From the NCBI GenBank assembly GCA_029817715.1, contig JARUPY010000190.1:4154001-4218000 (forward strand): 64,000 bases of DNA, in the 5' to 3' direction. This document shows positions 1-64,000 of the stretch, in pieces; the stretch's first letter is position 1; every line of letters starts with the position of its first letter. The translations under genes and the position numbers were made by a program. Under the pieces are notes generated by a model. That model searched no databases, was not told where the DNA came from, and was given only the letters and a program-made list of their open reading frames with translations. The DNA comes from Melastoma dodecandrum (taxonomy: Eukaryota > Streptophyta > Magnoliopsida > Myrtales > Melastomataceae).

Positions 1-790
1 TCTTCTTTTTTTGTATGACTCTTCTTGTGTAACCATGTTATACACCTCATATAGACTTGTAAATGGTTTCATAGCCAGAATTCTGCTCTTCAAATTGTCA
101 TAATCATCATTCAAACCATGAAGAAATCTGAAAATGCAATCTTCTGTCATGTTCTCTGCAAACACTAGGAAACAAGCTTCATTACACTTTCCACATCTGC
201 AATAAGGCAACGGCCTCACATTATTCAGTTCTTCCCAAATCCCATTCATCTCTGTGCTGTGTAATAGGCATCAACACTTCTCGCTCCTTGCACTACAGTC
301 ATCAACATCATTTCCAATCAACTGAATTTTTACTTATCCGGCTGAGAATATCTCCTTTTCAACACCTGCCATATCTCTCTCGCCGAATTCATGAAAAATA
401 TGTTGCCGGCGATAGATTATGTCACTGATCATAAAATCCACGCCACAACAAGTGTGTTGCACGTTCTCCAAGCAGGTAACAACTCATCCCCATCCTCTGG
501 TTCACAAATGCTACATTCTATGAACCCTAGTTTGTTCCTAAAGATAAGTGCCATCTCGAACGCCCTACTCCAAGTATAGAAATTTGATCCATTGAGCAGT
601 GGATGGATTGTTACCGGGCTGAGGTTATCCGACTGTTGGATGTGGAACGGCGAGGTAGGGTCTTCTACTGTTGTCTGCGCTCTGTTTACAACACCTTGGT
701 GATGAGCCATGACAACTTGATTCTCTTCTACTGCTTATCTCCTCTGGTTGCCGGCGACCACAGCGGGGAAGGTTTGACGCTCTGATACCA
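1..790 (-). mobile_element. Decayed Ty1/Copia gag fragment with primer-binding site
   Basis: Read on the minus strand, 710 down to 1 encodes a broken Copia-type gag N-terminal region. Recognisable blocks are SPFHIQQSDN and NFYTWSRAFEMAL near 640-560, NKLGFIECSI, then after a stop near 430 AGNIFFMNSAREIWQVLKR, and further on FLHGLNDDYDNLKSRIL near 60-125. Stops and frame changes separate the blocks, so this is a dead copy. At 779-790 the plus strand reads GCTCTGATACCA, the complement of the usual tRNA-iMet primer site TGGTATCAGAGC, which fixes the orientation. The 3' remainder of the element lies left of the window. Family assignment is firm; integrity is clearly lost. Confidence 0.85.
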
Positions 791-1000
791 TCTTAAGCTC
801 CACCCATTCCTCCGATCAACCAAGGTAACAGAAAGGTAGAAGGAAGAAAAATATATTCTGTTATTCTGTTGTGAAACTGTTTTAATACAAGCCTTTTATA
901 TCCTGACTTACAAGCCTTGTTATTTTGACGGCTTTATTGGCTCCGGCTGCGCGGTCTTGCCCACCAGTCCAAATAGTGCCCCAGCTCTCCGGGCTTGAAC
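791..1000 (-). repeat. Probable Copia LTR remnant adjoining the primer site
   Basis: Sequence upstream (minus sense) of the primer site should be the 5' LTR. A TATA-like GATATAAAAGG lies on the minus strand around 891-902, with T-rich transcribed-looking DNA between it and the primer site. The expected terminal CA next to the primer site is not present (AAGA instead), so the end has mutated. The outer LTR border cannot be placed; the end coordinate given is approximate. Confidence 0.45.
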
Positions 1001-1824
1001 AAGGAGGGGAGGCACAAACATGGACTGTTAAAGACTTACTGATGAGGCACGGCTCCTATCTGGAATATCTTCTGTTGGTTTCACTGACTTCCGAGTAATC
1101 CTCCTCTAGTTCCCTCAACTTCAGGATTCCAAGGGCGAGAGAGAGACTTGGCTGCTGCTTTGTAAGAAAAACCGGATACCTCATAGGAAAGACGGGTGGT
1201 AGAGGAACAACCGCAAGAACTCCCTCTGAGAGCGAATCGCTACACTGTTGAGGAAGCCTTGTCCATCTAGCAAGTTGCTCCCTCGAGGGAACAAATCCGT
1301 GCAAGAGTTCCTCGACCTAACCTTGGCCGCTATCGGTCTAACCATACCAATTATGGTCCTACTGCAGAAAAAGCTGATAAAGTCTTCCAGGCAGGGAGCA
1401 ATGTTCACGGCTGGATCATAGAGAACCACTTCTGGGTGTCACTCTCCGACTCCAGAACAGCATAAAGGTATTCAGTGGTCATTTCTGTTAGTGTCTAGCC
1501 ATGAATATATGTTCATTGCAGAGGTTTCTGGTCCTGGTAGACATGCGGCCATGCAATGCTATGTAACACGTCTCATCTGATCGCGATCACCGCCGTGTAC
1601 ATGTATGTACTAGAGAAGGTATAAAATGTAACGACGGAAGAGACACCGTCGTGTTCACTAAATTGTTCGAAATGTACAGACCAGTTGAACTATGCTAAAG
1701 GAAATGATAGATCGCTGTAAAGATCATCAGTATAAAAATGATTGTTGTTCCATTTTGAATTTACAAGTCTCTCACTTTTTGGACTATTCCCTTCAGGAAA
1801 TCCAAGTTGTGGCCAGAAGTAAGT
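1001..1824. other. Intergenic, no gene recognised
   Basis: Short frames of about 80 codons occur on the minus strand (1056-1429) but match no family I know and overlap each other in two frames. The last ~300 bases before 1825 would be the 3' UTR and downstream flank of the minus-strand PMEI gene. Nothing else is supported. Confidence 0.5.
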
Positions 1825-2541
1825 TCACCTCGCAACCGAGGCAATGGCGAGGCAGTTGCTGGTCATCTGCATGAGCCTCTCGCCGTGGACAGCAAATTTC
1901 GTCACAATGCCAGACAGCTCGTCATTACAGTCGCTGAACGACGCGATGGAGGCACTGAGCATGCTATTGATCGTCCCAAGGTCCCATTTGCCAGTAGCAT
2001 CCACCGCTGCCTGGAAGTTATCGAGTGCGTCGTTATAGGAATCTGTGCAGTCGCCAAGCGCGGACCTTGCGTTCTCATTTGTCACCTCCTTGATGAGGCC
2101 ATCGATCACGGTCATAGCCAGCTTGGTCTCTGCCACGGCCACGTTGATAGCCGCCTGGAGGATCGACTTGGCCGTTGGGGGGCCTCCACTCGTGGACTTC
2201 CCGTGGATAACCGGGGCCAGGGTGCTCGTGCAGAGCTGCTTGTAGTCGGTCGAGCTGCAAAGCCGGTCTAGGATCCCAAACTTCCCAGTAAAAAAGGAAC
2301 CACCGTCAGCGCTGCTTCTGTCGGAGAGGGAGTTTGTGAGAAGTGGAACATTAGAAGGGCCGGAGTCAGCAGGGGCATGAGCTGGGGAGGGGGATGACTG
2401 GGAGGGAGCGCCGTGATCATCAATGGAGCTTTTGCGGGGGACGCAGATAGACGCAGCAGGGCTCGGGAGGCAGACGAGCACGGAAGAAGAAATGAGGAAT
2501 AGGAGGACGATGGAGTTCAAGTTTCCGTTGGTGTTCGCCAT
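1825..2541 (-). CDS. Pectin methylesterase inhibitor (PMEI-domain protein)
   Basis: Single-exon frame of 238 residues. The N-terminus is a signal peptide (MANTNGNLN then a hydrophobic run ISSSVLVCLPSPAAS), pointing to export to the cell wall. A Ser/Pro-rich linker (residues ~35-75) is followed by a PMEI four-helix-bundle domain. It shows the paired cysteines LCSSTDYKQLC, then GDCTDSYNDALDNF and SFSDCNDEL, the conserved family pattern for two disulfides. PMEIs bind pectin methylesterases 1:1 in the apoplast and keep pectin methyl-esterified; invertase inhibitors share the fold and cannot be excluded by eye. The ATG at 2541 was chosen because it directly precedes the signal peptide. The same frame stays open for 184 more codons upstream (to 3093) without family similarity; I treat that as leader or chance. 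Confidence 0.9.
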   Translation of the reverse strand: MANTNGNLNSIVLLFLISSSVLVCLPSPAASICVPRKSSIDDHGAPSQSSPSPAHAPADSGPSNVPLLTNSLSDRSSADGGSFFTGKFGILDRLCSSTDYKQLCTSTLAPVIHGKSTSGGPPTAKSILQAAINVAVAETKLAMTVIDGLIKEVTNENARSALGDCTDSYNDALDNFQAAVDATGKWDLGTINSMLSASIASFSDCNDELSGIVTKFAVHGERLMQMTSNCLAIASVAR

Positions 2542-3213
2542 TGGTATTGTTTTGCCGATCGTCGGGAGCTTCTTTCGAATTTCTACGCGATGATTGAAGA
2601 TGGGGGGTGATACAAAAGAAAAAGCGAGAGGGGGATGTTTTTTCTGTTTTTGTAGTGAAGGAAGATTGAGAGTTTGAGCGTGAATGAAGGAGAAGCCCCT
2701 TGGAGTCCTCCTTTGGCAATGGCGGACAACCATCGACCCTTTTCCTGCTCTCTTAGCTTTTGTTTGGATAAGAATGCCCCACTCGATTGTTTCACGGAGG
2801 GAAAGCGCTCCTACAGGTTTTCTGTAAATATAGCTGGCGTCGGTCATGGCCGGTTCTTCCATTTCCGAATCTCGACAGCCATCAGCGTCGCATGATGTTT
2901 CGCCGTAGAAGTGTCGGAAAATGTCCTCGAACAGTGGTTTCCATTCTATCGTGCACAGGATGGCGTCCTGACTTCGAACTAGTGCGGCATCAGCGATGCC
3001 CGTTAAACTGGCGTGCCACCGACGAGATATGATACAACTTAACCATATCAACAACACCCTCTTGAACCCAAAGTTTTTTAATTTCATAAACAAAATCGTA
3101 CATGAAAATTAAAGCAGGGGAGAGGGGGGTGGGTCACACTGAATGTTTCCAAACACAGCAAGATACAACAACAAGAGGAAGGCTGCTGTCAATTTTTATT
3201 ATAGCTTAATATC
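2542..3213. other. Promoter/5' flank of PMEI and 3' flank of USP
   Basis: About 670 bases between two minus-strand genes. It contains the open but unrecognised upstream extension of the PMEI frame (2542-3093) and the presumed 3' UTR of the universal stress protein gene. No RNA gene or repeat was recognised. Confidence 0.5.
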
Positions 3214-4225
3214 CTACTCATGATCCAAGCTCTTCACCACGGTGACCGGGCACGATCCGTTGTTCACGACGTGGTTGCTCACGCTCCCCATTATCGTCCT
3301 GCAATAGAGATAGACGGAGTGCGGAATCAGTCCAGAGTCTGTCTGTCGGGAACATCGCCGCATACCATAAGCGAGATCATCCTCATCGAGAATCAAGTCT
3401 ATGTTATTCGTTGTTAATGTCAGAAGATAGTCGACTCCACATGCTGGAAATGAACGTATCCAGAGACCCTCAAATACTGGATCTGACCGGAGAGCTCAGG
3501 TCACAATTGAATTGGCGTGCGGACCGACAACATGGTGGCACAGCAAAGAACCCTGCATAACTGTACTCCGATGACGAAGATCATGGTCACTATCAGATCT
3601 ATCAGAAACCTCACCGCTTGATCTTGCCGAGGCCGCGGTTGCCGATGACGATGCAGGTGAGGGGGATCTTGTCGATGGCCTCACAGAGCTTCTCGCGGGC
3701 ATCTCCCCAGTAGATCTTCAACAGCACCTCGACCTGCAAACACCGCCCGCCTCCCCCTTTTTTACATCAAACCAGAACAACAACAACAACATCACCAGAA
3801 AAAGCCCCCCATTCATGCGACTAACCTCCTTCTGAGCGACGGCAGTGTTGATGATGTCAAAGGGTCTCAGCATCGGGCTTCACCCCGTACCTCTTCATCA
3901 CGGCGGGATCCGAGATCTCATGTAGAGGAATATAAGCTAAAAAACACAATAGACACATATACAACTGATCATATAGCCAATAACTTAAAACAAAAATTCC
4001 AAAACAGCCAGAGAAGAAAGGGACGGTCAGATATCGGCGATGGTGAATACGTGAACCGGTGGTTTCCCAGAGTTGCATCTCGCCCTTCTCGTAGTTACCC
4101 TCGGGTCGGACGGTGATGAGGACGAGGTGGTCTCCAGGCCTGACGACGTTGTCTGAAGCCCACCTCAGGGCCTTCCTGCTGCACTCGGAGAAATCAACGG
4201 CAACTCCAATCCTCCTCTCCGCCAT
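3214..4225 (-). pseudogene. Universal stress protein (UspA family), 4 exons, one-base frameshift in exon 2
   Basis: Exons on the minus strand: 4225-4051, 3936-3826, 3733-3615, 3298-3214. Exon 1 gives the UspA start (MAERRIGVAVDFSECSRKAL, then HLVLITVRPEG); exon 2 gives IPLHEISDPAVMKRYGVKPD; exon 3 gives VLLKIYWGDAREKLCEAIDK and the ATP-loop segment IVIGNRGLGKIKR; exon 4 gives MGSVSNHVVNNGSCPVTVVK. This is a complete plant USP of about 160 residues, a small cytosolic/nuclear nucleotide-binding stress protein. Exon 2 carries one extra base in the run CCCTTTGAC near 3862: reading 286 bases of exons 1+2 leaves a remainder of 1, whereas exon 3 must start in phase 0, and a TGA follows at once. Removing one base restores phase through all later junctions. 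So this is either a very recent pseudogene or an assembly error. Confidence 0.85.
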
Positions 4226-4547
4226 CCTTCCTCCCTCCACGACAATTTCTCAGTCCGTCAATATCTTCTTTCTCCTTTTGCTTCTTCCTCTGATGGTGGT
4301 GGGTCAATCAAGTGGAGTGCATTTTCTTTGTTATACTTTTCCTTGCTTTCCTTCTAGCTATGCATTCTTTATTACAAGAGAGGAAGAACGATGTGGTAAG
4401 AATAATGATGGGGAAGAGGACAGCTTGTACCGAATTCGCCGGTTTTTATTATCATGTCTTGTTTTCGCAGGTAGCAAATTTGGATTTGGGATTTGGACAG
4501 ATTCTTGGTGCCTTGTCGGATCGCCATCGCCTTAGGGAATATATATC
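4226..4547. other. Spacer between USP and DUF247 genes
   Basis: About 320 bases containing the promoter of the minus-strand USP gene and the 3' flank of the minus-strand DUF247 gene. Nothing further recognised. Confidence 0.5.
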
Positions 4548-5879
4548 TCAATGGTGGAGGAAAAATGACAGAGCAGAAAGCAATGTCCCAATGGATGTCA
4601 TGATCAGGAGCAGCACCCCCACCACCACCACCTCCCTGTGCCCTATCCACCTCCTCCCGTCCTCCTTCCGACCACCGCCCCCCGTGTCTTCCTGGCCACC
4701 ACGAGAAGAATGTCCTGGACGTTGTCGTCGTTCGATGTACTCGTTCACCTGCTCGCTCAGTCCCTCGTAGTACCACTCCTGGACGTTCGTGTCCTTGCAT
4801 ATGTCGTTGAACAGCACGTGCGCCTTCCCCACTTCCCCCGGGTTCAGGGAGTCGGTTATCACCTGACGGTCGACCAGCAGCTTCTCGTCCCTCTCGGAGC
4901 CGATCAGCCCGTGGATGAGGAACACGTAGGACGTGATGCACGGGGTGTCGACGCACCCACACCGCTCCAGCACCACGAGGTTCCTGAATAGCCTCCCCGT
5001 GCACTGGTCGATGTTCAGGGGCGGGATCTGCAGGACCCCCTTTGTGAACTTTGCGTCCAGGAGGTTCCTCGAGGATGCCCTCGCGATTTTGATGCCACCG
5101 GCACGGAGATCCGTCGCACACTTTATGGGGGTCTGAGTCGGTCGTTGCTTCGTTGGTTCTCTAGGAAACGTCGCCGGGAGCAAGCAGTTGTGTACCAAGT
5201 CAAGCAGATGATGGGCCTCTTCGTTTAGTTTCACTTGGAGGTCTTGCTGCTCTCCCCCAGGGACCATGCTCTTGAAGAAGCGGAAAGCAAGCTCAGATAG
5301 TGGCGTGTTACATTGTTTCGGGATTGGGGATACCTGGAAAAGCCGTTGGAGAACGAACAATGGGATCTGGTTCTCGAGCAGTATCATATCCAACCTCAGA
5401 TCGAAAAGCTTCCCGGGAGTACTAAACAATGGGTCTCCACGCCGTCTCAGACTCTTGTGGGCGCATTTTATTAGGAGCTCGATGATGAAGCCACCATCGA
5501 CCAGCATGAGTTCCACAAACTCATCGCTCGAGAGGCCAATGTCCCCAGCGTAGCATCTCCGAGCTCGGTGCTCCAATTCCCTCAGTGCTTTCATGCACTC
5601 ATTGATGTTTGCTTCTAGATTCGGCTTCCTGTTAAGGAGCGCAAATAGATACCGCCATTTATGCTTCTCCATGTCCCTCAAGTTCAGTTTTCCGCGGTGG
5701 TATGGTCCGATGGCCACCAAATCGGGGTAATAATCCCGTGTTTTCCCCCTGTGAAGCTCTTCGGGCACTCGGCATATCGTGATCAAGGAAGAGATATTCT
5801 CCATCTTCTCTTTAAGGCCACGAACAAGCTCTTCATCAGTGTGCAGGACATCGATCGAGACCTGCTCTCTCGCCTGCAT
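4548..5879 (-). CDS. DUF247 (UPF0481) membrane-anchored protein
   Basis: Uninterrupted frame of 443 residues starting at the ATG at 5879. Family signatures: ICRVPEELHRGK, YYPDLVAIGPYHRG near the N-terminus; KHKWRYLFALL; ELMLVDGGFIIELLIK; DMILLENQIPLFVLQRLF; FRNLVVLERCGC; and a C-terminal hydrophobic helix (VVVVGVLLLIMTSIGTLL) as the usual single membrane anchor. DUF247 proteins are plant-specific and mostly uncharacterised; some act in grass self-incompatibility, but nothing here ties this copy to that. A low-complexity Gly/Arg insert precedes the anchor. The bases just before the ATG read TTTTTCAG|G, a good acceptor pairing with a donor at 5962/5961 (CAG|GTGAAT), so the first intron probably lies in the 5' UTR (5961-5881). 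Confidence 0.9.
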   Translation of the reverse strand: MQAREQVSIDVLHTDEELVRGLKEKMENISSLITICRVPEELHRGKTRDYYPDLVAIGPYHRGKLNLRDMEKHKWRYLFALLNRKPNLEANINECMKALRELEHRARRCYAGDIGLSSDEFVELMLVDGGFIIELLIKCAHKSLRRRGDPLFSTPGKLFDLRLDMILLENQIPLFVLQRLFQVSPIPKQCNTPLSELAFRFFKSMVPGGEQQDLQVKLNEEAHHLLDLVHNCLLPATFPREPTKQRPTQTPIKCATDLRAGGIKIARASSRNLLDAKFTKGVLQIPPLNIDQCTGRLFRNLVVLERCGCVDTPCITSYVFLIHGLIGSERDEKLLVDRQVITDSLNPGEVGKAHVLFNDICKDTNVQEWYYEGLSEQVNEYIERRQRPGHSSRGGQEDTGGGGRKEDGRRWIGHREVVVVGVLLLIMTSIGTLLSALSFFLHH

Positions 5880-5962
5880 CCTGAAAAACAAATCGAACGT
5901 AAATCACAGCAGACAACAGAAAAGGCAGTAATGCAAAGCAAAAGATCTGAAGCGAATTCACC

Positions 5963-7783
5963 TGTAAGGCTCTGAAACTTCGGCAATGCCTCCTTCAGTT
6001 GCATACAGCAAAGAAAGCAGTGATTAATGCTCGAAGCTCAACGAATGGGTTAAGCTTCGAGGGAGCTATGTATTACATAGACTTTAGGGAGAATCAAAGG
6101 TGACTTAGGAGATATGACAAGCAAATGAATAGATTATGGTCAGAAATAGATTGTGGCATAATCTCATGCCCATCTGAAAAAGAAACTTGCAGACAGAGAC
6201 AGCATATAGCTTTTCAGTCCCAAGTGCCTGCTCGGTGACTTGCAATCAAATTCAAGGATTGCTTTTCTGACACTAATTATCTGCCGACACAGTCCTGACA
6301 TCAGGAGAAATCACGTTTCTATTCCAGGATGTAAGAAGTCCAGAAAAGAATGAGCAGAACATTCCAAATGTCAGTTCCCTCTCTAATCCCTAAGATCTTC
6401 CTTTGTAGTTACGAAACGTTCCCCATGAACAAATAAGATTTGGAAAAAAAAAAATTGGCCAAATATCGAGAAATTTTTAATTTGTGTCGTTGTTCAGAAC
6501 TGCAACTTTCAATATAATAGAACTGATGCTGGAAGATTACTTCCATCCAAAAGGGTATGCCAAAGTACAGCCACATACACTGAAAGTATCGACTGCTGGA
6601 AGAATCTAAAGCATCTAGGCATAAGCAGAAGCCACATACGATATCAAAGTAAATATGCATTCGTGCATTCAGGAACAATATATCTCAAGGGACAAATCCA
6701 TCCAGAAGATAAGATTGGAAAGTCCAATGGCAACATTTCAAAGGTATAATAAATCTCTAGTTCCTGCTTGCTAATTCAAAAGAAAAAGAAAAAATAAATA
6801 AATATAGAGAGCGAGCAGAAAGTGCCTGAGTACCAAATTGTGTCGGTAGAAAGATATGAATAAGAAAGGCTTCACCATATGTCGAGGAATTCATCCACAA
6901 TCCCAGGAGCTCCACCGTGTGTATTTAGGGTCTATAGTGAAGAAGGAAAGAACAGTCCTAATATTACTAACAGATGTCCACTTAAAAGAAGATAAAGTGC
7001 ATATTGACTAATGTGCACAGCCCTTAGATTGATAGGCAATTCGAAATCTAACAACTGAAGATGCTAAACTCGTCTAATCAACTCGAGAAAAATCTTGAGT
7101 ATTACCGGAATATCTAACATACATGAAGAAGATGAAACTCATCAAACCGTATAGCTAAGAAAACATTTGATTTGGTTTTTCCAGTTACACAGCAAGAAAC
7201 CAGACATCAGTAGGCCATGTTTCAAGCCTGCTCAGGTTGTCCACCACAACAGAAACCTCCTTTGAAAATAAATTTACAAACAGTTGCACTACTGTAATGG
7301 ACATCGAAATAATAATTTGTGGTCCGCATCATAACATAAATATGCCTTCAGGCGAAATAGGAGAAAGCCTCCTTGACTTTCTACAGCTGGTGAGAGAATT
7401 GGACGGATAGATTTGTTCAGCATACTTTCTAAGAACTCACTGCATGGACTAGAAGATCATTCTTTTGGAGTCTAGGGTAACATCCGCACCCTACGAAACA
7501 ACAAAATTAAATGTGTCAACTTCAATCACCGACTATCTGTTTTTAAGAAAACAACAGAAAGAGATCATAGACTAAGCATAAGAAAGTATAAGGGATAAAA
7601 AAACATGATCTAGACGGGGAATAGGTTGCAGCACGAGCTCTTGCCTCAAAAGTTTGATAAGTCCATTCCATTCGGTTCATTAGACCTGAAAAAGTTACAG
7701 CTTACAGCCTGAGATTTGAAAGAATCCATGAGAAAGGAAATGCAACAACAACAACATACACAACAAACCTCTTCGACCATTAC
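5963..7783. other. No gene recognised
   Basis: AT-rich non-coding DNA. It holds the 5' UTR exon and promoter of the DUF247 gene at its left edge. I looked here for the remaining exons of the membrane protein whose first exon is at 7920-7784 and found none I could support. A possible small exon after an acceptor near 7683 (TTTTTCAG) runs only 13 codons before a stop. Confidence 0.45.
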
Positions 7784-7920
7784 CGATAAGTAGCAACCAG
7801 AAATAGTACGAGGACTACAAATAATAGGCAGAATACAATAATCGTCAGATGGCTGACTCGGCTTGGACCCTTCTTCCTTTTGCTCTGGAGGAGTAGAGTT
7901 TGAGGTTTTATCCTCGCCAT
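7784..7920 (-). pseudogene. Lone first exon of a single-pass membrane protein (CYP21-4-like N-terminus)
   Basis: The minus strand encodes MARIKPQTLLLQSKRKKG, a basic/Ser stretch, and one membrane helix (IIVFCLLFVVLVLFLV) ending ATYR, followed by a donor CG|GTAATG at 7784/7783. From memory the layout (basic head, KKGPSR, one helix, ATYR at the splice site) matches the N-terminus of the plant Golgi-type cyclophilin CYP21-4. No cyclophilin domain exon was found in the 1.9 kb downstream. It may be a gene relic, a gene with very distant exons, or a 46-residue membrane peptide, since TAA follows the helix if unspliced. The family link is tentative; the membrane-helix exon itself is clear. Confidence 0.45.
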
Positions 7921-8298
7921 TTAATCAACCGGACAAAACTTCCTTCGATCCAATCCTAACACAACAACCAAAAAAAAAAGATCAGGACATAGGATACTAA
8001 AACGAGCTACCGATGACAGGAATCCCAGGCAAGATCATTTCTTCCATCAATACTACGCCAGACGACGAAATCGGGGTTCTGATTTCCATCTAAAGGATAA
8101 TGTACTCCACCGCGTAGCATGACATCCTAACTCAACACCAACCAACAACTCCTACCAGTCGAAACAGCGACAGAGACCCCCCCCCTAAAACCCAACTCGA
8201 AATCGGTATAAAGTTTCCGACATTTCGATGGATTCAAGATCCGATCACCTTGGAGGTGGGTATCCTCGTTCGGAATTTTTGTGCGACGGGACTAACTT

Positions 8299-8432
8299 GG
8301 CTCTGATACCATGTTAGAAATCGTGATTGGATTACCCCTTTACCTCAAAGCTAGCAATTAGGAGAAAGATCCCAACCTATTATATGCAATGGCCCAGACT
8401 TATTTCTACTCGGTGTGGGACTATTCCCAACA
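8299..8432 (-). mobile_element. TRIM-like short LTR with tRNA-Met primer site
   Basis: On the minus strand a 121-bp unit (8432 to 8312) begins TGTTGGGAATAGTCCC and ends GATTTCTAACA, giving TG...CA ends with TGTT/AACA inverted tips. It is followed with no gap by TGGTATCAGAGCC (8311-8299), the initiator-tRNA-Met primer site. A 100-250 bp LTR abutting a primer site is the hallmark of terminal-repeat retrotransposons in miniature. I see no second LTR on the downstream side (toward 7900), so this is a 5' LTR with a truncated body. It lies ~0.4 kb upstream of the lone membrane-protein exon. Confidence 0.7.
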
Positions 8433-9107
8433 TAACACAAGTGAATCGGAGCACAAAAGAATAAACTACTGGGTCAAACAACCGTTGCTTCCGACATCAC
8501 TAACACACACCTACGATCGGCGATCCGATGACCGCCATCTAAAAGCCGTCTATAGGCCAAAACCGACTTGCGACAAGTGGAGATCTCGATTACCTGGGAA
8601 TGAATCTTCGGACAGTAAGCCGAAAAGGCCGGCAAAAGCGGATCGATTCCGTGAAGAGATTCCGAGAGACGGCCGATGTGGGATATCGGACTGTTGTTTG
8701 AAAACTAATCACTCCACATCTCAAGTCCGAAATAGAGAGAGAGAGGTCTTGTCCAATTAGCTTTTATCTCCTTTTCAATTATCATATGATCCATTCTAAT
8801 CCAAGAACACTAGGCTGGCTATTCATGTGAGGAAACGAATAAAATAACATAGGTGGGAAAAAAATTATCCTCTTAAAAATTTGACAAATAATGCATCGAA
8901 CTCGGCGTTAATCACCGCGAGTTCGATTTACAAGATAACTTCGAGTTCGCTTTTTGGTTTACAAGGAACTCGATGTTTCTTGTATTTACAGTAGATCCCG
9001 TGACCCAGAAGAAGGCCTCTCTGATAATCGAAGAATGTATTTACAGTAGACAGGTAAGGTAGGTTACAAGTAGGGAGAAGGGCGAATTATGGGCGCCTTG
9101 GAACTCC
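8433..9107. other. Intergenic; 3' flank of VAD1-like gene
   Basis: No coding similarity. Around 8886-8980 there are short inverted pieces of CGAACTCG / CGAGTTCG; the 19-mer at 8886-8904 recurs at 14963-14981 inside a MITE-like element, so this stretch is probably a fragment of the same dispersed repeat. Confidence 0.45.
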
Positions 9108-12100
9108 TTACTTCTTACGATGAACCCATTCCAGCTCCCCGAGCTGATGTTTTATCCGGGAGTACTCCCACTGCATCCTCTCAAATCGAGCTTCGACCAG
9201 GGATACCTCTTCCTTCAGATAGTACAGCCGTTTCTCCAGCCAGGTCATCGTCTCAGTTGACGTATCATCGATCATGTTCACATTTTCTTCCGGAGAAATG
9301 ATCTGGACGCTTGGCAATCTGCTTAAGAGCACGATGATGCTCAACTGCTGCAAAAAGAAAGATAAGTGAGGATAATATTTCAGAAACACAGATTTAAACT
9401 AATGAATGCGACTACGCAAAGGGCTGACCTGGATTAGTAATACGATGGTAAAAAGGACGGCAACGAATAAAGGGACGTGAATTTGACTTCTCAGTTTAGA
9501 CCATAACTTCTCAGTCCTGTTTTGAATAAGGACAACAGTCTCGGGATTAACCAAACTTTGTAGAGAAGGCCAGCCATCGTATTGGTCCAAAGTAGTTGAA
9601 CTGAAATTTTTCTTGGGCACATCAGAACCAAGAATAGTCGGGGGCAGTGTTTCTGAAGGTCCATTGTTTCCTGCATCCTGGGAGCAAGTGCTTCCAATCG
9701 GAGTTGTGCTACGATCCAGGGATACATCTGTTTAGCACCGCATGGAGAGATGATTCGATACTCAAATTATAGCCCACACAAATATATATACTCTAAAGAC
9801 CAAGGAAACTATTATATATAGATAAATATTGGAATATCAGATAATTATTTTTCCCTGTTCTACAGCAAGTGAACTTCATCAATAAGTTCCAACAATTCAG
9901 AAACTAACCTTCTTGCTTTTCAATATTCTTTTCCCTTAATAGATCATGTGCCTACAAGAACAGAAGCAGGTGATGAATTACACACCATCATAAGCCATAG
10001 ATGCAGAGGGCAAAAGAAATACCATCTCTATCCAAGATGCATAGGCTTCACGACACTCCTCCAATGTAGATTGCACAATCTTTCCTGTAAAATAATATAT
10101 GTACTATATCATTGCATCTGACAAGAATTCCAAGAAAGGATGTACAAGATAAAGGCATCAAGACGAACCTTTAAACATTGTTTTCTTTACAAAAGTGACT
10201 CCGATATACACAGACAGGCAACATGATCCATCGCCATCTCTTCTAACATCCCATAATCCCTGAATATTCAACACCATAAGGAGCACACATAAGCCATGGG
10301 AAAAGATCCGAGCATCTTAAGAAATAATCAAACTGCACAAAAAATGTGTGAAAGATATTGGGTTATGGAAAATGGGCTTAACAACATTAAACGTATTCCT
10401 CTTATCTGAGACTAAATATTGCTGCAACACATCCATTATTTTGAATAGGCCCATTGTGGCATGACATGGCAGACATTAGCAGTTCAGTCACACGATTTAC
10501 TTGGTTGAGGTCTGCGCAGTTCATGGCAGTCATGTGGTCTGGTTTGGCAAGGATGGTTAGTCTTCTACTCTTCCCAAATTATCGGCTTTATACTACATGT
10601 CCATTATGTTTATTTTGGATGAAACTATAAAATCCATTTATGTTCTATAGGAAAATTTTAACCATGTCTTTCGTTCTTAACTGCCCTGATTTATGAAATC
10701 AAGAACATTGCCAAGTCCAAGCAACATAATTTTGACCTCAGTCATCCAGAGAATCTGAGCATATAACAAGAGATCAAGGAGCAAGGAAAGAAGGATGAGG
10801 CTTACCTCAACACGGAAATAATCCGCAAAAGGTATATCACTTATCTCTTGCGATGTCAGAAAAACCAAACTACTGGCAAGAGAAACATAAAACACACCAT
10901 CGCTGCAGTAATTTGAGCACATAAAAGTAACAAGGGAAACAAAGAAGAGAAATATGTTCAACCAACCTGTTCCTGAAGACGCGAAATTTTTGCAAAATCT
11001 GGCAGCTACCATGTCGTGCCCCTTAATACAAAGCCAAAAAAGAAAGTAAAGAATTCATTGATCACAGATAGAGAGGTACAAAAATCTTGGCTCCTATAAG
11101 AGTCCAGTATTATCTTACCAAGATATAATTTGATAGGATGTTGAAATGATACATTCCGCGTATGCCCAAAATGATCATGCTGTTTCCATGAAGAGCACTT
11201 AAAATCTAATAAAAAAATGGACAGAGCCTCTCTTATCCCTGATATACGAAATAATTTTACCCCCAAAATCTATTTGTTAATGACCAATAAAAGTTCAGCG
11301 TCATCAACCTTACCTTTGTCCCCGCATCTTTTGTGAAATGACTCAACAAAGTTAAAACTGTCATCTGAGAAAAACAGATTGAAGAACTCCTCCACTGTAA
11401 TCTGCATGCCACACGAGAATTACAGAAAGGGAAACAGCTAGAACGTTCAGTATCATTTCTAGGGATAGAGACACTAATCAGGACCCCAAAATGAAAGACC
11501 AGGAAGAAAAGTACCGGAAATTTAGACTCAGCAACCTTGGTCAGGTCTTCGGGTACTGAAATTCCAAATTAACAGATAAGCATTCATTGTCAAAGAAAAC
11601 TAATGTGAGCATATTACTTGCAATTGATCATTATTTGGTCACATTTTACATAATCTTCAGATACTCGCCTATGAGACCTACATTATTCAAGCAGTCCCAG
11701 TATATTTGTACATGTAAAAGAACAATCCCATATATCAACAAGAAGTTTTGAAGAAATAATGGAGTATCAAATCAAGAATATCCACAATAGCATAGCCCGT
11801 AATGGTTGAAAATGGAAAAATGGCTAGCTCTACTCACTTCTACCAGCATCGACATCCTCAACTTTCCAAGACCATGCCTTCTGAGCAGATGGAGAAGGAG
11901 CCGTGGGTTGTAAACCACTATCACTACTTCCTGCATTATCGTCTGTTTTTTGTTCCAGGGCAGATAAATTTCCATCCTCAGGATCAGGTACACTCGGAGA
12001 ATCCATGCATACAGGAGCATCCGTGTGTCTGAATTCAGATGTAACAACAGGAGCATCCGTGTGTCTGAATTCAGATGTAACAAACTTATGCTGATTCCCC

Positions 12101-14563
12101 AAAGGCATACTGTATTAAACAGTCTAAACAAGACATCAAGGTACCTCTCAGTTGTTTCCACATCATCATCATTGGTCAAATTTATTGCACTGTCGCTTTC
12201 AGATCCATTTTCCGTAAAGCTTGACAAGGGTGTAAGTGCCTACCAGAAGCCTATTTCAGAATACATTATATGATGCATAAAAATGTAATATACCAACTGA
12301 AAAACAGATTATTTTTAGTATTCACAAAGTTTGAATATTAGAAAACTAGGCAAGTCACTAAATATGTCAAAGAAAACTAAGTCCATACCAGCTTCATCAT
12401 GATACTCATTATGTCTTTTACTGTGGAACAATCAATTGCCTTAACGAAATTCCTCTTAAAACCTGAATAACTTAGATAGGTAAAACAACCCTCATTATTA
12501 TCATCAAGTTCATTGTAATCACAGATTTACTAATTAATCTCAGAAGTCACAAACTTAACCACTGTTTGCAGTAACCAGAATCAGACTTGCAGTTGACAGA
12601 TCCTAGCCATACCAAAGACTAGAGTTACCAAGAGGAACATGGACTTTGAACAGTCGGAGATATATTATAGCACGAAATACCAATATGATACGAGAATTAA
12701 GTTGAGGCACCTGTTTATCCGTTATTTCATTGGAGATGCCACTGTGATTCAACCATCCATTGCTGATCAGGTTAAAGGCTTCATCACGTGACAGAAAGGA
12801 GGCAAAGAAATACTGCATAATATTCCTACAAATCAAAATGCTTGCTTTTTTACACTAGAAACTCACCAGAAAATGACACTTCACAATGAGGATTTCCTCT
12901 CGATGACGAAACCATGAAGCATGAAATTACCTTTTTAGCTCCAGCATATATCTCTATTGCATTTGGAAAGATGCCTGCGGTCTTTGCTCTTTTCACACTT
13001 GTGATTTCACGGAAATGAATTATCTTCTGAGAAAACAATGGATAAAGACTTGAATAGTGTTGTTATTGTAGTGAATAACAAATCACCAGACAACGCACAA
13101 ATGAGAGCAACTTTTGCAAGTATAAATTCACATGCCATGTGTTTGGAATTATTTTCATGACCGTTTTTACTAAATGCTGATGTCTACGCTTTCCTTTTGA
13201 GAAAAACATGCATCACACGCCACAAACAATGTTTCCGTCACAACTGGTTTTAAATTCAAGAAACATGACCAACTACAATTTTTAAAGTTTATCCAAAAAG
13301 TAAACTTCAACTTTATGCATCAAAAGTTACCTGTTTAACATTACCACTGAATAAAGTGGATCAACGGAATCAACCAATGACATACCTTCGTTTCAAAGCC
13401 AAAAATGTTAGAGTAAAAGCAGATGTGATGAGCAAACAGGTACATATGCCCCTGCCACAGCATCAAGTGGAAACACTGTTAGACACAAAAAAAAAACAAA
13501 CCTGGTCCTGGAGAGCAAGGTGCTCCAAATGTATAATGGGCCAGAAAAAGGTGAGAACAGAGACACAGTCTGTTATAATGGGAAAGCCAGCCTCTTCGAG
13601 GAGGACAACTGGTAAACTTGTAAGGCAAAGGGGTCATTACAAAGTAGAAATTACCTGGACAGGTATATTTTCTTGGTATGCACAATTGAAATCCTCAACA
13701 AGGACCTACAGTAAACAGATGTAAAGAAAATCAAAGACTCAAATCATTAAATAATGCGAACTTAGAAATTCATGGTAAGAAAAGCTAACAAAGCATGAAG
13801 TCACTAACTTCCTCGGTAGGAAGTCTGAACAATTGCCTGTACTCTTCACTCCTGAGGACTATTGCAGTCTGTGATAAGAAAGAACGATCGTCAAAAGAAA
13901 TAAGGAAAAAGAGAGAAATCTATTCTTGGAATGACTGCAAAGTCAGTTCCAAGTACAAGAAGATCACGAATACCATAAAAGTTTCCCGATAGAAAAGTCA
14001 CAAAAGAGGCAAGTGACAGTTCAACTTATGTTGTTCCACAAGTACGTAACAAGAGCAGCTATTGGATCCACATGCTTCCCCTCTTCTCTACTAATATCAT
14101 TAATAAGCTGGCAAAAATAATCGACATATCTTCTCAATCGATTGGTCCCGCATTCCAGTCGAATGCAAGAGTGAAAAGCAATCAACGACAGAATCCGTGG
14201 CAGCAATTAAAAAAAAACCGTTCCCCATACCTTATAATCAATGCGAGCAAAACGAACCGAGCAAATCAAACACAAGAAAAGGAACAAAAACAAGATCCGA
14301 AGCCTTGCAACAGCCGCAACCCCGAAGCAACAGCGAATAACACAACTACGATCACTTCACACCAAAATCAACCAATTCGACGAGCAATCAGCAAAAACTC
14401 GAGCGGAAAACGACATCAGAGGGAGCGATCAGAGGCAGGGAACGAGTCGGACGTCAAGTACCTGAAAGCCCCCAACCCGTTCAGGATCCTGAGGGGTGGC
14501 GGAGGGATCGGGGGAGTCTCGAGGAGGAGGGACAGATGCGGCGTCGGAGGAAGGCGAGTCCAT
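9108..14563 (-). CDS. VAD1: VAD1-like GRAM and VASt domain protein, 18 exons
   Basis: Minus-strand exons: 14563-14462, 13868-13809, 13705-13655, 13451-13386, 13026-12931, 12812-12711, 12239-12145, 12109-11844, 11555-11515, 11401-11314, 11205-11119, 11021-10967, 10872-10806, 10259-10169, 10084-10023, 9951-9909, 9727-9429, 9347-9108. All phases close, giving 636 residues. The GRAM domain (~50-140) includes SEEYRQLFRLPTEE, NIFGFETK and EITSVKRAKTAGIFPNAIEI. The VASt domain (~290-445) includes FVESFHKRCGDK, SFQHPIKLYLGARHG, TSQEISDIPFADYFRVEG and GKIVQSTLEECREAYASWIEM. A membrane segment (~545-570) and a C-terminal coiled coil follow. VASt is a StART-like lipid/sterol-binding fold related to yeast Lam and animal GRAMD1 proteins at ER-plasma membrane contacts; loss of Arabidopsis VAD1 gives spreading cell death. 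No exon was assignable in the 12710-12240 gap. Confidence 0.9.
12005..12076 (-). repeat. 36-bp in-frame tandem duplication in VAD1-like exon 8
   Basis: Two consecutive copies of a 36-bp unit encode the 12-residue TSEFRHTDAPV(V) twice in the linker between the GRAM and VASt domains. The copies look nearly identical, so the duplication is recent, and 36 bp keeps frame. Borders are approximate within a few bases. Confidence 0.75.
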
Positions 14564-15796
14564 GGCAACGGGCTGATGTTTGACGGACGCTTTCTTCGGA
14601 TAAAACGGCAGTGCAAGCAAGAGCAGCTGCGTTTCTTTCTCTCGTAAACAAAAATTAACATCCCTCTCTCCTCGTACTTCCTGACACGTTTCGTCTCCGT
14701 ACGGGGGAACGAAAAACAGACAAAAACAAACAAATGGGCCGTCCACACGAGGCCCAAACTAGGCCCATCTAATTTCCCCGGCTATTATTTGAAGGAGGGC
14801 TCATATAATACCCAACGGCCAAGATTTATTCTAGTTATTTAATAAACGAAATCAACGGTTGACGTCTATCCGGTGCACTATGTGGTGGTGCATCCGAGTC
14901 CTGACCGAGCTTTTTTCCTGAATAAGGTTTATCGCGAAAATATTTCACGATTTAAAGTATTTAAATAATGCATCGAACTCGACTTTTATAAATCAGCTCG
15001 TTTTGACGGGGTGAAACACGAACTTAAGAAATTTAGCTTTTTAAAAGCTGAGTTTGGATCACTTAAAACTTTCGACATTTTTGATATTTTAAAAAGTCGA
15101 TTTTCAAGCAAATGAGAATTTGAGTTTTATATTTGATTTTATAAAAGTCGAATTCAAATTATTATTTATAAAATTTTAAAAATAAAATAAGCTAAAACGT
15201 GAAATATTTTAGTAATTAGAAACGAAACTCCACCCGATCCTAGGGGTCTGATTTCTCGTAAACCCTAACAAGAGAGATTAAAAGACAGAAGTAGATCTTC
15301 AGTCAACATCTATTTATGACGGCCGGTGAGAAAATGAGATCAGACAAACAGTTCCTCCCGGAATAAGCCTACCAGATAACCAAAACATGTTACAAAGACT
15401 TTTAATGTTTGGCAAGAAAATGGAATGCGGACGGGGCACCGACTTTTCAATACGTGACGAGAACCAAAGAGTCCATGTGGCGGATCGTAGCTCTCACGAA
15501 GTGATGATCGTGGCGGTGTCGGAAGTACCTACTTAGACGATGACGATGACGACGAGTCGACGAGGATGTCGCTCCCACATGGAATCCAGTGCATGAGTTT
15601 GAAATTTGGGCGCACACGAGCATTGAATATAACGTGTTGGTACGTACATGAAGGTAGATAGGAGTTACAAACGTTATTCAATGTCTATTGGTGAAACAGT
15701 ATCCCTTTTCTCCATATATTTTCTATATAAGTACGTGACTTTTTGGAGTGTGTTATTACTATCTTCATTCAGCAGTGATACACTTTGTTTTGCATC
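14564..15796. other. Divergent intergenic region, VAD1-like and GRP promoters
   Basis: Contains the promoter of the minus-strand VAD1-like gene on the left, a MITE-like element (14937-15210), and the promoter of the glycine-rich protein on the right with a TATA box (CTATATAAG) near 15723-15731, about 65 bases before its ATG. Confidence 0.55.
14937..15210. mobile_element. MITE-like element with 13-bp terminal inverted repeats
   Basis: AAAATATTTCACG at 14937-14949 is exactly inverted as CGTGAAATATTTT at 15198-15210, enclosing 248 bases of AT-rich DNA with several short CGAACTCG / GAGTTT / AAGTCGA pieces and no coding capacity. I do not see an obvious target-site duplication. It shares the 19-mer AAATAATGCATCGAACTCG (14963-14981) with 8886-8904. 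A non-autonomous DNA transposon is the likeliest reading. Confidence 0.5.
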
Positions 15797-16846
15797 ATGG
15801 GGTTCAAATCTAAGTCATTGCTTGGCAATGGGGGTGTGATGTTGGGACTCGTGGTGGCGTCGTTGTTTGTGGCTGCATTTGTGGAGTGCCGTAAGATCGA
15901 GAAGGAGACGTTCAGTGAGGGTGGTTTGGGGGGTGGAGGCCTTGGTGGTGGGGCGGGAGGTGGGTTCGGTGGGGGTTTTGGCGGTGGTGGAGGAGGCGCG
16001 GGAGGGGGTTTTGGTGGTGGTAAGGGAGGTGGTGGTGGTATTGGTGTTGGTGGAGGTTCTGGTGGAGGTGCTGGAGGAGGAGGTGGACTTGGGGGAGGGA
16101 CCGGCGGGGGTGTTGGTGGGGGTTTTGGGGGTGGGAAAGGAGGTGGTGGTGGGATAGGTGGGGGGGGGGGTGTTGGCGGAGGTGGTGGTACGGGAGGAGG
16201 ATTTGGTGGTGGGAAAGGAGGTGGCATTGGTTCAGGGGGTGGCTCTGGAGGAGGGATTGGTGGTGGTGGTGGCAGTGGTGGTGGTCTTGGAGGAGGTGCC
16301 GGTGGTGGCTTTGGAGGTGGAAAAGGTGGTGGGGGTGGGGGTGGACTTGGCAGCGGAGGTGGAGGTGCCGGAGGAGGATTCGGAGGTGGAAAAGGAGGTG
16401 GCATCGGTGGAGGTGCTGGCGGTGGAGGTGGTATTGGTGGGGGAGCTGGAGGCGGTGGAGGCCTTGGGGGAGGTGCTGGGGGTGGCTTTGGAGGAGGAAA
16501 AGGTGGAGGGGGAGGAGGTGGAATAGGTGGTGGAGGAGGTGCCGGAGGCGGAATCGGAGGTGGAGTAGGCAGTGGCGGAGGCCTCGGAGGAGGTGCCGGG
16601 GGTGGCTTTGGAGGAGGAAAAGGTGGAGGGGGAGGAGGTGGAGGAGGTTCCGGAGGCGGATTCGGAGGTGGAGTAGGCAGTGGCGGAGGCTTCGGAGGAG
16701 GTGCAGGAGGCGGTGGAGGCCTTGGGGGAGGTGGTGGCAGTGGATTCAGCGGGGGTGCGGGGTCAGGCGGTGGATTCGGAGGTGGTGCGGGGGGAGGCTT
16801 TGGAGGAGGCTTCGGGGGCGGAGGTGGTGGCGGGGGAGGATTTTAA
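15797..16846 (+). CDS. Glycine-rich cell-wall structural protein (GRP class I)
   Basis: Single-exon frame of 349 residues from the ATG at 15797. It opens with a signal peptide (basic MGFKSKS, hydrophobic VMLGLVVASLFVAAFV, small residues before CRK), then from residue ~45 to the end is almost wholly Gly in GGX, GGGFGGGKGGG and GGGAGGG modules. Class I GRPs are secreted and built into vascular or protective cell walls, often crosslinked through interactions with other wall proteins. The GGT/GGA-rich DNA forms long near-repeats, so copy number in the assembly may be unreliable and the minus strand is open for over 200 Pro codons purely as a consequence. A TATA box lies about 65 bases upstream. 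Confidence 0.88.
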   Translation: MGFKSKSLLGNGGVMLGLVVASLFVAAFVECRKIEKETFSEGGLGGGGLGGGAGGGFGGGFGGGGGGAGGGFGGGKGGGGGIGVGGGSGGGAGGGGGLGGGTGGGVGGGFGGGKGGGGGIGGGGGVGGGGGTGGGFGGGKGGGIGSGGGSGGGIGGGGGSGGGLGGGAGGGFGGGKGGGGGGGLGSGGGGAGGGFGGGKGGGIGGGAGGGGGIGGGAGGGGGLGGGAGGGFGGGKGGGGGGGIGGGGGAGGGIGGGVGSGGGLGGGAGGGFGGGKGGGGGGGGGSGGGFGGGVGSGGGFGGGAGGGGGLGGGGGSGFSGGAGSGGGFGGGAGGGFGGGFGGGGGGGGGF

Positions 16847-18580
16847 CGGGGCCTTCCGTAATCAGAGATACTCGGGAATGTCATTATGATGCCTTTGTAT
16901 TATTCATGCTCTTTAAAAAAATGAGCCATCCTTTAACCTTAAAAATAATAATGACAAAAAAAAAAGAATGAACGGATCTACATGAATGTTATCTATCCCA
17001 TCCGTTTTATGGCAGGTGGACAACAAATTCAACACCCAATGATTTAACTTGAAATTTCATATTTGAATGTTAATAGTCGTGTCCTAAAAACCTCTTATTT
17101 AATAAAAAAAAATTCAACCAAATGCGTGTAAATATTAAAAGATGCAAATTCGGACATAATTAATGAATTATCCCAAACCTCCTCCTCCTCCTCCTCTTTT
17201 AGATGAAAATGAACCGATCAGGCCCAATAATTCCTAAGCCCGGCCCATTAAATCCCCTAAGCCGGTGCAAGAAAACAGGACTATTTTATTTTCATTTGTG
17301 ATTGAGTTTGGCCTACTAATAATAGACGGTAGACTACGACCAATGTTCTAACTATATATTTATTCGATTGCTATTGCTGCTGTACCAAAAGCCTATTTAC
17401 CTACCCCCTCTATCTGACTGCATCCTCCCTTACTCTTTACCAAAATAAAATAAAATAAAAACGAAATCCGGTTGACTTCTTTGTCATTTGTATTTTATCG
17501 GTTGGTTACAAATAATTTAAAATATTTCCTTCTTTTTTATATACAATGTCTCTGAATCCTCGGAAAGAAAGAACGAGGAGTAAATAGGAATGGGGGGTTG
17601 GGTGTTGGCCTGCAGGACTGATACTCACTACCCTTTACCCCATCCCCTGTTTCCATGACTTCATTCATTCCTCCATTCATCTCCCAACCCCCAAAACTTT
17701 CGTGTCGTGAATTCACTTCAAAAGTATCGAGATCAAAACCTCTCGGGTAGGTCCAAGTGGTAAGAAGTTTGGATTCGCTTAAAAGTCTTGAATTTGAAAC
17801 ATACCGTACGCATTCATCCATATTGATAGACTCACTCACCATAGCTAGATATCCTATCCGGGTCGAATCCGAATTAGTCGGAGCGAAGCTTCGGAAATCG
17901 AAACATTTGCTGCATCTGTTTAGCAGATCAGGCATACCAGAACATGTGATTTGTAAATAAATAAAAAAAGCAACTTTTTTTCCGTTGCCCTTGGTGTAAA
18001 TATTTCAAATAAATTTAGATGGTGACTGACTAATACAACTCATCATACCTTTTGAAATAAAATTATTTCTCGAAGTTATAAATAATAATAATATAATTAT
18101 TACTTTTTAATCGTATTAAATATTAAATCACTGAATTTAAAACAAATAGGAACCATACATGAGTATTGTGATTAAGAAGTGACGATGAATAAAGTAAGGA
18201 AAGTGTCAAAAGAACACACGGACATCACAGTTAGCCGCCGTTGCCTTAGTCTATACGTCAATAAATTTGTTATCAGTTGCCGATTTGATTATGACAATTG
18301 ACATCGGAATATAATAAAAAATTATCATCGTCATTATTACATCCTACGACTCATCGAATTGCACGAATCATCATCATCTTCATCTTCATCTTCACCTTCA
18401 CCTCCATCTCCTTCCACCATGCAGTTTGATCTAACCTATCGGCTGCTCTCTCTCTCTATCTGCTGCATTCAATTCAATCATCTCCACCCCCAACTTGCAT
18501 CCCACCTCAAAAACTTTCCTTATCAAAAAGTAGGAATGTTTTCCATCCAACCCCTTCGTCCCTCTTTCTTCACCTCTGCC
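16847..18580. other. Intergenic with SINE; GDSL promoter
   Basis: AT-rich DNA holding the GRP 3' flank, a tRNA-derived SINE (17740-17960) and the promoter/5' UTR of the GDSL lipase, which includes a CATCTT-type pyrimidine repeat near 18370-18420. No further gene recognised. Confidence 0.5.
17740..17960 (+). mobile_element. tRNA-derived SINE
   Basis: The left part carries a Pol III A box, TAGGTCCAAGTGG at 17748-17760, and about 30 bases later a decayed B box, CTTGAATTTGAAAC at 17787-17800 (consensus GGTTCGAANCC). Such spacing is typical of tRNA heads in plant SINEs. The body has no reading frame of note and ends in an A-rich stretch (AAATAAATAAAAAAAGC) near 17955-17972. Target-site duplications were not pinned down, so both ends are approximate. 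It is old, judging by the damaged B box. Confidence 0.6.
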
Positions 18581-20018
18581 ATGGCCGCCTCCCTAGTCGA
18601 TGCCACCTCCCGAGCCGTTTTCACCGTCCTTGTCCTTACGAGGATGTGTTCTGCCAAGGCCCAGTCCGCGAGCTTCGTGTTTGGGGACTCCCTGGTCGAT
18701 GCGGGCAACAATAACTACATCGTGTCGCTCTCCAAGGCTAATTACGAACCCAATGGGATCGATTTCGGCGGACCCTCCGGCCGTTACACCAACGGGAGGA
18801 CTATCGTTGACATTATAGGTGAGAGTCTCCTCCGGTTTCCTTCGTTTAGAATGGTGGTTGCTCATTGATCTTCGGTGGCTGATGTTTTTGGGTTGTATGA
18901 AAATTGCAGCTGAGGATCTGGGATTCGAGGACTACACGCCTCCGTACTTGGCCCCAACGACCACCGGGACGGCTATTCTGCGGGGAGTTAATTATGCATC
19001 GGGTGGCGGCGGGATTCTTAATCATACCGGGCAGATTTTTGTAAGCTTTTGCGTGTAGTATTCAATGATCCGACCTACCAAGGGATTGACTGGCTTCGAC
19101 TATCGCAGGGAGGGCGGATTAACTTAGATGCACAGATAGACAACTTTGCGAATACCAGGCAAGACATGATCTCGAGCATCGGGGATGATGCGACAGCAGA
19201 GCTCATCAGGAACGCGCTCTTCTCTTTGACGATCGGGTCCAACGACTTCATCAACAATTATCTAACGCCCATCCTCTCGACGGCTGAGCGGCAGCTGGTG
19301 TCCCCCGAGGCATTCGTCGATTCAATGATTTCGAGATTCAGTGTGCAACTCAGAGTAACAACCTTCTCAACCAAAACTATGATCTGATAACGTGATGTAT
19401 TACTCTACCGCGCGGGATGGTTTGATATTGACTCAATTTCGCAGAGACTTTTCGATCTCGGTGCAAGGAAGATTGTGGTCGCGAACGTTGGCCCTATCGG
19501 GTGCATACCTTACGAGAGAGACGTGAATCGAGACTCTGGAGAATCCTGCATCGAATTCCCGAATCAGATGGCTCAGCTTTACAACTCCCAGTTGAGAGTC
19601 CTGATTAAGGAACTCAGCTCGTCCTTGAAAGGATCGCACTTCGTATACGCGGACGTCTATCACATATTCGACGACATGATCCGTAACTACCAAGCATATG
19701 GTCCGGAAACAATCCTTGGCAAACCTTGTATAGATGCCGTGATTTTTTTTTTCATTTTCCCGATCCAGCACTAACGAAAACTGAACCACTGTAGGATTCG
19801 AGAACGCGGATTCATCCTGCTGCAGCGCAGCCGGTCTGTACGGCGGGCTCATTCCATGTGGCCCGACCTCGAGGGTATGTCCAGACAGGTCGCAGTACAT
19901 CTTCTGGGACCCCTACCATCCTTCGGACGCAGCCAACGTCGTGATCACGAGGCGCCTAATGGATGGCCATGCGCCGGACGTGTGGCCTAAGAACATCCGA
20001 CAACTCGTCGAGTCCTGA
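18581..20018 (+). CDS. GDSL esterase/lipase, 5 exons
   Basis: Exons 18581-18818, 18910-19040, 19109-19354, 19445-19700, 19795-20018; all phases close, giving 364 residues. The ATG at 18581 has a strong GCCATGGCC context and starts a signal peptide ending near CSAKAQS. SGNH blocks are all present: block I FVFGDSLVDAGNNN (nucleophile Ser ~36), block II NYASGGGGIL, block III GSNDFINNY, and block V DPYHPSDAAN with the catalytic Asp and His. GARKIVVANVGPIGCIPYER and SSCCSAAGLYGG are plant GDSL signatures. These are secreted hydrolases acting on cutin precursors, lipids or acylated wall polymers; the substrate cannot be told from sequence. Donor of intron 4 (G|GTCCGG) is weak but is the only one that gives the conserved YGFENADSSCC join. 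Confidence 0.92.
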
Positions 20019-22821
20019 CCGCACAAAGGACAGCTTCAGGGAGGAGGAGTTGCTTAGTAGGCCGAATATCTCTAATCAAGCGAATTTCTTACAATCCTAG
20101 TAAACATTATTTGATTATATTCCACTGTACTCTGACTTAAGCCTTAAACTATTCATTTATCCACTCCGAAACACGCACTTCCAAGTCTCTCGGCCGACTT
20201 GCAGCATTTGGGTACAAAGCCCACCTACGGGTGCTCAAACCAAACCGGCGCCCTTTTTTAGTTGAATCAAATCATCAGTGTAGCGTGCGTGTGGCCCAGA
20301 GGGCGTCACGGATTTGTTATTACCTCAAACTTCTTTGACCTAAGCGGGTGCGAGTTAACGGGCGGTAAACATGTAAGGCGAAAGGAAACTGATTGACGGG
20401 ATCTTCTCGCGGGTGCAGCACCTTCTAAGAATGGTTCGAGTGTAAGTATACCTGTCAGGACCCGCAAGATGGTGAATCAGATCAGTCTAAATACCAAATT
20501 CAGTATACAAACTCCTTGGGTAGCCAACTGGGCTCATATATTAAATTATACTGAATGTGAAAGTTTTGTTGAAATCTTTATCAAGAATCTGTTCCGAGGC
20601 AAACAGCAATCCAGCAGCAACATTGATCGATAATGGGCCAAATCCATGACTTCCCAAATTCAGCATCAGAGTGATGCATGAACATAAGCTTGGGGTCCAA
20701 ACGCAAATAGAACATTGACCCAAAACGAGGACCATCATCATCACCATCCATGCCCATCCAGTGTGATGGGATTGGATGTTGGCCCATGATTTTCTTCTGG
20801 TGTTAGGTTGTTGAGAAGCAACCCAGGGTTGCCACTGTCCCTTCTCTTCCTCCTTTCAGGAACCTGTCAAAAGCAACAGACAAGAACCTTCCTTACAACG
20901 TGGGAACATGTGGGGGTTGTATCATCTCCCCCCATCCATGTCATGTCGCCTTCCTTTTGGAAAATAACTATACCAATACGGTACGTGTCATAAGTATAGC
21001 GACGAATTTGTACTGTTCATATTCTGTGATGGCCACAGCAGCAATCAGTTTTCACGACCGTGTGGTTGCCCACAACAAGAGAATCATTGTCCCCCCTGGC
21101 AGACAAGCCCGTCCATCTGTTCAGCCAAGCGAGAGGCACCGAAAGGTCCCGATCGAATCCAGCCGCGGACACAAGCTGCAGGCCGTGGAATCCGGTTGGG
21201 GCATTGTCGCGAGCTGAAGATTTCGGGCAAAGGCATATGAACAACTTTTTGAGGGGATACTTGTCCTGATTTGCCATTGCAGTGTAAGAACAACATGTGA
21301 TCACAGAAAACGGGGGGTAGTTCACCAATAAATGGTTTTCTTTCTAAATTTCGAATGGGACGACGGACTCGAACCGAAGAGAAAGTGTAGCGAGTGCGTG
21401 TCTGTGGAAGTCATTGAACCTTAGGATCCATACACAGATAGATCGATGGATGGATGGATGTATGGATGGATCACTCACTCCACATGCAACATGCAAATGT
21501 GTTGTTTTGTGGTGTTGGGGGGGGGGGGGGGGGGTTGGTTTGTCAGTAGTCACTCTCCTCGTCGTCCACTCCAAACCCAAAGGTTAGACAGCTGCAGAAG
21601 AAAAATCTCAACCACAGAGCATGATCTCAGCTCATTGCTTCTCACCACAATGTCTCAAGACATCGCATAGTTTGACTTCTCTTCTTCATTATCTAACTCA
21701 TGAAACCAATGGGGTCTATGCAATGTCCGAAATTCTAGACCAATCCCAGGAGGGGAGAGGGTTGGACTTAGCTGGAGGTTCCTGGAAACCAGCCTTTTCT
21801 CTTTAAATTGGTTGTTTTTCTATAAGAGAAAAGAACAAAACAACAAAAGTCCAAAGATCAACCCAACAAATTTATAAACGAAACCACTCCATTCCCCTAC
21901 ATAAACAAACAAAAAAACCCTTGAATTTCAAAGAAAATATCATTTTTTGTGTTTTTTTTTTTTGGAAACAGAGCTTCTATTCTATTATTAAAAATGATGA
22001 ATAAATAAAGACAGTTTTCCCAGCAGACAACTCCGGCACTTACGAAATCACAAGATCAGAAAAACCCAACAAAGGCCTCGAAAGCACCACAACCATCTCC
22101 GTCTCCAATCACCATCACTATCACCATCACTTCTCCTCCCCCACAACCACCACCACCACCACCATCGCCAGACCACCACCACCACCTCCTAGCCATTCGT
22201 CCGAGCATGCCCATGTTCCACCCCGTTATGTTCCTCCCCCACCCAACACAGCTCCTCCCTTAAATTAACCGCCCCCCTCTTTCCTTCCGACCAAACCTCA
22301 ACTCCCCCCTCCCCCTTCCCACTTCAGTTTCTCCCTTCCCGTCCTCTCCAAGCCCAGGATTCGCCTACCCTTTTGCCCGATCTCCGTTACCCAGATTCCA
22401 GATTCGCGGAATCCTCTTGGATTTTCCCGATTTAGTCTTTTAGTAAAGGAAAGGAACGATCTTGCGGGACTCTCGTCCCGCCCGCTCTCCTTCCCGGGCG
22501 AGATTCTGTCCCGGGGCGGTGTCTGCGAGGCACGATCGGGACACCCTGTTCCCAGTTTAAGCTCCCCTCTGGTCCCTCTTTTGGTTACTTTACCGGTTTT
22601 GTTAGAAAGGAACGATTTTGGCCGCTGCCTCTTGTCCCGCGCGCCGTGTGAGGTCTGGGCGATTCTGTTTATCGCAGGGGGGAAGTTACGGTCAACCGTT
22701 ATCCGAACCCAATTCCCTGATTAAGAAATCGTACATACCCGGGACACGGGGGTTTGATGACGATTGACGGGAGGGGTTTAGGGTTAGGGTTTGCGAGAGA
22801 TGTGGCGTTCTAATTGGATTG
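20019..22821. other. Intergenic; PP2C promoter and long 5' UTR
   Basis: No recognised gene. A GC-richer stretch at 20900-21300 is open on both strands (up to ~105 codons) but resembles nothing I know. A GGAT-type microsatellite lies at 21444-21472 and an 18-base G run at ~21519-21536. The last ~700 bases are C/T-rich leader typical of a long PP2C 5' UTR, with an A-rich region at 21810-21960. Confidence 0.5.
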
Positions 22822-24761
22822 ATGAGTCTTTTCGCTTCATGCTGGAACTCGCCAGGTCGAGATATTGACCATAGTTACGATGGTCGCAGAGGCAGCGGTA
22901 ACCGTAGTCCCGGGAACGGGAGGAGGTTGACTTCTTTTTACAAGGAAGGGAAGGATGGGCTGTCGTTGTGTCAGGATTTGGGGAAGTGTGGGAGTGGGGA
23001 GTTCTCTGTGGCGGTAGTACAGGCGAATCAGGTGCTCGAGGATCAGTGTTGGTTAGAGTCTGGTGATTTTGGGACGTTCGTAGGGGTTTACGATGGGCAC
23101 GGTGGTCCTGATGCCTCTAGATATGTCTGTGATAACCTGTTCAGAAATTTTCAAGGTTCGTGTTGCCCTTTCTTTGTGTTCTGTTTTCAAGGCTGAGATG
23201 CCGCGGTCTTGATAAATTAATGCTGGAAATTGAGTACTGTTGAATGATGCATGTCGACACAGTGTATATTTTGTAGAAACAGAGAACACACTGAGATTTA
23301 ACCACACGAGCTTGTTGCATTTGCCCGTTCACTTTTGGCTGGAGATGGACTGGCAATTCACAGCTCCGATGTGTTTCTAAGCTGTTCATCTTCACAACTT
23401 GACCCGTTGCTGCTGAAATAAGCTGATGAGAATTGTCTGCTGTAATTGCTTCTTTGACATTTTCTGCCTTCTGCAATTAACCCGTGGAACATTTAGTTGC
23501 TAGAGTTTATAGTTTCTTGAAATTAAAAAGTTGGTTTTGGTTAGCTGTTGATGCCTGCATATTCATTTGACGGCCTTGTTGATGCCTCTCATTCTCCAAA
23601 CACTATAGATTGACTAGTTGGTCTAGTAATCGAGCAACTTCTATTGATGTTTTTCTAGAGGATGAGCAGTCTCGTTTTTTGTATTCTTAGGCTTTCTGTT
23701 GATGCAGCGATATCGGCTGAGATGGAAGGAACCGTGAATGGCGAGACCATTCGAAGAGCCTTTCTTGAAACCGAGGAGGGATTCATTTCCCTTGTGTCGC
23801 AGTCATGGATGTCTCAGCCTTCCATAGCCTCCTCCGGTTCGTGCTGTTTAGTCGGAGTAATACATCAGAAGACCCTCTATATAGCCAGCCTCGGTGATTC
23901 TCGCGTTGTGTTGGGTAAGAAGGTTGGTAACACGGATGGTATTGCTGCCATACAGTTATCCACTGAGCACAATGCAAACCTGGAGTCGGTGAGACATGAG
24001 CTTAAAGAGCTGCATCCCGATGACCCGCAAATTGTTGTCCTCAGACATGGAGTATGGAGAATAAAAGGAATCATTCAGGTAAATTTACTTGTCAGCTTTC
24101 TTAGTGATGCGACTTTTGACTAGGGCAAGAAATGATGAATGATTAGGATGATGAGATCAAGTAATGGCTAAGACAAATGATCAAGTAGTTATGAGGGTTT
24201 AGTACTGATAATGTCCACACGTGTCAGGTTTCGCATTCGGTCGGGGATGTGTACTTGAAAAGGTCGGAGTTCAACAGGGAACCCCTGAACCCGAAATTCA
24301 GACTCCCGGAACCTTTTGACGCGCCTATCCTTAGTGCCGACCCCGTGATCACTTCTCGTGCCATTCAGCCCAATGATTGCTTCTTGATATTTGCCTCAGA
24401 TGGTTTATGGGAACATTTGACGAACGAACAGGCAGTCGAGATAGTGCAAAGCCACTCACCTGTGGTATGCTAATCTGGGTTTGAACACTTAGTTACCTTG
24501 CCTGGTTGAAACAAGTGTGTTTAGACAAATAATTTGGTGGCGCAGGGGATCGCAAAGAGGCTGGTGAAGGCAGCACTACAAGAAGCCGCGAGGAAGAGGG
24601 AGATGAGGTACTCCGACCTCAGGAAGATCGACAAGAAGGTCCTCCGACACTTCCACGACGACATAACTGTGATTGTTTTATTCTTGAACCATGATCTCCT
24701 AACAGGGGGATGTGTGCAATACCCTCCTCCGGTTTCCATCCGGAGTGCGGCCGAGCAATAA
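22822..24761 (+). CDS. Protein phosphatase 2C, clade D, 4 exons
   Basis: Exons 22822-23155, 23708-24078, 24228-24464, 24546-24761; phases close to give 385 residues, the usual size for clade D. Motifs: [34 protein letters not shown] (metal-binding Asp ~90), [56 protein letters not shown], and [18 protein letters not shown]. All the Mg/Mn-coordinating acidic motifs are present, so the enzyme should be active. Clade D PP2Cs dephosphorylate the penultimate Thr of plasma-membrane H+-ATPases and are inhibited by SAUR proteins, limiting acid growth. In exon 4 I chose the acceptor at 24545 because [13 protein letters not shown] then aligns with family members without an insertion. Confidence 0.93.
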
Positions 24762-25847
24762 TAGTTGGGGAGACGACAGGGGACGATCTATAGAAAGAGC
24801 ATTTGTGCATGATGCTCTACTAATTCTTAGCATTAAAAATAAAAATAAAAGAAAAAGGATGTACGAGGAATAATAAGATGAGTACGATGAAAGGTGTAAG
24901 AGGTAGATTCCCCCTGGCCTGATGTGACATTTACATGAAATTTTAATTTCAACGTTTTCCATAATATTTGTTCCATCCATCAGACATTGCCTTTTCTGAA
25001 TCAGATCCTCAGTCGTATGTATCCATCAAATGATATGTTCCAATTCAGTCCTCTACTTATAGGCCCATCTAAAGAGGCCCATCGAAGCAATGCGGCCCGG
25101 CCCAATTAGGCCGATAATAGAACATATGAAAGCGTCCTCTCGACACAACTTATAGATAGTTGTGGGCAGAATTATTGAACCACAACTAAACTATGGAGAA
25201 AAATAAAAAATAAACGGAATTGGGATGGTTGTGTTGTGTTGGGATGTGCCACATCCATCCCCTAAATCACATGCATACCAATAATAAATTGACAAAAGAA
25301 AAAGGTTTGGACAAACCTACCCCACACCCACATCGTGTCCAAAGCACTAAACTTTGGTCCATCCCTCCCACAATCAATTTTAAATTTAAGAAAAAAAATG
25401 GTGGTTTCCTATCAAAATCCCACCACCGCCACCTTCTCCTTAATTAAATCCCCCTCCCATCTACTCATATTTATCCCTAATAATAATAATATTATTATTT
25501 ACAACGTCCAAAAAATTCTATATAAAAATAAAAAAGAAATTAATATTATTTATATTAAAAGGAAAAGAAATGATTCCTTCCCACCATCCTCTCCACTGCC
25601 CCCATTCCCCCGTTCTTCTCCACCTTCCATCTATCATGCTATGATAAATCTCTTTCTTACCACCCACCTCGTTAAGCCGTAGACTCTTCTTCTTCACCCC
25701 CCGACCAAACTCCGTCCCGTTCATCCCCAGAACCCCCCCGTAATCTTAGTACGTGATTAATCCACCCTAATCACCCCCCGTAATCTTCCCCCCGAGGATC
25801 CCGTAATACGTTTTATAGGAGTTGGAGAGTTTAACCGATTCCGTCAC
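24762..25847. other. Intergenic
   Basis: PP2C 3' flank followed by AT-rich DNA and C-rich stretches that serve as promoter of the bHLH gene. No feature recognised. Confidence 0.5.
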
Positions 25848-26558
25848 ATGGCGACCCCGATGACGGCCATGGTCAGCGACGCCGCGGTGGGGACCGATCG
25901 GAGGAGGAGTGGGAGATTGAGGAGGAATAAGAAGCATCGGGCGCAGTTGGTCCAGAGGGAGGCGGAGGAGGCTCGATCTCACGAGAGGTGGCGATCGGAG
26001 TTGCAGCACAAGTTGTACTCCGCCAAGCTCATGGAGGCTCTCGCCCGGCTCCGCCTCGCCGGGGATGGTGGAGGTGGAGGCGGAGGCGGAGGCGAGGAGA
26101 TGCGGGTCGTACCGACTAGGGGGAGGACGGTTAGGGACGCGGCGGACAGGGCGCTGGCGTTCGCTGCAAAGGGGAGGACGAGGTGGAGCAGGGCGATGCT
26201 GATGACGACGGCGAACAGGGTTAAGCTTAAGTTCAGGAGGATCCGCGCCGGGGGAGGGAAGGGGAGGCTCGGGGTTACGGGAGCGGGAGGCGGGAGGTGG
26301 ATGGGGAGGAAGGGGAAGGGGAAGGTGAGCGTAGGGAGGCTGAGGGGGAAGGGATCTGCGGGGGTGCGGAGGAAGGTACGGGAACTGGGGAGCCTGGTGC
26401 CGGGTTGCCGAGTGGAGCCGATGAACGTGGTGCTGGAGGAAGCCACGGATTACATCGCAGCCCTCCAGATGCAGGTTCGGACGATGAGCGCTCTCGCTCA
26501 GCTGCTCTCCGGCGGTGATTCCGATGCCGCTGCCGGCCCCGGCCATACCAGCTCGTGA
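25848..26558 (+). CDS. Atypical bHLH regulator, IBH1/AIF (bHLH147-149) type
   Basis: Intronless frame of 236 residues. Family marks: AADRALAFAAKGRTRWSRAM, which corresponds to the plant AIF/IBH1 N-terminal block, and the C-terminal helix-loop-helix VRRKVRELGSLVPGC followed by VVLEEATDYIAALQMQVR. The basic DNA-contact region is poor in the canonical His-Glu-Arg residues, so it is expected to dimerise without binding E-boxes itself. Members of this group repress cell elongation in brassinosteroid signalling by sequestering other bHLH factors. A poly-Gly insert (~residues 73-81) and a long basic Gly/Lys linker separate the two blocks. Short intergenic distance and lack of introns are typical of the family. 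Confidence 0.88.
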   Translation: MATPMTAMVSDAAVGTDRRRSGRLRRNKKHRAQLVQREAEEARSHERWRSELQHKLYSAKLMEALARLRLAGDGGGGGGGGGEEMRVVPTRGRTVRDAADRALAFAAKGRTRWSRAMLMTTANRVKLKFRRIRAGGGKGRLGVTGAGGGRWMGRKGKGKVSVGRLRGKGSAGVRRKVRELGSLVPGCRVEPMNVVLEEATDYIAALQMQVRTMSALAQLLSGGDSDAAAGPGHTSS

Positions 26559-28335
26559 TGATGATGATGATAAATAATATATTGTTTTTGTTTTTTCGTC
26601 AAAAAAAAAACAATAAAAGAAAAACTCTTCAACTTCTCCTTCTCCTTTCCCTTACTTTCTGTTTATTCGAGATCAAATGACATGTCATTTTCTTATTGGG
26701 AAGAGCTTTCTGTGTTATGGCGGTGGTGCCCTCGCTATCGTCCAACACATTTGGACAATTTTATATTTCTTCTCGGTGGAAATCTGTCCCCCACCCCTAA
26801 ACGATTTTATATTTCCACCTACAAGTTGTGCCTTTATAAACATTAGTATAAACTTGTTTGAGTTTTGTTCTGACGTTATTTGATAAATTATTTCGTCAAA
26901 TAATTTCATAATTTTCAAAATTTATGACTAACCTAGTGAAATCCGCCTTATAAAGACCGATTTCAGTATCTAAGGAAGTCGATCCTCGTAAAGCCGATTT
27001 CATGTGAATGAAGTCGGCCTTTAAAGTCGACGAATTTTAAAAGTAATGAGATTATTTGATAAAATAATTTATCAAATGACGTCATTAACGAAAAAAGATC
27101 GAACTTCTTGTGCAAGACCGACCTACGGAATATGAAAACACATGACATGTTTGTCATTTTTCATTTAATTTCGAAATGAATCCAAGCGAGATTAGGTTGG
27201 CGTAACACAATCAAGTGGATAAACCTAGTGAGGCTTATCCCCCACCCACCAACACCAGAAGAAACCCATCAAAATCTTCACGCAAAAATGGGATTTATGT
27301 CCCCAATAATCTTCTTGGTTGGCCTTACCATTTCCTGTTTCCATCATCTTACTGTGTTTCAAGTGACTTGAGATTGAAGCGATTTAAGGTTGGCTTAAGC
27401 AGCAAAGTCTTTGAAACCATTTTTACCAGAAAGGGAATGATTGTCCGAGACAGCCCACCCCCATGCCTCTCTCTCAGATTGCACACATCCTAAGATGGAC
27501 AAAATCATATCAAACTCATTTTTTTAAGTTCTTGTCAAGTTCTCCTCAGTCAAACCTAAATTTGACAATGACACAAAAAGTAACATAAAAGCCGCGTGAG
27601 CTGACTTAGTCTTTAGACTTACTCTTTGAACTACTACTGCATCCAAGTCTGAGTTCCCAAACCTTGTGCTCTCGTCAAACAATCATGATGATATCCCTTT
27701 GCCCCTTTCCTCTTGTGGGTCTTTATATAATTCAAGTGTTGGGTGTTCCCCCCATGTGCAATCCAAACACAACATGATGAAACCAAAAGTAAAAGCAGGG
27801 AAGAAAGAATGGGGCCATGAATGAAATCAAAGCAACATGATGCTCTTGAGGAGGAGGGGGTCCATGTCTCTCTGTCCTATTCCTCTGTCACCTTTTCCCC
27901 CAGAGTTGCCAAAAAAGAGGAGCACCTTCTAGTTATTTACATGATCCATCCACATACGATTGATGACCCCAACTGGGTGTCTGATATCATCAAAATCCAT
28001 CCAATGCTATGTTCTAGCCTCCCCACATTAACTGGCATCTCCCTCTCATTCACCGAAACGTTAAAATGTGCAGCAACGAATCCAGGGTCCTCTAAGGACA
28101 ACGTTAATGAATTAAGCCGCGCCACGGAGTCACACATCGGTACAATAGCTGAGTTGATAATAAACTGTTTGGGGGAGGGTTTCACTGGGTTCTTTCTATG
28201 TGATGAGAGGACCTGGGTTGATAACAACAGAACTCTCTCTAACTCTGGTGGAGGTAATGAAGAAAAGGTGGTGGTGGGGGGGACGCAATTCCTCTAGTGA
28301 ACCATCGGCCCCCGATACAGCTAAAGAGGAACCGG
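26559..28335. other. Intergenic with MITE
   Basis: Holds the bHLH 3' flank, a MITE (26871-27084) and the 3' flank of the minus-strand DDL-like gene. An open frame of 158 codons at 27821-28297 (+) with a TATA-like CTTTATATAATTC near 27720 has no resemblance to any family I know and I do not call it a gene. Confidence 0.45.
26871..27084. mobile_element. MITE with ~50-bp terminal inverted repeats
   Basis: The left arm from 26871 (TGACGTTATTTGATAAATTA...) is mirrored by the right arm ending at 27084; over about 50 bases I count only a handful of mismatches. The 110-base centre contains repeated short GTCGGCC / AAGTCGA / CCGATTTCA pieces and no frame. Length 214 bp and arms of this size fit a non-autonomous DNA transposon or a foldback element. 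A target-site duplication was not seen with certainty. Confidence 0.6.
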
Positions 28336-31330
28336 TCACCCCGCAGAGTTCTCGTGCAGCAACACGTATTCCCGGCTGCAGATGTCAAACGCAAGAAATG
28401 TCAATAATGCTCAAATGATGAAACAGCACATGGGGAAAGAAGAACACGGGTCGATTATTAGTAAAGAAGTCTAATCACAAGGTAAAAGGAAAAACCAGGC
28501 AACCATGCTCAATGCTTGGACCATTAATGGAGAAACGGTATAGAAACACACACATACCTGCTGTTACCAAATTTGATAGTGTCCTTTTCAAACAGCTCGT
28601 AGTATCGCTGAGGTTCGATGGCATTATCCTGCAAAATGAGGTCTACGCAATAAAAAAATAGTACCAAAAAGAATCATGGTTGAAAGGTGTTTTAACATTA
28701 TATCAAATAGATTAAATTCCTTCTGAGTCGTTTACATTGAGATAAGTTTTGTTGGTGCTTCCAAGGTCCATCAAGTAAGGCCTGTATATACAAAGTGACA
28801 TTGATCGTCAGGACCAAAACCGACTTTTGAAATCTAAATAACAGGATGGAGGACATGCCTAATTTGCTTCTTCATCATGCCATCAGGCTGCTCCTTCTCA
28901 ACTTGCCTGACAAATGAGAGAAAGCAATTTAATGCAAGCACCATACCCTCTAAGTCATATATGCCAACAGTTGATGCTGTTTAGGTAAAATACCGAAATT
29001 GGATGACAGCGTGCTGCTTGCTACAAGACGGGTGATCTGTCGGAACATCTGCAATTCTCCTTTCTCTCCCGAAAAGGTAACAACTCTGACGGTGTATGTA
29101 GAGGGGCTCTGTGACAAGCATATTTCTATCAGGAACAGTTCACAGAAACTTCACCATTTTCCATGCATTTAAACAGTACCGAACCTCTTACAAGACCACA
29201 TATAAAATCGACTCGAACTCGAGGCTATCCCAATACATAAGGTACCAAAAGCTCTGAATCAAACAATCCGCAACAAACAAGACCGGGAAAACTAATTCCA
29301 ATATCTACGGTTCACTACATTAAATTTCAAGCCACTTGATAATTGTCAAACTTCCTTGAATCTGAAACAAGAAAACGATAACTCACCATTTAACGCCTCG
29401 CCTCCTTTAAACACATACAATCTCCATCTGATATCAGGCTTTCGTGCTTCAGGAGGTTCATTGAAAAGCAAAGTTATACCTGCAAAATCAGGAAAAAGAA
29501 CACTGAAACTATTAAAGGGACAATTTAACTCCACACCAGAAAAGGAAATAACAAAAGATTCTAGGTCCTGTAGAAAAAGTAAGTTCTAGTACTACAGCCA
29601 GAATGAAGAAAAAAAAATGTTCGAGAGTATCCCGATGTCTCTTCTAAACCATGCAGATGTGAGACAGCTAAGAGACGCTCAGCTGCGAGATCAACTATAG
29701 TTAGAAAGTTCTATTGTTAAGCCTTCAGATAATCCTCACCTCTCACTCTATTTGTCTCAGCAGCTAGCTTTCCAGACAGCTCAAATGAAGGTTGTTGCTG
29801 CAAATCACAGAATAATAAGATCCATACTGTGAACACATGCACTTCTTTATTGGAATAAGTCATGAAGGGTATTTATCTGTGGCAATGGGATGATAGAAAA
29901 AAAGAATCAAATCACCATTCTTTGTTGAGTATGATTCGGTCACTACATGTACTACCTTTTGCTTTTCTTCCAGGGCCATCTCTGCAGCCTTCATCTTTGC
30001 CATCGAATCATCTTCATCATCCCTATAATCAAGCTCATCATGAGAAAGCTTGGAGACAACCAGAGATAAACTTCTTAAGTAGCCACTAGACAAGAACTTT
30101 GCATTCCAAAGAAAGGATGAGCAGCAAAGGGACCCGACGTGGCAGCAGCAAATTGTCTCAACTTGAGTAAAACTATTACCTAAAAGGACTCAACAACGTA
30201 ATTTCATTATTTATGTCTACAACACTCATTCAATCATTGACAAAAACAGAGTCAATAAAAAAGACAAGCTTCGACACAGGCATTCCAGTTTCATCAATCA
30301 TTGATTCTTTTGCAATGACCCAAATCCAAGTTTTACTTTCGTGATCGCTAAAAGTTCTTAGCAACAGTAAAATCAATGACTGCCGGAATGATAACCAACT
30401 TAGACAGAAAAATTACAGGTAAAGATACACTTAAAGAATTCAGTGCCATGGAAACTAAGGAGACAGCAGAATTTTAAATGATTTCTCACCCTTGATCATC
30501 TTCGTTTCCATTTTTAACCTGTAACAGAAGAAAGCTCAGTAGAGATTATCAGAATGAAGATGAAAATTACCCAAGTCTACAGATGCAGAACAAGAAAAAT
30601 CCTGATATCTCAGAGGAGAGTTTTCTTTTGAATGATTCTATCCAAAGAATCAACAGGGCATTCTGGAACAGAAAACTCAAAGAATGACTAGAAAAGACAG
30701 AGACTCAATGTCACGACGTTCCACTAAACTAGCTAAGACTGAGCATATATAAAAGGATTCATAACAGTGGATAGCACCAGAAACCTCTCTGCGATCAGCA
30801 GCTATTTCAGGTGAAAGAGAACGTTGTCTTCGCTGTTGCCGATCAGGCGGAGAGGCAGGCCTTCCTTGTCTTGATCTAGAAGATCTTCCATTCGACTCGA
30901 TCCTGTCATTTCTTCTTTGTCCCTCCTCTCTCCTCTCCCTGCCTTTGTCCCTATCATCACCATCCCATTCGTTCCTCCTGTCTCTCTTCTCTTTGCCTCC
31001 GGCCCTATCATCCTCATACTTCTCGTTCCTCCTGTCTCTCCTCTCAACGCCAAATTCCTTGTCTACTTCATCTCTTCCATTCCTCCTCTCTCTCCTATCA
31101 GTAATGATCTCTTTATCTGTGCCCCTCTCCCTAACCCCCTTCTCTTCTCTCTTCCTTTCATTCCTCTCATGTGATTTCTCGGATTCCTTTTCTGCCAATG
31201 CCGTTTTGAGTCGTTTTGTCCGAGGAGATGGTGAGCGAGAAACAGGTGAAATGGATCTTTTATGTTCGGGAGATTTAGCCCGAGATGAATATTTTCCATT
31301 CGAAGGAGAAGCTCCACCACGGGAACTCAT
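28336..31330 (-). CDS. DDL: DAWDLE/SNIP1-like FHA-domain RNA-processing factor, 10 exons
   Basis: Minus-strand exons: 31330-30785, 30518-30490, 30022-29956, 29797-29740, 29479-29387, 29108-28994, 28906-28859, 28781-28736, 28628-28558, 28375-28336; phases close, 370 residues. The N-terminal half is SR/RE-rich (SRSPSPRTKRLK, then many RDRR and ERREE runs), followed by KMKAAEMALEEKQK and the FHA domain: PDIRWRLYVFKGGEAL, YLFGRERRIADVPTDHPSCS, KQHAVIQFR, PYLMDLGSTNKTYLN, EPQRYYELFEKDTIKFGNS, REYVLLHENSAG. DDL binds primary microRNA transcripts and helps Dicer-like 1 process them. The GRERR, SCSKQH and STN loop residues that read phosphothreonine are kept. Intron 7 appears to use a GC donor (AG|GCATGT). 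A 5' UTR exon probably lies near 32060-32190. Confidence 0.92.
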
Positions 31331-34300
31331 GTGACGATGTGGTGATCTTTCTCTTTGGGATGTGTGCCTCCTGGGTGAACTCTTTCTTCGCGGAGAGCTT
31401 CTACCCCTATCAGGCGATACTCAATGATTCGAAACTTCACGTGCCATGATCTATTCGGCTATCTTCCCAGTGAAGCAATAGCAGCCCTGAAAAGTCAAAC
31501 CAAGACATGGTGACTCACTAGTACCACAAGTCTAACGATAGTCGAAAGCTATTGCGGCTCGACAGTAACATTTGCAGCTTGCCCTTAGAGAACACCAAAG
31601 AGACGAATCCCAATCACTGATAAAGCAGCAACAGACATTTAAAAGGGCCAACCAATGCACATCCTAATCGACAATGTCCAGGTGCCGACAGGAAAAGGCA
31701 GCACCCACCCACCAGCTACGCATCAAGAAAGACAACACAAAAACATGGCGGCAATGAAAAAATCACCAAATTTACTTACATAAACTAAAAACAGACACAA
31801 GATCACCGAAATACACAAATTAACCCAACAAATTCTTCCCCAAATGCCCAAAACACAAAAAGGGAGACGCACTCCGCACCTCGACCGCACAACCAAGAAC
31901 ACAACTACCACTCCCTACCCACATCGAAAGCATTCAAAACACGCCCACGCAAAGAGAAAAAAACATCACATATTTCCTCCCCCACCCCTCCGCGAGTACC
32001 CCAGTAACGCACCGCAACAAAACCCTAACGAATGAATCCCGGAAACACAAAACAACAGGAAGGGGAAATCGGTTGGACTCAGAACTTCGAGCTCGCGGGG
32101 ATTCCCGTCGGATTCCGTTCGTCGAAGGTTGTCGGCAGCGGGAGAAGCAATCTGCGTCTGCTCTGAGATTGGATACAGGGTGGGGGCTCAAATTTACATT
32201 TCAGTGTTCATTTTTGTGAGGGGGGGGGGGGAGGGGGGGGGGAGATTATCATTTGATTACGGGGGCCTCCAAAAATGTCGGGTAGATGAATGGGCCTTAA
32301 GTTCACGGCCCATTGGGCCAAATAATAGTAAGTTGGGCTTCCGACAGTTCATGTGTACTGGAAAAGGAAAAAAGAAAACGAGATGATGGATGACTTTTTC
32401 TAGATATTTTTTTTTTTGTTTGGAGAAGACGTGCACGCAAGAAAACGACCACTGTTTTCCGTCCTCTCCTTAGACGATGACGATGATATGATCGATGATA
32501 ATAATAATAAGGACAAATTAAAATAAAGGAAAAGAAAACACGTTTTTATTAATTTAGCACCTTTTCCTTAATTAAAATAATTAATTGTTTGATGGACAAG
32601 CAAGGAGACCGGGTATTGGGGTCAAGTCATGTGATGAGTATCAAGTTGTTGTTTCATTCCGATCCTAAAAGTTAAAAAAGGAAGTTTTGAGATGGTGGTG
32701 TGATGAGAGGGAGGGGGAGATGGGATCGCTTCTGCTTGCCGCAACCGAGGATGATGTTTGATTTCCGAAGAATAATTCTACAAAGGAAAAAAACAAAAAA
32801 GAAAGAGAATTATTAATAATTTCTTTTCTTTTTTAGGGTGAGGATTATCCTCCAACCCCAACCATAACCCACCCACGTGGAATAATATATTTAATTTTGT
32901 GTTTTTTAATATCGATTATTTTTTTTTAAAGATGATGGCCTCGTGTTTTTAATGCTATTTAACGAATTTTAAAAATTATTAGAATATTTCGTAAAATATT
33001 TTTTCATCTTATGTTATCTTGTAAGAAGACTTGTCTTGATATTTTATTAAACTACGAAACAACTTGATTAATTAAACCCTTTATAACTAACTCAACCATG
33101 CATCAACTATCTAATTTTCTTTATATAGGTTTAAAAATATATTCGAAATTTTTTTTAAAAGAATTGTAAAAAATAGAGAACATCCCCACCATGTATGTGA
33201 TGATGACAAGAATACCCGGAAACACAGGCACGTGGGAGGGGATTTTGTAAGAAATCATTAATCAATTGGGGGAATCTTGCGGAGATCGTGGATTTTGTTT
33301 TTGTTTGGACAAATCAAATGAGTTTCGAGCTTTCCCTTAATTTTAGAAACTACATAGAAGATATGGAAATGAGGAATAATTTAATGCTTGGCCGTATGTC
33401 ATTGAACCGTTCAAATTATTTGTATGCCGTTTAACTTGATTGGATTTCTGAACAAAATATTGATGTTTCTGCGTTTGCGGGACTTAATCCGTGTGTTATT
33501 ACGATGTAAACTTCCAAGAAAACCTCTTATGATAAAATAGAATAGAACGCGGTTACATGCGTGAAGCCAACAATGGCACTGCCACTCCCTCCCTTTTACA
33601 TGCACTCGGGTCGCACAAAGTCCTCGTAAGACAAAAATACCGTGTCCCAACAGAGGCATATGCTGCCCCTAGGCTGGGGTCCAATGTGGGCCGATATCGC
33701 GTTATGGAACAAACGGCCGCGATCGAATCCCGACCGTCCAACGCCCGCCGCGGCCTCGAGGAGAGCGGGAGGGAGGGGGGCTGTGTGCTACCCGCGAACA
33801 CCGTCAGGACATGTAATGTGTTCAAGGGGAAGGAAAACGACCGCTGTCTTATGATTAGGACAACATGCCCAAGAGGAGAGAACGTTCCCGAATGTTGTCG
33901 CGTCACTTGTATGTTATGTTCACGGGATTTCGACGCTTGACCAAACCCTCCCTCGCTATAGCTTTTTAATACAAAGCAAAAGCAGCTGTCAAGAGGCCGC
34001 CTTTATGCACGAAAATATAATATTATTGGATTTTGGCTATATGTTATGATTATGGAATGCCCATCAACACTCAACATCATCCATCCGGTTCAATTTAAAG
34101 CCTCGGTAGATGTAAATGTAATAATATATCTTGTGGGTTTTTGAACTTTGGATATATAATCGCATTGAAGGGAAAGCGATAAGACAGCCAAACCAAATCC
34201 TTAATTAGCAAAACATTATGGCTGGCCACAGACTGACCCTCATTGATTGAGAGGAAGATGATGATGATGATGAAGAAGAGGAAGAGGAATAGCCAAAAAG

Positions 34301-35759
34301 AGAGAGATACACATGGACTACATCTCATTATAGTGAGAAATTATTGAATACACGATGCATACACATCAACTACCCTTTCTTTACGATAAATAAATAAATA
34401 AATAAATATTTTGAATCAATGAAAAAAAATATGGTTATCATATTATAAGAACACTCGTTTTCCCATGATGAAATCTTTTTTAGATATTTAAATTTTACAA
34501 AATATTTCAATGAAAAGAATTATGATAAATACTATATAGACAAATAACTCATGAGTGGATCGACTTTACAAAATATTCATAAAAGATACATATATAAGTT
34601 TTAAAATTAGGAAAGTGATGTACATATCCATGGGTTTACCTAATAATTTCTCCTCATAAATAAACATCAAGTAATTAAGGATTATTCAGTGCATCCATTA
34701 AATTATAGTGCTCCCGAACTTACTCATTCATAAGGCTACGTTTTTAGTCATTAGTTCAAAACCCCATAAACTAAACTAACCCGCCCAAATCGGGGTTCTT
34801 TTGCGTAGATGCCAAGAGCCTAACAGTTTTTAGATTAAACGGTAAATTTTTACGGAGCATCGGTCCTTGATTTAAATATCCACGCAAGCAAAAATCTCCA
34901 ATAGTCTTGAATCAACTACGTAATACAAATCAAGCATCACCGATTAACTTAATCTTTTAGGTCAAATTGTAACGTCGACGTCCGATACTACGTATGCACC
35001 TAAGCTTCGGTAAAGGAAACGTTGAAAAGATCTCGTGCGCCGAACAATAAAAAAAAAAAGTAAAGGGAGAGGAAAGAAGCTTCCATCGCTTCCTTCCAAC
35101 ACGACACCATTCATTACATCCTAATTCACGTTTCTTTGTTTTATTACCAAAACCATACACAACCTCGAGGGGGCAGTCGTGCGTGTTTCATTTCCTGCCA
35201 CGAATCTCTCCCACCCAAAACAAAAAACAAAAACCATGTTTCGGACGTGAGTCGATTCCCATTAGTACATAATAAGAAAACATTCGATTGATTCATTTTA
35301 ATTTTTCATTACATGTTTCCCGAAGAAAAAGAGACGCGCTTTCGCCTTGGATTCCCCCTCCTCCCCACCACCACATACCGAAAAAGGCCCAGATAATTAT
35401 TGTGGGGCTAGCTGTAATAATGGTGGGTTGGTTGTTTTTTGAATGGAATGCAAACAAACCTCATCGGATATACAAAAATGTGTTCCCATTGTCGTCAACT
35501 TTCGGCAAAATCTATCTAAAAAACGACGACTCCGCCAAAAGCCAATATTCACAAGTCGAGAGAGACATTCACATGTTGGGTGTGAATCGTGTGTGTGTAA
35601 GCCAGCCCTTAAACCCCCGTCCACACACACACAGAGATAGACAGAGACAGACAGACGGGGACAGCAGGTAAGCGGTCAAATTACCGCGTGGTGTCAGAGA
35701 AAATGAAAAATATGTCCCCAGACTCGTTGTTTTCCCTCGTCGGTCGCCCCTGAGTTAAA

Positions 35760-36325
35760 TGAGAAAAAATTTCGATATTCTGATTTGAATTTCGAAATTT
35801 TAAAATTTTGAGATTTTGAAATTAATATTTCAGTATTTAAAATTAAAAGTGAAAGTAAGAATTTATTAAAAAGGTAATTAGGATTAAGATAAGGAATTAA
35901 AAAAATTCGGTATTTATCGATTTTTTTTTATCGACAGAAAATAACCTGTGAGTGAAATGTACATGAAGAAAATAACATGTGATTTTTGTTTATCCAAGTA
36001 TTGAATATGAATCTTTGCATAATATCGTAGAGTTGAAGTGTCAAAACCAACTATTTCGGATGAAGTATTGATGGAAGCAGATACACTCTATTTTTGTGGA
36101 CTTAATGTCGTCTTATAGTGTCAAAACCAACAAAGTTTGCTCAAAGCCTATGTTAATAAAACCTCGATAAAAAAAAATCGATAATTTGGTATTTACCGAA
36201 ATGCCGAATTAAAATTCGGTAATCTACCGCACTACCGAATTTTAAATTCGAAATCGAAATTGAGATCTATTTTAAGGTATTTAAAATTCGATATTTCGGT
36301 ACTGAAATACCGAATGCCCTCTCAT
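35760..36325. repeat. Palindromic MITE-like element rich in CGGTA/TACCG
   Basis: Left end ATGAGAAAAAATTTCGATATTC and right end, inverted, ATGAGAGGGCATTCGGTATT are related, and both flanks are packed with ATTCGGTA / TACCGAAT variants (35750-35940, 36170-36310). The centre has a repeated GTGTCAAAACCAAC (near 36040 and 36118). No frame. A hAT-like or other non-autonomous DNA element is likely; ends are approximate. Confidence 0.4.
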
Positions 36326-36469
36326 CCCCCGGTCATTTCTTCTTCTTTCTTCTTTTGTTTCTTCATCGGTGGCTTGTGATATAATAATTCTAAGCCACGT
36401 CGGCTAGCATTAGAGTTAACGACGGAGTTGGATCCGTAAGACAGAGCATTTTTTACTCATTAAATTTAG

Positions 36470-36542
36470 TTTGCTCAATTAAAATTTAAAAATTTTGTTT
36501 TCTAAAGTATTTTGCTCAATTAAAATTTAAAAATTTTGTTTT
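36470..36542. repeat. Two direct 32-bp repeats, period 41 bp
   Basis: The 32-base sequence beginning TTTGCTCAATTAAAATTTAA is present at 36470-36501 and again at 36511-36542 with a 9-base spacer. The copies appear identical. Confidence 0.75.
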
Positions 36543-37313
36543 AGGATAAAGAATTCCCTATCGAATGAGATAGGGATGGAGAGAGCGGGTCGCCTGTCGA
36601 CAAGGTCTCAAAATAATCCCACGCGAAATAATCACGACTTTTAAATGCAGTTAAACACAAGCTTCGAACAATATTCTCGCATAGAAAATCACTGATCGGC
36701 GCACTCCTCAAGCCCATCATATAAGACCAACAAGGTCTATTCTAAAATCAATTGACAATAGAAAAATTATGCTAGTTTGATAGGTATTTTCTTTTTTAAC
36801 GTGGGACTTAGAATTTTAGATTTGTAAACATTTTCAACACCTTATATGCATAATCTTGCGTAAATTGAGCGCACACGCCGAAGGAAAAAAAAAAGGAGGT
36901 GGAAAATCCAACTAACGGTCCGCACAAGGAAACAAAAGGCGCCCTATCCTTTCAAGTACACCGATCGACTGGTGCCGGTCCAATTCATCCATCATCATCG
37001 TAGCTTCCTTTTTTTTAATCAAAATCCCAGACAGTAGTTACATTCACACCCTTGACATAATGCTCTGTCCCCCCTCCTCCATTCTTTTCCTTCTGACAAC
37101 CTCGGTGAAAAGAAAAGAGATAGAGGGGGGGAAATGGTAAGAGTTTGGGGGACCAAGGCCAGCTTGTTGAGCAAGTTCGATTGGAAAAACATAGTACCCA
37201 AAAACATGTCCCCTTTTTAATACCTCCCCCACTTCAAAGAAAAGCCCTTACTTATATATTATCACTACACGGAAAAGGGGAGGAGATCTAAGAGATAGAG
37301 ACCGCCTTTTTAC

Positions 37314-38857
37314 ATGGATGAACATCATCATCATCATCCTCTTCAACAGCAGCAGCAGCAGCAGCAAAGTTCGATGGCAACCTCGATCTTCCCCGATGAG
37401 ATCACCAGCTTCTTCAATCACCATCATGTTGGGGGTTTTAATGGTGGTTACTCTGCTAGCTTTGAGTTCCCTTCTGGGTTCATGGATCTGTTGGGTTGCG
37501 AAGGCGGCGATGGCGGCGCGACTTTCCAGGATTTTTACTACGGTCTGCCCCCACCGTCCCTGTCCGATCTGATTCATCCGTCGTCGTCGCCGATCCGGCT
37601 GCCACGCATCGAAGGGGAGGAGAATCGGATGGAGAAGGAGCTGCCCCGGACTCGAGTTGGGGAGGAGGCGGCGGGCGATTGCGTGCCCGCGACGCCGAAT
37701 TCCTCGACGATCTCTAGTTCGTCCAACGAGGGGGTTCGCGAGGAGGGTAACGTAGGGGAAGGGAAGGGTGACGGCGTTGAGGTTGCGGAGGAGGAGGAGG
37801 AGGAGGAGGAGGAGGATGAGAAGGACAAGTCGAAGAAGAAACTGTGAGTCGCAGATAGCAGCTGTAATTGCTATCGAAGATGTTACGTTAGTTTTGTTGT
37901 ACTTGAAGAGTGGGAAAGTGATTTAGTAAAGCTTAACGTGGCACTGTTTGTTTGGATAGTTTGACGCCGAAGAAGCAGAACCAGAAGCGGCAGAGGGAGC
38001 CGAGGTACGCGTTCATGACGAAGAGCGAGGTCGATCACCTGGATGACGGCTTCCGGTGGAGGAAGTACGGGCAGAAGGCTGTCAAGAATAACCCTTATCC
38101 TAGGTAAGACATTTCCTAGCTACACATCATTCTTCTTGATAACCTTGGTCTGATCTCCCCCCATAAAGCATTACACATCATTCCCTAATGAAGGGTTTCC
38201 AGTGCAAACCCAATCGATGCATAACATTGTAGTGTACGCATTACTCGTGATTGAGTCGAGCCAATTTGGAAAGGATTCTTCTATCTCTAAACGATCAAGA
38301 TACGTTTTTGTGAATAATCTTGTTAACTCGCGGCGAGCCGATGATGTTGGCATTGCTTTTAATTGTTTAGGAGCTATTACCGTTGCACCAGCGCCGGATG
38401 TGGCGTGAAGAAGAGGGTGGAAAGATCGAGCGACGATCCGTCCATCGTCGTCACGACCTACGAGGGCCAACACACGCATTCAAGTCCCATAACACCTCGG
38501 GGGAGCCTGGGGATGATGCTGCCGCCACCACCATCCCAACCAGAATCTCTCGTGGTCGGCTACAACAACGGGGGCTTCTCATCGGTCAAATTCCAGCCCG
38601 TCTTCCCGCCGGCCCCTCAGAAACAACGCCAAGGAATTCAACCCTACTTACATAGATCCAGCACCGACTCGTCCCTCCATAATTCACATCAAGGCAACAA
38701 AACCTGTTGGCCGGAGGAGGCTGTTTTCACACCAGCCTCGCCATCTCCCGCTGCGGAGAAGGACGACAACGGTGGCGGCGGGATTCTTCTCGGCTTGTTG
38801 GGGAATCCTCCGCGTCTGGGATGCGAGGTAAAAGGGGAGAGTGACTTAAGGGACTAG
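37314..38857 (+). CDS. WRKY transcription factor, group IIc (WRKY48/57-like), 3 exons
   Basis: Exons 37314-37843, 37960-38103, 38371-38857; phases close, 386 residues. The N-terminus has His and Gln homopolymers, then [13 protein letters not shown] activation-region sequence and a long acidic run (~residues 160-172). The single WRKY domain starts near residue 190: [20 protein letters not shown] with GQK at ~209, [25 protein letters not shown], and EGQHTHSSP closing a C-X4-C...H-X1-H zinc finger. The intron after PYPR is the conserved R-type intron in WRKY genes. Group IIc proteins bind W-boxes (TTGACC/T) and act in defence and stress. The [17 protein letters not shown] block is closest in memory to WRKY48, so the subgroup is likely but not proven. 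Confidence 0.93.
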
Positions 38858-41199
38858 CTGACGGGGGTGAGGGAAGGGCTTTGGTCTCTCGTTTCTTTCA
38901 TTTATTTCTTTTCTCTAATCCTTATCTACTATACTGTTTATTACATATATTATGTTAAATTATATTACATTACAATACCTTTTGGTTTAGTGTGTTTATC
39001 TCATTGACCAACTCTAAATATGGAGCACTAATAATCTTTACTTAGTCATGCATCTTTTTGGCATAACCACACCAACTTTGGTTTTCTTTTAGGGTTTTCC
39101 TCTGTTTGAATATAGTTAATAAAAATATATGGGATTAGAGATTAGCACATTATCACCCCCCAAAACCATGAAATTAGGTTTTAATTAATAAGTCAAAAGT
39201 CCATCTCGATTGAACAAAGACTTGTTATTTATTTATATTTTTTGGATAGGGAGAAATGAGAAATAGTCGTTTGCATATGAACGGAATAAGTTGACTTATG
39301 TTGTTTTCCCACCACCATTAGGGATTCCAAAGGGTCCTCTCTCTCGAAAACTACGTCTCAGGAATTATACGGAAAAAAATGAAAAGGATATGCGATGCAA
39401 AAGTAGTTGTAAGGATACTCACGATTGACGAGTTTTGTTTCTAGACGAAGTTATTAGTAAAAAAAATATCTTGCCAAATATGATTAGAAGTTTTAAAATT
39501 TATTGATCGATGACCTAAATCGATATTTGAAACATCGATTTTGTCTAAAAGTTTTGAAAAATTCATATTTAAATAGAATTTTAACTTTTCAGAGGGAAGT
39601 CAGCGTTTCAAACACCAATTTCTCCATTTTAATGATCGAAATCGGTGACCAATTTAGAGACATTAATTAAAAAATTTTAAAACTAACGACCCTATTTCGT
39701 AAAATAGTTTGCGTAATAACGGAACATCCCTCCCTGAGCTACTCACTAGGCCCAATACTTGATGAGCTTGAATTACCTGTTGTCTTGGTAGGCCATAAGA
39801 AAGTTTACCGAGTATCCGTCGGGTAAGCATTTTAACAAAGAAAATTATTAATAGTTAAAGGGTGACGTAAAGCTAATTATGCTACGGACACCATTTACTA
39901 TGCATACACAATTTTTTCGCATTTTCGACTACAACTTATTTTACCCCTCTCGAGTCATTTCACAAAATAGGATTAGAATTAAGCTCAAGAGAGTCTTCTT
40001 CTCTCGCTCATTCTGTCAAGCCCGTTTAGCGCCAATGTGATTTTTACCAAAAAAAAAAAGACTATACATGAAGGATCTTTTAAGTTTTCAAGATTTTATA
40101 AACTAAGTATGAGGAATAGGAAAATGGTAAATTTTAGTAGAAAATATAAAATGATGGAACATTTTCGTAACGCTAACGTGGAGAAATATTTAAGGTTTTA
40201 AATTTAAATTATATAATTTTAGGATTTGTTTTTTTTTTTACAGTAAATGAAACTTTATGTGAAAGTTTCACTATTATCTAAATAATTTCGTGGCACTTGT
40301 AAAAAAAATAACATAAAATTATGAGGTGCTTTCTAAAATTTGTTAGTATTGGAGCTTAATATAGTTGGGCTTATACATAAAATATCGCAAGGCCCGATTG
40401 TTAACCCATTAAAGGTATCATGGGCCAAGGCCCATCGTCCTCTCTTGTTTATTAATGATAAGTCCGGAATTGGAAAACACTTTCTCACTTCTTACCGATA
40501 GAGATGATCCACAACGGATGTAGTTAGTTGTTTTCTTCGTCTCGGGGGCAACTGAAGGATCATGGATTGCCGAGGTTATCGACATGGAGAAGGTCATAGA
40601 AGAATTCAGGACGATGGTAAAGCCAGGTGGTGGTAGCGGAGGAGATCCAGACAAAGTTCAAGGCTCGGATGAGACCCTTAGGAAAGCGGCCGACTTCGCT
40701 CCGACCATCATCAAAGTGTGGTAAGGGAGTCGTTGGACTACTTGTCTGTTGAGAGCGGTACAAGCCCGTGTTTTCTTACACGGATGATTTTTATCCATGC
40801 TCAGGGCCCATCATTATCGGGAGCAGTTTCTAGGTTTTCTTTTAAGAAAATACATGAAATAAAAGCGTAGCTACGGAACCGCGAAGAAAAGAGGACGCGC
40901 TAAATCTCGCAAAACCTTGTTCTAACATGCACGACGTTTAAGATATCGGTGTTGCCATCAATTACACCATTGAATATTATTGATATTTTTGAAGGAATTG
41001 TTCATGACTAGAAGATCTTTAATTTGTAGAGCGGATCTTACAAACGGAGGACTGCAACATGTGATTTCAACCTTCGATATAAACGACCATATTCAATGCT
41101 TTCTCTTCCAATATCTGCTATGATTTGCTATGCTAAGTGAATACTAGTCTTAATTTTAAAGACGAGTTGGAGGTTTAGTAGTATGCAACATACTTGGAT
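38858..41199. other. Intergenic, AT-rich
   Basis: WRKY 3' flank and AT-rich DNA with a possible long-armed MITE at ~39449-39723. The segment 40440-40760 is less AT-rich and partly open on the minus strand but unrecognised. Confidence 0.45.
39449..39723. repeat. Possible MITE related in layout to 14937 and 26871
   Basis: The left segment (GTTATTAGTAAAAAAAATAT ... GTTTTAAAATTTATT) and the inverse of the right segment (GTTATTACGCAAACTATTTT ... GTTTTAAAATTTTTTAA) align imperfectly over ~55 bases. The centre again contains CGATTT/ATCGAT pieces. No frame. Weak evidence. Confidence 0.3.
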
Positions 41200-41770
41200 T
41201 ATGCATAAATATGTTAAAACAACTTTTCTTCATGGTAACTTTCACGAAGGAATTTACATAGAACAACATGAATGTTTTATAACAAATTGAAAGGAAGAGT
41301 TAGCATACAAGCCCGATAAAAACCCTTACTCTTCTAGGAAGAAGAAATCAAATCGTCGATCACAGAACGGAATCAGTTGTTAACAACTAATACAAATTAT
41401 TATGTATATCAAAAGTTTGGTGATGATGGCATTCATCATTCTTTTGTTATATGTGGACGATATGTCGATTGTTGGTAAGATGTCATGTGTTGATCGATTG
41501 AAGAACAACTGTGAAAATATTTTTCATGGCAAATTCTTGATATGAGAATTATTAGAAGAATAGAAGAAAGAAAGATTTTATTATTGAGGAGAAATATGTT
41601 TATAAATTGATGGAAATGTTCAATATTAAAAATGATAAAGTAGTAAGCTCTCATTTTCCTTCTGGAGTTAAATTGAGCCACGATCAATGTCCTTCTACCC
41701 GCGACAGCGAGAATATATGATGACGATGCCTTACAATTAATAGTTTGATATATGGTGTTCAAGCTCGATA
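41200..41770 (+). mobile_element. Decayed Ty1/Copia reverse transcriptase remnant
   Basis: Plus-strand pieces recognisable despite stops and frameshifts: VKTTFLHGNFHEGIYIEQ near 41212, the catalytic FIILLLYVDDMSIVGK near 41430-41480, then EEKYVYKLMEMFNIKN and GVKLSHDQCPSTRDSENI near 41590-41720. These correspond in order to the Copia RT palm and the connection to RNase H. Most of the RT between the first two blocks is shortened. Not functional. Confidence 0.8.
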
Positions 41771-41866
41771 CAGCGCATGTCGTTAGCGTGGTTAGTCAAC
41801 AAACCGCAGGCCTCAAGTTCATTACAAATGTATAGCGTCGCTGCAGTTCGATTTTCTCCCTCGAAG

Positions 41867-42350
41867 ATGGAGGGTGGAGTCTCTACCATGAGCATCTCTC
41901 TTTTCCTATGCTTTTCTCGACTTGTTGCAGGTTCAGTCTTTGAAGCGGCCAACCTCGCTGAGACCACATGCAGTAAGAAGGGCTACCACGACCTCTGCAT
42001 ATCGACTCTGTCCTCTGCCCCTAGGAGTTCCAGTGCAGATGTCAAGGGACTGGTGGAGACAGCACTCGAGGAGGCTCGTACGAAGTCGAACGAGACCCTC
42101 GACTACTTCATCAAACTGCTGCCCTAGGAAGGCAATCCGGCACTATGGGGGAAACGTCAAACGCATCATCCCTGAAGCTGTGACTGGCCTCGCGAACAAT
42201 CAGTTTGCTAGTGCCAAAGAGAGTGCCACGACGGCGGCAACCAACGCACAATGGTGTGAAGACCAGTTCACGGGATCATCCCCAGCGATGAGCCAGAACA
42301 AGTCTGTGCTGCGGTTTTGGCTGCAGGCAATCCTTGGAACGCTGGGATAA
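41867..42350 (+). pseudogene. PMEI-like pseudogene with mid-gene frameshift
   Basis: From the ATG at 41867 one frame gives a short leader and the PMEI start (ETTCSKKGYHDLCISTL, SSADVKGLVETALEEARTKS, NETLDYFIKLL) and stops at 42125-42127. The second half of the domain (YGGNVKRIIPEAVTGLANNQ, ASAKESATTAATNAQWCEDQ) continues in a different frame from about 42120 to 42350, and the C-terminal motif after NKSV is garbled. One indel therefore splits the gene. It differs clearly in sequence from the intact PMEI at 1825-2541, so it is a separate family member rather than a recent copy of it. It follows directly on the Copia remnant. Confidence 0.8.
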
Positions 42351-42592
42351 TAACTCCTGCTTAGTCCTCTCCTGTATCAATCTGATGGACGTGCGACCAA
42401 TGTATTCATCCCATCCATGTAACTGACGGCCGATTGTCGATCCCATTTGCTAAAAGGGCTACTTGTTTTGTCCCTTAAGTTCGACCCTTTACTTAGAAGC
42501 ATTTTTCCTGTGAAAATCTTCCTACTCATTTTCTCTTCAATATTTTGATCCTAATCTTAAAAGAATTTTCGTTTATTTTCTTTTCCAAAATC

Positions 42593-43225
42593 ATGGGATT
42601 ATTACCGGTTGTTTCTACCCCTCCCAGGGATCCGATCAAGCATGGGAAAGGCGGCAGCATGTTCACCGTAACCAACTCGTATGGTGCATTTCCCGTCCGA
42701 GCCGTGTACGAGAGGCTTCCGAGGTGGTGCACCCAGCGTCAGAGAAGGAGCTCGCCGAAGTCATTGAGGAGGGTGCAAAATCCCAGAGGAAGATGAAAGT
42801 GGCAACACAATACTCCCACAGCAGACCGAAGCTTGTCTGTCCGGATGGCCGTGACGGCCTGCTTATATGCACGGACAAGCTGAACCGGTTGTGGAGGTCA
42901 ATTGAGCAGATGGCAGTCTTCAAGCACGGCACGCCCCCACATCAGGGAAAGAATGGGAATGTCGCTTTACTAGGGGCGATCAGGAAGTACGGGAGGTCAC
43001 ATGACTTCCTAAGGACCAGTATGATCCCCCAAGACTGTTCTCGAGCGAGTGGACGGATATGGTCCCAGGGATCAACAGGGATGAGGTGACGATCGAGGGA
43101 GGACGGGTGAGCGCTCGAGGGGCTGTGCATATGTTCGGAGGACGCCCATTGCGCGCCCTGGCAAACCTTACTACTGCCGTTCAGGGAAAGTTTACGGGGA
43201 TGCCAGAGTTTGTAGCAACATATTA
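42593..43225 (+). pseudogene. L-gulonolactone oxidase-like pseudogene with large internal deletion
   Basis: The N-terminal piece reads PPRDPIKHG, SMFTVTNSYGAFPVRAV; a frame change near 42710 leads to VVHPASEKELAEVIEEGA, KSQRKMKVATQYSHS, RPKLVCPDGRDGLLI. This is the FAD-binding region of plant GULLO enzymes, which oxidise L-gulono-1,4-lactone in ascorbate synthesis. The next recognisable piece, VFKHGTPPHQGKNGNVAL and AIRKYGRSHDFL, belongs to the extreme C-terminus, followed in other frames by FSSEWTDMVPGINRDEVTIE and EGLCICSEDAHCAP. The middle (most of the ~580-residue enzyme) is missing at about 42905, and there are at least three frame changes. No function is possible. Confidence 0.8.
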
Positions 43226-43535
43226 ATATACTTCGTTTTTAAGTTAACTAATGAAATTCACTTGTGTGAAACGCGACAATCGAGCGAGACAAGAAGACCC
43301 AAACGGATAACACGGCCCACGGACCCAATTGCACGAGGCCCATTTAGGTCACGCGACAATCACGTGACTTCGTCTTTCCCTTCTTTTTTGGATGCCAAGC
43401 AAAGGGCGGGGCAAAAACCACTCCCCCACATCCTAATTCCTGAATCCGGCTTCAGGCTTCCATTAACCTACCGATACACCCGCATGGGGGCACCGACCGG
43501 CGTGAAGGGACTAGACAAAATTAGGGTTTGTGGAG
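43226..43535. other. Promoter region of the RBM25-like gene
   Basis: About 310 bases between the GULLO relic and the first exon of the RBM25-like gene. A GGGTTT-type plant start-region motif (TTAGGGTTTGTGGAG) directly precedes the ATG at 43536. Confidence 0.5.
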
Positions 43536-43937
43536 ATGACGCTGACGGAGGAGGAGGCGAAGGAAGCGGGGGTTTCGAGCAAGGAAGTTGGAGGCCATGC
43601 GCAGGGGAAGCTCCCCGGTGGCGCCACGGCGCAGTCGGCCGGCTATGTGGAGGATGAGGCCGGTGGAAGAGACGACGAGGGCCGCAAGAATGAGGTTTGT
43701 ATTGTGATAGAAATCTTTCATAGTTTCAACTTAGCAACCTTTTACTTTTTTATTTTCTTTTGGCTAGTGACTTCAAGATTAACAAATAAGAAGAGTTGGT
43801 TGAATCAAAAACTCAAACTAAAGGAGGGTCATGAACACGGGAAAAGGAATGTAGCAATTGTAAGGAATAAGGGGGAAACACGCCGAGTTGCTTGGAATTC
43901 AGAAAATTCTGTCCCTATTGTTATAAACATACGACTC

Positions 43938-44292
43938 TGATGCGCGGGAACCAAACCTGGGACGCTCGCTACTACTGGAAGACTTTTTACATTTGTAATG
44001 GGTTAGATGATGGACTAAAGAATGGCCCATGGGATGCGTGGGCCAATACGGGTAAAAATAATAAAAAGGAGAACAGAACGGTGGGGGGAGGAACGTGCAT
44101 TCTGTTGGAGGGAATTAGTTGGAAGGAGGAGGGGTAGGGGTGACGCGCAGTCTGTTAGAAGAAAAGAATGGGAGGGGATAACCGGAGAGGAGGATGTTGA
44201 CGATGGTGTTTGTTGGCCGGGGCTGTCGGGGGTTGTGAGTGTTTTTTGCTTCAATACAAAAACGTGATCGTGTTCTGGAATACCACGCTTCA
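43938..44292 (+). repeat. 5' LTR of Gypsy element 1
   Basis: 355 bp, TG...CA ends, identical by eye to 48915-49269. The 5' region contains the presumed promoter; no strong TATA box is obvious. Confidence 0.95.
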
Positions 44293-44321
44293 AGGGTATC
44301 AGAGCTTCGATCTGCTCAGCA

Positions 44322-47300
44322 ATGGTGGATACGAAGTTCCAGGAGCTGCGGAAGGAGCAGGAGGCTACTCAGGCGTTGGTGGGGAACTTGGTGGATCGGA
44401 TGGAGATGTTCACAACGCAACTTAAGGATATCCAAGTGAAGTCGGATTCCAAATGGGAAGCGATTCAGAGTCACCTCTCAGCACTGGGAAAAATTATGCA
44501 GGAGAGTAAGAAAATGGAGTCGGGTCAGGAGACTACCAGATCGGGAACGATAGTCAACCGGAATGAGGAGAATCAGCCAATCAGGTTTGCTTGTGATTAT
44601 TCTATGCCTAAAGTCGAGTTTCCTGAATTTGATGGAACTCAACTGGAGGACTGGTTATACAAGAGTCGGAGGTTTTTCGAATTGGAGAATGTACCGGAGG
44701 AGAAAAAAGTGAAATTAGCTTCGTTGTATATGAGTGGGGCGGCCCTACAGTGGCATTATACATACATAAGGAACAGGGGAGTTGTGGAGTGTCCAAGCTG
44801 GAATGAGTACGAAGTCGCCTTAAATCAGAGGTTCGGAAGGGAGGTGTTCGAGGATCCGATGGGGCGCATGAAGAACTTGAAACAAGAAGGGCCATATGAT
44901 AATCTTTACGCTTACATGGAAGAATTTGACGCTTGCCTTAGGAAGGTGTTAGAGAAGGTGGATTTACCCATGTCATTTCAGGTAAGCTTGTTCATCAATG
45001 GATTGAAGGAATCTTATCGAAGTACACTCTGGCTTTTAAACCCCACCGATCTGTTAAGCGCACAAGCTAACGCCAGGATTATTACTACGGATGTGCCCCA
45101 AGAAGGGAAGGATAACTGGAAGTATAGACCATCTAGACCCATTAACAGAGGATTAATTCCTTTTTCGGGTGCGTCTGCAAGTGTGAGGAGCAGTAATAAT
45201 CAGGGGACAGTTGGAGGAAAGGAAGTACCAAGTTACAAGTTCAATAATCAGAATGGTAGCACATACAGGTCAGGAGAACAAAGGGGTAATGCAGTTAACA
45301 ATGGCAGGAGAAAGCTTAGTCATGAAGAGATAGAAGAGAGGAGGATGAAGGGTCTTTGTTTTGGCTGCAATGAACCTTTTAGTCGAAATCACAGATGCAC
45401 TAAGCGACAATTTTTTTCTTTAATTGTGGAAACAGACTCGGAGGAAGAACTTCCCACGGAAGAACAACTGGGTAATTATGAGGATCAAGTGAATGAGGAA
45501 TTAAAAGTAACATTACATGCCCTGGGTGGTGAGATGGGGAACGTTGGAGTCCAAACTATGAAAGTGCAGGGGAAGTTTAAAGGAAGAACTCTGAATGTGC
45601 TCGTGGACTCCGGTAGCACGCATAACTTTGTGGATGTTAGTGTGGTGAAGGGATTGGGTTTGTATACTACATACATACAACCTATTAATGTTACGGTGGC
45701 GGATGGCAGATCGATAACCAGCAACCGGGTCTTAAAACATTTTTTGTGGGAAATGCAGGGCTATCAGTTCGAAGCTGATTTTTATGTGATTCCTTTGGGA
45801 GGATGTGAGATGGTTTTAGGAGTTAAGTGGCTGGCACGGTTGGGCGATATAATTTGGAATTTTAGTTCAGCCACCATGAAGTTTCATTGGAAAGATCAAC
45901 AGATGGTGTTACGAGGTGTTAAGGAGGCTGAAGAAAGGGCAATATTACAGATGGCGTCTAAGAAAACATTAACCAAAATGGGGGGGCGACAGTTCAGCTG
46001 TTACTGTCTGAACATACAACATGGTGGTGAAGTTATCTTCTCAAACCATACAGAGCTCATTGATGAGCAGGGTACAGGATTGGAAGATTTGTTGCAGTCA
46101 TTCGTTGATGTTTTTGAGGAACCAAAAGGTTTACCCCCATTTAGGGGTTATGACCACTCAATATTATTGAAAGAGGGAGTACAAGGGGTTAATTTACGCC
46201 CTTACAGGCATTCCTCCTTGCAGAAAGATGTCATCGAGAAAATGGTGAGGGACATGTTGAATTGTGGAATAATACAACCCAGTAAGAGTGCTTTTGCTTC
46301 CCCCGTGGTACTGGTGAAAAAGAAAGATGGTAGCTGGCGGATGTGCGTGGATTATCGACAACTTAATCTCCACACGGTGAAGGACAAGTACCCCATTCCG
46401 ATCATCGAAGAGTTAATGGACGAATTACATGGTTCAACGGTTTTCTCGAAGATTGATCTAAGGTCGGGGTATCACCAGATCAGAATGCTACCAGAGGACG
46501 TCCACAAAACTGCCTTCCGTACCCATGACGGACACTACGAGTTCCTCGTAATGCCATTCGGGCTCACCAACGCACCCTCAACATTCCAAGGATTAATGAA
46601 TTCTATCTTTCGGCCATATTTGAGGAAGTATATCCTGGTTTTCTTCGATGATATTCTGGTGTACAGCAGGAACAGGGAGGAGCACTTGGAACATTTAAAG
46701 ACTGCTCTGTCTTTGCTGCGAACTCATACGTTATATGCCAAGCGATCAAAGTGTTCTTTCGGTAGTACAAGGATTGAATATCTGGGGCATTATATTGACA
46801 AAGAGGGGGTTTCGACAGATCCAAAGAAGATTCAGGCTATTATAGAATGGCCGTTTCCACATAATGTGAAACAACTGCGGGGATTTCTTGGTTTGAGTGG
46901 ATATTATCGACGGTTTGTCAAGGGGTATGGAGTTATTAGTCGACCCTTAACGGATTTGCTGCGGAAGGATGCCTTTCAATGGAATGAAGAAGCACAGATG
47001 GCCTTCGACAAGCTTAAGGTAATGCTCACTACTGCCCCTGTTTTAGCACTCCCTGATTTCACCAAAGAGTTCATAGTGGAGACAGATGCTTGCGAGATGG
47101 GAATTGGAGCTGTGCTGATGCAGAAACATCATCCCATCGCATTCATCAGTAAGTCGCTATCTTTGAAGCATCGCAGCTTGTCGGTCTACGAGAAAGAGTT
47201 GTATTCAATTGTTTATGCTATTGGGAAGTGGCATCACTATTTGGTGGGACGACATTTTATTATTAAAACCGATCATAAGAGCCTCAAGTACTTATTAGAG

Positions 47301-48917
47301 CAGAGATTACACACGGAGAGCCAATTTAAATGGCTATCGAAGTTGGTGGGTTATGACTATGAGATATCTTATAAGAAAGGTGTTGAAAACGTGGCCGCAG
47401 ACGCCTTGTCGCGGGTACAGGGAGTTGAGCTACTGGCTATTGTTACCCAGGATGCTTATCCTACTCTCTTAGATGAAATTAAAGGATCTTGGGAGAGGGA
47501 CGCTCAACTGTGTGATTTGGTGGGAGGAAACAGGGAAGGGGAAACAGCCAGCAGTGCTTACACTTGGCAGCAGGGGTTACTGAAGAGGGGATCTAAGATT
47601 GTAGTGGGTAATGTCGAGGAGGTTCGGAAGAAAATTATTCAGATATTTCATTGCAGCCCAATTGGGGGACATTCAGGCGTGCTAGCCACATATAAGAAGG
47701 TGGCAGGGGTGTTTCATTGGAGGGGAATGGAGAGGGATGTGAGGAATTTTGTTAGACAATGTGAAGTTTGTAGAAGGTGCAAACATGAGAATGTCAGTCC
47801 TGCGGGATTGCTAGAACCGCTACCGGTTCCAGAGGGGGTATGGAAAGACATTTCGATGGACTTTATAGAAGGGCTGCCGAAATCACAAGGGAAGGAGGTA
47901 ATCTTAGTAGTAGTGGACAGGTTGACCAAGTACAGCCACTTTATCGCCTTGGCTCACCCTTACACAGCAAAGGCAGTGGCGCAATCTTTCATGGATAACG
48001 TCTTTAAGTTGCACGGGATGCCTGCCACCATAGTTAGTGATCGGGATACTGTCTTTCTTAGTAGATTTTGGCAGGAACTCTTTAAATTACAGGGGGTGGA
48101 GCTGCATTTATCGACGGCTTATCACCCTCAGACGGACGGTCAAACAGAGGTGGTAAATCGGTGTTTAGAGACTTACTTGAGGTGCATGACAGGGGAATGC
48201 CCGAAGGAATGGAATAGATGGCTGCCATTAGCGGAGTGGTGGTATAATAGCACCTATCATTCCTCCATTCGCATATCACCATTCGAAGCATTGTATGGCT
48301 ACCCGCCACCAATACACATTCCCTACTTCCCTCATGATAATGTGGTGGCAGCAGTGGATCAGGAGTTGTGTGACAGAGAAGCTATGCTGCAGTTATTACG
48401 ATTTAATTTGGACAGAGCTCGACATCGGATGCAGCAACTAGCTAATGCTCACAGAACAGAGAGGCATTTTGAGATTGGGGATTTGGTGTTTGTCAAACTG
48501 CAGCCTTACAAACAGTCCAGTGTATCAAGGAGGGAGAATCAAAAGCTGTCGCCATTATATTATGGCCCTTATAAGATCGTGGACAAGATAGGCAAAGTGG
48601 CTTACAAGTTGGAATTACCGGAGGGTTCAGCTATACACCCCACTTTTCACGTTTCCAAGTTAAGGAGTGCGGGAAGAGTTGATGTTGTTAGAGTTTCATC
48701 CACACTTCCAGAATGGGATAACAGTGAGACAGATGTTCCGGTGGCAATCTTGGCCAGGAAGATGGTGAAGCGCGGATCACGTGCTGCTACTATGGTACTG
48801 GTTCAGTGGAAAAATCGAGTCAAGGAGGATGCTACTTGGGAGTTTCTATATGATTTGGAGCGCAAGTATCCAGGACACACACTTGAGGACAAGTGTGGTT
48901 TAAGAGGGGATGCTTGA
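44322..48917 (+). CDS. Gypsy chromovirus gag-pol polyprotein
   Basis: 1531 residues in one frame. Order: gag (~95-230), zinc knuckle CFGCNEPFSRNHRC (~345), aspartic protease VDSGSTHNFVD (~425), reverse transcriptase with VDYRQLN and catalytic FFDDILVYS (~773), RNase H ETDACEMGIGAVLMQ, integrase HHCC domain (SPIGGHSGVLA ... RQCEVCRRCK) and DDE core (SMDFIEGLPKS, SDRDTVFLS, AYHPQTDGQTEVVN), and a C-terminal chromodomain (VPVAILARKM ... VLVQWKNRVKEDATWEFLYD, ~1472-1523) that marks the chromovirus clade. Chromodomains steer integration to marked chromatin. All catalytic motifs seen are intact. The stop codon TGA (48915-48917) is the first three bases of the 3' LTR, so the polypurine tract is coding. 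gag and pol are fused without a frameshift. Confidence 0.95.
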   Translation: MVDTKFQELRKEQEATQALVGNLVDRMEMFTTQLKDIQVKSDSKWEAIQSHLSALGKIMQESKKMESGQETTRSGTIVNRNEENQPIRFACDYSMPKVEFPEFDGTQLEDWLYKSRRFFELENVPEEKKVKLASLYMSGAALQWHYTYIRNRGVVECPSWNEYEVALNQRFGREVFEDPMGRMKNLKQEGPYDNLYAYMEEFDACLRKVLEKVDLPMSFQVSLFINGLKESYRSTLWLLNPTDLLSAQANARIITTDVPQEGKDNWKYRPSRPINRGLIPFSGASASVRSSNNQGTVGGKEVPSYKFNNQNGSTYRSGEQRGNAVNNGRRKLSHEEIEERRMKGLCFGCNEPFSRNHRCTKRQFFSLIVETDSEEELPTEEQLGNYEDQVNEELKVTLHALGGEMGNVGVQTMKVQGKFKGRTLNVLVDSGSTHNFVDVSVVKGLGLYTTYIQPINVTVADGRSITSNRVLKHFLWEMQGYQFEADFYVIPLGGCEMVLGVKWLARLGDIIWNFSSATMKFHWKDQQMVLRGVKEAEERAILQMASKKTLTKMGGRQFSCYCLNIQHGGEVIFSNHTELIDEQGTGLEDLLQSFVDVFEEPKGLPPFRGYDHSILLKEGVQGVNLRPYRHSSLQKDVIEKMVRDMLNCGIIQPSKSAFASPVVLVKKKDGSWRMCVDYRQLNLHTVKDKYPIPIIEELMDELHGSTVFSKIDLRSGYHQIRMLPEDVHKTAFRTHDGHYEFLVMPFGLTNAPSTFQGLMNSIFRPYLRKYILVFFDDILVYSRNREEHLEHLKTALSLLRTHTLYAKRSKCSFGSTRIEYLGHYIDKEGVSTDPKKIQAIIEWPFPHNVKQLRGFLGLSGYYRRFVKGYGVISRPLTDLLRKDAFQWNEEAQMAFDKLKVMLTTAPVLALPDFTKEFIVETDACEMGIGAVLMQKHHPIAFISKSLSLKHRSLSVYEKELYSIVYAIGKWHHYLVGRHFIIKTDHKSLKYLLEQRLHTESQFKWLSKLVGYDYEISYKKGVENVAADALSRVQGVELLAIVTQDAYPTLLDEIKGSWERDAQLCDLVGGNREGETASSAYTWQQGLLKRGSKIVVGNVEEVRKKIIQIFHCSPIGGHSGVLATYKKVAGVFHWRGMERDVRNFVRQCEVCRRCKHENVSPAGLLEPLPVPEGVWKDISMDFIEGLPKSQGKEVILVVVDRLTKYSHFIALAHPYTAKAVAQSFMDNVFKLHGMPATIVSDRDTVFLSRFWQELFKLQGVELHLSTAYHPQTDGQTEVVNRCLETYLRCMTGECPKEWNRWLPLAEWWYNSTYHSSIRISPFEALYGYPPPIHIPYFPHDNVVAAVDQELCDREAMLQLLRFNLDRARHRMQQLANAHRTERHFEIGDLVFVKLQPYKQSSVSRRENQKLSPLYYGPYKIVDKIGKVAYKLELPEGSAIHPTFHVSKLRSAGRVDVVRVSSTLPEWDNSETDVPVAILARKMVKRGSRAATMVLVQWKNRVKEDATWEFLYDLERKYPGHTLEDKCGLRGDA

Positions 48918-49269
48918 TGCGCGGGAACCAAACCTGGGACGCTCGCTACTACTGGAAGACTTTTTACATTTGTAATGGGTTAGATGATGGACTAAAGAAT
49001 GGCCCATGGGATGCGTGGGCCAATACGGGTAAAAATAATAAAAAGGAGAACAGAACGGTGGGGGGAGGAACGTGCATTCTGTTGGAGGGAATTAGTTGGA
49101 AGGAGGAGGGGTAGGGGTGACGCGCAGTCTGTTAGAAGAAAAGAATGGGAGGGGATAACCGGAGAGGAGGATGTTGACGATGGTGTTTGTTGGCCGGGGC
49201 TGTCGGGGGTTGTGAGTGTTTTTTGCTTCAATACAAAAACGTGATCGTGTTCTGGAATACCACGCTTCA
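48915..49269 (+). repeat. 3' LTR of Gypsy element 1
   Basis: 355 bp, identical by eye to the 5' LTR; its first three bases are the stop codon of the polyprotein. Confidence 0.95.
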
Positions 49270-50856
49270 AGACGGGGAGATAAAAGAAATAAACCGACTC
49301 CAAGTTATTTACTGGCAAAATTTTGCTTCTGTTGATGTCCTTCTGTAAGGAAAGAAGACAGTCTCGAGATCTTGGCATCGTTGAGATGTCTCTTTGGGTA
49401 TATTTGGATCGTTTGCTATGATTTTAGGTGACTCTTGCTATTTGGATTGTCTATTTCGGTGATCGAAAGCTCTGAGTTTTCGGTGTGGAGGGATGTTTCT
49501 TTTCTTACTTTCGGTTTTCAATTTCAGGGTCTGGTGTTACTTGAGGCCTTCTTAAATTTAGCCGTGATGTTTTCTCTTTGTTGTGTTAGTAATGCAGAGA
49601 ACTTCCGGTTTGATTGGTGTGCTACCGGGTCAGTGTATCTACGGCTAGAAAAGCTTTCTAGTGTTCATAATTTTGTGACTGAATTGGTCTATGATTTGCA
49701 TGACACATTTGCTGATGCTAATAAGAAAAAGGAAATGCAAGAGACCTACCCTACTTCATACGGTTTTTATCTTTTTCTTACACGAAACAAACTCATTATA
49801 TAAGGATTGTAGCACTTCATTTCAAACTGAATTTAACTCAAAGCTGGAAATGTGGTTGTGGTAATGTTAGCTGACTATTCCTTTTAGTTTGGCCTGTTGT
49901 ACAATGGGCGGATTTGATTGGAGAACTGAGGAAATGATGTATTTACGCAGCGCATTTGAACTAATGTAATGTGGAGATATGAAGAATTATCTTGTTGCCA
50001 TCTTATATTCCTCATGCTGCTAGAGAAACTTTTACCCTTCTGTTGATTCTTCACTTGCAAATGCTTTCGCCCAGATCAAATTCTTCCCATTTTCCCGTGA
50101 TTAGCTGTATCATTGTGGTATTTGCAAGAACCCCTTGGAATGGGTCAATCAGTAAGCTTCCAATTCCAACATAGAATTGAAAGAATATTAAAGCAGTCCT
50201 TGTAAGCACTGAAAGCTCACTGTTTCTATGATGATGCTTATAATTATTAAAATATCATACCTGGTTTCTGTTATGCTGCATCTATGGAGATACGGGCCTG
50301 AGAAAATCCCATTTCATATCAAATCGAGGCTGCATCTTTTACTTTTTTTCTCTTTATGCCTTGTCCTATTACAAATTGTTACTTCATCTTTTGAAAATTA
50401 TATAGGTTTTAATCCTAAAACAGGGTGCATGTATTTAGATTTTATTCCTTTTTCGAAATGTGGTTGATGCTTATGATTGTTTGGTACTCAATCACTAACG
50501 CGGATTATTGGTTGGAGGACACACTGCTCATTAGTTTTTACCTTTCCACTCACGTAGATACATTGATTTTCTTGTTGGCAAGGAAGTTACAGTTGACAAT
50601 TGTGTCCCCTTGGTTGATTTATGTTGGGGGTTCACATGCCAAATACTTACTTAATTGACCTTAGCTGTTCCAAAGGTGTATTGGATTGGTTTGTGTCATA
50701 TGGTACCGAGATGGAAACAGATTGGTGGTTTTATTTTACTCTTTTGATAGTTAATTAGTTTATGACGACAAAGTGTAACATTAACTCTGTCATATTTCAT
50801 AATCATGCCTAAGAAGTATTTGAGGTGGTTGTTAATTGATTTATGTTTGTTGGCAG
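49270..50856 (+). other. Remainder of RBM25-like intron 1
   Basis: 1.6 kb of T-rich plus-strand intronic DNA without coding similarity, ending at an acceptor TGTTGGCAG before the ATGGCAACA of exon 2. Its T-richness on the plus strand agrees with being transcribed intron. Confidence 0.65.
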
Positions 50857-53800
50857 ATGGCAACAGCCTCAGCCTCAGCTTCAGCCTTGTCATCCCAAAC
50901 CATAAACCACCCAGATTCCACCCAACAATCATCATCTTCCAGCACACTTTTCCCTCCGTTTTCCTCATACACACCTATATTCACCCCTCAGCCACAGCCG
51001 CGGCCTCAGTTCATCCCTCTTGCATTCCGAAATCCAAACCTTTCTGTCCCACCACCGCCTCCTCCACTTCCTCTTTCACTTCCTCCTTACCAGCAGCAAC
51101 TCAGGTCCCCCTCCTTCCTCCCAGTTGTTACCGTCCCTAACGCCTACCTTCTCCCTCCTCCAGGTGGGTACCCTTTCTTCTCCCTTTTTTCCTTAATTAT
51201 TCCTCAAATCATTTGACTTTGATGGTTTTGTCGTTGAAAATTTTGTCCGATGGATATGAAAAGCCAAAATGATAGGAGATGACACTAACATGAGTCCATT
51301 AGCTTTGAAAACTAAGTTTTTGAAGACTTAAAATGGAATTGAAGCCCAATAAAGGGCAACTCGATGGATAGTCTCCAAAGGTAGGGCTTGGTGTGGTTTG
51401 GTTTTTGCCCCTCGATGCCATATAATAAGAGAGTTTTAGAGAAATAGAGAAGGGACTTTGGATTCCCATGACATGATTCCTTGTTTCATACAGCCACTCT
51501 TCCACTTGATTGATTATGAGGTGAAAACAACTGGAAGGCTCGCTTCATTATTGCTATGCTTAGGGATCCATTGCTTATCCTTACAGATACGACCTCACCC
51601 TCCTTTTTGGCATGCACCTATTCTGCTTCATCTCCTCTCCCTGTACAACGACATTTTGCATACTAGTTCAGTCTTCATCCCCCTGCTGATTTTTTGACCT
51701 TGTTGTGGGATGTTTCCGTTTTTTGCAGTTTTATTTTCCTTTTGCGTCCATGTATTATTTCATTTCATTTAATCTTGCACTTCCAGTAGGTTTCCGATGA
51801 TAGTGAAGTTTGTCCACTTTCGTGCATTTACTTCCCATATGAGAGTCCCATGTTAACAACCGTTCTGCGGTTGGCCTTGGGCCACCAAGGTATTGCATCT
51901 CTACCAATCAAATTTCTCACTTGATTTATGTTAGATAAAAGAATTATGGGACTGAGATGAGATGACGTAAATGTATTTGTTTTATGTATCTTGATTAACC
52001 GTGATGCTTGGTTGAGTAAATAGACATTTTGACGTTGTTTCGCTCAATCTTCTGCCATTTGGTGCTTGCAATTTATCCAAAATGGCTACAGTTCTGGATG
52101 TGAGGTAAGTAAATGTTTTTTTAAATGCACACTGTATTGTAATATGTGCCATTTAACGCCTTCCTATTCCAGCCTTTTATTTCCATCCCTTGGAGGTGTC
52201 CCTTGTTCGTTTGTTCTTTCAATTGCTATCCTTTTCCTTAACAGTTGATAGATTTTTTAGATTCTTCTGAATCATGCACGTGATTGTTTATATTCTCTTC
52301 CAGGAGTTGCTGCTTATCCATCAGCATATTCTGCTGCCATTCGGCCTGTGTTTCCACCGCGGCCTCGAGGTGGGTTGGGCCCTGTTGTTCCTCGCCACCC
52401 TGCTCCCGGCGCTCCGGGTGTTCGTCCGATCTTTCCCCCAGTTCTTAGGCCCTCCTTGGTTCCTGCTACCCCTGTTGAAAAAACACAAACAACCGTTTAT
52501 GTGGGCAAGATTGCACCAATGGTGGAGAATGACTTTATGCTCTCCCTGCTTCAAGTAAGTGTTATGAAGTAATTTTCTGTGCTCAATAGTGACCTTTCCT
52601 AATTCTACATGGGCTCTGGTTTGTTATGCATATATTTCTTAGGCTACCAGGCAGTTTTTATTTGTTTTAGGTGTCCCGACCTTCATTCTTGGCATCTAGA
52701 TTAGTGGTAGGCAATGGTTCATAAGATTTGGCACTAACAGATAATATCCTCTCATGCAGCTCTGTGGACCTGTTAAAAATTGGACGCGGCCTCATGATCC
52801 TTCAAATGGAGCTCCTAAAGGATTTGGTTTCTGTGAGTTTGAGTCTGCTGAAGGGGTTCTGCGGGCATTGCGGCTTTTGAATAAACTTAGTATTGATGGA
52901 CTGGAGTTGATGGTATGTATTGTTGTCTTCAGGATACTTTTTGGTCCCTATTCATGTGTATCTAGTCCATAGACAAAAGGAAGTTTGTTTCAAGTACATT
53001 TACCCGCCCCAGGCGACGTAGTTGACAATGGACAGCAGATTTTCTGATTGATCCTTATTGGTGAACTGATTGTTACATGTGGCAGCTTTAAACTGCTGAT
53101 TTTCATTGCCCATGTAGGATGATTACTAACTAATTATTTCTGAACTGCTAAACTTATTTCCCCTTTTCCCTTCTCATAACTTCCATTATTCATGTGTTTT
53201 TGGGTAAATTATTTATGTTTTTATTCAGACAATTTTCACAGCTAAAGAGGACATCAGACGCGCCCAGTGAATATCGCAGTAGTTTAAAACTATTTTTTTG
53301 TCAGCACTTATGTTTTGCGCTAACAGGAAAAGAACTTGTTATGGCTTTAAATTGATTTGATGAAGTTGAATTCTTCATATTTGATATACCAAACAGGATG
53401 ATATTTGTAATGTTTTTTTATTCGCCTGGCAGCTAATGATTTAAGTCCGAGAATAGTTTACCGTTGTGTGCACATTGTTTCTAGGATGAGACTAGTGTTT
53501 TCTTTTGTTTTTTCTGGTCCTCATATCAGCCTTGTTGTCGTTGTTCAGAGGGCGAGATCACTGTGTGTGCTCATTTTTTTTCAATTTGGGTTGATTGATA
53601 TGGACTTATGGATGAGCTTCAAGTGATCTTTCATGCTCATATTGATGCATTTTCATCCATTATGACAGCTCAATGTTAACCAAACAACTAGAGACTACCT
53701 TGAGAGATATGTAGGCAAGAAAACTGAAGATGCAAAGAAGCTGACAGGTACTGAGCCCACTGCTCAGAAAGAGGGAGAAGATACTCATGCTACTCATGTA

Positions 53801-55547
53801 AACGAATCAAACTCTGAAAAAAATCATCTTTCTAGCAATGCCGAAGGAAACTTGATCAACAGTGAGATTGAGTCTGAGAAAGAGAGTAATAACAATGCCA
53901 ATTTTGGGGTTGTTACGGACTTGGACAAGGAAGCCGATAAAGAAGCATCACAGAAACTTATGTCAATGATAGAAGAGAGGCTAAAGAACAAACCTTCTCC
54001 ACCACCACCTGCATCTCCTGCACCAATGGTAGATGTCTCAGGAAATGGGTCAGAAATACCAGCTAAGACTAGAGACAAGGTGTCTGGTGCTGATATTGAT
54101 GGTTAGTCATATATTCAGTAGTGGATTTCTCGGTGTTGCACAAAAATATTGATTGTTCCCTATAATCCCTTGTAAAGGTGTCCCATGCTTTTTATTTCAT
54201 TAGAGGTAGAGAAATTTGTTTTAACCTTATGTATATGTTGCAGATGGATCACAGAAAAACAATGAAGATGCTGGTGGTGACAACAGATCAAGTGAGCATG
54301 ATAGGACTGATGTTAGATCCCCCAAGAGGAACAAAAGATATAACCGAAGAAATAAAGAACATGATCGGCAGCGAGATCAGCAGCGTGAGAAAGAAAAGGA
54401 ACTTGAAAGATTTGAAAGAGAAGCTGGACTAGAGAAAATCCGCAAGGAGAGAGATCAGAGAAGGCGGCTTGAGAATTTTGGGCGTGAGTATGAGCAGCGC
54501 CTTAAGGACTGGGAATATCGGGAAAGGGAAAGAGAGAAACAACGTCAGTATGAGAAAGAGAGGGAGAAAGAGAGGGAACACAAGCGAAGGAAGGAGATCA
54601 TTTATGATGAAGAAAGTGATGACGATGATGCCAGAAAAAGGTGGCACGGGAGTGCGGTGGAGGAAAGGAGGAGGAGGAGGATCCGAGAGAAAGAGGATGA
54701 TTTGGCCGATCGAAAGAAAGAAGAAGAAGAAATCACCGAGGCAAAGAAGAGGACAGAAGAGGAGGAAAAGCAGCAGATGCAGCGACAACGAGAAACTTTG
54801 AAACTATTTTCTGGTAACTTGAGAGGCAGTGACGATACAAGTCCTCAACCAGAAAAACTAACAGGTTCTCACCTTCGTGTGGAGGACGACCCTACCCACA
54901 AAAACAGTATAAGCACTTCATTCTGTCTAATATGTAGACCATATTGTTGATCTTCACATAACCATGATCTTGTTTCTAATATGATTTATTTTGTTTTGAC
55001 AGCTGACAACAGCAAATGGCAAGTCGATCCCACGGATAACTCGACAATGTCCTCATTTGCTATTGCTGATATCCAGCACAAAAGTAACGTCCCTGCCAAG
55101 AAGTTAGGATTTGGTATTGTTGGGTCTGGGAAATGGGCTGCTGTTCCTTCTGTTTTCAACGCAGAAGATGATGATACGCACATGGAGAAGAAGCTTCGTC
55201 CTTTGGTCCCGATTGACTACTCTACAGAGGAAATACAAGCCGTTCAACCATCTGGTGCCGGACAGCCACAATCAAATTTAGCTGCAGCAGCAGAATTCGC
55301 AAAGCGAATATCAAATGCCAGCATGAAGGAAGAAAAGGCAGAATACGGTAGGGAGAAAAGTAGATGGTCTCATGATAGGTCAAGCCAAAGGAACAAGGGC
55401 CAGAATGATGAGGATGCTCATCGTGCTAAATATAAAAATCATGGACGGGATACGGAGCGAGAGCAAGGATTTGAGGTGTCAAAGCCTTTGGAAAATACAA
55501 ACTCTGGGATGCCAAACAGTTAATTGAAATGATTCCTCGAACGAAGG

Positions 55548-56010
55548 TGATGCGTGCCCTCCCTCTACAACTCACGCACCGATGGACTCACCACCCCAAA
55601 TGTAAAAAAAACGCCGATGATATAATCCGACGGCCACCTTCATTCATAAAAGATAAGAACATCCACCTCCCCCGAGAGCACAAGCCCTCACATGACATTC
55701 CCAACCGACTCCCCTCCTAACAATATGCAAATCTTCTCTCCTTCACGTTCTCCCCTGCTGTCCCTTAATACCAGAAAACCCCTCTAACCAACTTCCCTCA
55801 CACCCGACCCGCATTGCCCCGACCTTCATCCTTAACCCCTCTCCGGCCCACCCGTGAGCCCCTATTTACAAACCGCCCCTATTTACAAACCTCTGTCTGC
55901 TGGCCCTATTTACAACCCACATACCCGAACCTTTATTTATAACCCGAACCCAACTCCTTTACTACCTTCACGCCCCATCCGCTTCTGTCTTCCTCGTTCG
56001 CCTTGCATCA
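55548..56010 (-). repeat. LTR-A of the composite insertion
   Basis: 463 bp on the minus strand, beginning TGATGCAAGGCGAACGAGG and ending GGGCACGCATCA, with TGATGC/GCATCA inverted tips. A purine-rich tract (TTTAAGGGGAGTGAAT) precedes it, exactly as in element 1. A related ~60-bp unit covering ORF end, purine tract and LTR start is repeated just upstream (56011-56120), with GAACGAGGAAGACAGAAGC in both copies. Confidence 0.75.
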
Positions 56011-56307
56011 ATTCACTCCCCTTAAAGCACACTTGTCCTCGAGTGTGTGCTTCTGTCTTCCTCGTTCATCAGGCGGCGGCTGTCACTCCCCTTGCATTGC
56101 ACCTGTCCTCCAAAACACAAGAAGGGTAGCGTTGCTCCAAATCATAAAGATATTCCCAGGTAGCATCTTCTGCAGAACCAGTAGACCATTGCACCAGAAC
56201 CATTGTCGCTGCTCGTTGGCCTCGCTTCACCATCTTCCGAGCCAGGATAGCAATGGGTACAGGAGAAGGAGAAACACAGAACTGGGGAAGGTTCTGAGAT
56301 ACCCTGG
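56011..56307 (-). pseudogene. Gypsy chromodomain fragment (minus strand)
   Basis: Minus-strand frame reading DPRVSQNLPQF, VPIAILARKMVKRGQRA, MVLVQWSTGSAEDATWEYLY, then RCNARGV and a stop. It matches, position by position, the polyprotein end of element 1 (RVSSTLPEW, VPVAILARKMVKRGSRA). Its upstream portion (integrase) is absent here on this strand because it lies inverted on the right. Confidence 0.85.
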
Positions 56308-57410
56308 GATCGTGACAGTGGATGCGGTGGTGGGTAAGAATGCAGATGTACGTCGCAGAATCATTGATGCTTTCCATAGTAGCTCGGTGGGGGGCCATTC
56401 GGGAGTGTTGGCGACTACTAAGAAGGTCACGGGTTTATTCTTTTGGAGAGGAATGACTAAAGACATAAGGAACTTTGTTCGCACATGTGACATTTGTCTT
56501 CGTTGTAAGTACGACAATGCGGCTCAGCCGGGATTGTTGCAACCGCTGCCGATTCCATCAGGAGCGTGGCAGGACATTTCCATGGACTTCATCGAAGGCT
56601 TGCCAAAGTCACAGGGTAAGGACGTTATACTCGTAGTGGTGGATCGGCTGACCAAGTACAGTCACTTCCTGGGTTTGACGCATCCCTATTCTGCAAGCTC
56701 GGTTTCTCAGGTCTTCTTGGCTCAGGTGTTCAAGTTACACGGTTTACCGTTGACGATTGTGAGTGACAGGGATGCGGTCTTTCTCAGCAAGTTTTGGCAA
56801 GACTTATTTCGCTTGCAGGGAGTTGAACTACACCTTTCATCGGCATACCATCCGCAAACCGATGGTCAAACGGAAGTGGTGAATCGTTGCCTTGAAACAT
56901 ACCTTCGGTGCATGGTCGGGGATTGTCCAAAGGATTGGTATAAGTGGCTCCCTTTAGCTGAATGGTGGTATAACACCTCCTACCATTCAGCTATACGTTT
57001 GACGCCGTTTGAGGCATTATATGGGTACCCGCCACCCATACATCTTCCGTATTTCAGCAATGACAATGCGGTGGCGGCAGTGGATGGATTTTTACGGGAT
57101 CGTGAAGCTATGTTGAGAGTTCTTCGATTCAACCTTGACAGGGCTCAACACCGGATGAAACAACTAGCTGACCAACACCGATCGGAAAGGGAGTTTAATG
57201 TCGGTGATTGGGTCTTTGTCAAATTACAAGCCTACCGGCAGAGCAGTGTGGCTCGTCGGGCAGCGCACAAGTTGTCTCCTCTCTACTATGGGCCTTATCG
57301 AATTATAGATAAGATTGGAAAGGCTGCTTATAGACTGCAGTTACCGGAAGGATCGGCAATTCATTCCACTTTTCACGTTTCGAAGCTGCGGGGTGGAGTA
57401 TCAGACGCTT
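56308..57410 (+). pseudogene. Gypsy integrase fragment (plus strand)
   Basis: Plus-strand frame containing the integrase zinc domain (SSSVGGHSGVLATTKKV ... RTCDICLRCK), DDE core (SMDFIEGLPKSQGK, VSDRDAVFLSKFW, AYHPQTDGQTEVVN) and C-terminal region to FHVSKLRGGVSDASRVS. RT and everything 5' of it are missing. Residue identity to element 1 is high but clearly not full, so it comes from a related, different chromovirus. The block is bounded by GATACCCTGG (56298-56307) and its inverse CCAGGGTATC (57411-57420). Confidence 0.88.
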
Positions 57411-57650
57411 CCAGGGTATCAGAGCCCACCCACCCGCGCAGTGCAAGCGAGCGGCGCGGGCAAGCTACGCAGACCAAGCCTCTGGCTTGGCCCGCGTGGG
57501 CGCCGGGCTGCGGAGCGTGGTGGTATGATGCGTGGGAAAAGTGTCCCACACCGGTTGTATGGGCGACCGGTGTGGGGTATATATGGGCCTTGGGCACTCC
57601 CTTCCTTTGAGTCGACTTTTGGGAAGGGTTCTCCCAAGTAACCTGTATCA
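57411..57650 (+). repeat. Primer site, short GC-rich body and 125-bp LTR-B (TRIM-like half)
   Basis: AGGGTATCAGAGCC at 57413-57426 equals the primer site of element 1 and follows ACGCTTCC, close to the LTR end of element 1. About 100 GC-rich bases lead to GGAGCGTGGTGGTA and then a 125-bp LTR (57526-57650) starting TGATGCGTGGGAAAAG, with a TATA box (GTATATATGG) near 57577, ending CCTGTATCA. Primer site, tiny body and short LTR are the 3' half of a TRIM-type element. Confidence 0.65.
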
Positions 57651-58101
57651 GAAGGTCGATTTGTTCTCATACGAGATTAATTGGGCACTATATGACCAGG
57701 TACTTCTCGTGTCAACTAAACATTCATTGCGGCATGCTGCACTTTATTAGGTTTAATTCAAGTCCGCTTTGTGATCATAACGTGGAACATCTGGCTTCAC
57801 ATGTGGTTCTTATCAATTCACATTTTTTTAACAGCACGCGCTGCACGAAAGAATGAGGCCATGGATCTCGAAGAAGATTATGGAGTTCCTCGGGGAGGAA
57901 GAAACTTCTCTGGTGGATTTCATCGTGAGCAGCACGCAGGAGCACGTGAAGGCAGCCGAGATGCTGGAGACGCTCGAGTCGATATTGGACGGGGAAACGG
58001 AGATGTTTGTGCTCAAGATGTGGAGGATGCTAATATACGAAATTAAGAAAATAGAGACTGGTCTCCATTCTAGGTCAAGATGTAATGATCAGAAGTTGTG
58101 A
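57651..58101 (+). pseudogene. RBM25: Severed 3' exons of the RBM25-like gene (PWI domain)
   Basis: 57651-57699 (KVDLFSYEINWALYDQ) and 57835-58101 (HALHERMRPWISKKIMEF ... stop) are joined by a phase-0 intron. The PWI core Pro-Trp-Ile is intact, and the PWI nucleic-acid-binding domain looks undamaged apart from being cut off from the rest of the gene. A transcript could still start in LTR-B just upstream. Confidence 0.88.
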
Positions 58102-59059
58102 TTATAAATATATCAATGAATTAGGAAGTGGTGGGACCCTAGTTATCATTAAGGGACACTAAGCTATGCCCAGAGAAGAAATCTAAAGGCGGCTACTTAT
58201 TATTCTAGCTATTATATGATATGAGGGGTGGACAAAAAAAAAAGAGAGAGAGGAAAGAAGGGGAGAGCGAAGGAAACAGAGAGAAAGGAAAATAATAAGG
58301 AGGCGGAGAAGCGTGGACCTCAGTACGGAATCTCGAGGAAGAGACGTATTAAAGCGCCCGACCCGAAGCGAAATCGTACGGAGACGTCGAGAACTTGAAG
58401 TGTTTTGCGGAGGAAGTGGAACGAGGTACGTCCGTTCCCTTCACTATTTTTTTCTTGTGTTCCGTCTTTGCCGAATCCTTCGTGTTCCATTGCGGCGTGT
58501 GCTGGTGCATAGTGGTTCGTAAATCATGTGAGTCCTGGTTGTGTATTGTGTCTGGATTGTTGTTCGATATCGTGGTAGTTTGTGTGTGTGTTAGATGTCC
58601 CGAGGAAAATGGATGGCTGCGGTTGGATTGGCTTTGCCCAGGATGCGAGAATTTGTCTCACTGTCGGGAAGGTTATGCGTTGTTATTGGTGGAGCCAACG
58701 ACTCCGTCCTGTGGCGTGTTTATTGGTCGGGAGTGGGCGACGGTGATAACGGCCGAGTTCCAGGAACTTGCTGGGAATAGTGTGATAAATGGCCATCCGC
58801 CGCCTTCCCCGAATTGATCACGATGGTTATCCCTAGTTTATTGGACTCGTCTCTTGTTGTGTATTTGTAACCACTTATCCTCCTCCCCAGTTTCAATACG
58901 AACGTGCATTATAATTTGTGCATGTGAGTTATTCAGATTTGTGTCTTTATCAAAAGTTTTAGCCGCAATTACCAAATATCCTATGTAGATTCCCTTTCTT
59001 TCCGTGTGAGTATTGGCTGTGAGATTTGTTAAAGAGATTTTAAGCAATCATTATTGATA
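58102..59059. other. Unassigned region between RBM25-like gene and Gypsy element 3
   Basis: A purine-rich stretch (58230-58430) ending at a donor-like GAG|GTACG near 58424 looks like a 5' UTR exon, but following frames (up to 140 codons) match nothing known. It may be the first exon of a gene whose remainder lies past the Gypsy insertion. Confidence 0.4.
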
Positions 59060-59110
59060 TGTTGTGGGAATTTGATTTGCGCTTACGGAGGAAACTACTC
59101 CAGAAGGAAG

Positions 59111-59112
<2 letters not shown>

Positions 59113-59172
<60 letters not shown>
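59113..59172. repeat. (TA)n microsatellite
   Basis: About 58 bases of uninterrupted TA dinucleotide inside the presumed 5' LTR of Gypsy element 3. Confidence 0.95.
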
Positions 59173-59175
<3 letters not shown>

Positions 59176-60101
59176 CGTAGACAACCGTGAATAAATCAGA
59201 AACTATTTATGAGCTGTGATCCTATTGATTTACTTACACTTACCAAGTCTCCCTGCCTAATGCCTTAATTGATAATAAGGTTAAAGGACAATGGAATCTC
59301 ACATGGGAGGGCGTCTGTCCCATCGAGTGGAAAAAGGGAACGTCGTCTTTGTTCTTGGAGACGGCGGAGCGCTCGGTCTCTCAGAGTTGGGAGTACTTTG
59401 GCTCCGGAATTTGACTTGGGAGTATAAGAGGGACTGGAAATGAAGTCCCGGTCGAAACGATTAAGTGTGAGAAGAATGCTTTCACGTGAGTGAAGGTTGA
59501 TGGTTAGTCGGGTAAGTAATCAACTCGGAGAGAGTTGATTAGATAACGGAGTAAAGAGAATTAGTAATAAATCACAATAAATAAAAGTTGGTAGTAGTCT
59601 TTTATGACTAACAATTATTATTTGTTATCGCTTTACAGGTACCGATGTTGGAAATTCGTATAAATGATTACATTTAGGAACTTGGAACCTTCCATGAGTA
59701 CAGAAACTTGGAACCTTTCATGTGGTATCAGAGCGAGGTTAAGCTCGGAGTAATAAGGTTGAAAATTTAGAATATAAACGAGTCGGTTTTGGACTCGGAA
59801 AAAGGGAAGTTGAGCGTGGGAACATGCGCGTGAGTGGGTTAAACTCATTTGACGAGTTACACATACTTCTCGAAAAACAAATGAGTGACCGGAAATACAG
59901 TTGATATCTGCATAATATGAATTACCGGAAGGGTTGAGTATATGAATGTTGCATTAAGAAGTAAATGTTGATTGTTCGGAATTGAACGATCGTGTGCTTG
60001 GTATTGAGCACACTTATATGGTTTTTATATTTCCGTTGATGTAGTATTATGTGTGAATGGCATAATACTGGGACTAATGATGCAATTATTATGATTGCAG
60101 G

Positions 60102-63100
60102 ATGTCTGAGGAGGGCATACGTAATGCTGTACGGAATTCTCCCCCTAGGGATGAGGATCTATGGCGCAAGAGAAAGGTTGCGCTTATCGGACAATTTCGG
60201 AAACTTGAAGTACCCATCTATTCGGGTGAAGAAGGGCCTGAGAAAGCGGAAGAATTTATTGTCGAATTGGAGAATGCTTTCGACGTGTTGGGATGTTCGA
60301 CAGAAGAGAAGATGATGTTAGTACAACAGTCGATTAAGCGAGAAGCAAATGACTGGTGGAAGGCCAACAAGGATGGAGCACGGATTCTTCATTCTGGAGA
60401 TGAATGGACAGTGTTCAGAATGGCGTTTCTAGGGAAATTCTATCCTCACGTGTTCAGGGAGAAGAAAGCTAGGGAATTCTTATATCTGAGGCAGGAAAGG
60501 ATGTCGGTGGATGAGTATGAGGCACGGTTTTCCACTCTGTCGAGGTATGGCCCGACAATGAGTGCCGAGGCGAAGGCTAAGAAGTTTGAGGAGGGACTGA
60601 GACCGGAAATCATATTCCAACTAAGAACTCTGATGCTCACAACTTACGAAGAAATATATATGAGAGCACAGAGCGCTGAAGAAGGATGGGCAGATATGAA
60701 GGCTGCTGGGGAAGAGGTGAATATGAGAAGAATGTTAGGAGTAGGATCGCCTCCGAGGAAGAAGTTCCGGTTAGGAGAGTCATCCTCCTCTGCTCCACGG
60801 TTTCAGGTGAACCGACCCCCGAGAGCTCCTATGCCGGTACGATCATTCTCTCAGGGAAGAGGTCAGGGAGTGAGAACAGGATGTCAGCCCCTTTGCCAGA
60901 GATGCGGGAGGCGTCACTATGGAGATTCATGTGCGTCCAGGGAATTCACTTGTTATCGGTGTGGGCAGCCAGGACACATTCGCAAGGAATGTCCTCAAGG
61001 ACTAGGAGCGGGCTCCGGTAGCGGGTTAACTGGATCAAACGCTCCACGCCCAAGAAGTGGAAACAGACCAGGACCGACTGTGTCTACTTCTAGGGGATCA
61101 GTCAGTGGGCCTGCAGAGACTGTGAGACTGAATGCGACCACGGAAGCGGATGCCGTTGCATCTCGCGGTGTGATCTCAGGTACGGTTCGACTTCAAGGTG
61201 AATTAGTTTATGCCTTGTTTGATACCGGTGCTACACACTCCTTTGTATCATATAACTGTGTGGAGAAATATGGTTGGATAGTAGAAAAGACAGTGAAACA
61301 GTGGCATGTTGTGTTCCCTACTGGAATAGAATACTGTGTTGATGATGCGTGTCTAAATTATGAGTTAATTGTAGCTGAATTAAAGTTTACTATTGATCTG
61401 TTGGTGTTGCAGATCCGTGATTTTGAGATTATTCTGGGCATGGATTGGTTGGCTTCTAGCCATGCACAGGTAGACTGTGAAAGGAAGCGCATTTTGTTTA
61501 GCACAGAAGATGGAGGTTCTCGTGAGTACATAGGCCATGGAGGATGCGGCCAGATTTTGATGATATCAGCGACACGGGCATATCACCTTGTACAGACAGG
61601 GCACGAAGCGTTTCTAGCGACTGTGCTGAACAAAGAAGCTGAGCTACCGATGCTGGAGCGGATTGAAGTGGTGAAGGACTTTTCTGATGTCTTTCCCGAG
61701 GAGCTACCGGGACTACCACCTAGTAGGGAAGTAGAGTTTGTGATAGATTTGGTTCCGGGGACAGCTCCCATTTCTCGGACCCCGTATCGCATGAGTTTTG
61801 CCGAGTTGAAAGAATTGAAAGCACAGTTGCAGGTACTTGTAAATAAGAACTTTATTCGCGCTAGAGTAAGCCCGTGGGGCGCTCCTGTTTTGTTTGTAAA
61901 AAAGAAGGATGGATCGATGCGATTGTGTATTGACTATATGTTGCTTAACCAAAATACAATCAAGAATCGATATCCACTTCCACGTATAGATGATTTATTT
62001 GATCAGTTACAGGGATCAATGGTGTACTCCAAGATCGATTTGAGATCAGGTTATTATCAGATTGGAGTGCGGGAAGAAGATATCCCTAAGACTGCATTCA
62101 GAACGAGATACGGTCATTACGAGTTCAGAGTAATGCCGTTTGGAGTAACCAATGCACCAACAGTATTCATGGGATTAATGAATCAAGTGTTTCGACCGTA
62201 CCTGGATCAATTCGTGATAGTGTTCATTGATGATATTCTTGTATACTCTAAGAGTAGAGAAGAACACAAGGAACATCTGTCTATTGTACTAAGGACGTTA
62301 CGGGAAAATAAATTGTATGCCAAACTCAGCAAATGTGAGTTTTGGCTTGAGAAAGTAACGTTCCTTGGACATGTCATTTCAGCCACGGGTATAGGAGTAG
62401 ATCCTACGAAAGTGGAAGCAGTTAAGAAATGGCCACGACCGACGACAACAGCAGAAGTAAGAAGTTTCCTTGGGTTGGCAGGCTACTACAGGAGATTTGT
62501 CGAGGGATTTTCTAAAATAGTTGCCCCTATGACTAAACTATTAAGAAAGGATGTCCAGTTTGAATGGACAAATAACTGTGAAGAATGTTTTGAAGAACTC
62601 AAGAGGAGATTAACTAGCGCTCCTGTGTTAACTATACCGAGTGAGTCAGGAAAATTCGTGGTGTACTGTGATGCATCCACTCAGGGATTGGGCTGCGTAT
62701 TGATGCAAAACGGTAAAGTAGTGGCATATGCCTCTCGACAATTGAGGAAACACGAGGAAAATTACCCAAACCATGATTTAGAGTTCGCTGCTGTAGTATT
62801 TGCATTAAAATTGTGGAGGCATTATCTGTATGGAGAAAAATTCGAAGTATGCACAGACCATAAGAGTCTGAAGTATCTATTCACACAGAAGGAACTGAAT
62901 ATGAGACAACGAAAGTGGATTGAACTATTAAAAGATTATGACTGTACAATTCAATATCATCCAGGCAAAGCAAATGTGGTGGCAGACGCCTTAAGTAGGA
63001 AGCATTGTTCACTTATGTGCCTCCTGGTGGAAGAGTCACGGATGATAGAACAATTAAGTAATTTGGACTTGTGTCTCGAAGAACCAGATGGACGATTATG

Positions 63101-64000
63101 TATGGCTAGAGGACAGGTGGAGCCAGAGATGTTAATGATTATCCGGGAAGCACAATCCCAGGATGAATACTTGAATATGGTACGAAAGGAAATCGGAATA
63201 GAGAAGTATGCCCAGTTTGAACTAACCTCGGATGGGATGCTGAAATTCCAGAAACGCGTATGCGTACCTGATGTGAAAGAGGTGAAATGTAGATTGATGG
63301 ATGAAGCGCACAAGAGTAAATATAGCGTGCATCCAGGAATTACAAAGATGTATAGGAACCTACGAAAGGATTTCTGGTGGCCTAAAATGAAGAAGGACGT
63401 AGCCAGGTACGTGAATCACTGCAAGACATGTCAGCAAGTGAAAATTGAACACCGACGACCAGGAGGATTATTAGAACCACTCCCAGTGCCATAATGGAAG
63501 TGGGAAGACATAGCAATGGACTTCGTAACGAATCTACCCAAAGGAGGCCGAAACATGGATTCTGTGCGGGTAGTGGTTGATAGACTCACAAAGTCGGCAC
63601 ATTTCATTCCTATTCGGATCAACTGGTCATTGGAGTCCTTGGCTAAGCTGTATATCAAAGAGGTAGTGAGATACCACGGCGTGCCCCATACCATTACATC
63701 TGATCGGGATCCACGATTCACGTCTAGACTGTGGAGGAACTTACAAGAAGCCCTGGATACAAAATTACAATTGAGTACCGCCTTCCATCCACAGACAGAT
63801 GGACAGACGGAAAGAACCATTCAGACGTTAGAAGATATGCTCAGAGCGTGTGCTCTTGAATGGAAAGGAAGCTGGGTTAATCACTTGCCATTGGTGGAAT
63901 TCGCTTATAACAACAGCTATCATGCGAGTATCGGGATGGCACCTTTCGAAGCTCTTTACGGGAGAAGTTGTAGGTCGCCCCTATGTTGGAATGAACCCGG
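60102..64000 (+). pseudogene. Gypsy element 3 gag-pol, premature stop in integrase
   Basis: From the ATG at 60102 one frame of 1130 residues: gag ([20 protein letters not shown]), two zinc knuckles ([13 protein letters not shown] and [14 protein letters not shown], ~265-297), protease [12 protein letters not shown] (~370), RT ([17 protein letters not shown], catalytic VIDDILVYS ~706), RNase [16 protein letters not shown] (~854), integrase zinc domain ([20 protein letters not shown] ... CKTCQQVK). A TAA at 63492-63494 follows LLEPLPVP, where the family has Glu. The same frame then runs open to the window end through the DDE core (AMDFVTNLPK, SDRDPRFTS, AFHPQTDGQTERTIQ). RT also reads DYMLLN where DYRLLN is usual. 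The copy cannot make a full polyprotein unless the stop is an assembly error or is read through. Confidence 0.9.

Follow-up and report, generated by a model that had tools for sequence, protein, structure and literature searches.

How can one retroelement insertion end on both sides in the outward-facing 3' end of an LTR, with the two LTRs belonging to different families and with pieces of one polyprotein lying between them on opposite strands? This question is raised by a locus in Melastoma dodecandrum (contig JARUPY010000190.1, positions 4,154,001 to 4,218,000), a stretch of 64,000 nucleotides referred to below as the window. The arrangement was noticed in an initial annotation, and has been followed up here computationally. 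In our assessment it probably goes back to a single co-packaged reverse-transcription event, in which Gypsy and TRIM cDNAs were joined before integration.

A single insertion in a coding exon

The insert occupies 55548-57650 of the window (2103 bp) and is a single insertion bracketed by perfect copies of GAAGG. Its parts and flanks are as follows.

55002..57711, plus strand: interrupted RBM25-like exon of the host, right part approximately 57651-57711; continuous in paralog L036
55543..55547: left target-site duplication GAAGG, single copy at the unoccupied paralogous exon
55548..56010, minus strand: LTR-A, a complete Ty3/Gypsy LTR (463 bp), its 3' (U5) end forming the left insert end
56011..56307, minus strand: polypurine-tract region and chromodomain tail of a Gypsy polyprotein, ending at CCAGGGTATC
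56298..56307, minus strand: inverted copy of CCAGGGTATC, the truncated end of the chromodomain/LTR-A piece
56308..56326: filler of 19 nt between the two Gypsy pieces, differing from the native C592 sequence here
56327..57420, plus strand: integrase piece, open frame ending SDASRVS, with H2C2 and SH3_Tf2-1 above the Pfam cut-offs and rve below
57413..57420, plus strand: AGGGTATC, present both in the TRIM primer site and where the Gypsy is broken; suggested point of the template switch
57413..57525, plus strand: TRIM primer-binding site and internal region (113 bp), 93-98% to TRIM copies
57526..57650, plus strand: LTR-B, the TRIM 3' LTR (125 bp), 90-99% to the LTRs of TRIM copies, its U5 forming the right insert end
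57651..57655: right target-site duplication GAAGG, single copy at the unoccupied paralogous exon

The unoccupied site is found in the RBM25 paralog L036 (C501), which reads uninterrupted CGAAC-GAAGG-AAGATTTG with GAAGG present once. With GAAGG at both borders and a single GAAGG in the paralog, the original proposal of a one-unit insertion with target duplication is borne out. For a 5-bp duplication to coincide by chance with precisely the two LTR ends, the probability is about 1/1024 (equal base frequencies assumed).

The insertion hit a duplicated gene of the RBM25 type in one of its coding exons, a point overlooked in the initial annotation. The interrupted copy has a frameshift near 55499, upstream of the insert. 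Protein P0002 of Melastoma candidum reads through the insertion site, which is compatible with an empty site or with splicing. Possible splice borders of the insert are present (AAG/GT on the left, CAG/AAG on the right), and removal would leave the frame unchanged. Judged from these bases the insert may be removed as a spliced intron, although the same copy has the frameshift upstream.

The Gypsy pieces and their relative

Both LTRs of the C592 Gypsy match LTR-A end to end, and LTR-A was found at three places in the assembly. Aligned with the C592 3' LTR over 461 bases, it shows 1 substitution, besides 2 indels, and the adjoining piece (56011..56307) differs from C592 at 7 of 297 positions. 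The integrase piece matches C592 at 97-99%, and the other places listed at 78% or less. In the C592 Gypsy the integrase, the chromodomain and LTR-A lie in native order, contiguous and in a single orientation. A second Gypsy within the window (43938-49269, with a frame of 1549 codons) also has integrase and chromodomain contiguous and in the same orientation, so that both elements show the integrase-then-chromodomain order, in one polyprotein, of a Ty3/Gypsy with chromodomain. Since the two domains are joined in both, the integrase on the plus strand and the chromodomain tail on the minus strand do come from one polyprotein, as had been suggested. The chromodomain tail matches PF00385 with an E value of 2.9e-5 and 24.3 bits, slightly under the curated cut-off of 25.1, and the chromodomain scores under Pfam's cut-off in both proteins scanned.

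The left end was also considered as a remnant of a TRIM 5' LTR, its first 9 bp, TGATGCGTG, being identical to the start of LTR-B. This candidate was rejected, because these bases also terminate the two C592 LTRs and the left end is therefore LTR-A's own. Comparison of LTR-A with LTR-B (BLAST, E 10) gave a single match, which is 9 nt long, terminal, and between opposite strands.

The TRIM part and the breakpoint

The right part of the insert belongs to a TRIM family that is represented in the assembly by copies of canonical LTR-internal-LTR structure, as surmised for the partner element. The family has short direct LTRs, a primer-binding site, no coding capacity, a length below about 1 kb, and dispersed copies with 5-bp duplications, for example CACGG, CGGAG, CCGTC, TGCAG and GTCTG. 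The window copy departs from the two-LTR structure, with Gypsy integrase in place of the 5' LTR-B. The outer ends of the insert are thus opposed LTRs with their 3' ends outward, as first described, one matching the C592 LTRs and the other a TRIM family. Because these families differ, LTR divergence gives no age for the chimera.

In the C592 Gypsy, AGGGTATC is present on the sense strand at two places only, its own primer-binding site and the exact breakpoint, and the chromodomain piece is truncated at the same site as the integrase/TRIM breakpoint. A break at primer-site microhomology, as the initial annotation had it, is retained; what Gypsy and TRIM have in common at the right junction is the 8-mer AGGGTATC. 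The 10-mer CCAGGGTATC occurs once per strand in the window, at 57411-57420 (plus) and 56298-56307 (minus), and filler separates the minus-strand copy from the integrase. Integrase homology starts at 56326-56327, leaving approximately 19 nt, which had previously been overlooked. No source of the filler was found in C592 (6.5 kb; best local match 9 nt, random mean 8.3) or elsewhere in the window (62 kb; best match 9 nt, random mean 9.9), and a 9-nt match to the insert's integrase part (1.3 kb; random mean 7.2) is slightly above chance. Inversion of the integrase across pre-existing inverted repeats was considered and rejected, GATACCCTGG being absent from C592's 100 bases around the start of integrase homology.

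Related composites in the assembly

The full chimera was matched at one place (40 of 432 candidates scored). As to whether other copies share its junctions, this exact chimera did not recur among the candidates scored, whereas other composites with the same TRIM family are present: a pattern search with the TRIM primer site gave 15 places, 5 of them composites with other LTR families. Among 21 TRIM primer-binding sites with at most one mismatch, 17 follow an LTR-B end (one LTR-B being internally deleted), three are preceded by the end of another LTR, and the last is that of the window.

The composite on C407 has LTR 3' (U5) ends outward at both borders and a target duplication of CTCTC, and its internal spacer AGAT corresponds to the U5-side AG plus the AT that precedes LTR-Y in its Gypsy at C268. 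The unit on C253, flanked by AATGG, contains two truncated Gypsies that meet head to head and are separated by 2 nt. The borders of this unit are ordinary (LTR start on the left, LTR end on the right), so U5-U5 borders are common to the window insert and C407 only.

Proposed origin and alternatives

From this anatomy we infer the following steps, covering co-packaging, the order of events, the joining and the action of the integrase. A TRIM RNA and the RNA of a Gypsy (family A) would probably have been together in one virus-like particle. The TRIM minus strand, copied back to the primer-binding site, would end in a 3' end complementary to AGGGTATC, and this end could anneal to the further AGGGTATC in the Gypsy RNA, at the integrase/chromodomain boundary. 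There the TRIM strand would displace the growing Gypsy minus strand from the template and copy the integrase up to 56327, while the displaced strand would persist as a short cDNA extending from the U5 end of LTR-A to CCAGGGTATC. The truncated ends of both products would then be joined via the 19 nt of filler. As each aborted product would have one intact U5 end, the joined product would be a linear molecule terminating in U5 on either side, and the integrase would insert this U5-U5 molecule with duplication of GAAGG within the RBM25-type exon. A wider version, put forward tentatively and with some doubt, is that aborted cDNAs with a U5 end only may be rescued by joining of their truncated ends, giving recurrent U5-U5 composites seeded by pairing of the TRIM primer site with Gypsy RNAs.

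The principal alternative is a DNA-repair patchwork, in which a break in the exon was mended by copying first from the genomic C592 3' LTR, with GAAGG as the microhomology, and next from Gypsy and TRIM sequences, after which the ends were rejoined. The target duplication of C592 is CCTTC, the opposite-strand reading of GAAGG, and its orientation relative to LTR-A is the one seen in the insert; sharing of a 5-bp duplication is expected by chance at about 1/1024. With GAAGG also flanking C592, a left junction copied from there by microhomology repair would fit. At 25 sites the C592 5' LTR alone differs, and LTR-A equals the C592 3' LTR at all of them. LTR-A is also unusually close to that 3' LTR (1/461, compared with 31/1307 for the integrase and chromodomain pieces; Fisher p 0.0016), so that the history of the left arm may be a different one. 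These two features, like the filler for which no template was found, count against the joined-cDNA reading. On the other hand, both host junctions lie exactly at LTR ends with exactly 5 bp duplicated, the chromodomain and integrase pieces carry those 31 differences from C592, and GAAGG does not border any of the listed TRIM copies on the right. We therefore regard such a repair as unlikely. The identity of the two target duplications had been overlooked in the initial annotation.

Autointegration, in which a Gypsy cDNA, through one of its LTR ends, attacked either itself internally or a TRIM cDNA and partly inverted it before integration, was the second mechanism originally offered beside template switching. 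It would account for the inverted integrase/chromodomain order, and inverted composites occur at other loci, but the attacked site should then carry a 5-bp duplication; none was found at the internal junctions tested, where the 8-nt primer-site microhomology and the 19-nt filler are seen instead. Autointegration is accordingly quite improbable, and template switching appears to fit better.

TRIMs and Gypsies frequently nest, and the window has its second Gypsy at 43938-49269; ordinary nested insertions with later rearrangement of separately inserted elements are nevertheless very improbable, given a single, outermost duplication pair in place of one for each element, and the same 10-mer terminating both Gypsy pieces. 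Repeats are liable to misassembly, but an artefact fusing C592-like and TRIM sequence is hardly credible when the host exon resumes on either side, the duplication matches the unoccupied paralog and 31 of 1307 positions distinguish the coding pieces from C592.

Comparison with known composites

Template-switch composites of retroelements are already known; the tail-out arrangement is new. LTR retrotransposon complexes with a single 5-bp duplication, attributed to template switching between co-packaged RNAs, were described by Sabot & Schulman 2007 (PMC1950507). In these complexes both elements point the same way and have a third LTR in common, the outer LTRs are closely alike, and the switch is at R. 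The window insert resembles them in its single flanking target duplication, which the unoccupied paralog bears out. It differs in its two families, opposed orientation, U5 borders on both sides and putative primer-site switch, and has neither near-identical outer LTRs nor an internal LTR.

Tandemly arrayed TRIMs (PMC4717578) form arrayed units with target duplications, including a maize array with two inverted TRIMs (TSD CTTCA). Besides the TRIM, the window has the fragments of a Gypsy polyprotein and an LTR of another family, and the integrase-to-TRIM-primer-site junction is not described in the available text of that report. The Arabidopsis element EVD (PMC10462705) gives truncated and chimeric circles and insertions, two truncated insertions having clear target duplications; in the portion at hand the truncated insertions all have two LTRs, and a tail-outward hybrid is not described. 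Recombination among LTR retrotransposon members during transposition bursts (PMC5668417) is, by its title, within one family, and the accessible part does not describe an inverted hybrid.

With several stitched pieces in the same genome, an apparent accident becomes open to study as a repeatable process, and the rates and rules of joining become countable from several composites of one small TRIM family. The locus carries base-level marks of a possible fate of failed cDNAs (strand jump, drop point and joining of leftovers). Two U5 ends, a pair not normally used together, appear to be accepted for integration, and a non-coding parasite can bring pieces of another element into genes.

The chimeric reading frame

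No Rfam matches at gathering scores were found within 55300-57900. Among viral contigs four stretches matched a peptide pattern, and none of them encodes a relative. The insert has a chimeric open frame of 555 codons (55943-57607), and no protein copy of the chimera was seen among the 120 listed of more than 6000 matches per list. BLAST of the frame against 231 proteins and the in-window polyprotein gave 245 alignments. Outside the integrase borders, 68 cover 8 or more residues at query residue 496 or beyond, with a mean identity of 30%, and 18 extend to residue 118 or below, with 34%; in the core the figure is 57%. Three alignments were inspected, and these pair the chimeric flanks with an ordinary chromodomain or upstream polyprotein region.

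The insertion and its host exon

The chimeric retroelement at 55548-57650 is bracketed by GAAGG at 55543-55547 and 57651-57655, and its host flanks (...DAKQLIEMIPRTK on the left, KVDLFSYEINWALYDQ on the right) encode the C-terminal region of a plant RBM25 protein. The best two homologs of the host protein in the search, P0001 and P0002, are both from Melastoma candidum; three longer stretches of the window align with P0002 at 87, 98 and 67% (introns count as gaps in stretches one and three), and P0002 runs uninterrupted through KLWDAKQLIEMIPRTKVDLFSYEINW. A second copy of the exon in the same assembly (locus L036 on contig C501, 88%) is unbroken and has one GAAGG, showing that these five bases were in the host. 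The insertion interrupts a coding exon in one copy of a duplicated gene, and this copy carries a frameshift just upstream of the insertion. The initial annotation had proposed that the chimera was inserted as one unit. That the insert is real is borne out by GAAGG at both ends together with the single GAAGG of the unoccupied paralog, and a single-step insertion is the most likely reading.

The borders of the insert (55543-55548 and 57645-57655) also make AAG|GT and CAG/AAG, a possible intron whose removal would keep the frame. The same would be expected in general of TG...CA elements with a duplication beginning and ending in G.

Structure of the insert

The insert comprises the following parts in addition to its chromodomain and integrase pieces:

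56010 to 55548, minus strand: LTR-A, the left arm
56308-56326: filler, 19 nt between the chromodomain and integrase pieces, non-native there
From 57413 on: TRIM part, with primer site and internal region (113 bp), then LTR-B (125 bp)

Canonical TRIM copies have LTR-B at both ends and 5-bp duplications, and tandem TRIM arrays are also present, e.g. on C439 (GTTTA) and C125 (AACGC). The TRIM of the insert lacks the 5' LTR-B, and integrase occupies that position. At this right junction AGGGTATC is common to Gypsy and TRIM, and on the sense strand of the related Gypsy of contig C592 this 8-mer occurs twice, in the primer site and at the exact right-junction breakpoint. The chromodomain piece is truncated at the 10-mer CCAGGGTATC, at which the integrase piece ends too. 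For the filler, the best local matches were 9 nt, about the level of random sequence. In Gypsy A, a diverged tandem duplication of ~70 bp (55981-56110) surrounds the polypurine tract and the end of the chromodomain.

Relation to the C592 Gypsy

In a whole-genome search LTR-A was found in three places, the window and both LTRs of the C592 Gypsy (locus L009, C592:4783265-4788751), in which the order is normal (LTR, primer site AGGGTATCAGAGC, integrase, chromodomain, LTR) with CCTTC on either side. The chromodomain piece of the insert differs from C592 at 7/297 sites and the integrase piece at 24/1010 aligned sites; of the integrase differences, 13 arose in C592 and 5 in the insert, with 6 unclear, as judged from five relatives that are mutually non-independent.

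Two points do not fit the single-event reading. The C592 duplication consists of the same five bases as the left-border GAAGG, in the same orientation to LTR-A (55543-56010). Moreover, the 3' LTR of C592 lies much nearer to LTR-A (1/461 sites differ) than to its own 5' LTR, which differs from LTR-A at 25/440, and the coding pieces together differ from C592 at 31/1307 sites (p 0.0016 versus the 3' LTR). This could reflect chance, gene conversion, mosaic parentage or copying from C592 during repair. The shared duplication and the LTR closeness make it less certain that the left GAAGG is purely an integrase mark, even though the unoccupied paralog places GAAGG in the host.

Other composites of the TRIM family

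A genome search with the full insert, in which 40 of 432 first-look candidates were scored (84 matches), gave one matching place. The TRIM primer-site pattern, with at most one mismatch, gave 21 sites, every one of which was examined with its flanks. An LTR-B end precedes 17 of them; the four exceptions are the window, C407:469097 (after LTR-Y), C439:2136110 (after LTR-Z) and C601:3233116 (after LTR-X). The 21 sites represent 17 places, or 15 when C89, C395 and C601 are taken as one. These three contigs (loci L016, L018 and L017) have structure and flanks in common and may be alternative copies of one locus, perhaps alternative haplotypes. Composites with another LTR family account for 5 of the 15 places (C253, C407, C439:2136110, C601 and the window), or 5/16 once the canonical copy on C273, outside the pattern, is added. 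Two of them were delimited as follows:

L032 1720-3335: C407 composite, duplication CTCTC
L031 1090-7841: C253 composite, duplication AATGG

The C407 order is LTR-Y (minus), A, TRIM (plus), AGAT, LTR-Y (plus), primer site, TRIM internal region, LTR-B, with LTR 3' ends at both borders like the window insert. A Gypsy at C268 has LTR-Y as its LTR, with ...GGAT before it and AGGGTATCAGAGC after it, and the AGAT of C407 therefore suggests a join between two unprocessed cDNA ends. The C253 composite contains LTR-D, an inverted TRIM and two truncated Gypsy copies head to head, 2 nt apart; its borders are an ordinary LTR start at one side and an LTR end at the other, and the spacers between its LTR ends are AGCT and TATA. 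The C89/C601/C395 unit is a Gypsy flanked on either side by LTR-B TRIM segments, with GAGGA outside both, and the flanks at C439:2136110, CGCTT and AGCTT, agree in 4/5 bases.

The most likely mechanism

Both borders of the insert are U5 ends, and it is at U5 ends that minus strands begin. A cDNA aborted part-way has its U5 end and not the other, so that joining two such cDNAs at their broken ends would yield a molecule usable at either end. All three of LTR-A, LTR-D and LTR-Y terminate in CACGCATCA, the other strand of which resembles the TRIM LTR start TGATGCGTG, and integrase could thus accept such an end instead of a U3 end. The pieces are tied to one event by their common break at AGGGTATC: a TRIM minus strand, ending in the primer-site complement, probably took over the Gypsy RNA at this motif, and the Gypsy minus strand was probably dropped there. 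GGTATCAGAGC is presumably the priming site of the plant initiator-methionine tRNA.

Already known are template-switch complexes with one duplication (PMC1950507), tandem TRIMs, one inverted pair among them (PMC4717578), and truncated or chimeric circles of retroelement DNA (PMC10462705). No description of a tail-outward Gypsy-TRIM hybrid was found among the titles and abstract openings listed in a literature search that reached only a minority of subscription journals.

Other elements in the window

Upstream of the RBM25-like exons lies a Gypsy (43938-49269). Its 355-bp LTRs are identical and it has a single open frame of 1549 codons, but it is bordered by GACTC and AGACG, without a target duplication. 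The primer site TGGTATCAGAGC and a gag-like stretch, read by eye, point to a further element at 59720-62300 that appears to begin near 59724.
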